A DNA stretch of 39,095 nt from Saprospiraceae bacterium (GTDB taxonomy: Bacteria > Bacteroidota > Bacteroidia > Chitinophagales > Saprospiraceae), in contig JALVEE010000069.1 in NCBI GenBank assembly GCA_027008645.1, positions 1 through 39,095 of the forward strand, given 5' to 3'. Position 1 is the first letter of the stretch, and each line of letters begins with the position of its first letter. Shown here one piece after another: positions 1 to 39,095 of this stretch. Below the pieces are notes generated by a model. The model was not told the origin of the DNA. It did not search any database and saw only the letters and a program-made list of their open reading frames with translations. Position numbers and translations under genes: made by a program.

Positions 1-16
1 AAACCATATGTTACTC

Positions 17-3000
17 TTATAATTTTATGACTTTACTTATATAAACCTTGTTATTAGTTCTTACTTTTAAGAAATAAATACCGGGTTTTATGTTTAATCC
101 GTTTAGCTTTACAGAATGAAATCCTTTTGAAAACACTTTTGAATAGACTATTCTACCGGTTGCACCAATCAGTTTTACCTCGGTCATATCATTTTCAAAA
201 TCTCCCTCAAATATCAGGCTATTATTAAATGGGTTCGGAAATACCTTTATACCGCAATCAACTAAAACTCCATTGGTATTATCCGGAAACTTTACATAAA
301 ACCTTTTGATTCCAGTATTATTATCGTAATTAATCTCCTTTTGTTCATTACCCGAATTGATAGTTACCGAAAAATTAATGTCTCCTGCAAATTGTTTAGC
401 AATAGGATAATCAAATGCAATCTCCTCTGTCTCAAATGGTTTTAATGGAGCATATCTTTTATAAAAATGCACTTCTTTTTCATTGTTATAAATCTCATAT
501 TTAACCAATATGCTGTCCATACCGGTAGATGAATTATTGTAAATAGAGCTCTTGAATTTAAAAGTATCACCTTGCACAATGGTATCATTTGGTAATAAAG
601 TCTCGTCAAATCTATTCAAAACCAAATCCGGATAACTTCTATAGAAGACTCTCCAAAAATTGATATTTGGAGGATCTCTTTTGTATTTATCATTGGCATA
701 GTAATACAATTTTAAGTAAGGATATTCTTTTGCATCTATTCCTGTTAGATTGAGTTCATAATCATTTATCAATGTATCAATGACTATGTCTTTTGTCAAA
801 TCTTCATTTAATTTATGTACAATTAAATATGAAAATTCAGCGGTATCTCCGGTTATTTCTTGATTCCAAATCAATCTATCCCAAAGGTTAGCCGGACCAA
901 TTAGCGAGGAATTAAAATTACCGGATTTGGAATTCATTATCACATCTTGGACTATTTCAAATTTTGATTCTATGGTCTCTCCGATTTCCTCTTGCAACAT
1001 TCCTTGTCCTTTCTTAAATACCAAAACATATGGAACAGTTCCTCTTGACTGCATTTTGCGTATTTTTTTTGCTCCGTAATTTTCAAGAACACCAAATAAA
1101 TTATAACCCAGAGATAGAGAGTCCTCAGCCCAAGTCTCAGGATTCAAACTTTGCGTCTCATCGCCGAGTACTGTATATATAAATACAACCATCGAATCAG
1201 GCATAGCTTCCAACAATTCTTTTATCCCTTGCCTTTGGTCTTTGACTCTTGGGTCAAAAACAAATTGGATGTCGTATTTACGGTTATTTGGAATACTGTT
1301 GAAGTCATGACCTGATTTGTTTCTAAACCAATATTGTGGCCCCCAACCTGTAATACAAATAGCAGGTCTTATATCGGGGTTAATATTTCCCCATCCACCC
1401 CCATCTACAAAAGCAACTTTTCTATTGGATTCTTCATACTTTTTACCTATAATCTTCAGACTGTATTTGCGTGCAACAAAATCCAACTTTCTATTCTTAA
1501 AACGAGTACCCTCAAATTCATCTTTTAAGTATTGGAAATAATGGCTTTGATTCCAGCCCTCATTACCATTATCAAGAAAAACAAACGAACTATTTTCCCA
1601 ATATTCTCTATCAGGACTAACTCTCCAATAGTAAACGGTTTCATTGTTCATCTCTAAATCAGGATTCCAAGCAACTAATCCACCATCTGATTTAATGGAT
1701 TTTTCAATCATTAACGGACTATTGAATTGCTCAGTTGTGTCAAGTTGAAAAACAAAATCCTGCTCTTTAACAAAGCAATTTAAAGTAGTAGCTCTCAATT
1801 CAACATTTTTATCGCTAACAATTCCATATTCTTGAGGCGAAACCGGCTTTATTTTGTTATTGGAAATATCCAAACAATATTTGAATTCTCCTTCATCATC
1901 AAACAAATTATTATTGTTTTCTGCTCCGGGTTGAGGTAACTCTTCTATCTTGTCCAATGGATCCAAATATATGGAAAAACAATTTTCTCCAACTCCGTCC
2001 AATCCTAAAGTTTCAATCTTAAAAGATACTTTTCCCCTTGATTTTACAGGAGCAAAAGTGTGAAATGTTATTTCTTCACTCTTGTCAGGTAACTCCCTAA
2101 CCAATTTTATTTGCAATGAATCTTCGGTGGCGATACCTAAATTAACAACATCAAAATTAATGTTAAAACTCTTATCTGTGGAATTAATTAATTTTGAGTC
2201 CTTTCGTAATGTCTTACTATCAATCACAAAATCAGGACCCTGGTGTCTATATAGTGAAATTGCAGGGTCTCCGTGAAAAGTAAATTGTTGATTTAATGTG
2301 ACAGCGCCAATATCCGAATGCGTTTCCCCTTCAAATTTTATCGCTTTTTGAACAATCTTGCCTACTCCTTCTCCATATAGTTCCCCCCCTGTTAATTCGT
2401 ATATTTTTTTTCCTAAATTTGCCAAAGAGCCGGTAAAACCCGTACCACTGGTGCCGATATATGCGATCATTCCCGTAGTATCCAAAACAAATTCTTCACT
2501 TTGCCCATTTTTTATATTAGTATGAATATTTCCCGAATAACATCCCAGACTGTAAAAAATGGGAAATTTGTCATTTTGCAAATTACCTATATTAAAATCA
2601 GTACCCGTAATCCCCGAATGTCCGTAAAATGTCACGATGCTTGCACCTGCATTTATATCATCTATAATTCTTTTGGATACGGATTGAATGATATTTCCAC
2701 TTGTCCTTTTATAAGTATGAATTTCTCCTCCGTATTTATTGTTGTGAATAATATCACCCATCACTGAAAGGTTTTTATCAATCTGCTTTATTATATCAGC
2801 CGAACCTCCCACCAAGTGAATCACTTTTTTCATCCATTCCTTTTCCTCTATTGTTTGATCGTATTCTGAGTAGTCTTCATATTTTTTAACCTTGCTTAGA
2901 TATGATGCTATTTGATGATAATCTACAGCAGCTATACGTCCAATCGGCAAATCCGGATAGCTTTTTCCGGACCGGGCAGCAAGTAGATTGTCAGAACCAG

Positions 3001-4522
3001 GCAATCCATAGGTTGGAACAAAAAACAAACCTTTATTTTCATCTAATTGTTGATTTGTACGAATTTCATTATACTCCAATCCTTTTCCTATAATAAATAC
3101 ATAGTCGGGATTGGTAAATTTATCTTTGAAATATATTATAAAATTGTTCAAAGCTATATTGTGCCTGTCTATTCCATATCCAAATTGGTCATATATATCA
3201 TTTATGTTTACTTTAAGAACCCTGTAATTTCCCCCTTTCGCTGATGTTCTGTAATCAGCATATGCATCTACCCAATTTTTATTATTTTCGTCAATAAATC
3301 TGTCTTTATCACTTACAATCAGATAATTTCTATCCTTGTATTGAGAATAATCAACAAACTGTTTTTTTATCAAATTGCTTACGGGTTTTGCTTGTTTTTC
3401 AAGATTTACCAATATCAAATTTCGAATATTATCGCTAGGTGGTAAAACAAATTTTACAAGATTATCTTCTATTTTTGGTACAAGTCTTGCATGACTTTTA
3501 GTATCGTACAATACAAATGAATTTCCGTCAATATCAAAATTTTTAATTTCTATATATTTGGAATCATTGCCGGGATTAATATCAAATTTGAAAAAACTCT
3601 TGTGCAGGAAGTCAAATTCTCTAGAATAGCTTAGTTTGATAACGGATACACTATTTCTATCCTGAAAATCGCTATCATTATTTCCTTCCAAAGTTACTGA
3701 AATCTGGTCTGTAAGTTCATCTTGATTCAAATCTATGATTGTATTGCCACAATAAAAACCGATCCTTGTTTCCTGTTTTTTATCGATATCATTGATTTTG
3801 ATATCTATATTGTGTTTTCCCAGCCCTGTCGAATATCTTATACTCAATGCCGGATTAATCCCGGAGTTAATAACATTGCTCGTATTCAATACAAATGAAT
3901 TTATTTTTTGCATCTTAGATCCATATCCTTCACCGATATCAAAATTGGATTTATATATATGGTTGTAAAAACTCCTCAGGGGTTTATTGAAGTACTCGTG
4001 ATTCACTTTTTTTTCCTGATGAATATAGTAAGGCTCAACTGCCGGGAGGTTACCCCTCAAATCATTATCAATTGATTTGTATCTTTTGTTTGATGACGAC
4101 TTATCCAGGGTTAAAAAGTAAGCAGAAGTGTCGTTGAACAAACTGTACTCGGGATTGAACAAATAAGATTTGTTTTCAAACAAAAAGTAATCGAGCTTGG
4201 AACGGTTTTTCTCACCGTAAAACTCAATATAGTCTCCTTGAGCGAAATTATCTTCGGTCGAACAGTAAATCGGTATTTCTTCACCCAATAAAATCAATTT
4301 AAAATCCTTGCCTTGTATGTTTTCAATATCAATACCCGAATCCTTTAGCTGTTGGTAACTAATTCTGTAAATACCATCATCAGCTATACTAATTTTGTAA
4401 TACTGTTTGCTATAATCTATCCACTCGTTGCCATATTTGACATTTCCCAGAGCATCAATCATTTGTGATTGAGTTGTCTGGTAAGAAAAGAATAAAATTA
4501 TCGATAAAAATAAAGTTTTCAT
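17..4522 (-). CDS. C25 family (gingipain/PorU-like) cysteine peptidase with T9SS C-terminal sorting domain, paralogue 1
   Basis: A secreted cysteine endopeptidase of about 1501 residues. I start it at the ATG at 4522, because the next residues (MKTLFLSIILFF) form a standard signal peptide; an extension to 4561 would put a charged stretch in front. The N-terminal part resembles the PorU N-domain (NEWIDYSKQYYKISI). The C25 catalytic pair is visible: His635 in FYGHSG and Cys661 in LGCYSGNIHT, 26 residues apart. Several beta-rich (Ig/CARDB-like) stretches follow, and the last ~80 residues (VFPNPFNNSL to SKVIKL) are a type A T9SS sorting domain. Expected fate is outer-membrane export by T9SS, with surface attachment or release. 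It lies 156 bp downstream of paralogue 2 on the same strand. Family assignment is secure; whether it is a sortase-like PorU relative or a digestive protease cannot be decided from sequence. Confidence 0.9.
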   Translation of the reverse strand: MKTLFLSIILFFSYQTTQSQMIDALGNVKYGNEWIDYSKQYYKISIADDGIYRISYQQLKDSGIDIENIQGKDFKLILLGEEIPIYCSTEDNFAQGDYIEFYGEKNRSKLDYFLFENKSYLFNPEYSLFNDTSAYFLTLDKSSSNKRYKSIDNDLRGNLPAVEPYYIHQEKKVNHEYFNKPLRSFYNHIYKSNFDIGEGYGSKMQKINSFVLNTSNVINSGINPALSIRYSTGLGKHNIDIKINDIDKKQETRIGFYCGNTIIDLNQDELTDQISVTLEGNNDSDFQDRNSVSVIKLSYSREFDFLHKSFFKFDINPGNDSKYIEIKNFDIDGNSFVLYDTKSHARLVPKIEDNLVKFVLPPSDNIRNLILVNLEKQAKPVSNLIKKQFVDYSQYKDRNYLIVSDKDRFIDENNKNWVDAYADYRTSAKGGNYRVLKVNINDIYDQFGYGIDRHNIALNNFIIYFKDKFTNPDYVFIIGKGLEYNEIRTNQQLDENKGLFFVPTYGLPGSDNLLAARSGKSYPDLPIGRIAAVDYHQIASYLSKVKKYEDYSEYDQTIEEKEWMKKVIHLVGGSADIIKQIDKNLSVMGDIIHNNKYGGEIHTYKRTSGNIIQSVSKRIIDDINAGASIVTFYGHSGITGTDFNIGNLQNDKFPIFYSLGCYSGNIHTNIKNGQSEEFVLDTTGMIAYIGTSGTGFTGSLANLGKKIYELTGGELYGEGVGKIVQKAIKFEGETHSDIGAVTLNQQFTFHGDPAISLYRHQGPDFVIDSKTLRKDSKLINSTDKSFNINFDVVNLGIATEDSLQIKLVRELPDKSEEITFHTFAPVKSRGKVSFKIETLGLDGVGENCFSIYLDPLDKIEELPQPGAENNNNLFDDEGEFKYCLDISNNKIKPVSPQEYGIVSDKNVELRATTLNCFVKEQDFVFQLDTTEQFNSPLMIEKSIKSDGGLVAWNPDLEMNNETVYYWRVSPDREYWENSSFVFLDNGNEGWNQSHYFQYLKDEFEGTRFKNRKLDFVARKYSLKIIGKKYEESNRKVAFVDGGGWGNINPDIRPAICITGWGPQYWFRNKSGHDFNSIPNNRKYDIQFVFDPRVKDQRQGIKELLEAMPDSMVVFIYTVLGDETQSLNPETWAEDSLSLGYNLFGVLENYGAKKIRKMQSRGTVPYVLVFKKGQGMLQEEIGETIESKFEIVQDVIMNSKSGNFNSSLIGPANLWDRLIWNQEITGDTAEFSYLIVHKLNEDLTKDIVIDTLINDYELNLTGIDAKEYPYLKLYYYANDKYKRDPPNINFWRVFYRSYPDLVLNRFDETLLPNDTIVQGDTFKFKSSIYNNSSTGMDSILVKYEIYNNEKEVHFYKRYAPLKPFETEEIAFDYPIAKQFAGDINFSVTINSGNEQKEINYDNNTGIKRFYVKFPDNTNGVLVDCGIKVFPNPFNNSLIFEGDFENDMTEVKLIGATGRIVYSKVFSKGFHSVKLNGLNIKPGIYFLKVRTNNKVYISKVIKL

Positions 4523-4678
4523 AATTTTGATTTTTAAAAAATAAGCCGAAAACAAAAACACACATTATTTATATTAGCAATATGAAACGAGCTTATATTC
4601 TTTGTATTATTATTAGTGTGACGAATAAAAATCAAAAACCCTTATGAAAATAGTCAATAAACTTTAAAAATAGACTAT

Positions 4679-7600
4679 TTATAGTTTCAAAACCTTATAA
4701 GTTTTTATATTTTTTCCATTATTTACCTTGCAATAATACATTCCCTTAGGTAAATCCATAGTGTTTATCCTTAATCTGTTAAAGCCTCTAATGGTTTTAT
4801 ATGATCTCAGCACTTTTCCCTCGGCATTGACAAGTTCGATCGTGTTATTATCGTTATAAAAATAAGAATTGATTATAAAATAGTCTGCAAATGGATTGGG
4901 AGAAATCATTATTTCGTCTCTATTTTTCATTGTGATAGAAACAATTTTTGAGTAATTGGATTTGCCATCAAAATCGATTTGTTTCAGTCTGTAATAATTA
5001 ATCCCCAAAAATGGATTCAAATCTATCACATTGTATTTATTTGTGTTATTGTTGTTATTACCTTTGGCTTTTACACTTTCCAATTCTTCAAAATTGATAC
5101 CATCCAAAGATTTTTCTACTACATAATTATCACAGTTTAGTTCATTGATAGAAGACCAGAAGATATAAACATCTTTTTTTCTCTCCTTGGCATCAAAATT
5201 CAGCAATTGTACAGGAAGACTTGATCTTTTTACATAAAAGGATCTTGTACCCTTATTATTGGTATATGTTTTTTCTATTTGTTCTTGATCTGCATTTATT
5301 TCAACAGAAAATTCATTGTAACCAACTAAATCTCCTATGGAATTATCAAATTCGAAATTGATGTCGTACGAGGAATTTGCCGGTAATGGAGGATACCTTT
5401 TGGTATAGACCAATTCTTCATTGTTTTGTTTTTTGATTGTGTATCTAACCAAAATGGATTCCATACCGGTATTGCTATTATTGAGAATGCCTGCTTTAAA
5501 TTTTAATGTTTCTCCGAAATCCAAAGTATCGCTTTGGAAATAGGAAGCCGCATTCTTTTTCAAAATAGCATCAGGATATTCCTTGTACAGCACCCTCCAA
5601 TAATCAAGATGTGGGGGATCTCTTCTTATTTTGTCAACCGCATAATACTTAAGCTGTAAATACGGGTACTGTTGTGCATCTATATTCGAAATATCCAGAT
5701 TGTACGCTGAATTTAGTGTATTCACCAAGACTTTGTTATTGTTTTTATCTATTTTATATACTTCTATATATGAGTCAATATCATTTTGATCTTTATTTGA
5801 TTCTTGCCACAATACTTTATTCCATTCTTTTGCAGGTCCTATTATTTTTGAAGTAAAATAACCATCTTTTTTATTGATTATAACATTTTGAGTTATTTCA
5901 AATACATCATTGATTGTTTGACCTATTTTTTCCTGAATTACGCCTACCCCTTTTTTAAATATCAGTATATAAGGCACAGTTCCTCTTTGTTCCATCAATC
6001 TCAATTTTTTAGCACCATAACCCTCCATCAAACTAAATAGATTGTACCCCAAATCAATAGAGTCCTCAGCCCATCTTTCGGGAAATAGACCTTCGTCTTC
6101 TCCCAATATAGTGTAAAAGAATACTGTCATAGAGTCAGGCATAGCTTCAATCAATGCTTTGATACCTTGTACTTGATTATCTAGATATGGCTTATAAAGG
6201 AATCCAACGGAGTTTTCCCTGTTTACTTCCAAGCTGTTATAATCTGTCTTTGTCTTGTTTCTCATCCAGTACTTTGGTCCCCAGCCCGAAATAGTTATTT
6301 TTGAGCCTAGTCCCATTTCATTCATATCGCCCCAGGTTTCACCGTCCACGTGACAAACTTTTTGACCGTCCCAATTCTTTCCTACTATTGAAACAGTTCT
6401 CATTTGAGGCTCAAAGTCAAATTTTCTTCCATATAGTCTTATCCCTTCAAATCCATCTTTCAAATATTGAAAATAATGACTTTGATTCCATCCTTCGGAG
6501 CTGTTTGGAAGATATACAAATGAACTGTTTTTCCAATCGATATTATTCCGGTTGGAATTATTGATACCTATTCTCCAATAATAAACCGTATTATTTTGAA
6601 AAATTATGTTGGGATTCCATTTTATAATATTTTCTCCGGATGAAACTACAGATTCATCAATCAGCGGGCTATTAAACAATTCACTTGTGTCTATTTGAAA
6701 AATATATTCTTCTTGATTTGCAAAATAGTTGGAAAGGGAGGCTTGTAATTCAATATTCGGGTTATTCACTATACCAAATTCTTCAGGGTACAAAGGGAAT
6801 ACTTTGTTATTGATTATTTCAAAGCAAAATGAATTATTGCCATTTTCATTTGAATAGCTGTTATTGTATGCAGCTTGTGGTTGTGGTTGCTCGTTGATAG
6901 TATTGTCGGGATTGATATAAATAGAAGCACAATTTTCACCTATTCCTTGGATACCATGTGTCGGTATGTTTATGGCGATACTTTTTTTGTATTTTGGAGC
7001 TTCAACTGTTTTTTCAATTACTTCAGATTCACCATTTGGCAAATCCCTTTTGATTCTTACTGTAAGATTATCATCAATTCCTTTACCAAGATTAATCACA
7101 TTGAAATTTAATGTAAAACTATTGTCTCCGGCAGTTATTTCACCGGGAATAGTATTGACGGAAGTATTATCAATAACATAATCGGGATAATCAAATAAAT
7201 GTAATTTTACAGCAGGATCACCATGAAAAGTAAATTGTTGATTCAATGTTACACTTCCTAAATCAAAGCTTTCACTTCCTATTGATTCCAAAGCTTTTTG
7301 AACGATTCCCCCCACACTTTGACCGTACATGGTATTACCTGTATTGTTGTAAATCTTTTTTCCCAATCTTGCCAAACTACCGGTAAAACCCGTTCCACTG
7401 GTTCCTGCATACACTATGACACCTCCCGGATTTAGAACAAAATTTTCACTCTGTCCGTTTGGACTATTAGTATGAATATTTCCCGAATAACATCCCAAAC
7501 TGTAAAAAACAGGGTATTTGTCATTGTCTAATCCTGCAATATTGAAGTCAGTTCCACTAACTCCCGAATGCCCGAAAAAAGTAACCATAGCTGCACCGGA

Positions 7601-9454
7601 AGTAATATCGTCAACGATTAGATTGGTCACTGACTCTTGTGAAGTACCACTACTTCTTTCGTAAGTATTTATTTTTGCCCCCATATAGCTATTACCCAAA
7701 AGATTTCCCATAAAATCAAGTGAACTTCTTATTTGTCCTATTATATCAGGAGATCCACCGACAAGATGAATAACTTTTTTCATCCAATTTTTTCCTTCAA
7801 TAGTTTGAGCATAATTCAAGTCATTTTCATGTTGTTTGACTTTATTCAAATATGTTTGTAGCTGATTTGAATTTTTTGCTGCAATTCTACCTATTGGTAT
7901 GACCGGATAATTTTGGCCGTGCCTTGCAGCCATTAGATTGTCAGAACCGGGATGTCCGTATGTAGGAACATGAAACAAATTAATAGGATTATTCAATTGT
8001 TCAGTGGTTCTGATTTCATTGTATTCCAATCCTTTTCCTATTATCAAAATGTATTCAGGATCAATGAATTTGTCTTTGAGGTAAATTATATAGTTGTTAA
8101 GACACTGATTATGCCTTTCAATACCATATCCAAATTGCTCATAAATATCATTTATATCTACAATCAAAGTCTTGAATCCTCCTCCAATACTTGATGCTCT
8201 GTAATCAGCATATTCTTGTACCACATCTTGACCGGAATCAAAAGCGCTTCTTTTTGTAATAATGATATAGTTTCTATCAGTGCTTGAAGTGATATCATTA
8301 AAAACTACCTTCTTCATCGTTCCGATTGACTTGATAGATTTACCGGAATTGACTAATACGAGATTTCTCTCTTTGCTTGGTGGTAAAATAAACCTTACCA
8401 AACCTGTATTTTGATCGATTTTTGGTATTAGTCTGTTTTTATTCTTTATATCATACAATACTACCGAATTCCCTTCGATATCATAATCTTTTATCTCATA
8501 ATATCTGGTAAAATTACTACTTTCAAGAGCAAAATTGAAATAGCTTTTGTTGAAAAACTTAAACTTCCTGGTGTAAAAAAGTGAAATCGTAGATACCGTG
8601 TTTTTATCATCCGGTGAACTGCCTTCTACACTTAGTTGCATATTATCAGATAATGCAGAATAATTAAAATTAAAAACATTTGAACTGACAGTGATACCGT
8701 TCCTTATAATGTCCTTTATAATATTGTTGTTAAGTTTAAAAATAATGTGATGTCCTCCAAGATTAGTCGCAAGCCTGATATTAAAAGTTGGTTTATATCC
8801 TGTATAAACTCTATCATGGGTTTGAATATCAAAGGTATTTATCTGTTGGAGTTTACTTCCATAGCCTTCGCCAACGTCAAAATTTGATTTGTAAACATGA
8901 TTTATTATACTTCTCAGAGGCTTTATATACTCTGAATTGTTTATGATTTTTTCTTCATGAATATAATAGGATTCTGCCGGTGGTAAATTACCGCTTAGAT
9001 TGTTTGCCAGAATATTGTATCTTTTATGTTGGGAATTATTCCAGGTGAGGTAGTAGCTTGCGTCGTCTGAAAACATACTGTATTCCGGATTGAGTATGTC
9101 ATTTTTATTTAGATAAAGAAATGAATCCATTTGGGATTTGTTCCTTTCTCCATAAAACTCAATATAGTCGTTTGAACCAAAATTACTATTTGTACTTACA
9201 TATACAGGAACTTCCTTTCCGTAAGCGAATAATTGAAATTCATTACCACTGATAGAAAAAGCATTTATACCTGCATTTACCATATCCTGATAAGTAATTC
9301 TATATATGCCGTCTTCGTTTACAGTAAATTTAAAGTATTCTTGCGAATAGTTTATCCATTCATTTCCGTATTTAACATTACCCTCATCATCAATAATTTG
9401 AGCATTGACATTAAATACAAACAGAATAAAAAGAAGTTTTAATATAATCCTCAT
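4679..9454 (-). CDS. C25 family (gingipain/PorU-like) cysteine peptidase with T9SS C-terminal sorting domain, paralogue 2
   Basis: A 1591-residue secreted peptidase, colinear with the downstream paralogue over most of its length. It has a signal peptide (MRIILKLLFILFVFNVNAQ), the same N-domain opening (VKYGNEWINYSQEYFKF) and the C25 catalytic pair His629 (FFGHSG) and Cys655 (LGCYSGNIHT), again 26 residues apart. Unlike paralogue 1 it has an extra ~90-residue module near the end (LPVQLLNFDAKERKKDVYIF to YYRLKQIDFDGKSNYSKIV). This is the FN3-like stalk often found just before T9SS tails in Bacteroidota. A type A sorting domain (ISPNPFADYFI to TYKVLKL) ends the protein. It is probably the first gene of a two-gene transcript, reading away from the divergent glycosyltransferase at 9583. 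The family is clear; the substrate is unknown. Confidence 0.9.
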   Translation of the reverse strand: MRIILKLLFILFVFNVNAQIIDDEGNVKYGNEWINYSQEYFKFTVNEDGIYRITYQDMVNAGINAFSISGNEFQLFAYGKEVPVYVSTNSNFGSNDYIEFYGERNKSQMDSFLYLNKNDILNPEYSMFSDDASYYLTWNNSQHKRYNILANNLSGNLPPAESYYIHEEKIINNSEYIKPLRSIINHVYKSNFDVGEGYGSKLQQINTFDIQTHDRVYTGYKPTFNIRLATNLGGHHIIFKLNNNIIKDIIRNGITVSSNVFNFNYSALSDNMQLSVEGSSPDDKNTVSTISLFYTRKFKFFNKSYFNFALESSNFTRYYEIKDYDIEGNSVVLYDIKNKNRLIPKIDQNTGLVRFILPPSKERNLVLVNSGKSIKSIGTMKKVVFNDITSSTDRNYIIITKRSAFDSGQDVVQEYADYRASSIGGGFKTLIVDINDIYEQFGYGIERHNQCLNNYIIYLKDKFIDPEYILIIGKGLEYNEIRTTEQLNNPINLFHVPTYGHPGSDNLMAARHGQNYPVIPIGRIAAKNSNQLQTYLNKVKQHENDLNYAQTIEGKNWMKKVIHLVGGSPDIIGQIRSSLDFMGNLLGNSYMGAKINTYERSSGTSQESVTNLIVDDITSGAAMVTFFGHSGVSGTDFNIAGLDNDKYPVFYSLGCYSGNIHTNSPNGQSENFVLNPGGVIVYAGTSGTGFTGSLARLGKKIYNNTGNTMYGQSVGGIVQKALESIGSESFDLGSVTLNQQFTFHGDPAVKLHLFDYPDYVIDNTSVNTIPGEITAGDNSFTLNFNVINLGKGIDDNLTVRIKRDLPNGESEVIEKTVEAPKYKKSIAINIPTHGIQGIGENCASIYINPDNTINEQPQPQAAYNNSYSNENGNNSFCFEIINNKVFPLYPEEFGIVNNPNIELQASLSNYFANQEEYIFQIDTSELFNSPLIDESVVSSGENIIKWNPNIIFQNNTVYYWRIGINNSNRNNIDWKNSSFVYLPNSSEGWNQSHYFQYLKDGFEGIRLYGRKFDFEPQMRTVSIVGKNWDGQKVCHVDGETWGDMNEMGLGSKITISGWGPKYWMRNKTKTDYNSLEVNRENSVGFLYKPYLDNQVQGIKALIEAMPDSMTVFFYTILGEDEGLFPERWAEDSIDLGYNLFSLMEGYGAKKLRLMEQRGTVPYILIFKKGVGVIQEKIGQTINDVFEITQNVIINKKDGYFTSKIIGPAKEWNKVLWQESNKDQNDIDSYIEVYKIDKNNNKVLVNTLNSAYNLDISNIDAQQYPYLQLKYYAVDKIRRDPPHLDYWRVLYKEYPDAILKKNAASYFQSDTLDFGETLKFKAGILNNSNTGMESILVRYTIKKQNNEELVYTKRYPPLPANSSYDINFEFDNSIGDLVGYNEFSVEINADQEQIEKTYTNNKGTRSFYVKRSSLPVQLLNFDAKERKKDVYIFWSSINELNCDNYVVEKSLDGINFEELESVKAKGNNNNNTNKYNVIDLNPFLGINYYRLKQIDFDGKSNYSKIVSITMKNRDEIMISPNPFADYFIINSYFYNDNNTIELVNAEGKVLRSYKTIRGFNRLRINTMDLPKGMYYCKVNNGKNIKTYKVLKL

Positions 9455-9582
9455 TGGTACTAAATTTGTGGTTATGGGCGTTATGTGCTTATTGGTATCT
9501 ACAATACACTATTTTATGACGAATAAATTATTAAAAGTCTCAATATTTCACTAAAATTGTATAGAATTTAACATTTAGTATC

Positions 9583-10668
9583 TTGATAATAATAAATTCA
9601 ATTATATATATATTATTAACAGTAAATCTTTTTTACTGGGTAATTGTATTTTCAAGATTTTCAATCTACAAAAATAACAAAAATAGTAAGGAATGCAATA
9701 AAATCAAAGATTCTGCAATATTGATTTCAATTAAAGATGAACAACAAAATATTAAAAAGAATTTTAAGTCTTTTTTAGAGCAAAAACCGGATGAATTTGA
9801 TTTTGTAGTAGTAGATGATTATTCCGAAGACAATTCAATTGAAATACTATATCAAGCCCCATTCCATGGAAGAATAAAAGTTCTTGTAAACAAATCCAAG
9901 CCGGGTAAAAAACAAGCTCTTTCTTATGCAATCTCCCAAATAGATAAGGAATATTTGCTTTTGACTGATGCAGATTGCTATGTTAAGTCACAATCTTGGG
10001 CAGACAAAATGATAAATAGTTTTGATGAAAATACCTCAATAGTATTGGGTTATAGCCCTTATACCGGTAATAGTCTATTGGAAAAATTTATCAGATTTGA
10101 AACGTTTATGGCTGCGCTTCAGTATTTCAGCTATTATCTGAAAGGAATTCCGTATATGGGAGTAGGAAGAAATATGGCTATAAGAAGAAGTTTTTTTATA
10201 AAAAATGGCGGGTACAAAACGCATATGGATATAAAATCAGGTAATGATGATTTGTTTGTAAGCGAAAACGCAAATTCAAAAAACACAAATATTCAAATTG
10301 ATCCCGACACTTTTGTATATACTGCACCTCCAAAAACATTGAGAGAGTTTATAAAACAAAAAACCAGGCATTTCAGCACTTCGTTTAGATATAAAACTAT
10401 CCATAAACTGATGCTTGGATTCTACTCATTATCTCATATAGGTTTTTACATTGCGCTTATATCAAGTTTTGTTTTTATGCCGTTTTATATCGGAATTATA
10501 TTTTGGATATTGCGAATATTGATTTTATATATTAGTTCCTACAACTCGTTTAAAAAGCTAAAGGAGCAAGATTTACTGCTTTTTCTACCTGTTTTTGATT
10601 TTTTAATGTTTATTTACTACACATATATGGGAATATATTATTTCTTTGCTCCCAAAAACAAATGGTAA
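9583..10668 (+). CDS. GT2 family glycosyltransferase, membrane-bound
   Basis: Inverting glycosyltransferase of family 2, 361 residues, acting at the inner face of the cytoplasmic membrane. An N-terminal membrane helix (residues 4-24) precedes the GT-A domain. Motifs in order are VVVDDYSEDN (about 75-84), the DAD metal-binding triad (129-131), GNDD at 220-223 in the place of the usual catalytic ED, and QKTRH (259-263), a variant of the QxxRW motif of processive enzymes. Two or three C-terminal membrane helices follow. The reading frame has no ATG before residue 143, and an in-frame stop lies at 9562-9564, so TTG at 9583 is the likely start. Its end overlaps rsmG, implying translational coupling. 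The sugar and acceptor are not readable from the sequence. Confidence 0.85.
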   Translation: MIIINSIIYILLTVNLFYWVIVFSRFSIYKNNKNSKECNKIKDSAILISIKDEQQNIKKNFKSFLEQKPDEFDFVVVDDYSEDNSIEILYQAPFHGRIKVLVNKSKPGKKQALSYAISQIDKEYLLLTDADCYVKSQSWADKMINSFDENTSIVLGYSPYTGNSLLEKFIRFETFMAALQYFSYYLKGIPYMGVGRNMAIRRSFFIKNGGYKTHMDIKSGNDDLFVSENANSKNTNIQIDPDTFVYTAPPKTLREFIKQKTRHFSTSFRYKTIHKLMLGFYSLSHIGFYIALISSFVFMPFYIGIIFWILRILILYISSYNSFKKLKEQDLLLFLPVFDFLMFIYYTYMGIYYFFAPKNKW

Positions 10669-11300
10669 TGAATATTGATATTATAACTAAGTACTTTCCT
10701 GATTTAACATCGACCCAAATAGACAAATTGTCTCAACTGTACAAACTGTACAAAACGTGGAACGATAAAATAAATGTTATTTCGAGAAAAGACATTGATA
10801 ATATATATTTGCACCATGTACTTCATTCAATATCATTACTCCGGTTTTACAGTTTTTACCCTGAAATTAAGTTTTTGGATATCGGTACAGGCGGAGGATT
10901 CCCGGGAATTCCACTTGCGATAATGCTCGAAGATTGTGATTTTACATTGATAGACGGCAAAGCAAAAAAAATAAAAGTAGTAAGCGAAATAGCAGATCAA
11001 TTAGGTCTAAAAAACGTGAGGGCTTTGCACAAAAGAGCTGAAGAATTTAAAGAAAAATTTGATTTCATAACGATTAGAGCTGTTGCCTCTTTGGACAAAC
11101 TAAAACTGTGGTCAATGCCACTGCTTAAAAACAATAGTAAAAATCCAATGCCTCCCGGATTGTTTTCATATAAGGGAGGAAATATCAAAGAAGAATTAAA
11201 GCTTTTGGAGAGAAATGATTATTACGAATCAAATCATATACACGATCAAATAGCGGAAGATTATTTCAATGAAAAATATATAATCTATTTACAAAAATAA
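10662..11300 (+). CDS. rsmG: 16S rRNA (guanine(527)-N7)-methyltransferase RsmG
   Basis: SAM-dependent methyltransferase that makes m7G527 in 16S rRNA (E. coli numbering). The Rossmann SAM-binding motif FLDIGTGGGFPGIPLAI is at about residues 69-85 counted from the second ATG. The family motif RAVA is at 137-140. The length (210-212 residues) is normal. Two ATGs compete, at 10662 and 10668, in the sequence ATGGTAATG, which also contains the stop codon of the upstream glycosyltransferase (10666-10668). Either choice gives coupling with that gene. The next gene, acylphosphatase, begins 8 bp after the stop, so the four plus-strand genes here probably form one transcript. Confidence 0.95.
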   Translation: MVMNIDIITKYFPDLTSTQIDKLSQLYKLYKTWNDKINVISRKDIDNIYLHHVLHSISLLRFYSFYPEIKFLDIGTGGGFPGIPLAIMLEDCDFTLIDGKAKKIKVVSEIADQLGLKNVRALHKRAEEFKEKFDFITIRAVASLDKLKLWSMPLLKNNSKNPMPPGLFSYKGGNIKEELKLLERNDYYESNHIHDQIAEDYFNEKYIIYLQK

Positions 11301-11307
11301 TATCATT

Positions 11308-11577
11308 ATGATAGACTTAAAAATTAATGTAAGCGGAAAAGTTCAAGGGGTATGGTTTAGGGCAAAAACCAAGGAAAAAGCGGATGAGTTGGGGGTTTTC
11401 GGTTTTGTTCAAAATGAGGATGACGGTTCGGTTTATATTGAAGTTTCCGGAGAAACCGGCAAAGTATATCGATTGGTACAATGGTTGCAAAACGGATCGG
11501 AACTTTCCAAAGTCGAACGAGTATGCATAAAGGTCAATTCAACTCAGTATAAACGAAATTTTTTAATAAACCGCTAA
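11308..11577 (+). CDS. acyP: Acylphosphatase
   Basis: Small cytoplasmic enzyme (89 residues, normal for the family) that hydrolyses acyl phosphates such as acetyl phosphate or 1,3-bisphosphoglycerate. The signature GKVQGVWFR (residues 10-18) ends in the phosphate-binding Arg18. The second signature, GFVQNEDDGSVYIE, contains the catalytic Asn36. It starts at ATG 11308, directly after rsmG, and only three bases separate it from the next glycosyltransferase, so it is an internal operon gene. I see no functional link with its neighbours beyond shared transcription. Confidence 0.93.
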   Translation: MIDLKINVSGKVQGVWFRAKTKEKADELGVFGFVQNEDDGSVYIEVSGETGKVYRLVQWLQNGSELSKVERVCIKVNSTQYKRNFLINR

Positions 11578-11580
11578 CAA

Positions 11581-12306
11581 ATGTCTATAATTCAAAGCCT
11601 TTGGATTGGTAATAAACTTTCTATAATGGAAGAATTGAGTATAACTTCATTCCTTAAAAACGGACATTCTTTCCATTTATATGTTTACGAAGATATCAAC
11701 AATATACCGAAAGGGACAATCTTAAAAGATGCTAATAAAATAATTAATAAAGATAAAATATTTAAATATAAAGATTTTGATAGCTATGCAGGTTTCGCCA
11801 ATCTTTTCCGGTATAAATTGCTCCTTGAAAAAGGAAATTATTGGGTAGATATGGATATTATCTGTTTGAAACCTTTCACTTTTAATGACGATTATATTTT
11901 TGCCGGATTTCGTGAAAAAAAACACATATTCAATTGGAAGTTAGGTGTTTGCAATTGTGTAATGAAATCACCTGAAAACTCTGAATTATTGGAATATTGC
12001 TATACAGAATCTTCAAAACTAGATTCAAATAACCTAATTTGGGGACAAACCGGTCCGGTTTTATTATCAAAAGCAGTAAAAAAATTCAATCTTCATTCTT
12101 ATGTTGCACATCCTAATACATTTTGCCCCATAAATTGGAATGAAAGTCAAAAATTAACTAATAGCAAAGGTTTTAATAAATACACAAAAAATTCTTTTGC
12201 GATTCATCTTTGGAATGAGATGTGGAGAAGGGCAAATATTGATAAATCCGGAAAATTTCCCGAAAATAGTATATATGAGACACTGAAAAGAAGATACTTG
12301 GAATAG
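11581..12306 (+). CDS. DXD-motif glycosyltransferase (GT32 / alpha-1,4-glycosyltransferase-like)
   Basis: A 241-residue soluble sugar transferase. The central stretch NLFRYKLLLEKGNYWVDMDI (about 74-93) is the classic 'Gly_transf_sug' signature, with the metal- and nucleotide-sugar-binding DMD at 90-92. The C-terminal FAIHLWN resembles the conserved end of alpha-1,4-glycosyltransferases. There is no signal peptide or membrane helix, so it acts in the cytoplasm on a lipid- or membrane-linked acceptor. It is the last gene of the plus-strand run. The stop TAG at 12304-12306 is immediately followed by TATTATACCAATT, the end of a repeat also present at 17129. A role in surface polysaccharide synthesis fits the nearby flippase and GT2 gene but is inference. 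Confidence 0.82.
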   Translation: MSIIQSLWIGNKLSIMEELSITSFLKNGHSFHLYVYEDINNIPKGTILKDANKIINKDKIFKYKDFDSYAGFANLFRYKLLLEKGNYWVDMDIICLKPFTFNDDYIFAGFREKKHIFNWKLGVCNCVMKSPENSELLEYCYTESSKLDSNNLIWGQTGPVLLSKAVKKFNLHSYVAHPNTFCPINWNESQKLTNSKGFNKYTKNSFAIHLWNEMWRRANIDKSGKFPENSIYETLKRRYLE

Positions 12307-12489
12307 TATTATACCAATTATGAATATATTCCCTTAGCTAAGTTTATGTACTTTCTTTTGCACACCTGCCCCCTCTGGCATCCCACAAAAGCACAACTCT
12401 CCCCCTTATGTTTTTCTTCCATTGCATTTCAGAAAAAAATAGGGGGAAGTGACAACCCACATAATAATTGCCACCTATAATAACTAGTA
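12307..12489. other. Convergent intergenic region with weak hairpin
   Basis: Gene-free space between two converging genes. It opens with TATTATACCAATT, identical to the outer end of the repeat at 17129. An imperfect hairpin pairs CCCCC at 12401-12405 with GGGGG at 12442-12446, bordered by T-rich and A-rich arms. It could act as a two-way terminator, but the long loop makes this weak. Confidence 0.35.
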
Positions 12490-13425
12490 TTACTGCTTGT
12501 TCCAAACTTCAATTCTTTGTTTATAAAGTTTATTGCTTATTTTCCACTTGTGTATATCAAAACTCGATTCCAGTTTTTCTTCTTCACTATCTGTAAGCAA
12601 ATCCTTGAAAAAATCTATCCCTGTCAATTTCTCAATACTATCAACACTTACCGCATAATCTTTTAACGGTCTCTCACTTCTCTCATTGGGAATAATAAAG
12701 CCAATAGCTTTTCTTTCAGGATCATCGATATCAAGTAATACTTTGTAAAATTTATTTGGAACTCCAACTTCATTTTTTCCTATAAATTTCTTTATCGAAG
12801 CATCTATTATAGGTCCTGTAACCACAAAAAGTTTATTGTCTTTCCAAGCCCAATTCCTTACATCTTGTTCGAGTTCATACCATATCCCTCCGTTAAAAGC
12901 TCTTTTTTGAGGAGTCATATTGCTCATCAAAAAACTTTCTTTCATAGCTTCTTCATTAAATGCCATATCAGCAGCCGGAACAAGATGACCACGGCTATAA
13001 CCCGACCCCCTGTAGTCGTAGTATATTGCCGAACGGCTGTTTACTTTCAAATCAGGATTGAATCTTTTTGCTCTGGGGACATTAGGTACTCTCAAACTTT
13101 TTTTGGTGAGTACATATGCAACCCATTCCGGTATTTCATATTTTTCATTGTAAGAAAGAGAATAATATTTATGATGAATGACTTGTCCGGTTGTCGAAGA
13201 AGGCAGGAAATATCTCTTACCGGGCTCGATATAATCAACGCCTGAAATATCGATATTATAAACAAATTTATCTTCCTTGGAATCTTGCCTTTGAAACTTG
13301 TTTTTATTTGTGAAATTAATAATCAAATAGAACAATGCAGAAGCTATAAACACAAGCATAATTATTTTTGCGATATTAGAACTACCTCTTTTTCCTCCAC
13401 CGTGAGCTCTTCTGAATTTTGCCAT
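12490..13425 (-). CDS. DNA/RNA non-specific endonuclease, membrane-anchored (NUC1 family)
   Basis: A 311-residue nuclease of the beta-beta-alpha-metal family (EndoG / Serratia nuclease). A basic N-terminus (MAKFRRAHGGGKRG) is followed by one membrane helix at about 19-38, so the catalytic domain should be periplasmic or secreted. The active-site block is YSRGHLVPAADM, with general base His147. The family's DRGH motif reads SRGH here (Ser144 for Asp). Metal-coordinating Asn178 lies in AFNGGIWYELE, and the typical SNMTPQ precedes it. The gene starts 2 bp after the stop of the flippase upstream, so the two are co-transcribed. Likely roles are nucleic-acid scavenging or degradation of extracellular DNA; nothing indicates a toxin with an immunity partner. 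Confidence 0.88.
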   Translation of the reverse strand: MAKFRRAHGGGKRGSSNIAKIIMLVFIASALFYLIINFTNKNKFQRQDSKEDKFVYNIDISGVDYIEPGKRYFLPSSTTGQVIHHKYYSLSYNEKYEIPEWVAYVLTKKSLRVPNVPRAKRFNPDLKVNSRSAIYYDYRGSGYSRGHLVPAADMAFNEEAMKESFLMSNMTPQKRAFNGGIWYELEQDVRNWAWKDNKLFVVTGPIIDASIKKFIGKNEVGVPNKFYKVLLDIDDPERKAIGFIIPNERSERPLKDYAVSVDSIEKLTGIDFFKDLLTDSEEEKLESSFDIHKWKISNKLYKQRIEVWNKQ

Positions 13426-13427
13426 AG

Positions 13428-14870
13428 CTATCTTTTTAAATCAGAAAACTTAATCAAACCGCTGAATATTGCAAAAATCATAGAAATTAAGCCGGATATC
13501 AGCATCATTAACCAGGGATTGTAACTGAAATAGCTCTTGATAAAGTACAATAATAGTATCGTTGCAATCAAATAAACAATCCGTTTAAAAAACAGGACAA
13601 AATCAAATCCCAAATCAAAATATTTCAAAGTGTAGAAGTATTGTCCCAATAGGACAAAGTATTGGGTAAATACCGTAGCTATAGCTGCTCCAAGTGCTCC
13701 TTTTCGGGGAATCAAAATCAAATTTAAAACAAGGTTTATTATCACACCGAGAAATACTATTTTATTGAAGATTGTGATTTTTCCGGCAGCTGTAAGAAGC
13801 GTCCCGTAGATATAAGTCAGACTAATGGCAAAAAAGCTAAGCATCAATACAACAAGAATAATGCTATGATAAGAATTGTACTCTTTTGGATAAAGGAAAA
13901 TCATAATTTCTTCTCTGTATAAGGCAACAATTACCACGGCTGAAACCGCAATAAACAGCATGATATTGTGACTGGTAAGCACCAAGTTTTTTAGTTTGTT
14001 ATTCTTATCTAATAAACTTGCAAACATTGGTAAGAGTAATACAGCAAATAGATATCCGATATTATTAAATGCTTCATACAATCTGAATGCTTCAGCGTAA
14101 ATACCCGCTTCTGCCGGAGTATCCAGCATTCTTTCAAGCATAAATCCATCCATCTTCATATATAGCGTCATCAGAAGAAACACAAGAGAATAAGGTAAAC
14201 TTTTTTTTAATATCCTTTTAAAAAACTGACTTGAAAATTTTATGTATCGAATTTTTGCCAGATGAAAATTTATAGATAAAACTATTGTGAAAACAATAAA
14301 GAATGCGAGGGTCTGTGCAAGGATAAAATATTTTAATTCAAATTCAAAATTTGAGTAATAAAGTATAAATCCAAGAATGAATATTAGTATTAGTTTTTCT
14401 AAGCTTGAAAGAATACTATCCCATCTGTATTTACCAAGGGCAGAGATATTTGATCTGAGATATAGAATAAAAGAAAGTAATATCAAATTCACAGCTATAG
14501 CAATAAACAGTTTTATCATAAAAGGACTATAGCCAATAAGGAAAGCAATTGCAATGCCTATAATTAAATAAGCTAATGAGAGTAATACCTTTATTCCTAA
14601 TATATTGGGCAGGTATTCTTTTATCAATTCTCTATTTTGAGAAATAGTTTTACTATTATAGTTCTGAATCCCAAAATCAGTAATAATATACAGAATATAT
14701 GCGAAATTGAACACACCGAAATACAAGCCATAAGTTTCCAAGCCTAAAGTATCTTGAACCTTTGCGTCGATAAAGAAAATATACAGAGGCTTTATCAATA
14801 CGTTGATAAATATTAAAAATGCAATATTTATTAGGAATTCTCTCTTCAAATCATTAAGTTTGTTAGGCAA
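13428..14870 (-). CDS. Polysaccharide biosynthesis flippase (Wzx/MATE-like, oligosaccharide flippase family)
   Basis: An integral membrane protein of up to 480 residues with about 12-14 predicted helices, of the family that flips undecaprenyl-linked oligosaccharides across the cytoplasmic membrane. The N-terminal block REFLINIAFLIFINVLIKP and the LVLNLILIP block near residue 385 are typical of Bacteroidota members. The start is uncertain. The frame opens with TTG at 14870, but TACTTTTG, a perfect -7 box match, overlaps that codon (14868-14875). A second TTG at 14849 would give MKREFLINIAF, the family's usual beginning. It is followed after 2 bp by the endonuclease gene and may serve the glycosyltransferases at 9.6-12.3 kb. 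Confidence 0.85.
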   Translation of the reverse strand: MPNKLNDLKREFLINIAFLIFINVLIKPLYIFFIDAKVQDTLGLETYGLYFGVFNFAYILYIITDFGIQNYNSKTISQNRELIKEYLPNILGIKVLLSLAYLIIGIAIAFLIGYSPFMIKLFIAIAVNLILLSFILYLRSNISALGKYRWDSILSSLEKLILIFILGFILYYSNFEFELKYFILAQTLAFFIVFTIVLSINFHLAKIRYIKFSSQFFKRILKKSLPYSLVFLLMTLYMKMDGFMLERMLDTPAEAGIYAEAFRLYEAFNNIGYLFAVLLLPMFASLLDKNNKLKNLVLTSHNIMLFIAVSAVVIVALYREEIMIFLYPKEYNSYHSIILVVLMLSFFAISLTYIYGTLLTAAGKITIFNKIVFLGVIINLVLNLILIPRKGALGAAIATVFTQYFVLLGQYFYTLKYFDLGFDFVLFFKRIVYLIATILLLYFIKSYFSYNPWLMMLISGLISMIFAIFSGLIKFSDLKR

Positions 14871-15065
14871 AAGTACTATTTAATTATCGATTTTGGATAA
14901 TATATTAAGTTTATAAGAGATGAAAGCTATATAATTATCGTGATAGCTATTTATTAAGAACCCGCATGAGAGACAGTAAAATTTAAAATAAAATAATGGA
15001 TATCAATTGATGGCAAAATAGCTTAATTTCCTGAATTGTGGTTAGAATAAAACAGATTAAACATT
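14871..15065. promoter_or_regulatory. Divergent promoter region, flippase / galM
   Basis: This is 195 bp between divergently transcribed genes. A perfect -7 box (TACTTTTG) on the minus strand lies at 14868-14875. An imperfect inverted repeat, AGCTAT...ATAGCT, spans roughly 14925-14950. I find no clear -7 box facing galM. Confidence 0.4.
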
Positions 15066-16115
15066 ATGCATATAGAAATAAGTACTTTCGGATACATTGG
15101 AAATAGTGTAATAAAACAAATTACATTAAAAAATGATAATGATGTCAGTGTTAAAATCACGAATTATGGTGGAATAATTACTGCCATTAAAGCACCGGAT
15201 AGTGCTGATAATATAGATAATATAGTTTGTGGATTTGATGATTTGGATACTTATCTAAGCGAAGAATATCTTGGTAATTACCCGTATTTCGGGGCAATAA
15301 TCGGTCGCAATGCCAATAGAATAAAAGATGGAATTGCCGAAATTGAAGGCAAAATTTATCAGCTTGCCCAAAACGATGGGAATAATCATCTGCACGGAGG
15401 AAATACAGGATTTGATAAAAGGATTTGGAACTATAGAATAATTGAGCATGAGGAAAATATTGGACTTGAATTAAGCTATTTAAGCCTCGATTTTGAAGAA
15501 AATTATCCGGGTAACTTACAAGTATTTTGCCTTTATACCCTTAACAATAAAAATGAATTGGGAATTGAATTTACGGCTAAAACAGATAGAACTACAATCG
15601 TAAATTTGACTAATCACACATATTTCAATCTTACGGGCAGAAAAACAAATATCTTGTCCCATGAATTGAAATTAAATTCCTCCGGTTTAACTGAAACTGA
15701 CCAAAATCATATCCCCACAGGTAAGATTATTCCCATTAAAAATACTCCTTATGATTTTTCTGATTTTAAGTTATTTGATAGTACAAAGGATATTTTACCA
15801 ATGGGTTATGATAATAATTTTATTATCAAAGGTGAACGGGGAATTCTTAGATACGCAGGCACTTTGCGTGAAATAAATTCAGGAAGAGTAGTCGAAATTC
15901 ACACAACTCAACCGGGGCTTCAAGTATATACCGGATATTGGATTCCGGAAATGTGTGTAGCAGGTCAAAAGCTATTTGGAAAATATTCGGGAGTAGCCTT
16001 GGAGACACAGCATTTCCCTGATGCAATCCATCAAAAACACTTCCCCTCAACAATATTAAAACCGGATGAAAAATACTATAGCAAGACTGTTTATACTATC
16101 GGTAAAAAATCATAA
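15066..16115 (+). CDS. galM: Aldose 1-epimerase (mutarotase)
   Basis: Interconverts alpha and beta anomers of galactose, glucose and related aldoses; 349 residues, normal for the family. Visible landmarks are FGAIIGRNANRI (about 75-86), HLHGG, the general acid His184 in NLTNHTYFNL, and the general base Glu313 in ALETQHFPDA. There is no signal peptide, so it is cytoplasmic. It begins at ATG 15066 and ends only 7 bp from the convergent TPR lipoprotein gene. No other galactose genes are nearby, so it looks like a stand-alone sugar-metabolism gene. Confidence 0.94.
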   Translation: MHIEISTFGYIGNSVIKQITLKNDNDVSVKITNYGGIITAIKAPDSADNIDNIVCGFDDLDTYLSEEYLGNYPYFGAIIGRNANRIKDGIAEIEGKIYQLAQNDGNNHLHGGNTGFDKRIWNYRIIEHEENIGLELSYLSLDFEENYPGNLQVFCLYTLNNKNELGIEFTAKTDRTTIVNLTNHTYFNLTGRKTNILSHELKLNSSGLTETDQNHIPTGKIIPIKNTPYDFSDFKLFDSTKDILPMGYDNNFIIKGERGILRYAGTLREINSGRVVEIHTTQPGLQVYTGYWIPEMCVAGQKLFGKYSGVALETQHFPDAIHQKHFPSTILKPDEKYYSKTVYTIGKKS

Positions 16116-16122
16116 AACAATA

Positions 16123-17112
16123 TTACTCCACTTTCCCTAACATTTGCTTTGCTTCTTCATATTCGGGATTCAATTTTAGGGCTTGTTCAAAATCGGGTTT
16201 TGCCGCTTCATTATTTCCACTTAAGTAATGGGTCAGGCCTCTAAAATAGTATCCTTTGGGATTAGATTTATCAACATTTACCATAATATTGAAGTTATCA
16301 AAAGCTTTCTTTAATGAATCCTGCTTAAGGTAAATAATTCCGGAATTAAGATATGAAGCAGTATATGACGGATCTATCAATACAATCTTTTTGTAAGTGT
16401 CCAAGGCTTTTTGCAGTTCGCCATTATTCTGATAATAAAAGGCGAGGTAGTGCATTGCTTCGACATTGTCTTTGTCGATTAATATAGCATTTTTATAATA
16501 AGTTTCAGCTGTGGAATCCTTTTGCTCTTCCGCCAATTTTCCCAATTGAAGCCAAGCATCAATATGCTCCGGATTATTTTCAACTACCGTAAGAAAACTA
16601 TTTTTAGCTTTTGCCAATTGGTTCATTTCTTTAAAATTTACACCCAGCATAAAATATGCTTCCGGATTATCGGGAGATAAGTATAGAATACTGTTTATAG
16701 TACTAAGCGATTTATCATAATTTTTTACAATAAAATAAAACTCCGAAAGTTTGAGCAAACTAGGAATTCTTTCCGGATAAAGACTGACTACTTTTTCCAT
16801 TGTATTGATAGCATATCTCGAATCAGCATCATCAAGGTAAATATCTGCTAAAGTATGGTAATATGCCGGATTTAAAGAGTCTATTTTTATGACTCTTTTC
16901 ATATCCTTAATCGCATCTTTATATTTCTCGTTATTGTAAAAATACTTAGCTCTTTCGTATAAGATTTTAGCATTATTGGGTTTTGTTGCTACGAGTTTAT
17001 TCAATTGTTCCAAGGTGGGGTCGGAAGGAATCACAGCCTCTTTGGCTTTATCATCGCTTTTACAAGAAAATAAAAATGCAATCACAAATACATAAATTAA
17101 AGTATTTCTCAT
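16123..17112 (-). CDS. TPR-repeat lipoprotein
   Basis: A 329-residue lipoprotein. The signal peptide ends in the lipobox LFSC, with lipidated Cys17, so it is membrane-attached on the periplasmic or outer-membrane side. From about residue 45 to the end it consists of roughly eight tetratricopeptide repeats, for example ALDTYKKIVLIDPSYTASYL, spaced at about 34 residues. Such proteins act as protein-binding scaffolds; the partner is unknown. Its start codon lies 17 bp from the end of a palindromic repeat element (17129-17296), which therefore occupies the likely promoter region. Confidence 0.88.
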   Translation of the reverse strand: MRNTLIYVFVIAFLFSCKSDDKAKEAVIPSDPTLEQLNKLVATKPNNAKILYERAKYFYNNEKYKDAIKDMKRVIKIDSLNPAYYHTLADIYLDDADSRYAINTMEKVVSLYPERIPSLLKLSEFYFIVKNYDKSLSTINSILYLSPDNPEAYFMLGVNFKEMNQLAKAKNSFLTVVENNPEHIDAWLQLGKLAEEQKDSTAETYYKNAILIDKDNVEAMHYLAFYYQNNGELQKALDTYKKIVLIDPSYTASYLNSGIIYLKQDSLKKAFDNFNIMVNVDKSNPKGYYFRGLTHYLSGNNEAAKPDFEQALKLNPEYEEAKQMLGKVE

Positions 17113-17128
17113 CTGTTTGTTATTTTTA

Positions 17129-17296
17129 TATTATACCAATTTAACTATAAAATGACGCATATATTACATTTTAATTTTCCAATATTTTCGTTAAAATACT
17201 CGCCATAGCTAGGCTATGCCTGTGTTTTTTAACTCAATCTTGAAAAACTAATTCTATAATATTTATACGACATCTTAAAGTTAATTTGGTATTATA
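17129..17296. repeat. MITE-like palindromic element with ~40-bp terminal inverted repeats
   Basis: A 168-bp element between divergent genes. The left end (TATTATACCAATTTAACTAT at 17129) and the reverse complement of the right end (TATAATACCAAATTAACTTT, ending at 17296) match closely over about 40 bp. The core holds a smaller hairpin around CATAGCTAGGCTATG (about 17204-17218). No coding sequence lies inside. Single-end copies occur at 26146-26188 and 12307-12319. Confidence 0.75.
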
Positions 17297-17332
17297 CCAA
17301 CGAAAATATGCAAATTTATGTTTAAATTACAC

Positions 17333-17340
17333 TATATTTG
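17333..17340 (+). promoter_or_regulatory. -7 promoter box of the GHL10 gene
   Basis: TATATTTG matches the Bacteroidota -7 consensus TAnnTTTG and lies 22 bp before the ATG at 17363. No good -33 TTTG is found at the expected spacing. Confidence 0.55.
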
Positions 17341-17362
17341 ATAAAAATATTAAAATTGATAT

Positions 17363-20077
17363 ATGAAGTTTAGTTATTGTGTTTTTATATTCTTTCTATT
17401 TAGTTCTTATTCTGCCGGTTCTCAAACCAATCCTCCTGATGAACTAAGGGCTGCTTGGGTTGCTACCGTAACCAATCTCGATTGGCCCAATTCGTGGGAC
17501 AAGGGCGATGTTGAAGCACAAAAGGCTTCATTTATCAAACTTATCGAATCCTTGAAAGAGGTAAATATCAATACGGTTTTTTTTCAAGTACGTACGGAAT
17601 GCGATGCATTTTATAATTCTGCTTATGAGCCCTGGTCGCGGTATTTAACGGGAACTCAAGGCAAATATCCGGGATATGATCCTTTGGAATTCGCTATTAA
17701 AGTATGCCACGACAAAGGTGTTGAGCTTCATGCTTGGCTCAATCCCTATAGGGTTAATGTTTCTAAATATGATAATGGAAATTATTATGACCAAAAGCAT
17801 ATTTACAAAAAACATCCTGATTGGATATTGAAATATTCGGATGGAAAAAAAATATTAAATCCGGGATTGCCGCAAGTCCAATTATTTATAAAAAAAGTTG
17901 CCGGGGATATTATCAGCAAATACGATATTGACGGTATTCATTTTGACGATTATTTTTATTCTTATGGTGGTACTCCGGACAATTTGGATATCGATACTTA
18001 CACTACTTATGGAAGTGAATATTCCAATATCGGAGATTTTAGACGTGGTAGTATAAATAAAATGATTAAAAATGTGATGGATACCATTATGGAAACAAAG
18101 CCTTTTTTGCGATTTGGAGTAAGCCCATTTGGCATTTACGGCAATGGGATGAATCCTCCCGGAATTACGGGTTTAAACGCATATGATGTTATTTATTGCG
18201 ATCCCTTAGAATGGTTAAAAGAGGGTGCGGTAGATTATATAAATCCCCAATTGTATTGGCCTACGGGAGGTAGTCAAGATTTTGGAAAACTGCTTCCTTG
18301 GTGGGCAGATTGGGCAATACAATACAATCGCGATGTGTATGCAGGACATGGAATTTATAGACTGGACGATTATCCGGCAGAATCATTTTTTGATGACTAT
18401 CTGCACGAGTATAAAGAATACTTCAATTTTTCTAAAAAAGAAAAGATGCTGAGGTACAGAGGATGGAGTTTGGAAGAAGTCATAAGGCAGATAAATATCG
18501 TAAGGCAAAACAGAAATAAAAATGCAAAAGGTAGTGTATATTTTAGAGCTAAGGATTTCGACAGAGTGAATAATCTAAAAAAATACATTGTGGATAATGC
18601 TTATAAATATAAGACATTATTACCAAATCAATACTGGAAACCTTCGTCTAAACCCGATAAAGTAACAAATATCAGATACGAACAAATACCGGAAGGATCC
18701 ACTTATAGAATCGTTTGGGATAAGGGAGATACTCTGAGTCGGTATGCTGTGTATAACACTACAAATTCCGGATTGGCAGAACCCAAAAATCTCCTGGATG
18801 TTTCATTCAACAATTATTATATTCCCAAATCGGATACTGTCTTGGATAATTTGTCAATAGCCATTGTTAAAATTAATAGATTTTGGAAAACCGGTGATAT
18901 CAGTTCTTCTTTTACAATACCAAAACCGGATATTCCCAGCCTACTAACTCCTAATGATAATTATACTTCACTATCTAGAAGTGACAATTTTACTTGGAGT
19001 ACCGCTAATTATGCAGGAAAATATGAAATAGAGTTTTCAGATGATATCGAGTTTAACACTATTTTGAATTCATTTAGTACAAATAATACTTCATTTCCGG
19101 CAAATCAATTGTCTTTAAATGGAGAAAAACCCTATTTCTGGAGGGTTAGAGCGGCAAATATCGCAGGATATAGCGGATATTCAAGTATCAGAAAAGTTAC
19201 TACCGGATTTCCCAAAACTCCAACTATTACTTATCCTACTAATGATGAAAAAAATATTCCCTTGGATTTAACGGTTGAATTTGACGTGAGCGATAAGGCG
19301 GATTCCGTTCACTTGCAAATCTCAAAAATCAACAATAAATTTGATCCTGTCAATATAAAAATAGATACTGTATTTAGTAGGGGAAATAGCTTTACTCTAC
19401 CAAAAACATTGGAAAAGTATTCCGTTTATTTTATCAGAATAAAGGCTAAAAACAATTTGGGGTACAGCAATTGGAGTGAAGTGGTGAAGTTTAGGACATT
19501 GATGCCTGTACCGGATAAAACGGTGATTATTCAGCCGAAAAATAATTCTGGATTGGATGAAAACAGCGATAAAATCGAGTTTTTGTGGAAAGAAGCCACC
19601 AATGCATCTTATTACAAATTCCAGATTTCAGAAAAAGAAGATTTTTCTATTTTGATAAAAGATGAAAATGTATATACCGGATTGAAGTATATTTATCACA
19701 ATCCACCTATTAAAAAATGGATGTATGCCAGAGTTGCCGGTAAAAATATCGGTGGATTGGGGACTTGGTCGGATCCGGTACATTTTGTTTTAGACAACTC
19801 AGTTGATGTGCAAGATTTATGGGAAAAATCCCATGATATTTACGTATTTCCCAATCCGAGTGAGGATAATTTTAGTATTAAGATAGGACAAAAGTCAGAG
19901 GATATAAGTATTGATATTTTTGATTCTACCGGAAAAAAACTATTTGCTGAAAGTGTCGCCACATATCAAAACGATGAAGTATTGTCTTTTGATATAAAAC
20001 AATTCATTTGCCAGCCTTGTTTCATTAGAGTAACAACAAGAGAATTTACTAAAACAATCAAATTAATAAAAAAATAG
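17363..20077 (+). CDS. GHL10-family glycoside hydrolase-like protein with FN3-like modules and T9SS sorting domain
   Basis: A secreted 904-residue protein. A signal peptide (1-20) is followed by a TIM-barrel of the GHL10/DUF187 family (about 26-375), recognised from ELRAAWVATVTNLDWP, FFQVRTECDAFY, ELHAWLNPYRVN and DIDGIHFDDYFY. Asp195 and Asp196 are candidate catalytic acids. Three or four fibronectin type III-like modules follow (about 430-810, for example PYFWRVRAANIAGYSGYS). The C-terminal ~80 residues (YVFPNPSEDNFSI to IKLIKK) form a T9SS type A tail. Related enzymes are implicated in polysaccharide or peptidoglycan-derived sugar cleavage, but the substrate here is unknown. A small membrane protein gene starts 3 bp after its stop codon. 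Confidence 0.9.
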   Translation: MKFSYCVFIFFLFSSYSAGSQTNPPDELRAAWVATVTNLDWPNSWDKGDVEAQKASFIKLIESLKEVNINTVFFQVRTECDAFYNSAYEPWSRYLTGTQGKYPGYDPLEFAIKVCHDKGVELHAWLNPYRVNVSKYDNGNYYDQKHIYKKHPDWILKYSDGKKILNPGLPQVQLFIKKVAGDIISKYDIDGIHFDDYFYSYGGTPDNLDIDTYTTYGSEYSNIGDFRRGSINKMIKNVMDTIMETKPFLRFGVSPFGIYGNGMNPPGITGLNAYDVIYCDPLEWLKEGAVDYINPQLYWPTGGSQDFGKLLPWWADWAIQYNRDVYAGHGIYRLDDYPAESFFDDYLHEYKEYFNFSKKEKMLRYRGWSLEEVIRQINIVRQNRNKNAKGSVYFRAKDFDRVNNLKKYIVDNAYKYKTLLPNQYWKPSSKPDKVTNIRYEQIPEGSTYRIVWDKGDTLSRYAVYNTTNSGLAEPKNLLDVSFNNYYIPKSDTVLDNLSIAIVKINRFWKTGDISSSFTIPKPDIPSLLTPNDNYTSLSRSDNFTWSTANYAGKYEIEFSDDIEFNTILNSFSTNNTSFPANQLSLNGEKPYFWRVRAANIAGYSGYSSIRKVTTGFPKTPTITYPTNDEKNIPLDLTVEFDVSDKADSVHLQISKINNKFDPVNIKIDTVFSRGNSFTLPKTLEKYSVYFIRIKAKNNLGYSNWSEVVKFRTLMPVPDKTVIIQPKNNSGLDENSDKIEFLWKEATNASYYKFQISEKEDFSILIKDENVYTGLKYIYHNPPIKKWMYARVAGKNIGGLGTWSDPVHFVLDNSVDVQDLWEKSHDIYVFPNPSEDNFSIKIGQKSEDISIDIFDSTGKKLFAESVATYQNDEVLSFDIKQFICQPCFIRVTTREFTKTIKLIKK

Positions 20078-20080
20078 AAT

Positions 20081-20503
20081 ATGGAATCGATTATATTGCA
20101 TGCTCATTCAGGACTCAGATGGATATTTATCATTATGGTATTGTATTCACTAATAAAAAATCACAATTCTTATGCTGATAAAAAAACAATAGATATACCT
20201 TTATATACTCTTATACTTTTTGCTCTTCAAATATTTATTGGTATAATTCTATATTTTATTAGTAATAATGTAACTTTTGAATCGGGATTTATGAAAAATA
20301 CCCAGTACAGATTCTTTACGGTTGAGCATGGATTTGGGATGATTTTAGCCTTTATAATAATGTTTTTGGGATATAGCAAATCAAGGAAAAAACCTATATC
20401 CTACCGAAATAAAACAATAAAATTGTATTATGCTATTGCTTTAATAATTGTAATCGCAAGTATTCCTTGGCCATTTAGAGGATTTGGTAATTCGTGGTTT
20501 TAA
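20081..20503 (+). CDS. Small four-helix membrane protein (cytochrome b-like family of Bacteroidota)
   Basis: A 140-residue integral membrane protein with four predicted helices (about 10-28, 40-60, 82-100, 114-130). Conserved-looking histidines, HAHSGLRW near the start and VEHGFGM before helix 3, and the ending IPWPFRGFGNSWF resemble a Bacteroidota family often labelled 'cytochrome B'. Heme binding is plausible but unproven. It starts 3 bp after the GHL10 gene, suggesting co-transcription. Its stop codon TAA (20501-20503) forms the first bases of a dispersed repeat, TAACCCACATTATTCAC. Confidence 0.75.
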   Translation: MESIILHAHSGLRWIFIIMVLYSLIKNHNSYADKKTIDIPLYTLILFALQIFIGIILYFISNNVTFESGFMKNTQYRFFTVEHGFGMILAFIIMFLGYSKSRKKPISYRNKTIKLYYAIALIIVIASIPWPFRGFGNSWF

Positions 20504-20557
20504 CCCACATTATTCACAGATATTTCTATTACGAAAACCCGTTAATAATACGGGTTA
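20501..20557. repeat. Inverted pair of TAACCCRMATTATTCAC-type repeats
   Basis: The left copy at 20501-20517 overlaps the upstream stop codon. A facing copy at 20541-20556 ends in ACGGGTT. Together they can form a long imperfect hairpin, and the right half alone forms a 7-bp stem, AACCCGT/ACGGGTT (20536-20556). Related copies lie at 27025-27041 and 33071-33101. Confidence 0.7.
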
Positions 20558-21000
20558 ATGAGATAAAAAAGTTGTTTTTTTTGCTTTCCCCTATAATATC
20601 AATAGAAAAATATTGCCATTTTCTTATAAAATGTTTGGTTTATATGAGGGAGCAAAACCACGACTGTGGTTTAATATGAATAACCCCGTATGAAATGCGG
20701 GGTATATGTGAGAAGGGAAATGAACGCCGATAGGTGTTCAATAAATAATAATAGAATTCCATTTGTTTCAAGCGGAATATCATATTCAACTCCGATCGGA
20801 GTTGTAGCCCTGTTGTTCAGATACCGCAGGTTTCACCCGCGGTTATTCACATTTTCCCCCTGTCGGGGAAATTTTAGCTTTCCATAAAATTGATGAATAC
20901 AACTCAAAATGCAAAAAAAATGAAATACACTTGATAAAAACTTATCGGCATAATTATTGTTATTCTACCTAAGTAAATACTTTAATATTAAAATCAGAAT
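20504..21000. other. Gene-free region with an array of short hairpins
   Basis: Almost 500 bp with no convincing coding sequence. At least seven compact hairpins lie between 20536 and 20871. Their left arms are AACCCGT, AAACCAC (20655), ACCCCG (20683), AACGCC (~20720), CAACTCCGA (20787, a perfect 18-bp palindrome), ACCGCAGGT (20823) and TTTCCCC (20853). A further weak stem, GATAA-AAAC-TTATC, is at about 20933. Beyond that to 21000 I see only the mnmG leader, without a clear -7 box. Small open frames here overlap the hairpins and look like chance. Confidence 0.7.
20787..20804. repeat. Perfect 18-bp palindrome
   Basis: CAACTCCGATCGGAGTTG is fully self-complementary and is the most regular member of the hairpin array. 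Confidence 0.8.
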
Positions 21001-22866
21001 ATGTTTCCTGAATATGATGTAATAGTAGTAGGTGCGGGTCATGCCGGAAGCGAGGCAGCAAGTGCTGCAGCCAATATGGGATCAAAAGTTTTGCTTGTGA
21101 CTATGAATATGCAAAACATAGCACAGATGTCTTGTAATCCCGCTATGGGTGGAGTTGCAAAAGGACAAATAATACGCGAAATAGATGCTATGGGCGGTTA
21201 TTCGGCTATTATTACCGACCATACGATGATTCAGTTCAGAATGTTGAATTTATCAAAAGGTCCTGCTATGTGGAGTCCGAGAGCACAAAGCGATAGGCAT
21301 GAATTTTCTGCTTTATGGAGAAAAACACTGGAGTCACAGGAAAATATCGACTTTTGGCAAGATATGGTAACAGGGCTTATCGTAAAAAACGGTGTGGTTA
21401 AAGGGGTATATACCCAATTGGGGGTTGAAATCAGGTCAAAATCGGTAATATTAACCAATGGCACGTTTTTAAACGGGATTATTCATATAGGAGAAAAACA
21501 ATTTGGTGGTGGTAGAATACAAGAAAGAGCAGCAAAAGGACTGACCGAACAATTGGTGGAACTCGGGTTTGAAGCGGGAAGAATGAAAACAGGGACACCT
21601 CCCAGGATAGATGGACGAACTATTAATTATGATGTATTGGAAGAACAACCCGGAGATAAAGTTCCAAAACGTTTTTCTTTTACTGATACTCCTGAATTAA
21701 CCGATCAAGTTTCTTGTCATATTACTTATACCGATACCAAAGTTCACGATATATTGAAAACCGGCTTTCTAAAATCACCCTTGTTCAACGGGCGAATACA
21801 GGGGGTTGGACCGAGATATTGCCCCTCTATCGAAGACAAGATCGAAAGGTTTAGCTCCAAAGACAGTCATCAATTATTCGTCGAGCCGGAAGGAAGAAAT
21901 ACGTATGAGGTGTATCTCAACGGATTTTCATCTTCACTTCCTGAAGATGTTCAATACAAAGCAGTGAGAAATCTCAAGGGTTTTGAAAATGCTAAAATGT
22001 TCAGACCCGGTTACGCTATTGAGTACGATTATTTTCCTCCTACTCAATTGACACATACACTGGAAACAAAAACTATAAAGAACTTATTTTTTGCAGGACA
22101 AATAAATGGTACTACCGGTTATGAGGAAGCTGCAGGACAAGGACTGATAGCGGGTATAAACGCACATCTCAACATAAACGATAGGGATCCATTTGTATTA
22201 AAAAGAGATGAAGCATATATCGGAGTATTGATTGACGACCTTATAAACAAGGGCACTGATGAACCCTACCGTATGTTTACATCAAGGGCAGAATACAGAA
22301 TTTTGCTTAGGCAGGATAATGCTGATATCAGATTGACCCCTTTGGCACATACTTTGGGAATGAAGAGTGCGGAACAAAGAATGGTGAGAGTTAAAGAAAA
22401 ACTCAATACTCAAAAAGAGATAAAGGAATATCTTAAAGCTACCAGTGTTAGCCCCGGCGAAGTAAACGATTTGTTTGAATCCGTATCATCGTCACCATTG
22501 ACGCAAAAAGTTAAATTGAACAAGGTACTTCTGCGACCCCATATCAATTTTAATAAACTGCGAAATGTATTGCCCGGTTTAAATGATTTTCTGGATAAGT
22601 ACAATAATGACGATATTGAATATTCAGAAATCAGCATAAAATATGAGGGGTATATCAAGAAAGAAAGAGAGATGGCAGGTAAAATGAACAGGCTTGAAGA
22701 AATCAAAATTCACCCTGATTTTGATTATAACAAACTTCAATCCCTTTCTTATGAAGGACGTGAAAAATTGATAAAAATAAAACCCGGTACCATCGGTCAA
22801 GCCAGTAGAATAAGCGGTGTGTCTCCCTCTGATATCTCCGTTCTATTGATTTATATGGGAAGGTAA
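21001..22866 (+). CDS. mnmG: tRNA uridine-5-carboxymethylaminomethyl(34) synthesis enzyme MnmG (GidA)
   Basis: FAD-dependent enzyme that, with the GTPase MnmE, installs the (carboxymethyl)aminomethyl group on U34 of certain tRNAs; 621 residues, full length. The N-terminal dinucleotide-binding motif VIVVGAGHAGSEAA (about 7-20) binds FAD. The family block NPAMGGVAKGQIIREIDAMG, the segment GRMKTGTPPRI (about 197-207), and the GQINGTTGYEEAAGQG motif all match. The C-terminal domain ends in GQASRISGVSPSDISVLLIY. It starts at ATG 21001 and is transcribed alone. MnmE is not in the window. Confidence 0.97.
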   Translation: MFPEYDVIVVGAGHAGSEAASAAANMGSKVLLVTMNMQNIAQMSCNPAMGGVAKGQIIREIDAMGGYSAIITDHTMIQFRMLNLSKGPAMWSPRAQSDRHEFSALWRKTLESQENIDFWQDMVTGLIVKNGVVKGVYTQLGVEIRSKSVILTNGTFLNGIIHIGEKQFGGGRIQERAAKGLTEQLVELGFEAGRMKTGTPPRIDGRTINYDVLEEQPGDKVPKRFSFTDTPELTDQVSCHITYTDTKVHDILKTGFLKSPLFNGRIQGVGPRYCPSIEDKIERFSSKDSHQLFVEPEGRNTYEVYLNGFSSSLPEDVQYKAVRNLKGFENAKMFRPGYAIEYDYFPPTQLTHTLETKTIKNLFFAGQINGTTGYEEAAGQGLIAGINAHLNINDRDPFVLKRDEAYIGVLIDDLINKGTDEPYRMFTSRAEYRILLRQDNADIRLTPLAHTLGMKSAEQRMVRVKEKLNTQKEIKEYLKATSVSPGEVNDLFESVSSSPLTQKVKLNKVLLRPHINFNKLRNVLPGLNDFLDKYNNDDIEYSEISIKYEGYIKKEREMAGKMNRLEEIKIHPDFDYNKLQSLSYEGREKLIKIKPGTIGQASRISGVSPSDISVLLIYMGR

Positions 22867-22959
22867 CGTTAATGTATAATATAACCAAATAGCTAACTAA
22901 TTTTGAATCACATAAACAAAAATCTGTGAAAACACTAAATATATACAACCTGCACAACT

Positions 22960-22982
22960 CCCTTCCCTTGGCAAGGGAAGGG
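22960..22982. terminator. Strong GC-rich hairpin between convergent genes
   Basis: CCCTTCCCTTG and CAAGGGAAGGG form a near-perfect palindrome with a very short loop, between the ends of mnmG (plus) and the ATPase gene (minus). It is followed by TCGGGGATGGGTTCTTTT. It probably terminates mnmG transcription, and may also be one of the G/C-rich palindromic repeats common in this phylum. Confidence 0.6.
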
Positions 22983-22998
22983 TCGGGGATGGGTTCTT

Positions 22999-24156
22999 TT
23001 ATTGCAATCCCTCCCATCCAAGTATTTGATGACCGGACATTTCATAATTATTATTTCCTCCGTAAATCAATGTTTTCTTTCTTATTTTTCCCATACTGAT
23101 TTCGTCAAAATAATTCATTCCTTTAAATAGTTTTGGTAATACAGTTTGGGTTGATTTTATTTCATAAATATCAAAAATATCACCGATTTTAGTTAGCAGG
23201 TCTATTTCATTTCCTTTGGAATCCCGCCAAAACCAATAATTTTTTAAAAGATTTTGATGATAGTTATTTTTAATAATATCTGCTACTATAAAATTTTCAA
23301 AAAGGCTACCTGTTAAAGTTCTACTGACCAAATCACCTTCAGTCCTTAAACCCAATAAGAATGATACTAATCCGGTATCATAAAAATATAACTTAGGAGA
23401 TTTGATAATACGTTTATTGAAATTTTCGAAATAAGGAGCTAATAAAAAAATAACATAACTACTTTCCAAAATAGAAAGCCACGATTTTGCTGTGGGTTGA
23501 GAAATTCCGCAACTTTTAGCAAGACTGCTGATGTTTAGCAATTGTCCTGTTCTTGCAGCACAAAGTCCAATAAAATTATTGAATCGTTTATAATCGTGTA
23601 TTCGTGTCAATTCAGAGACATCTCTATTAATATATGTTTGAATATAATTTGAATAGAAAAATGAATAATCTAAATTCCTGTCATATATCGGAGGATAAAA
23701 GCCTTTTAAAATTAAAGACTTCCAATCATCCGGAAGCAGTCCTGCAGCTTTTAGTTCAGTATTATCAAAAGGCAACAGTTTCAATAAAGCAACTCTTCCT
23801 GCTAAACTTTGAGTTATATTTTTTAATAAATGAAAATTTTGTGATCCCGATAATATAAATTGTCCCGTTTCACCGGTTTCATCCACTTTTGTTTGTATAT
23901 ATGAAAATAAAGCCGGAGATCTTTGAACTTCATCAAAAATGATATGATTATTATATTTTTTTAAAAACCCTTTAGGATCTTCATCTGCAAAATTTCTTTC
24001 ATCAGTATTTTCTAAAGAGACATATTGATAATCGGTAAATATGTTTTTCAACAATGTTGTTTTTCCTGATTGGCGTGGTCCTGTTAATGCTATTACCGGA
24101 TATTTATGAATTAACTGTTTTATTACGTTTTCAAGTTGCCTTTTTATTAAATTCAT
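22999..24156 (-). CDS. AAA+ ATPase with DUF4143 C-terminal domain
   Basis: A 385-residue cytoplasmic ATPase. Walker A GPRQSGKTT is at 26-34, Walker B IIFDEVQR at 72-79, and the sensor region ILSGSQNFHL at about 101-110 (AAA_14). A DUF4143 domain follows (about 165-335), with the characteristic YIQTYINRDVSEL and a WRDSKGNEIDLL block resembling a PD-(D/E)XK nuclease fold near the end. I start at ATG 24156; a TTG two codons upstream is possible. The cellular role of this widespread, patchily distributed family is unknown. A perfect -7 box lies 15 bp upstream, preceded by three 22-bp iterons, suggesting dedicated regulation. Confidence 0.9.
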   Translation of the reverse strand: MNLIKRQLENVIKQLIHKYPVIALTGPRQSGKTTLLKNIFTDYQYVSLENTDERNFADEDPKGFLKKYNNHIIFDEVQRSPALFSYIQTKVDETGETGQFILSGSQNFHLLKNITQSLAGRVALLKLLPFDNTELKAAGLLPDDWKSLILKGFYPPIYDRNLDYSFFYSNYIQTYINRDVSELTRIHDYKRFNNFIGLCAARTGQLLNISSLAKSCGISQPTAKSWLSILESSYVIFLLAPYFENFNKRIIKSPKLYFYDTGLVSFLLGLRTEGDLVSRTLTGSLFENFIVADIIKNNYHQNLLKNYWFWRDSKGNEIDLLTKIGDIFDIYEIKSTQTVLPKLFKGMNYFDEISMGKIRKKTLIYGGNNNYEMSGHQILGWEGLQ

Positions 24157-24170
24157 AATCAATTTTTATA

Positions 24171-24178
24171 CAAATATA
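24171..24178 (-). promoter_or_regulatory. -7 promoter box of the AAA/DUF4143 gene
   Basis: On the minus strand TATATTTG matches TAnnTTTG exactly and ends about 15 bp before the start codon. The iterons occupy the -33 region and upstream. Confidence 0.6.
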
Positions 24179-24183
24179 TAAAT

Positions 24184-24249
24184 ATTTTGAAAATGCACTA
24201 AATATATTTTGAATTTACACCAAATTAATTTTGAAATTACACGATCAAA
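24184..24249. repeat. Three tandem 22-bp iterons upstream of the AAA/DUF4143 gene
   Basis: ATTTTGAA begins at 24184, 24206 and 24228, exactly 22 bp apart. Each is followed by a wwTrCAC block (AATGCAC, TTTACAC, ATTACAC) and an A/T tail. The array lies between the terminator of the DUF937 gene and the -7 box of the ATPase gene, where an operator would sit. Confidence 0.8.
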
Positions 24250-24274
24250 TAAAAATATTATATCTTTCTAACAC

Positions 24275-24305
24275 AAAAAAAAGGAGACTGAATTTATTCA
24301 GCCTC
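24275..24305 (-). terminator. Rho-independent terminator of the DUF937 gene
   Basis: Read on the minus strand, GAGGCTGAA-TAAA-TTCAGTCTC (one G-U pair) is followed by CC and a run of eight T. It lies 28 bp downstream of the DUF937 stop codon and insulates the ATPase gene. Confidence 0.85.
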
Positions 24306-24332
24306 ACTCTTAAATAATTATGAAAAAGAAAA

Positions 24333-24956
24333 TTATTTTCTTCCAAAAAATCCTTTAAATATTGCTTTCATTCCCATTCTACCAAGATCGTCCATTACAC
24401 TTCCGTCACCATCCTGATCTAAGAAACTTCCCAATAAACCTCCAAGCATACTGTCTTTTTTAGCAGGCTCAACAGTTTGAGTCAATACATCTCTAAGACC
24501 ATTCTCGTCAAGATTGTTTTCTCTTTTCATTTTTCCTAACATACCCATAGCGATAGGAGCCAATTTCATCAAAAGACTAGCACTTGAGTTTTTATCTATT
24601 CCAGCCATATTTGCCACTTGACTAAGGATATTATCGTGGTTTGTACCATGAAGCAAGTGAGATAAAATTCCTGCACCATCAACTGTTCTTGTGTTTTTTG
24701 GCTGCATAGCTCCGGTAACATAACCCATAACATCATCTAATATACTTCCGTCATGATCTTTGTCGAGAACAGAACTCAGAATACTTGCACCTTGATCGGT
24801 TGAAGCATTTTTTTGAAGAGCACCCATTAATACTGAAAAAGCACCTTTAGCGGCGGTTTTTGTTTTTTGCGGATCATTAATACCTACCTGTGAACCGAGT
24901 TGCTCAAGTAAATTGCCATCCATTTGCTGTTCGAAAAGATCTAATAAATTTGCCAT
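24333..24956 (-). CDS. DUF937 domain protein with two DxDxDG loops
   Basis: A 207-residue protein of the DUF937 family (YidB-like in other bacteria), function unknown. No signal peptide or membrane helix is evident, although glycine- and methionine-rich helices occur near the C-terminus. Two acidic loops stand out: DKDHDGSILDD at residues 65-75 and DQDGDGSVMDD at 180-190. They resemble EF-hand or dockerin calcium loops, but the acidic residue expected at loop position 12 is Val or Leu, so metal binding is uncertain. It is monocistronic, with its own strong terminator. Confidence 0.82.
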   Translation of the reverse strand: MANLLDLFEQQMDGNLLEQLGSQVGINDPQKTKTAAKGAFSVLMGALQKNASTDQGASILSSVLDKDHDGSILDDVMGYVTGAMQPKNTRTVDGAGILSHLLHGTNHDNILSQVANMAGIDKNSSASLLMKLAPIAMGMLGKMKRENNLDENGLRDVLTQTVEPAKKDSMLGGLLGSFLDQDGDGSVMDDLGRMGMKAIFKGFFGRK

Positions 24957-25113
24957 AATTTTAATATTGTTTTTTTTGATTAATAAGAATACATTATAAC
25001 TAATGATTTATCCGTTTAAATAGTTCATACAAAGATTATTTTATTTTTATTTAATTTGGTATGATTTTTGTTAGCAATATGTTTATTGTTGGTTATTAAT
25101 AAATTATTGTTTT

Positions 25114-26148
25114 ATGAGAAGTGTTTTAATGATTTTAATTTTTGTGTATTCCTATGCTGTTTACAGCCAAGATTTTGTTTATAATTATATAGACAACTAC
25201 AAGGATATATCCATTGATAAAATGAATAGGTATGGTATTCCCGCAAGTATCACTCTTGCACAAGGTATGTTGGAGTCAAACTGGGGTAGAAGTGATCTCG
25301 CCGTTAAGGCAAATAATCATTTTGGAATAAAATGTGGCAATGATTGGACAGGAGCTACTTTTTCGTGGGAAGATGATGAGTATAAAAACGGAAGTATCGT
25401 GAAAAGCTGTTTTAGGGTTTACAATTCGGTTAATGAATCCTTTGATGACCATTCAGCCTTTTTATCCAAAAAAAGGTACCGGTTTCTGTATGATTATGGC
25501 GTTTATGACTATAAGTCTTGGGCAAAAGGTCTGGTTAAAGCCGGATATGCGACAGATCCAAAATATGCCGATAAACTGATTTTTATAATTGAAAAATACA
25601 ATTTGTACGAATTTGATTCGGAATACAAACCTGTGGAATATGTAAAGAATACCGTGCCTCCAGCCCGGTCTAAAACCAAAAGCTCGACTGTAATAAAGAC
25701 AGGGAAAAGGGAAAGAAAAACAAGTTCTATAAATTATATCAACGGAAGCAAATTCACTTATGCATTTGCAGGAGAAACACTTTCTTCTCTATCAAAGAGA
25801 GTGGGAATTTCAGAAAAAAGGATATTAAAATACAATGATGGAATAAAAAAGAAAAGACATAAATTCAAAAAAGGTGATATTGTATTTTTGGAGAAAAAGA
25901 AGAAAAAATATTATGGCAATGATGATATTTATATAACTGAGAACAGGGAGTCTCTTGCGGCTATTTCTCAAAAATTTGGTATGAGTTTGAAATATTTGGC
26001 AAAAATAAATAAAACCAAAACGCGAATTAAATTCAGGAAAGGTAGAAAGGTTTTGCTAAAACCCGTTTCAAAGAGAAAGGAATGGGCAGCAAGAACTAAA
26101 AAAAGGAGTATAAAATATCTATTTGATGAGGCTTTAAGTCCAAATTAA
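25114..26148 (+). CDS. Glucosaminidase (GH73 family) with two C-terminal LysM domains
   Basis: Secreted peptidoglycan hydrolase of 344 residues that would cleave N-acetylglucosaminyl bonds in the cell wall. A signal peptide (1-18, ending YSQ) precedes a GH73-type domain (about 20-170). The block ITLAQGMLESNWGRS contains the likely catalytic Glu54, and NNHFGIKC follows. A basic linker leads to two LysM modules (about 213-262 and 272-320), which bind glycan strands. The C-terminal half is strikingly lysine- and arginine-rich. It starts at ATG 25114. The stop TAA (26146-26148) forms the first bases of a dispersed repeat. It may be co-transcribed with the barrel protein gene about 100 bp downstream. 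Confidence 0.92.
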   Translation: MRSVLMILIFVYSYAVYSQDFVYNYIDNYKDISIDKMNRYGIPASITLAQGMLESNWGRSDLAVKANNHFGIKCGNDWTGATFSWEDDEYKNGSIVKSCFRVYNSVNESFDDHSAFLSKKRYRFLYDYGVYDYKSWAKGLVKAGYATDPKYADKLIFIIEKYNLYEFDSEYKPVEYVKNTVPPARSKTKSSTVIKTGKRERKTSSINYINGSKFTYAFAGETLSSLSKRVGISEKRILKYNDGIKKKRHKFKKGDIVFLEKKKKKYYGNDDIYITENRESLAAISQKFGMSLKYLAKINKTKTRIKFRKGRKVLLKPVSKRKEWAARTKKRSIKYLFDEALSPN

Positions 26149-26188
26149 AATGTAATATATGCGTAATTTTAGAGTTGAATTGGCATAA
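26146..26188. repeat. Solo copy of the MITE-like terminal repeat
   Basis: This 43-bp stretch matches the reverse complement of 17131-17173 at 39 of 43 positions, including a run of 19 identical bases (TAAAATGTAATATATGCGT). Only one end of the element is present. It begins exactly at the stop codon of the glucosaminidase gene. Confidence 0.8.
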
Positions 26189-26245
26189 CCCCAAAAAATT
26201 AGTATTATTGCTGTCAGGATTATAAAATATATAAAGTTTAGGCAA

Positions 26246-26980
26246 ATGATAAAAAGATTGATTGTTACGGTGTATTTGGTGTTTTTTGTGATTGCTTTTG
26301 GAATATCTCAAAGTTTTTTCTTTGGTATAAAGGGTGGGCCTTCTATCGGTTATCAAAAATGGGAAAACTTCAATCAAAAACCCGTTCTTACATACCACAT
26401 AGCCTCATTTATTGAATCTTATTCGGAAGAAAATCCTATGAATACCCTTTATGCACAACTCGGTTATCACAATAGAGGTAGTGCGCTTAGAGGTGCCCTT
26501 GGATATACTATTGACGGAAATGTATTTAGACTTCCTACTAGAAACTTTTTATTTCACAATATAAGTCTGGGTTTAGGAGCTAAAAGAAAACAGCAACTTA
26601 AAGAAGATTTAAAATCTTTCTATTCTTTTGGATTAAGAGCAGAATACACGATATCTACCAATCTTGACAAATTTGCGCATTTCAATCAAAGACAGTCATA
26701 TCCTTATTATCCTGACAATATATTTGTTAAGAAATTTGTATATGGAGCACAGGTAGGTGGAGGTGTTGAGTATGTGTTTTCCGAACTTGTGGAATTGCTG
26801 ATTGAGTTATCTATTAATCCCGATTTGTCCAATCAATATTTGCAACCGGAAATTGGCAGCATTGTAGATCCATACCATCCTAATAATACCATAACATTGA
26901 GAAAAAGAAGAATAAAAAACGTTACGGTGGAAATATCTTTCGGCTTTAGGTTTATGAGAAAAGTGGAATATGTTGATTAA
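26246..26980 (+). CDS. Probable outer-membrane beta-barrel protein
   Basis: A 244-residue protein with a clear signal peptide (MIKRLIVTVYLVFFVIAFGISQ). Alternating hydrophobic patterns follow, such as FFFGIKGGPSIGYQ, LYAQLGYHNRGSAL, ISLGLGAK and VYGAQVGGGVEYVF, and the penultimate strand VTVEISFGFRF ends in an aromatic residue. These are features of small outer-membrane barrels ('porin family' proteins of Bacteroidota). No specific function can be named. It starts at ATG 26246, about 100 bp after the glucosaminidase gene, with the solo repeat copy in between. Confidence 0.7.
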   Translation: MIKRLIVTVYLVFFVIAFGISQSFFFGIKGGPSIGYQKWENFNQKPVLTYHIASFIESYSEENPMNTLYAQLGYHNRGSALRGALGYTIDGNVFRLPTRNFLFHNISLGLGAKRKQQLKEDLKSFYSFGLRAEYTISTNLDKFAHFNQRQSYPYYPDNIFVKKFVYGAQVGGGVEYVFSELVELLIELSINPDLSNQYLQPEIGSIVDPYHPNNTITLRKRRIKNVTVEISFGFRFMRKVEYVD

Positions 26981-27024
26981 TATGGTGTATTAGCAGGTAG
27001 TTTGAGCTCGGAATAGAAATACTT

Positions 27025-27041
27025 GTGAATAATTCGGGTTA
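27025..27041 (-). repeat. Copy of the TAACCCRMATTATTCAC repeat at the pdxH stop codon
   Basis: On the minus strand TAACCCGAATTATTCAC begins with the TAA stop codon of pdxH. It differs from the copy at 20501-20517 at two of 17 positions. Confidence 0.65.
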
Positions 27042-27677
27042 AGGAGCAAGTCTATTTATTTTCCAATCGTCATTGGCGTTTTTAGTATATAAAAATCTAT
27101 CGTGAAGCCTGTTTTCACCTCCTTGCCAAAATTCAATTCTTTCGGGTTTAACCCGGTAACCACCCCAAAAATCCGGTAGCGGAACCTTTCCCTCTTTGAA
27201 TTTTCGTTTAATTTCCTCCAATTTTGATAATAATATCGATTTTGAGGAGATAATGCTACTTTGTTGTGAAACCCATGCGCCTAATTGACTGCCGTGTGGT
27301 CTTGAAGAGAAATATTTTAGTGATTCGGATTTGGATATTTTTTCTGCTTTTCCTTCTATTATTATTTGTCTTTCGAGAGTAACCCAAAAAAACAATAGAG
27401 CCACATTTTCGTTTTCTTCTATTTGTTTGGATTTTCTACTACCGTAATTAGTAAAAAAAACAAAACCCGTTTCGTCATAGTACTTCAACAAAACAGTTCT
27501 TAAACTCGGCTTATTATCCTTTCCAACGGTAGCAAGAGATATTGCATTGGGGTCGAATTTAATTTCATTGAGAGCGATTTTAAACCATTGGTCAAACTGC
27601 TTAAAGGGATTTTTATTAAGGTCTTTGAGATGCAGTTTCTTTTTAATATATTCTCTTCTAATATTGTGTATATCCAT
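27039..27677 (-). CDS. pdxH: Pyridoxamine 5'-phosphate oxidase
   Basis: FMN-dependent enzyme that oxidises pyridoxamine or pyridoxine 5'-phosphate to pyridoxal 5'-phosphate, the last step of the vitamin B6 salvage and DXP-dependent routes; 212 residues, full length. Recognisable blocks are NAISLATVGKDNKPSLRTVL and GFVFFTNYGSRKSKQI (FMN binding), SRPHGSQLGAWVSQQS (substrate binding), and the C-terminal WGGYRVKPERIEFWQGGENR with LHDRF. It starts at ATG 27677, 8 bp after the tetR stop, so the two are co-transcribed. That pairing suggests the TetR protein controls it, but there is no direct evidence. Confidence 0.96.
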   Translation of the reverse strand: MDIHNIRREYIKKKLHLKDLNKNPFKQFDQWFKIALNEIKFDPNAISLATVGKDNKPSLRTVLLKYYDETGFVFFTNYGSRKSKQIEENENVALLFFWVTLERQIIIEGKAEKISKSESLKYFSSRPHGSQLGAWVSQQSSIISSKSILLSKLEEIKRKFKEGKVPLPDFWGGYRVKPERIEFWQGGENRLHDRFLYTKNANDDWKINRLAP

Positions 27678-27685
27678 ATCTCTGA

Positions 27686-28369
27686 TTAATTCTCGATTAA
27701 AGCCTCGTCCAAGTCCATTTTATTTACCAAGACGATCTTTGCTGTTTGCAGGATTATCTTCTTTAGGTTCGACATTTTGATATGAAAAATTGATGTCTTT
27801 TCATTTCCTGATGCTGCCAATACTTTTGAGTAGCCTACGACCATAGTCCATGCGTGAAGTGACAAGAACATCGGGTCAAAATCATTGATAATACTTCCGT
27901 CTTCTTTACCTCTTAGCACTTCTTTTGCCGCGAGTTTGAAAAGGAGATTATGAACATCTTGCATTTTTTTAAAATAAATACTCTCCTTAATCGCTTCAGT
28001 AAGTTTTTTTTCATTTCCAGACCTTATCGTTGAAAAATAGTTGAGCAGAGCTTCATTATACAAAAAGTTTTCAGTAGAAAAATCCATAAATTTATCCAAA
28101 AGGGCAAGAGAAGAATGCAATCCCGTATCAGATTTATGTTTGTCTATTATTTGATAATACCCGTTGAGCAATTTCTGAAACCCCCTAAATGTCAATGCCA
28201 TATAAAGATTCTCCTTACTTTGAAAATACGAATACAGAGTTACTTTGGTTATTCCCGCAAGTTTGGAAACATCCTCCATTTTAGCATTTTTATATCCGTA
28301 TTTGCTAAATATTTTTTCGGCTGCATCAATAATTAATTCTTCTTTGTTTTGTCGTTTTTCTTCTTTCAT
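27686..28369 (-). CDS. TetR/AcrR family transcriptional regulator
   Basis: A 227-residue repressor-type regulator. The N-terminal helix-turn-helix (about residues 10-57) reads IIDAAEKIFSKYGYKNAKM then DVSKLAGITKVTLYSYFQSK, the standard TetR DNA-binding layout. The C-terminal ~160 residues are an all-helical ligand and dimerisation domain whose ligand cannot be inferred. It leads a two-gene unit with pdxH. A perfect inverted repeat, AGTTAAT-N6-ATTAACT, lies 16-35 bp before its start codon and is a good candidate for its own operator. Confidence 0.92.
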   Translation of the reverse strand: MKEEKRQNKEELIIDAAEKIFSKYGYKNAKMEDVSKLAGITKVTLYSYFQSKENLYMALTFRGFQKLLNGYYQIIDKHKSDTGLHSSLALLDKFMDFSTENFLYNEALLNYFSTIRSGNEKKLTEAIKESIYFKKMQDVHNLLFKLAAKEVLRGKEDGSIINDFDPMFLSLHAWTMVVGYSKVLAASGNEKTSIFHIKMSNLKKIILQTAKIVLVNKMDLDEALIEN

Positions 28370-28384
28370 ATACCGGAAAATTGA

Positions 28385-28404
28385 AGTTAATAACGAAATT
28401 AACT
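28385..28404. promoter_or_regulatory. Candidate TetR-family operator (perfect inverted repeat)
   Basis: AGTTAAT-AACGAA-ATTAACT is a perfect 7-bp inverted repeat with a 6-bp centre. It lies immediately upstream of the tetR start codon. On the minus strand it contains TAATTTCG, one base off the -7 consensus, so a bound repressor would block the promoter. Confidence 0.6.
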
Positions 28405-28455
28405 AATTTTTTAATCTTGGGTTAAGTTTTCGAAAAAAAAATGAAATACACCTAT

Positions 28456-28974
28456 CTATTCATATGACAATTTTTCCAAGCACTTATTGGTTTCGGCAAG
28501 AATAGTATTCAAGTCTTCTTTTTCTTTTGTGTTCATCACCATTGTAAAATTATGGGGATATTTTGTCGGAAGACTAAGCTTAAATGATGCATTGGTCTTA
28601 CAGGCCAAAGCGTGAAGATGTTTATGATCTTTTATATTGAGATTAAAAAGAAAATCAAATTTTTCAGAATCCAATAATTCCAAGATATGCTTTTTGGGAA
28701 ATTCATAGAAATTGACGGATTTGTTATTGTAAACAGCCATACCGAAGTCCGTCAACTCCCCTTTCGAATTGATATAACTCAATAATTTCACCTTTTTGCC
28801 TTTTGATTTTAGTTGTTCACTAAATCGCAATATCACTTTTCGATCCCTATCGTCCGTACCGTCAAATAATATTAATATTGACTTTGCAGGATTCAGTTTT
28901 ATCCCCTTTTTTTCAGGTTTATCCGCTGAGTTGAGTAATTTGTTTAGTGCTTTTTTATAAGTAACTTCTTTCAT
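28456..28974 (-). CDS. Conserved hypothetical protein (DUF6913-like)
   Basis: A 172-residue soluble protein without signal peptide or membrane helix. The segment KSILILFDGTDDRDRKVILR and the following alternation of strands and helices suggest a small alpha/beta (Rossmann-like) fold. From memory it resembles a Bacteroidota-specific family (DUF6913) of unknown role. It starts 17 bp after the accA stop codon and so is probably co-transcribed with it. No catalytic motif is recognisable. Confidence 0.72.
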   Translation of the reverse strand: MKEVTYKKALNKLLNSADKPEKKGIKLNPAKSILILFDGTDDRDRKVILRFSEQLKSKGKKVKLLSYINSKGELTDFGMAVYNNKSVNFYEFPKKHILELLDSEKFDFLFNLNIKDHKHLHALACKTNASFKLSLPTKYPHNFTMVMNTKEKEDLNTILAETNKCLEKLSYE

Positions 28975-28991
28975 CGTCTTTCTGCGATAAT

Positions 28992-29951
28992 CTATTCTTC
29001 AACTTCATCAAATTCTCCGATATTTTTGTATCTTTCTATTCTTTTTGCCAAAAGTGTCTCCGTATCGAATTCCATAACTTCTTTCAATTGCTTGATGATA
29101 TGTGCTTTTAGTGTTTTTGCCATTTTTTCCGGATCCTTGTGCGCACCACCCAGTGGTTCCTTAATGATATCTTCGATTAGACCGAATTCAAGCATATGTT
29201 CCGGTGTCAGTTTTAATGCTTCTGCTGCGGTTTCTTTATAATCCCATGTTCTCCACAAAATAGTCGAACAATTTTCAGGGGAAATAACGGAATACCAAGT
29301 ATTTTCAAGCATAAAAACTCTGTCACCAATTCCTATTCCAAGAGCACCACCGGAGGCGCCTTCACCTATAACATAAGCTAAAATCGGTGTTTTTAGATTT
29401 GCCATTTCAAAGAGATTTCTTGCAATTGCTTCCGCTTGCCCCCTTTCTTCGGCCTCAATCCCGGGATAAGCTCCGGGGGTATCGATTAAGGTGATGACAG
29501 GCAAATTAAATTTCTCTGCCAATTTCATCAATCTCAAAGCTTTTCTATATCCGTCCGGATTTGCCATCCCGAAGTTTCTATATTGACGCATTTTGGTATT
29601 AGTACCCTTTTGTTGACCGATGATAACCACGCTTTGATTACCTATTTTGCCTATACCGCCAATTATGGCTTTATCGTCTTTAAAATATCTATCTCCGTGA
29701 AGTTCTTTAAACTTAGAAGTAATATTTTCAATATAAAATTCAGTATATGGACGCTGAGGATGTCTTGATAATTGTACTCTTTCCCACCCTGTAAGATTGG
29801 AAAATATCTCTTTTGATTTTTTATTTATTTTATTTTCAAGTTCTTTTATTTTATCACTCATATCCAATTCACCCTCCTCATTGATTTGTATCAATTTTTC
29901 CAACTGCTCATGCAACTTTTCCAAGGGTTTTTCAAACTCTAAAAATACCAT
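28992..29951 (-). CDS. accA: Acetyl-CoA carboxylase carboxyltransferase subunit alpha
   Basis: Alpha subunit of the carboxyltransferase that, with AccD, moves CO2 from carboxybiotin to acetyl-CoA to give malonyl-CoA for fatty-acid synthesis; 319 residues, full length. Landmarks are [10 protein letters not shown], the oxyanion-hole regions around [19 protein letters not shown] and [19 protein letters not shown], and [12 protein letters not shown], which lines the active site. The N-terminal helical region (about 1-50) is typical of AccA. It is divergent from guaD and has a downstream partner of the DUF6913 type. Confidence 0.97.
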
Positions 29952-30035
29952 AACTCTACTGTTTTGTTAAAAGAAAACACTAAATTAACAAAAGATTCAA
30001 TTTTTTAACATTTAACAAACTTTTTTTTAGTACAA

Positions 30036-30068
30036 TTGATATTCATTTGTTATTATCCTTTATCTTTG
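30036..30068 (+). promoter_or_regulatory. Promoter of the guanine deaminase gene
   Basis: The -7 box TATCTTTG (30061-30068) is a perfect match to TAnnTTTG. A TTG at 30036-30038, 22 bp upstream, may serve as the -33 element. The start codon at 30084 follows after 15 bp, giving a very short leader. Confidence 0.6.
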
Positions 30069-30083
30069 AAAAAAAATATTTAT

Positions 30084-30560
30084 ATGTCAAAAACAAGAGA
30101 AAAATTTATGCTCGAAGCTATAAAAATGGCTGAAACTGGTATGAATAGCGGAAAAGGAGGTCCATTTGGAGCTATTGTAGTAAAACACGGAAAGATAATC
30201 GGTAGAGGAAATAATCAAGTGACAACCAGCAATGATCCTACTGCTCATGCTGAGGTTGTTGCGATTAGAGATGCCTGTAAAAATATAAATTCTTTCCAAT
30301 TGGAGGATTGTGAAATATATACCAGCTGTGAGCCTTGTCCGATGTGCTTAGGAGCAATTTATTGGGCAAGACCCAAAGCTGTTTATTATGCAGGAGACAA
30401 AAAAGATGCTGCGGATGCCGGATTTGATGATGATTTCATTTATCAAGAAATTGCGACTCCTGTAAATGCCAGAAAAATTCCAATGAAACAACTGCTTCAA
30501 GATAAAGCCCAACTGGTTTTCAAAGCGTGGATAGATAAAGATGACAAAATAGAATATTAA
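30084..30560 (+). CDS. guaD: Guanine deaminase (cytidine/deoxycytidylate deaminase fold)
   Basis: Zinc hydrolase converting guanine to xanthine and ammonia, 158 residues from ATG 30084. An upstream extension to 30036 would include the promoter and is rejected. Zinc ligands and catalysis are visible as HAE (His55, catalytic Glu57) and PCPMC (Cys85, Cys88). GGPFGAIVVK, TSNDPTAHAEV, GAIYWARPKAV and the AGFDDDFIY segment closely resemble Bacillus subtilis GuaD rather than the tRNA deaminase TadA. It is monocistronic, with its own promoter and a strong bidirectional terminator. Confidence 0.9.
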   Translation: MSKTREKFMLEAIKMAETGMNSGKGGPFGAIVVKHGKIIGRGNNQVTTSNDPTAHAEVVAIRDACKNINSFQLEDCEIYTSCEPCPMCLGAIYWARPKAVYYAGDKKDAADAGFDDDFIYQEIATPVNARKIPMKQLLQDKAQLVFKAWIDKDDKIEY

Positions 30561-30565
30561 AAATT

Positions 30566-30599
30566 AAAAAGGCTGCTTCGATTTGAAACAGCCTTTTTT
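30566..30599. terminator. Bidirectional intrinsic terminator, guaD / rpmA
   Basis: AAAAAGGCTG...CAGCCTTTTTT forms a 10-bp stem extended by TTC/GAA inside the loop. A run of T lies on each strand's exit side, between the two convergent genes. Confidence 0.88.
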
Positions 30600-30620
30600 A
30601 TGCTTTTGGACAAATACACT

Positions 30621-31289
30621 TTATTTGCCTCCATCTAATTCATCTTGCCATGCTTTCAATTCTTCCCATCTTCCCTCTGCTGCCATTTTTGCTTGTGCAG
30701 GCCATGTTGTAGGATCAAATCTAGCATATCTATTTCCTCCTGCTTCTAATAGAATCTCTCTTAATTCATCAGCAGTTTTAGCAGCTAAATCCGAAAAAGT
30801 CATTATACCTGCATCGTGAAATATACCTTTCAATTTTGGTCCGATACCCTCAACTTTTGTCAAATCATCTTTTTCAGCTTTTGTATCTGTGGGTGTTGAA
30901 CTTGTTGTTGGTGCCTCTTGAGCAACAACAGTTTCCTCAACTACTTCTTCAACTTTTGGTGCTGAATCAGAAACCGCTTTTTGAGGAGCCACTGTTTCCT
31001 CTACTTGGTTTTTTGCTGCTGCTACCAATTCTTCTGTTATTGGTACAATACTTACAAAAGTTCTTTTATTTCTCTTAACTTGAAATTTCACAAAACCATC
31101 TACTTTTGCATGAATAGAGTGATCTCTACTTATATAGACATTATCACCGGGGTGAAATTTTGTTCCTCTTTGTTTTAGTATGATATTTCCGGCTTTAGCA
31201 ACTTGTCCACCAAACAATTTTACTCCTAATCGTTTACTATTACTATCCCTACCGTTGTCAGAACTACCTACTCCTTTTTTATGTGCCAT
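30621..31289 (-). CDS. rpmA: 50S ribosomal protein L27 with a C-terminal helix-hairpin-helix extension
   Basis: A 222-residue protein, far longer than normal L27 (about 85). Residues 1-84 are a complete L27 ([20 protein letters not shown] and [18 protein letters not shown]), whose N-terminal arm reaches the peptidyl-transferase centre. Residues ~90-139 are a low-complexity linker rich in Glu, Val, Ala, Thr and Ser. Residues 141-222 form a second domain with a helix-hairpin-helix core ([20 protein letters not shown]) and a distinctive end ([20 protein letters not shown] then QDELDGG). That domain is otherwise seen free-standing or attached to other proteins. It follows rplU after 21 bp in the usual L21-L27 order. 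The frame is open throughout with one stop, so this is a true fusion. Confidence 0.93.
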
Positions 31290-31310
31290 ATCTTAAGATT
31301 TTTGGATTAA

Positions 31311-31622
31311 TTAAAATTTAATTGAATCGATTTTCAATTTTGTAAAATACTGTCTGTGTCCGTTTTTTACTCTGTAACCTTTTCTTCTTTTTTTCTTAAA
31401 AACGATTACTTTATCGCCTTTTACATGTTCTAAAACCGTAGCACCAACTGAAGCATTCAATACGGGGCTGCCAATTTGTGTGTTTTTGTCATCATCACTG
31501 ACGAGGAGTACTTTGTCAAAAGTAACACTATCTCCTTCTGCGTTTTGTAAACGGTGGACAAATATCTCTTGATCATTTGTCACTTTGAACTGTTGACCGT
31601 TTATTTCAACTATTGCAAACAT
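31311..31622 (-). CDS. rplU: 50S ribosomal protein L21
   Basis: Large-subunit protein that binds 23S rRNA, 103 residues, normal length and without extension. It opens [14 protein letters not shown] and has the typical block [20 protein letters not shown] near the C-terminus. It is first in the rplU-rpmA operon and has a well-formed promoter 35-65 bp upstream. Confidence 0.97.
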
Positions 31623-31656
31623 ACTGTTATATTTTTTAGTTTAATAAAATGGAGCG

Positions 31657-31687
31657 CAAAGGTACTATTTTGTTTTTAATTATCAAT
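31657..31687 (-). promoter_or_regulatory. Promoter of the rplU-rpmA operon
   Basis: On the minus strand ATTG (31687-31684), a 19-bp spacer and TACCTTTG (31664-31657) match the Bacteroidota -33/-7 pair TTTG and TAnnTTTG with the expected spacing. The rplU start codon follows 34 bp downstream. Confidence 0.75.
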
Positions 31688-31800
31688 GAAATATGCTAAT
31701 ATTTTGAACTAAAAGTCCTTGCAAATATTCATTAAAACAAAAAACTATAAATATTATATGTATAATAATAAGCTTTTCAATTTTTTATAAGCAAATAACA

Positions 31801-32238
31801 CTATTTAAGTTTTTCGTTGTATTTGCCTTCTTTTATGGCTTCTTGCATCAAAATTTTAATTGAATCTCCATCGATTTGATATTTTCTCATCAATTTTTCT
31901 TTTGCTTTATTGAATTCGCAACGTTTTTTCCAAAAATTATAAACCCGTTCATCGGATTTGATCGTATCGTTATTCAATAATCCACAAATATCTTTAAAGG
32001 GCAATAATTTTTTGTCCTCCATAAATTTATTGACATACGGTAGGTCTGTTTTAGTATTTTTATCAGACAAATTGAAAAACTTTAAAAAATAAGATTCAAA
32101 TTCTTTAGAATCAGTGATTTTAGTACTTTTGGTTTCAATACTGTTTTTCGTTGAGCTATTATCACTACTACCTTGTTTACAAGATATCAATATTGTGGAT
32201 ATAAATATAAGCAAAACCAAGTTTTTTAGATTATTCAT
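31801..32238 (-). CDS. Small lipoprotein of unknown function
   Basis: A 145-residue predicted lipoprotein. The signal peptide ends in LISC with lipidated Cys20, followed by a Ser/Thr/Lys-rich tether (20-45). The rest is helical and highly charged, with two further cysteines (in DICGLL and KRCEFN) that could form a disulphide in the periplasm. I do not recognise the family. It lies about 50 bp downstream of miaE on the same strand and could be co-transcribed. Confidence 0.72.
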   Translation of the reverse strand: MNNLKNLVLLIFISTILISCKQGSSDNSSTKNSIETKSTKITDSKEFESYFLKFFNLSDKNTKTDLPYVNKFMEDKKLLPFKDICGLLNNDTIKSDERVYNFWKKRCEFNKAKEKLMRKYQIDGDSIKILMQEAIKEGKYNEKLK

Positions 32239-32289
32239 ACTTTATAATTTTTATTGTTTTTTTAATATATGTTTTCTTACAGATTTGGA

Positions 32290-32874
32290 TTAATGTAGCA
32301 AAGGTCTCAAGGGAAGACTATTGAAAATTTCGTCTTCAACCTCTTCCCAGTATTTAATTCGTTTTTCGACAATATCCTTGTCAAAATAAAGCAAAGCCAA
32401 ATCGACAAAAACGCTTCCGTGTTTTTCTTCATCAATCCGGATTTTTCTGTACAATGCTTTTAATTTAGGGTCTTCCAAAGCATTTTCAATCGTCCCAAAT
32501 CTTTCTTTTCCTCTGACTTCCGATATGGAAACAATCAACAACCTATCCAAAAATCTCTCAATCCTGCCGGAATGTGCTTTTTTTATCATAGCCACCGCAT
32601 ATTCGTCTTTCGGCATTGAATGTCTCAATTGAACTCCCCTTTCAAGCATCAATTTATACACCATCTTAAAATGTACCAATTCTTCAATAGCATTTTGAGT
32701 TAAATCCGGAATCATTTCCACTTTATCGGGATATTTGGCAATAAGCCCCATCGAGTTTGCTGCAACTTTTCGCTCTCCATCAGCATGATCTTGCAAAAAC
32801 TCATCAAAATTATTCAATACAATATCCACCCAATCTTGAGATGAAAATGTTTTCAATTGTGGTATAAGAGTCAT
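32290..32874 (-). CDS. miaE: tRNA-(ms2io6A)-hydroxylase MiaE-like protein
   Basis: Diiron monooxygenase that hydroxylates the isopentenyl group of ms2i6A37 in tRNA, 194 residues from ATG 32874. A TTG 10 codons upstream is less likely. The ferritin-like helices carry the metal ligands: Glu34 in HADGERKVAAN, EELVH at 64-68 and DEEKH at 148-152, two ExxH motifs plus further glutamates. The length fits the family. MiaA and MiaB, which make its substrate, are not in the window. Confidence 0.88.
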   Translation of the reverse strand: MTLIPQLKTFSSQDWVDIVLNNFDEFLQDHADGERKVAANSMGLIAKYPDKVEMIPDLTQNAIEELVHFKMVYKLMLERGVQLRHSMPKDEYAVAMIKKAHSGRIERFLDRLLIVSISEVRGKERFGTIENALEDPKLKALYRKIRIDEEKHGSVFVDLALLYFDKDIVEKRIKYWEEVEDEIFNSLPLRPLLH

Positions 32875-33185
32875 GTCAAACGATTTGTGTTTAATAAAAA
32901 ACAAATATCAATAGGTGGCTTTTGAAACAAATATCATCTTTTACGGTCAAAAGAAACACACCTTAGTAAATACCAAAATGCAATATTACAGATAATACTC
33001 TAAAAAGCTATTTTATATCATATTTTTTTGAGGTGTAAAAGGCTTATTCCCGTTGGTATTTTGAACTCTCACTACGAAAACCAGTGAATAATGCGGGTTT
33101 AGCAAAACAAGAAAGTGTATTTTAAAATCCCAAGCACACAATTTTAAAATTGGGTTTCCGTTTCAAAAATAAAAATTATTAAGAA
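32875..33185. other. Divergent intergenic region, miaE / nadA, with a dispersed repeat
   Basis: This is 311 bp without a coding frame. It contains a copy of the AACCCGCATTATTCAC-type repeat (33071-33101, minus orientation), and the palindrome ATTTTAAAAT occurs twice near 33120-33150. I see no convincing -7 box for either gene. Confidence 0.55.
33071..33101 (-). repeat. Free-standing copy of the TAACCCRMATTATTCAC repeat
   Basis: ACTACGAAAACCAGTGAATA, followed by ATGCGGGTTTA, matches 20529-20559 over most positions. It is the only copy not attached to a stop codon. Confidence 0.6.
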
Positions 33186-34193
33186 ATGAGTTCAACACTA
33201 CAACAAGCAAAAGAAAATCTGATAAAAAACGGATTTTTGAATATAGAAATTGATAAAAATATCAATTTGTTTGAGGAAATAAAAAGACTGAAAAAAGAAA
33301 AAAACGCGATTATACTCGGACATTATTATCAAGTACCTGCCATTCAAGATTTATCCGATTATGTGGGAGATAGTCTCGGTTTGGCTCAGGAAGCAGCAAA
33401 AACAGATGCAGATTTGATATTGTTTGCAGGAGTACATTTTATGGCTGAAACAGCTAAAATGTTGAACCCCGACAAGAAAGTTTTACTACCTGATTTGAAT
33501 GCCGGTTGCTCTCTCGCAAATTCGGCTCCTGCCGATATATTTAAGTCGTTCAAGGCTCAGCACCCTAACCATGTCGTTGTTTCATACGTAAACAGTAGCG
33601 CAGAATTGAAAACTATGACAGATATATGTTGCACATCGTCCAATGCTGTGCATGTAATCAACAGTATCCCTAAAGATAAAGGAATAATATTTGCTCCGGA
33701 TAGAAATTTAGGCGCCTATCTAATCAAGGAAACCGGTAGAGATATGATTTTGTGGCACGGTGTATGCCAGGTACATGAAATGTTCTCTTGGGAAAAAATA
33801 ATGGCTACTATGGCAGAACATCCCGGTGCGGATTTTATTGCACATCCGGAATGTGAGCCACATGTTTTGGAAATAGCCGATTTTGTAGGATCCACAAGTC
33901 AATTATTGAAGTATGTGAAAAATACCGACAAAAAAGAGTTTGTTGTAGCAACTGAGCCCGGAATACTGTATAAAATGCAAAAAGATTCTCCTGAGAAAAA
34001 ACTTATTTCTGCACCACCTACTACACAATGTGCCTGCAATGAATGCCCTTTTATGAAAATGAATACTGTTGAGAAACTTTATCTTGCATTAAAGTATGAA
34101 TTACCCGAAGTAATATTGGAACAAAGTGTAATTGACGAAGGACGGGTGTGCATTGACAGAATGTTGGAAATAAGCAAAAAGGCCGGATTGTAA
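33186..34193 (+). CDS. nadA: Quinolinate synthase NadA
   Basis: [4Fe-4S] enzyme condensing iminoaspartate with dihydroxyacetone phosphate to quinolinate in de novo NAD synthesis; 335 residues. The typical beginning AIILGHYYQVPAIQDLSDYV and YVGDSLGLAQEAA are present. Candidate cluster ligands are Cys108 (LNAGCSLA), Cys223 (HPECEPH) and one of the cysteines in CACNECPFM (282, 284, 287). The family segment NTVEKLYLAL is also present. It starts at ATG 33186. NadB and NadC are absent from the window, so it appears to be a single-gene unit. Confidence 0.96.
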   Translation: MSSTLQQAKENLIKNGFLNIEIDKNINLFEEIKRLKKEKNAIILGHYYQVPAIQDLSDYVGDSLGLAQEAAKTDADLILFAGVHFMAETAKMLNPDKKVLLPDLNAGCSLANSAPADIFKSFKAQHPNHVVVSYVNSSAELKTMTDICCTSSNAVHVINSIPKDKGIIFAPDRNLGAYLIKETGRDMILWHGVCQVHEMFSWEKIMATMAEHPGADFIAHPECEPHVLEIADFVGSTSQLLKYVKNTDKKEFVVATEPGILYKMQKDSPEKKLISAPPTTQCACNECPFMKMNTVEKLYLALKYELPEVILEQSVIDEGRVCIDRMLEISKKAGL

Positions 34194-34257
34194 TGCGACA
34201 AAACAAATACTCGTAAATATAGGATGTTAATAGTTAATTTATTAAAATTAATCTCGT

Positions 34258-34320
34258 AAATTTATTTTTTAGCGAATAAATTTATAAATTTGTAGGCTCT
34301 GTTTATTTTTTTAAATAAAC
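34258..34320 (+). promoter_or_regulatory. Promoter and leader hairpins of the giant surface protein gene
   Basis: TTTA (34261-34264), 20 bp, then TAAATTTG (34285-34292) fit the -33/-7 pattern. The same stretch holds a 9-bp inverted repeat, AAATTTATT...AATAAATTT (34258-34283). The new transcript would begin with the hairpin GTTTATTT-TTTT-AAATAAAC (34301-34320). Confidence 0.5.
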
Positions 34321-34332
34321 GAGCGTGCTAAA

Positions 34333-37300
34333 ATGCGGATAACTATTTTAATAATATTCAAATGTCTCGTCATGATTAACCGGGTTATTTTTATAATTTT
34401 TATTTTTGCTCTTAACTTTGGTATATCATATAGTCAATGTCCTGATGGTGGTGCTATTTTTGTTAATGAGATTTATAATGAAACAGGTAGTGGTGTTGAG
34501 TATATAGAACTCGTGGTGATTGGTGATCCAGCTAACCCTACCGATCCCGTGAATTTAGAGGGGTGGATTATAGATGACAACAATATCGACCAATCAGGGC
34601 AAGGAAATGCTACAGGACATCTAAAACTTGACAATACCTTTAGTTCTGTTAATCCCGGTGCAATAATTTTGATTTATAACGAACACGAACCTTACCCCGG
34701 ATTACCTGCCAATAATCCTCCATGGTTATATGTTATTACTGCGGGGAGTGTTGATGGTTGCTCTACGTCTCCGAGTACAACTAATCCCAATTATACTCCT
34801 TGTGGTACTTCCGGTGGAGATTATGATTACGTCAGAATGAGAAATGGTGGTGATATTCTTCAAACCAGAAACTCTTTTGAAGTTTACTACCATGCATTAA
34901 GGTATGGTAATGTAAATGTGATGGGGGATATTACTCCTTTAGCAGATGTTAGCGATAAATCTATCGGTCTTGATTGCGGCAATTGGTTTGATGGCAGCAA
35001 TTATACGATAACAACACAAACTCCCGGTGAAGCTAATTCTACCGCAAACCAATTATTGATTAATGCGATAAAAAACGGTACTATTGATTGTAGCGATATA
35101 AGTTTGAGTTGTACTCCCCCTTGTCCGGAAATAAATGGTATTACAATAAATCCTATTACATTATGTGATTACGAAGATTTTGATGTCACCGCTACGGGTT
35201 TAGCCAATATGGGACAGAGCGCAAATACAGATACAGATTTCGGGGTCGAATTTGTATATTTTCCGGGAGCATCGCCTCCTGCTGATGCTTATTCAGGTGG
35301 AACCTCCCTTGGAACAGTTGCTTATGGTGGTTTGACAGGGACAGATCCCAATCAGGAAGCAAATTTAACCGTAACTTCAGGGACAATGGCTCCTGGAGTT
35401 TACAATATATGTGCTATTTTAGATCAAACATCTGCTAATAATTGTACCCCACAACAATGTGAGGTGGTAGAGATTTTTCAATCACCAACAGCTTCTTTGG
35501 ATGGATTGACCGTTTTTTGTCCAGATGATTGCAATCAAATAAATACGGTCATAACCGGAGGAACTGAGCCATATGACGCCTCATTTGTATTAAGTATAGG
35601 TAGTTTTAATGTGCCTTTTAATGTACCGGCATATGATACTGATGATGAAATTACCATATGTTATTCAGGAAGTATTGCTCCTTACTGGGATGCTTCTTCA
35701 CAAACTTTCTATGTTCCGACCTCAATGTTTGGAGTACCTTTCACGGGAACCGGTACAATTACATTAACATCCTTAATAGATGATAATGGTTGTTCAGCTC
35801 AAAATATAAATCCCGATTTTATGACACTCATTTTCAAAGATGATTTGGATATATCTGCTGTCGGACCAATAGAAGAATGTGATTATGATTTTGACGGTAA
35901 AGCGACTTTTGTTCTAACAGATTATGATGATCCATTAAAAAACGGAGAGAGTAACTTGACAGCAAACTGGTATCAAGATAGCAACTGCACAAATCCCGTA
36001 TCTGATCCGACATCATTTACGACTGCAACTACTACTGTTTATGTGTTTTTAACAGATGATACTGATGAAAAATGTAATTCTGATACTATTCCCGTTGATC
36101 TTATTGTAATTGATCTTCCAAATCCCGGAACAGATGCTACTGTGGAGGTTTGTAATGACGGAACTTGCGTTGACTTTGATTTTGAAGTAGGTAACGAGCC
36201 GGGAGGAGTGTGGACTGATGATGATAATACCGGCGTTGATTTAGATGCTACAAATTGTGTTGACTTCAAAGATTTTAATGCGGGAACTTATAATTTCACT
36301 TATACTACACAGGATGTTGATGGTAAATGCAATACCGTTTCATCGGTTTTAACGGTTATCGTTTCCGATCCCGGTAATCCGGGAGAAGACAACTCAGATA
36401 CTTTTTGCGGTCCACCCCAAAATTCAATTGATTTGAATGGATACTTAAGCAATCCACACGATGATGGAGGTACTTGGTTTGATGAGTTTGATAATATAGT
36501 TAACCCTTCTGATGATCTTGATTTGACAGGAGCAGCTATTGGTACATATAAGTATTATTATGTAATTGATAATGCTCCTTGTGATACAAGTCGCGCTGAA
36601 ATAACAATAGAGATAATCAGCCAACCAAATGCCGGTCAGGATGATACTATCTCTGTTTGTAATAGTGGACAAAATACTATAGTAAATTTAGAATCCGCTC
36701 TTGGTACACATGATTCAAATGGTGATTGGTTTGATCTGGACACATCTAAAGTTGATTTATCAAATCCTACTTATGTAGATTTTGATGGGGTAAAAACCGA
36801 TACTTTCGGATATAAATATTTGATACCTGATAACGGTGCTTGTCTTGAAGATAGTGCTATAATCACTGTAATTGTAACCGATGCACCATTTGCAGGGAAA
36901 GATGGAGCGGGAAGTATTTGTGTTGGAAATACGGATACAATAACTCTTTTTGGATATCTGGGACAAAAATATGATACGACAGGAATATGGGAACAAATCG
37001 GTGGTGATTCTATTGATATTTCAAGACCTGACACGATGGTCTTTACAACAGAACCGGTGGGAATTGATTCATTCCTATATGTGACATCAGGACCTTGTGG
37101 CAATGACTCTGCTTATGTTTTTATCAGTATTGTTTCATCTCCCTATGCCGGTGATAGTTATAGTTATTCTATTTGCCAAGGAAGTACCATTAATCTTTTT
37201 GATTCTTTAAAGAACGCTAATATTGGTGGTGTCTGGCTGAATTCACAAATGGATACGGTCACAAATTATGATAATGTACTTTTGGATGAATTGAAAGAAT

Positions 37301-39095
37301 ATAATTTTTTATATATAATACCGCAAAATGGTACTTGTGAAGGAGATACTGCATATGCAAACATTACCACCCTGCAAGCACCTGAAGCCGGAACAGGAAC
37401 TGATTTTTCCGTCTGCGAAGGCTCAACTGATTTATTTAACCTATTTGATTATTTGTCGGGATACTCTGTTGATACGGGTTTTTGGTTAACGTCTAATAAT
37501 ACTATTGTAAGCAATGCAAAAAACATAGTTTTCAAGGATTATGCTTTGGGGGATTATGTTTTCAAATATTTAGTTCCCCCTAATGGTAGTTGTCCTGAAG
37601 ATTTGGCTTATTTGACTGTTTCCATTGTTTCTGCTCCGGTTGCAGGTAATGATAACGAAATAACAGTTTGTAACGGAGATATTAACAATACTGTTGATCT
37701 TGAATCTTTATTGGGATCCCACAATTCGGGGGGACAATGGACTAAAATGACTAATGCGGATATTGATATCAGCGATGTTAATGAAGTGGATTTTAGTGGT
37801 GTTTCAACAGGAACATATAATTTTAAATACCTCGTGACATCAAACAGTACTTGTCCGCCTGATTCAGCAATTATTAAGGTTAATGTACAAGAGAAATTAT
37901 TTGCCGGAACAGATAAAGAGCTTACTTTTTGCGAAGGAGGAAATGAATTTGTTAATATTATTGATGAACTCAAGCCAGATGAAAATACTGAATATATCTT
38001 GGAGGATGTTGCTCAAACAGGTGCGCTTCTTCAGAATAATGGGCGTATTGATATAAGTAAATTGAAAAAAGGAACATATATCTTTACTTTGACAACAGGA
38101 GATCAGGATTTATGTGGCAAGGATACGTCTGTTCTTACAATAAATATCGTAGAAAAGTTAAATGCAGGAACAGATAATTTTATTGAAGTTTGTAATGACG
38201 GAACAAGCATCGATATTAATACTCTACTCGGCACTCATGATAGTGGAGGAAATTGGACAGATATAGATAATTCCGGTGTAAATATACAGACTTCAAATGG
38301 TACAGATGTAATATTTGAAAATATAAAAGGGGGAATATACAGGTTTGAATATAAAATAGCCGGATCTAGTACTTGTCCTGAATCCAAAGCAATAATCACC
38401 GTAAATGTAAAAGAAATAAGTTCTTCCAATATTATTGAAAAATTATGCCCCGGTCAAACCTTAACTATTGGTACAGGAACTTATAGTTTGGATAATCCGG
38501 CAGGGACAGAAATATTGACCAATGCAGTTGGTTGCGATAGCATTATAACTGTCAATATTACTGAAAAAAGTATTAGTTCCAATATTCTAACCGAGAGGGA
38601 AAATTGTCAAGGAAATGGCAAATTTATTATCGCAGGAATGGAAGATGCCACAATGCCTGTAAAATTGACGATTAATGGTGAAGGTGAATTTAATATAACA
38701 GAGTTTCCATTTGAAGTAAAAAACTTGAAGGCAGGAAATTATACATTTACGCTTACAGATAAAGATGGCTGCCAAAGCAATTTTGATGAAGTATTTACAA
38801 TTGATGACTTTGTTGATTTTAAAATATACACAAAAGTTACGGATTTGGATAATTCATATTCCATAAATGTCGAAACCGATATCAATCCAAAGGATATTGT
38901 TTGGACACCTTCTGATTATTTGTCTTGTTATGATTGTTTGAATCCGGTTGCCAAACCTGAAATAGATCAAGAATATATAGTAAAGATTACAGATGAAGGA
39001 GGATGTAGTGTTTCTGATACTATTTTTCTAAAAGCAATAGAAAAAAAGCTTACCATAGATATTCCAAATGTTTTTACTCCTGACGGAGATGGCAA
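34333..39095 (+). CDS. Giant secreted repeat protein with lamin-tail-like domain and CHU_C/gliding-type T9SS tail (3' end outside the window)
   Basis: The 5' 1587 codons of a surface protein that continues beyond the window. The first ATG is at 34333; ATG 34372 gives a cleaner signal peptide (MINRVIFIIFIFALNFGISYSQ) and may be the true start. Next is a lamin-tail-like domain (about 38-200, opening IFVNEIYNETGSGVEYIELV), then a mixed beta-rich stretch with several cysteines (about 255-595). From residue 596 to 1361 come nine tandem repeats of about 85 residues. The last visible residues, IPNVFTPDGDG, are the start of the gliding-motility-associated C-terminal domain, so T9SS export and surface display (type B sorting) are expected. 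Likely an adhesin or filament; no enzymatic domain is visible. Confidence 0.88.
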   Translation, partial: MRITILIIFKCLVMINRVIFIIFIFALNFGISYSQCPDGGAIFVNEIYNETGSGVEYIELVVIGDPANPTDPVNLEGWIIDDNNIDQSGQGNATGHLKLDNTFSSVNPGAIILIYNEHEPYPGLPANNPPWLYVITAGSVDGCSTSPSTTNPNYTPCGTSGGDYDYVRMRNGGDILQTRNSFEVYYHALRYGNVNVMGDITPLADVSDKSIGLDCGNWFDGSNYTITTQTPGEANSTANQLLINAIKNGTIDCSDISLSCTPPCPEINGITINPITLCDYEDFDVTATGLANMGQSANTDTDFGVEFVYFPGASPPADAYSGGTSLGTVAYGGLTGTDPNQEANLTVTSGTMAPGVYNICAILDQTSANNCTPQQCEVVEIFQSPTASLDGLTVFCPDDCNQINTVITGGTEPYDASFVLSIGSFNVPFNVPAYDTDDEITICYSGSIAPYWDASSQTFYVPTSMFGVPFTGTGTITLTSLIDDNGCSAQNINPDFMTLIFKDDLDISAVGPIEECDYDFDGKATFVLTDYDDPLKNGESNLTANWYQDSNCTNPVSDPTSFTTATTTVYVFLTDDTDEKCNSDTIPVDLIVIDLPNPGTDATVEVCNDGTCVDFDFEVGNEPGGVWTDDDNTGVDLDATNCVDFKDFNAGTYNFTYTTQDVDGKCNTVSSVLTVIVSDPGNPGEDNSDTFCGPPQNSIDLNGYLSNPHDDGGTWFDEFDNIVNPSDDLDLTGAAIGTYKYYYVIDNAPCDTSRAEITIEIISQPNAGQDDTISVCNSGQNTIVNLESALGTHDSNGDWFDLDTSKVDLSNPTYVDFDGVKTDTFGYKYLIPDNGACLEDSAIITVIVTDAPFAGKDGAGSICVGNTDTITLFGYLGQKYDTTGIWEQIGGDSIDISRPDTMVFTTEPVGIDSFLYVTSGPCGNDSAYVFISIVSSPYAGDSYSYSICQGSTINLFDSLKNANIGGVWLNSQMDTVTNYDNVLLDELKEYNFLYIIPQNGTCEGDTAYANITTLQAPEAGTGTDFSVCEGSTDLFNLFDYLSGYSVDTGFWLTSNNTIVSNAKNIVFKDYALGDYVFKYLVPPNGSCPEDLAYLTVSIVSAPVAGNDNEITVCNGDINNTVDLESLLGSHNSGGQWTKMTNADIDISDVNEVDFSGVSTGTYNFKYLVTSNSTCPPDSAIIKVNVQEKLFAGTDKELTFCEGGNEFVNIIDELKPDENTEYILEDVAQTGALLQNNGRIDISKLKKGTYIFTLTTGDQDLCGKDTSVLTINIVEKLNAGTDNFIEVCNDGTSIDINTLLGTHDSGGNWTDIDNSGVNIQTSNGTDVIFENIKGGIYRFEYKIAGSSTCPESKAIITVNVKEISSSNIIEKLCPGQTLTIGTGTYSLDNPAGTEILTNAVGCDSIITVNITEKSISSNILTERENCQGNGKFIIAGMEDATMPVKLTINGEGEFNITEFPFEVKNLKAGNYTFTLTDKDGCQSNFDEVFTIDDFVDFKIYTKVTDLDNSYSINVETDINPKDIVWTPSDYLSCYDCLNPVAKPEIDQEYIVKITDEGGCSVSDTIFLKAIEKKLTIDIPNVFTPDGDG
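36118..38415 (+). repeat. Nine tandem ~85-residue repeats in the giant surface protein
   Basis: Each unit opens with P-x-AG-x-D...VC(N/E) (PNAGQDDTISVCN, PVAGNDNEITVCN, KLNAGTDNFIEVCN). It continues with a GGxW-like motif and closes with a second Cys before DSAxxxVxV. Units are diverged at the DNA level. The paired cysteines suggest one disulphide per unit. Confidence 0.85.

What the first reader, a model, noticed from the sequence alone, without database searches (positions are those of the whole stretch)
24184..24249. Three 22-bp iterons in front of an AAA/DUF4143 ATPase gene
ATTTTGAAwwTrCAC repeats three times at an exact 22-bp period (two helical turns), between an upstream terminator and the gene's -7 box. 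Same-face spacing implies cooperative binding of a regulator, possibly the ATPase itself (autoregulation). DUF4143 ATPases are very common, often in many copies per genome, and their role is unknown. A dedicated operator would suggest a self-controlled, perhaps selfish or defence-like, unit.
Basis: partly seen in the sequence, partly recalled or inferred. Interest (0 to 1): 0.68.

Follow-up and report, generated by a model that had tools for sequence, protein, structure and literature searches.

The report
Private promoter repeats of defence ATPases
A very common but uncharacterised bacterial ATPase-nuclease gene, already suspected of fighting viruses, carries its own private set of evenly spaced DNA repeats over its promoter, and so do most of the relatives examined, which suggests that each protein reads its own DNA address to control itself.

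Summary
The repeats are real. Three 22-bp units at 24184-24249 lie against the -7 box of a DUF4143 ATPase gene; 0 of 2000 shuffles match them, and no other phased pair (up to 3 mismatches) is in the draft genome. In the 93 bp ending at the start codon, 77 of 108 DUF4143 genes carry a strong dyad or a 20-33-bp phased repeat, against 15 of 216 control genes. Periods cluster at 32 and 22/23 bp. Unit sequence is private to each lineage: alike above about 50% protein identity, near background below 40%. Four of the most alike copies in different places share only operator plus gene, about 1.25 kb. The protein is a STAND-like ATPase with a winged helix and a probable PD-(D/E)XK nuclease and matches PADLOC's candidate PDC-S01. 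Best reading: an autoregulatory operator of a compact, travelling, defence-like gene. Binding by the ATPase itself is inferred; tests tying operator to winged helix were inconclusive. Nearest parallel: RptR, a defence-island repressor acting through direct repeats. I found nothing in print on operators of this family (open-licence papers only).

The parts
24184..24249 (-). operator-like array: three 22-bp units, gene-strand core TGYAWWTTCAAAAT
24171..24178 (-). -7 box TATATTTG (TAnnTTTG), 14 bp before the ATG, 5 bp from the proximal repeat
   Evidence: read; TAnnTTTG within 70 bp of ATG in 68/108 DUF4143 genes vs 41/216 controls
22999..24156 (-). AAA_14/DUF4143 ATPase gene (385 aa, PDC-S01 family)
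23422..23583 (-). winged-helix segment (residues 192-245)
   Evidence: limits set by me from the alignment; fold
23155..23298 (-). conserved residues E287, E317xD319, E332xK334 of the PD-(D/E)XK-like C-terminal domain
22994..24253 (-). unit shared (90% DNA identity) with a copy at another place in a same-genus genome: operator plus gene
24284..24305 (-). terminator of the upstream DUF937 gene; homology with G001 and G002 on this side stops at 24276
22872..22998 (.). dispersed repeat abutting the stop codon; not taken as part of the operator

Best explanation
The three repeats are a private operator of the DUF4143 (PDC-S01) gene. Shown: the array is non-random, unique in the draft genome, lies at the promoter, and arrays or palindromes of like layout stand at the promoters of most relatives examined, with a unit sequence that is inherited together with the protein. 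Inferred: the gene's own product (a STAND-like ATPase with a winged helix and a nuclease-like domain) binds the units side by side on one face of the helix (22 bp is about two turns, 32 bp about three), covers the promoter and keeps its own synthesis low. Sensing an invader, or a change of bound nucleotide, would release or rearrange it, raising expression and freeing the nuclease. Because the operator travels with the gene, each copy that lands in a new genome brings its own switch and need not cross-talk with the other DUF4143 copies there (13 hits in this genome).
For: Window array: 0 of 2000 shuffles. Dyad or phased repeat in 77 of 108 DUF4143 promoters vs 15 of 216 control genes from the same loci, Fisher p about 1e-33. 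Position-specific: 19 of 108 far upstream, 16 of 106 downstream, 7 of 108 at the start of the CDS. Among 44 genes with tandem z>3 the period is 32 in 26 and 22, 23 or 44 in 10; the 17 controls scatter (16 bp in 5; no other period more than twice). Clade of the finding: 25 units in 8 loci at spacing 22 or 23 bp (units were picked with a pattern around the core, so the sameness of the core is partly built in, the spacing is not). Operator similarity rises with protein identity while flanks stay near background (at 60-80% identity, 46-54 pairs, mean excess 13.1 against 0.8 far upstream, 1.9 and 0.3 downstream). TAnnTTTG within 70 bp of the ATG in 68 of 108 vs 41 of 216. 9 of 17 plasmid-borne relatives, in four phyla, pass the same test (sequences). 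Private: phased motif nowhere else in the genome. Parallel: RptR represses its own defence island through three direct repeats (PMC12255303, abstract and passages). A Thermus AAA_14/DUF4143/HTH gene, TT_P0211, is one of 12 genes whose RNA rises over 4-fold with plasmid in the Argonaute strain (6.6-fold; no such change without Argonaute; PMC4406477 section 7), so such a gene can be regulated.
Against: No binding or expression data for any of these arrays. Partial Mantel tests do not settle which domain follows the motif: winged helix 1 of 500 permutations in the first test on 39 tandem-repeat genes, but 440 of 1000 with all 77 genes and the whole 90 bp, where the nuclease gave 30 of 1000, and 0 of 1000 even on the downstream control stretch, so the test itself is unreliable. 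Trimmed blocks: winged helix 15 and middle domain 16 of 1000 (39 tandem genes); nuclease 5, winged helix 156 of 1000 (39 palindrome genes); ATPase 3, winged helix 12 of 1000 (all 78). In NLR/Apaf-1-type folds the winged helix is, from recall, an autoinhibitory and not a DNA-reading module. Layouts are of three unlike kinds. 25 of 108 genes show neither kind at z>2 in the 93 bp. The Thermus plasmid gene that I fetched does not pass the test (L216, dyad 1.4, tandem 1.8).
Confidence: 0.6

Rival explanations
1. The repeats are first of all an end of a mobile unit: the ATPase-nuclease recognises them to move operator plus gene, and promoter control is secondary.
For: Of 14 pairs at 80% protein identity or more, 10 share no flanks; in the most alike of these the shared DNA runs from -74 to -97 bp to about the stop codon: L003/L070 (90.5% DNA), L077/L080 (92.3%), L080/L078 (92.5%), L200/L007 (90.1%), L201/L200 (90.7%). 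Agrobacterium/Rhizobium plasmid pair: 92.6%, -79 to +25. L070's two neighbours are adjacent without it in G001, and on one side homology with G000-G003 resumes within about 4 bp of its stop codon. In some loci the same repeat or palindrome also stands after the gene (L072, L074, L079, L081, L005, L002, L212).
Against: Upstream/downstream match of score 40 or more in only 8 of 107 genes (3 of 216 controls), and the two groups do not differ overall (Mann-Whitney p 0.30); no target-site duplication seen at the one empty site examined; the stop-codon end bears no repeat in most; the other five of the 10 moved pairs (72-81% DNA) have less regular edges (-4 to -72; 0 to -57); four pairs share flanks; the Moraxella pair shares 362 bp upstream; in the window the apparent downstream copy is a dispersed repeat. 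Promoter-plus-CDS is also what decay of neutral flanks after ordinary transfer would leave.
Confidence: 0.15
2. A host regulator, not the ATPase, binds the operator.
For: Small separate repressors of defence genes are known (RptR); nothing here shows that the ATPase binds.
Against: Gene lineages have their own unit sequences, the unit follows the gene between genomes and the phased motif has no other copy in this genome; one host regulator could hardly serve such unlike sites.
Confidence: 0.12
3. The dyads act in the messenger RNA (hairpin hiding the start site) rather than in DNA.
For: 20 of the 52 strong dyads end within 5 bp of the ATG or overlap it.
Against: The finding's array is direct repeats, not a hairpin; the 22- and 32-bp periods point to DNA; some palindromes appear to contain the -7 box (L077, L082; my reading), so a transcript would begin inside them.
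Confidence: 0.06
4. AT-rich chance repeat with no function.
For: The region is AT-rich and the unit is simple in composition.
Against: 0 of 2000 dinucleotide shuffles, the same unit and 22/23-bp spacing in 8 loci, family-wide excess.
Confidence: 0.02

Closest known systems
PDC-S01 (PADLOC phage-defence candidate; ATPase plus PD-(D/E)XK)
   Same: P0001 matches seven PDC-S01 models, best E 1.7e-97 over residues 2-376; same domain make-up as stated for S01 in PMC12988326 (passages)
   Different: The passages I read give frequency, domains and transfer between domains of life and mention no operator; no activity is shown for this member
[quoted passage not shown]
   Same: Three direct repeats overlapping the promoter of a defence locus; the repressor acts on its own promoter (abstract and passages)
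   Different: RptR is a small separate repressor with 9-bp repeats holding TAGCTA; here the presumed binder is the ATPase itself, and units are 22 or 32 bp apart and differ between genes
Archaeal ATPases 2qen (P. abyssi PABY2304) and 2fna (S. solfataricus SSO1545)
   Same: AAA+ core and winged helix, Z 16.0 and 15.2, rmsd 3.1, over 246 and 245 residues
   Different: 17-19% identity; the promoters of those genes were not examined
STAND ATPases (CED-4, Apaf-1, plant NLRs, EfAvs5)
   Same: Nucleotide-binding plus winged-helix arrangement, Z about 11-13
   Different: They have other N- and C-terminal parts (recalled); here a nuclease-like domain follows
McrC and Can2/Card1/Cdn1 nucleases
   Same: The C-terminal domain resembles their PD-(D/E)XK domains, Z 7-8, rmsd 2.7-4.7; Foldseek E no better than 1.3e-3
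   Different: Here fused to a STAND-like ATPase, not to McrB or a CARF domain (their partners recalled)

Membership tests
DUF4143 / AAA_14 ATPases (Pfam) | PF13173 and PF13635 over curated cut-off | tested here: met
   101.9 and 151.6 bits vs cut-offs 27 and 28.1
PDC-S01 (PADLOC) | match to the profile over most of its length | tested here: met
   PDLC04790, E 1.7e-97, profile 7-406 of 422
PDC-S01 (PADLOC) | protects against phage | not testable with these tools
   No assay; [quoted passage not shown]
STAND-like ATPase | AAA+ core followed by winged helix in the STAND arrangement | tested here: met
   Model pLDDT 94.8; best solved matches 2qen, 2fna, then NLR and CED-4
PD-(D/E)XK nuclease | conserved acidic and lysine residues | tested here: met
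   E287, E317, D319 invariant, E332 and K334 at 90% or more in 73 sequences
PD-(D/E)XK nuclease | fold | tested here: inconclusive
   Best rows are such nucleases, but Z is 8.2 at most and Foldseek E 1.3e-3, near what unclear models give
PD-(D/E)XK nuclease | cuts nucleic acid | not testable with these tools
   No assay
Autoregulated operator (RptR-like) | repeats over the promoter of the gene | tested here: met
Autoregulated operator (RptR-like) | gene product binds the repeats | tested here: inconclusive
   covariation tests disagree
Insertion sequence / transposon | terminal repeats at both ends and target-site duplication | tested here: inconclusive
   repeats on both sides in a minority (8 of 107); no duplication seen at the one empty site examined

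The most novel reading that the evidence does not exclude
DUF4143/PDC-S01 genes are minimal self-addressed mobile defence cassettes: each ATPase-nuclease reads a private DNA address that serves at once as its own promoter switch and as the left end by which the 1.25-kb operator-plus-gene unit is moved or copied, so that many cassettes coexist in one genome without cross-regulation.
Probability: 0.15. Interest if true: 0.92.

Novelty: new variant of a known kind. Interest (0 to 1): 0.72.

Why it matters
[quoted passage not shown] A private operator-like array at most of the promoters examined gives a direct handle: the protein's DNA ligand can be guessed from sequence alone, purified proteins can be tested against their own and foreign arrays, and reporters on these promoters can reveal what turns the gene on.

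Tried and rejected
Downstream operator copy in the window: at first I took the weak match at 22918-22944 for a second operator; searches show that 22872-22998 is a dispersed repeat (in one search, G002 has 24 rows and G004 3 besides the mnmG match; candidates were capped at 40 a genome), so this was dropped. A copy starts 21 bp after another DUF4143 stop codon (L182) but in the other orientation, so no fixed link.

Winged-helix covariation: the encouraging first result did not hold in the broader test, where a control stretch also gave a signal, and was mixed in a third; reported as inconclusive.

Clean empty sites with target duplication: the DUF937/mnmG junction is not conserved in the genus; Agrobacterium neighbours were rearranged by other elements; L200's neighbours in G002 and G003 share only one side.

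Literature with little use: 632 papers held one of six short terms; the 40 listed are T6SS or unrelated; 8 listed, none opened. The sequence search of solved structures gave no significant relative (best E 0.1). In some searches only the ATPase part was tested; the C-terminal part was searched apart.

Rows dropped before the counts: of 117 ORFs, 2 fragments (L008, one of L145) and 7 without a usable ATG or with under 150 bp upstream (L129, L130, L075, L181, L187, L171, L006; L006 by eye has a 32-bp array). The loci were not a random draw: 80 stretches chosen by me from the rows, mostly full-length hits. The 108 genes are not independent: 14 pairs are at least 80% identical. Control starts are the first ATG of each ORF and may be wrong. 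Archaeal members were not sampled.

Full report
OBSERVATION. On the gene strand they read GTGTAATTTCAAAAT, GTGTAAATTCAAAAT, GTGCATTTTCAAAAT. They lie between the terminator of the DUF937 gene and a TATATTTG box 14 bp before the ATG at 24156. The tandem score is reached by 0 of 2000 dinucleotide shuffles and nowhere else in the window scanned in 20-bp steps; in the draft genome the phased pair, with up to three mismatches, is found only here.

THE GENE. The product (385 aa from the ATG) has AAA_14 and DUF4143. AlphaFold2 with 73 window and locus proteins gives pLDDT 94.8. The first 269 residues match archaeal ATPases 2qen and 2fna (Z 16.0 and 15.2) and, lower, NLR, CED-4, Apaf-1 and EfAvs5: a STAND-like ATPase with a winged helix. 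The last 140 residues, modelled alone (pLDDT 89.1), resemble McrC and Can2/Card1/Cdn1 nucleases at Z 7-8 and a Foldseek E of 1.3e-3 at best, which is borderline for the fold; the expected acidic and lysine residues are nearly invariant. PADLOC calls it PDC-S01, a candidate defence gene.

FAMILY-WIDE ARRAYS. The genome has 13 DUF4143 hits, 12 over the family's cut-off. Reading upstream of them showed different repeats before several. I therefore took loci from the genus, family and order (80 stretches chosen from the rows, mostly full-length hits) and from named genomes (17 loci), found 117 DUF4143 ORFs with a home-made profile, and scored 108 against 216 other ORFs of the same loci. In the 130 bp upstream a tandem repeat at z>3 occurs in 44 of 108 against 17 of 216; of the 44 periods 26 are 32 bp, 10 are 22, 23 or 44 bp, four are 16, two 33, one 31 and one 41; the controls scatter, with 5 of 17 at 16 bp. 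Counting strong dyads or 20-33-bp repeats in the last 93 bp, the figure is 77 of 108 against 15 of 216. The same measure gives 19 of 108 far upstream, 16 of 106 downstream and 7 of 108 at the start of the CDS; controls 56 of 216 downstream and 19 of 209 far upstream. TAnnTTTG lies within 70 bp of the ATG in 68 of 108 against 41 of 216. Seventeen plasmid-borne relatives from seven phyla, picked from 376 records, pass the z>3 test in 9 of 17, these in four phyla (Bacteroidota, Bacillota, Spirochaetota, Pseudomonadota); by eye some of the others carry weaker palindromes at the ATG.

PRIVATE SEQUENCES. Each lineage has its own unit. In the clade of the finding 25 units from eight loci stand 22 or 23 bp apart (they were picked with a pattern around the core, so the sameness of the core is partly built in); by eye the 92%-identical copy in a same-genus genome has four units. 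Excess operator similarity is 0.2-0.6 for pairs below 30% protein identity, 0.3-1.7 at 30-40%, 8-10 at 50-70% and 28-49 above 70% (ranges over tandem, palindrome and joint sets), while sequence 210-300 bp upstream or just downstream stays near background up to 90% identity; above 90% the medians stay near zero but some pairs share flanks. Whether the winged helix rather than another domain follows the motif is not settled: says yes (1 of 500), says no (440 of 1000) and shows a signal for the nuclease on a control stretch (0 of 1000), one search is mixed.

A COMPACT TRAVELLING UNIT. Of 14 pairs with 80% or more protein identity, ten share no flanks. The most alike of them share only operator plus gene: L003/L070 90.5% from -97/-94 to +5/+8; L077/L080 92.3% from -87 to the stop codon; L080/L078 92.5% from -74 to the stop; L200/L007 90.1% from -93/-92 to the stop; L201/L200 90.7% from -93 to -4. 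The other five (72-81% DNA) run from -4 to -72 on the left to 0 to -57 on the right. A Rhizobium/Agrobacterium plasmid pair shares 92.6% from -79 to +25. Against this, L079/L081, L077/L078 and L012/L013 share flanks, L201/L007 share at least 975 bp on the left, and the Moraxella pair shares 362 bp upstream. L070 sits between two genes that are neighbours without it in G001; on one side homology with G000-G003 resumes within about 4 bp of its stop codon, but the left junction is not exact and no target duplication was seen. In some loci the operator sequence recurs after the gene, but only 8 of 107 reach a flank match of 40 (3 of 216 controls), and the groups do not differ overall (p 0.30). In the window, the sequence after the stop codon is a dispersed repeat, not an operator copy.

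MECHANISM. The likeliest reading is autoregulation: the ATPase binds its repeats, laid two or three helical turns apart, over the promoter, and so restrains itself until triggered. RptR, which represses its own defence island through three direct repeats, is an experimental precedent in kind. A DUF4143/HTH gene of Thermus is among 12 genes raised over 4-fold by plasmid in the Argonaute strain, 6.6-fold; the Thermus plasmid gene I fetched, which may be another, does not pass the promoter test (L216). Steps shown: the array exists, and arrays or dyads are specific to promoter, gene lineage and family. Steps inferred: that it is an operator, who binds it, what releases it, that the protein defends against phage.

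LITERATURE. DUF4143 appears in one paper of the held library (one section read), COG1373 in seven (one read in passage, listing it in a table of transferred genes), PDC-S01 in three (passages of two read). None of the passages, sections or abstracts that I saw describes operators of this family; most papers of subscription journals and all preprints are outside the library.

VERDICT. It is a promoter-array system of a known but uncharacterised family: a new variant of a known kind, interest 0.72.

Noticed in passing
window 22872-22998: Dispersed repeat of about 127 bp ending in a CCCTTCCCTTGGCAAGGGAAGGG palindrome, between mnmG and the DUF4143 stop codon; at least 24 places in same-genus genome G002, one 21 bp after another DUF4143 stop codon (L182).
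   Followed up: partly
L207 1232-4691: On Emticicia plasmid pEMTOL02 a DUF4143 gene sits, in opposite orientation, between L-ribulose-5-phosphate 4-epimerase and araA, with 58 and 39 bp on either side.
   Followed up: no
L158 about 2546-2732: Two extra pieces (about 80% like the 3' part of L156's DUF4143 gene) lie downstream of the intact gene, as if partial copies had accumulated.
   Followed up: no
L012 and L013: Two distant DUF4143 paralogues of the same genome are 89% identical over 2.4 kb, about 1.1 kb of it after the gene: a recent duplication of a longer block without visible operators.
   Followed up: partly
L005 1324-1393 and 2667-2736; L079, L081, L074, L072, L212: The operator or palindrome recurs after the gene (L005: 70 bp at 81%), so a minority of these genes are flanked on both sides.
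   Followed up: partly
L007 after its stop codon versus L201: The two loci share the left flank and gene, but about 1.07 kb extra follows the stop codon in L007 before homology resumes; the insert was not identified.
   Followed up: no
G000, G005, G024, G027 rows: DUF4143 fragments with short open frames beside full-length genes, a possible sign of rapid gain and decay.
   Followed up: no
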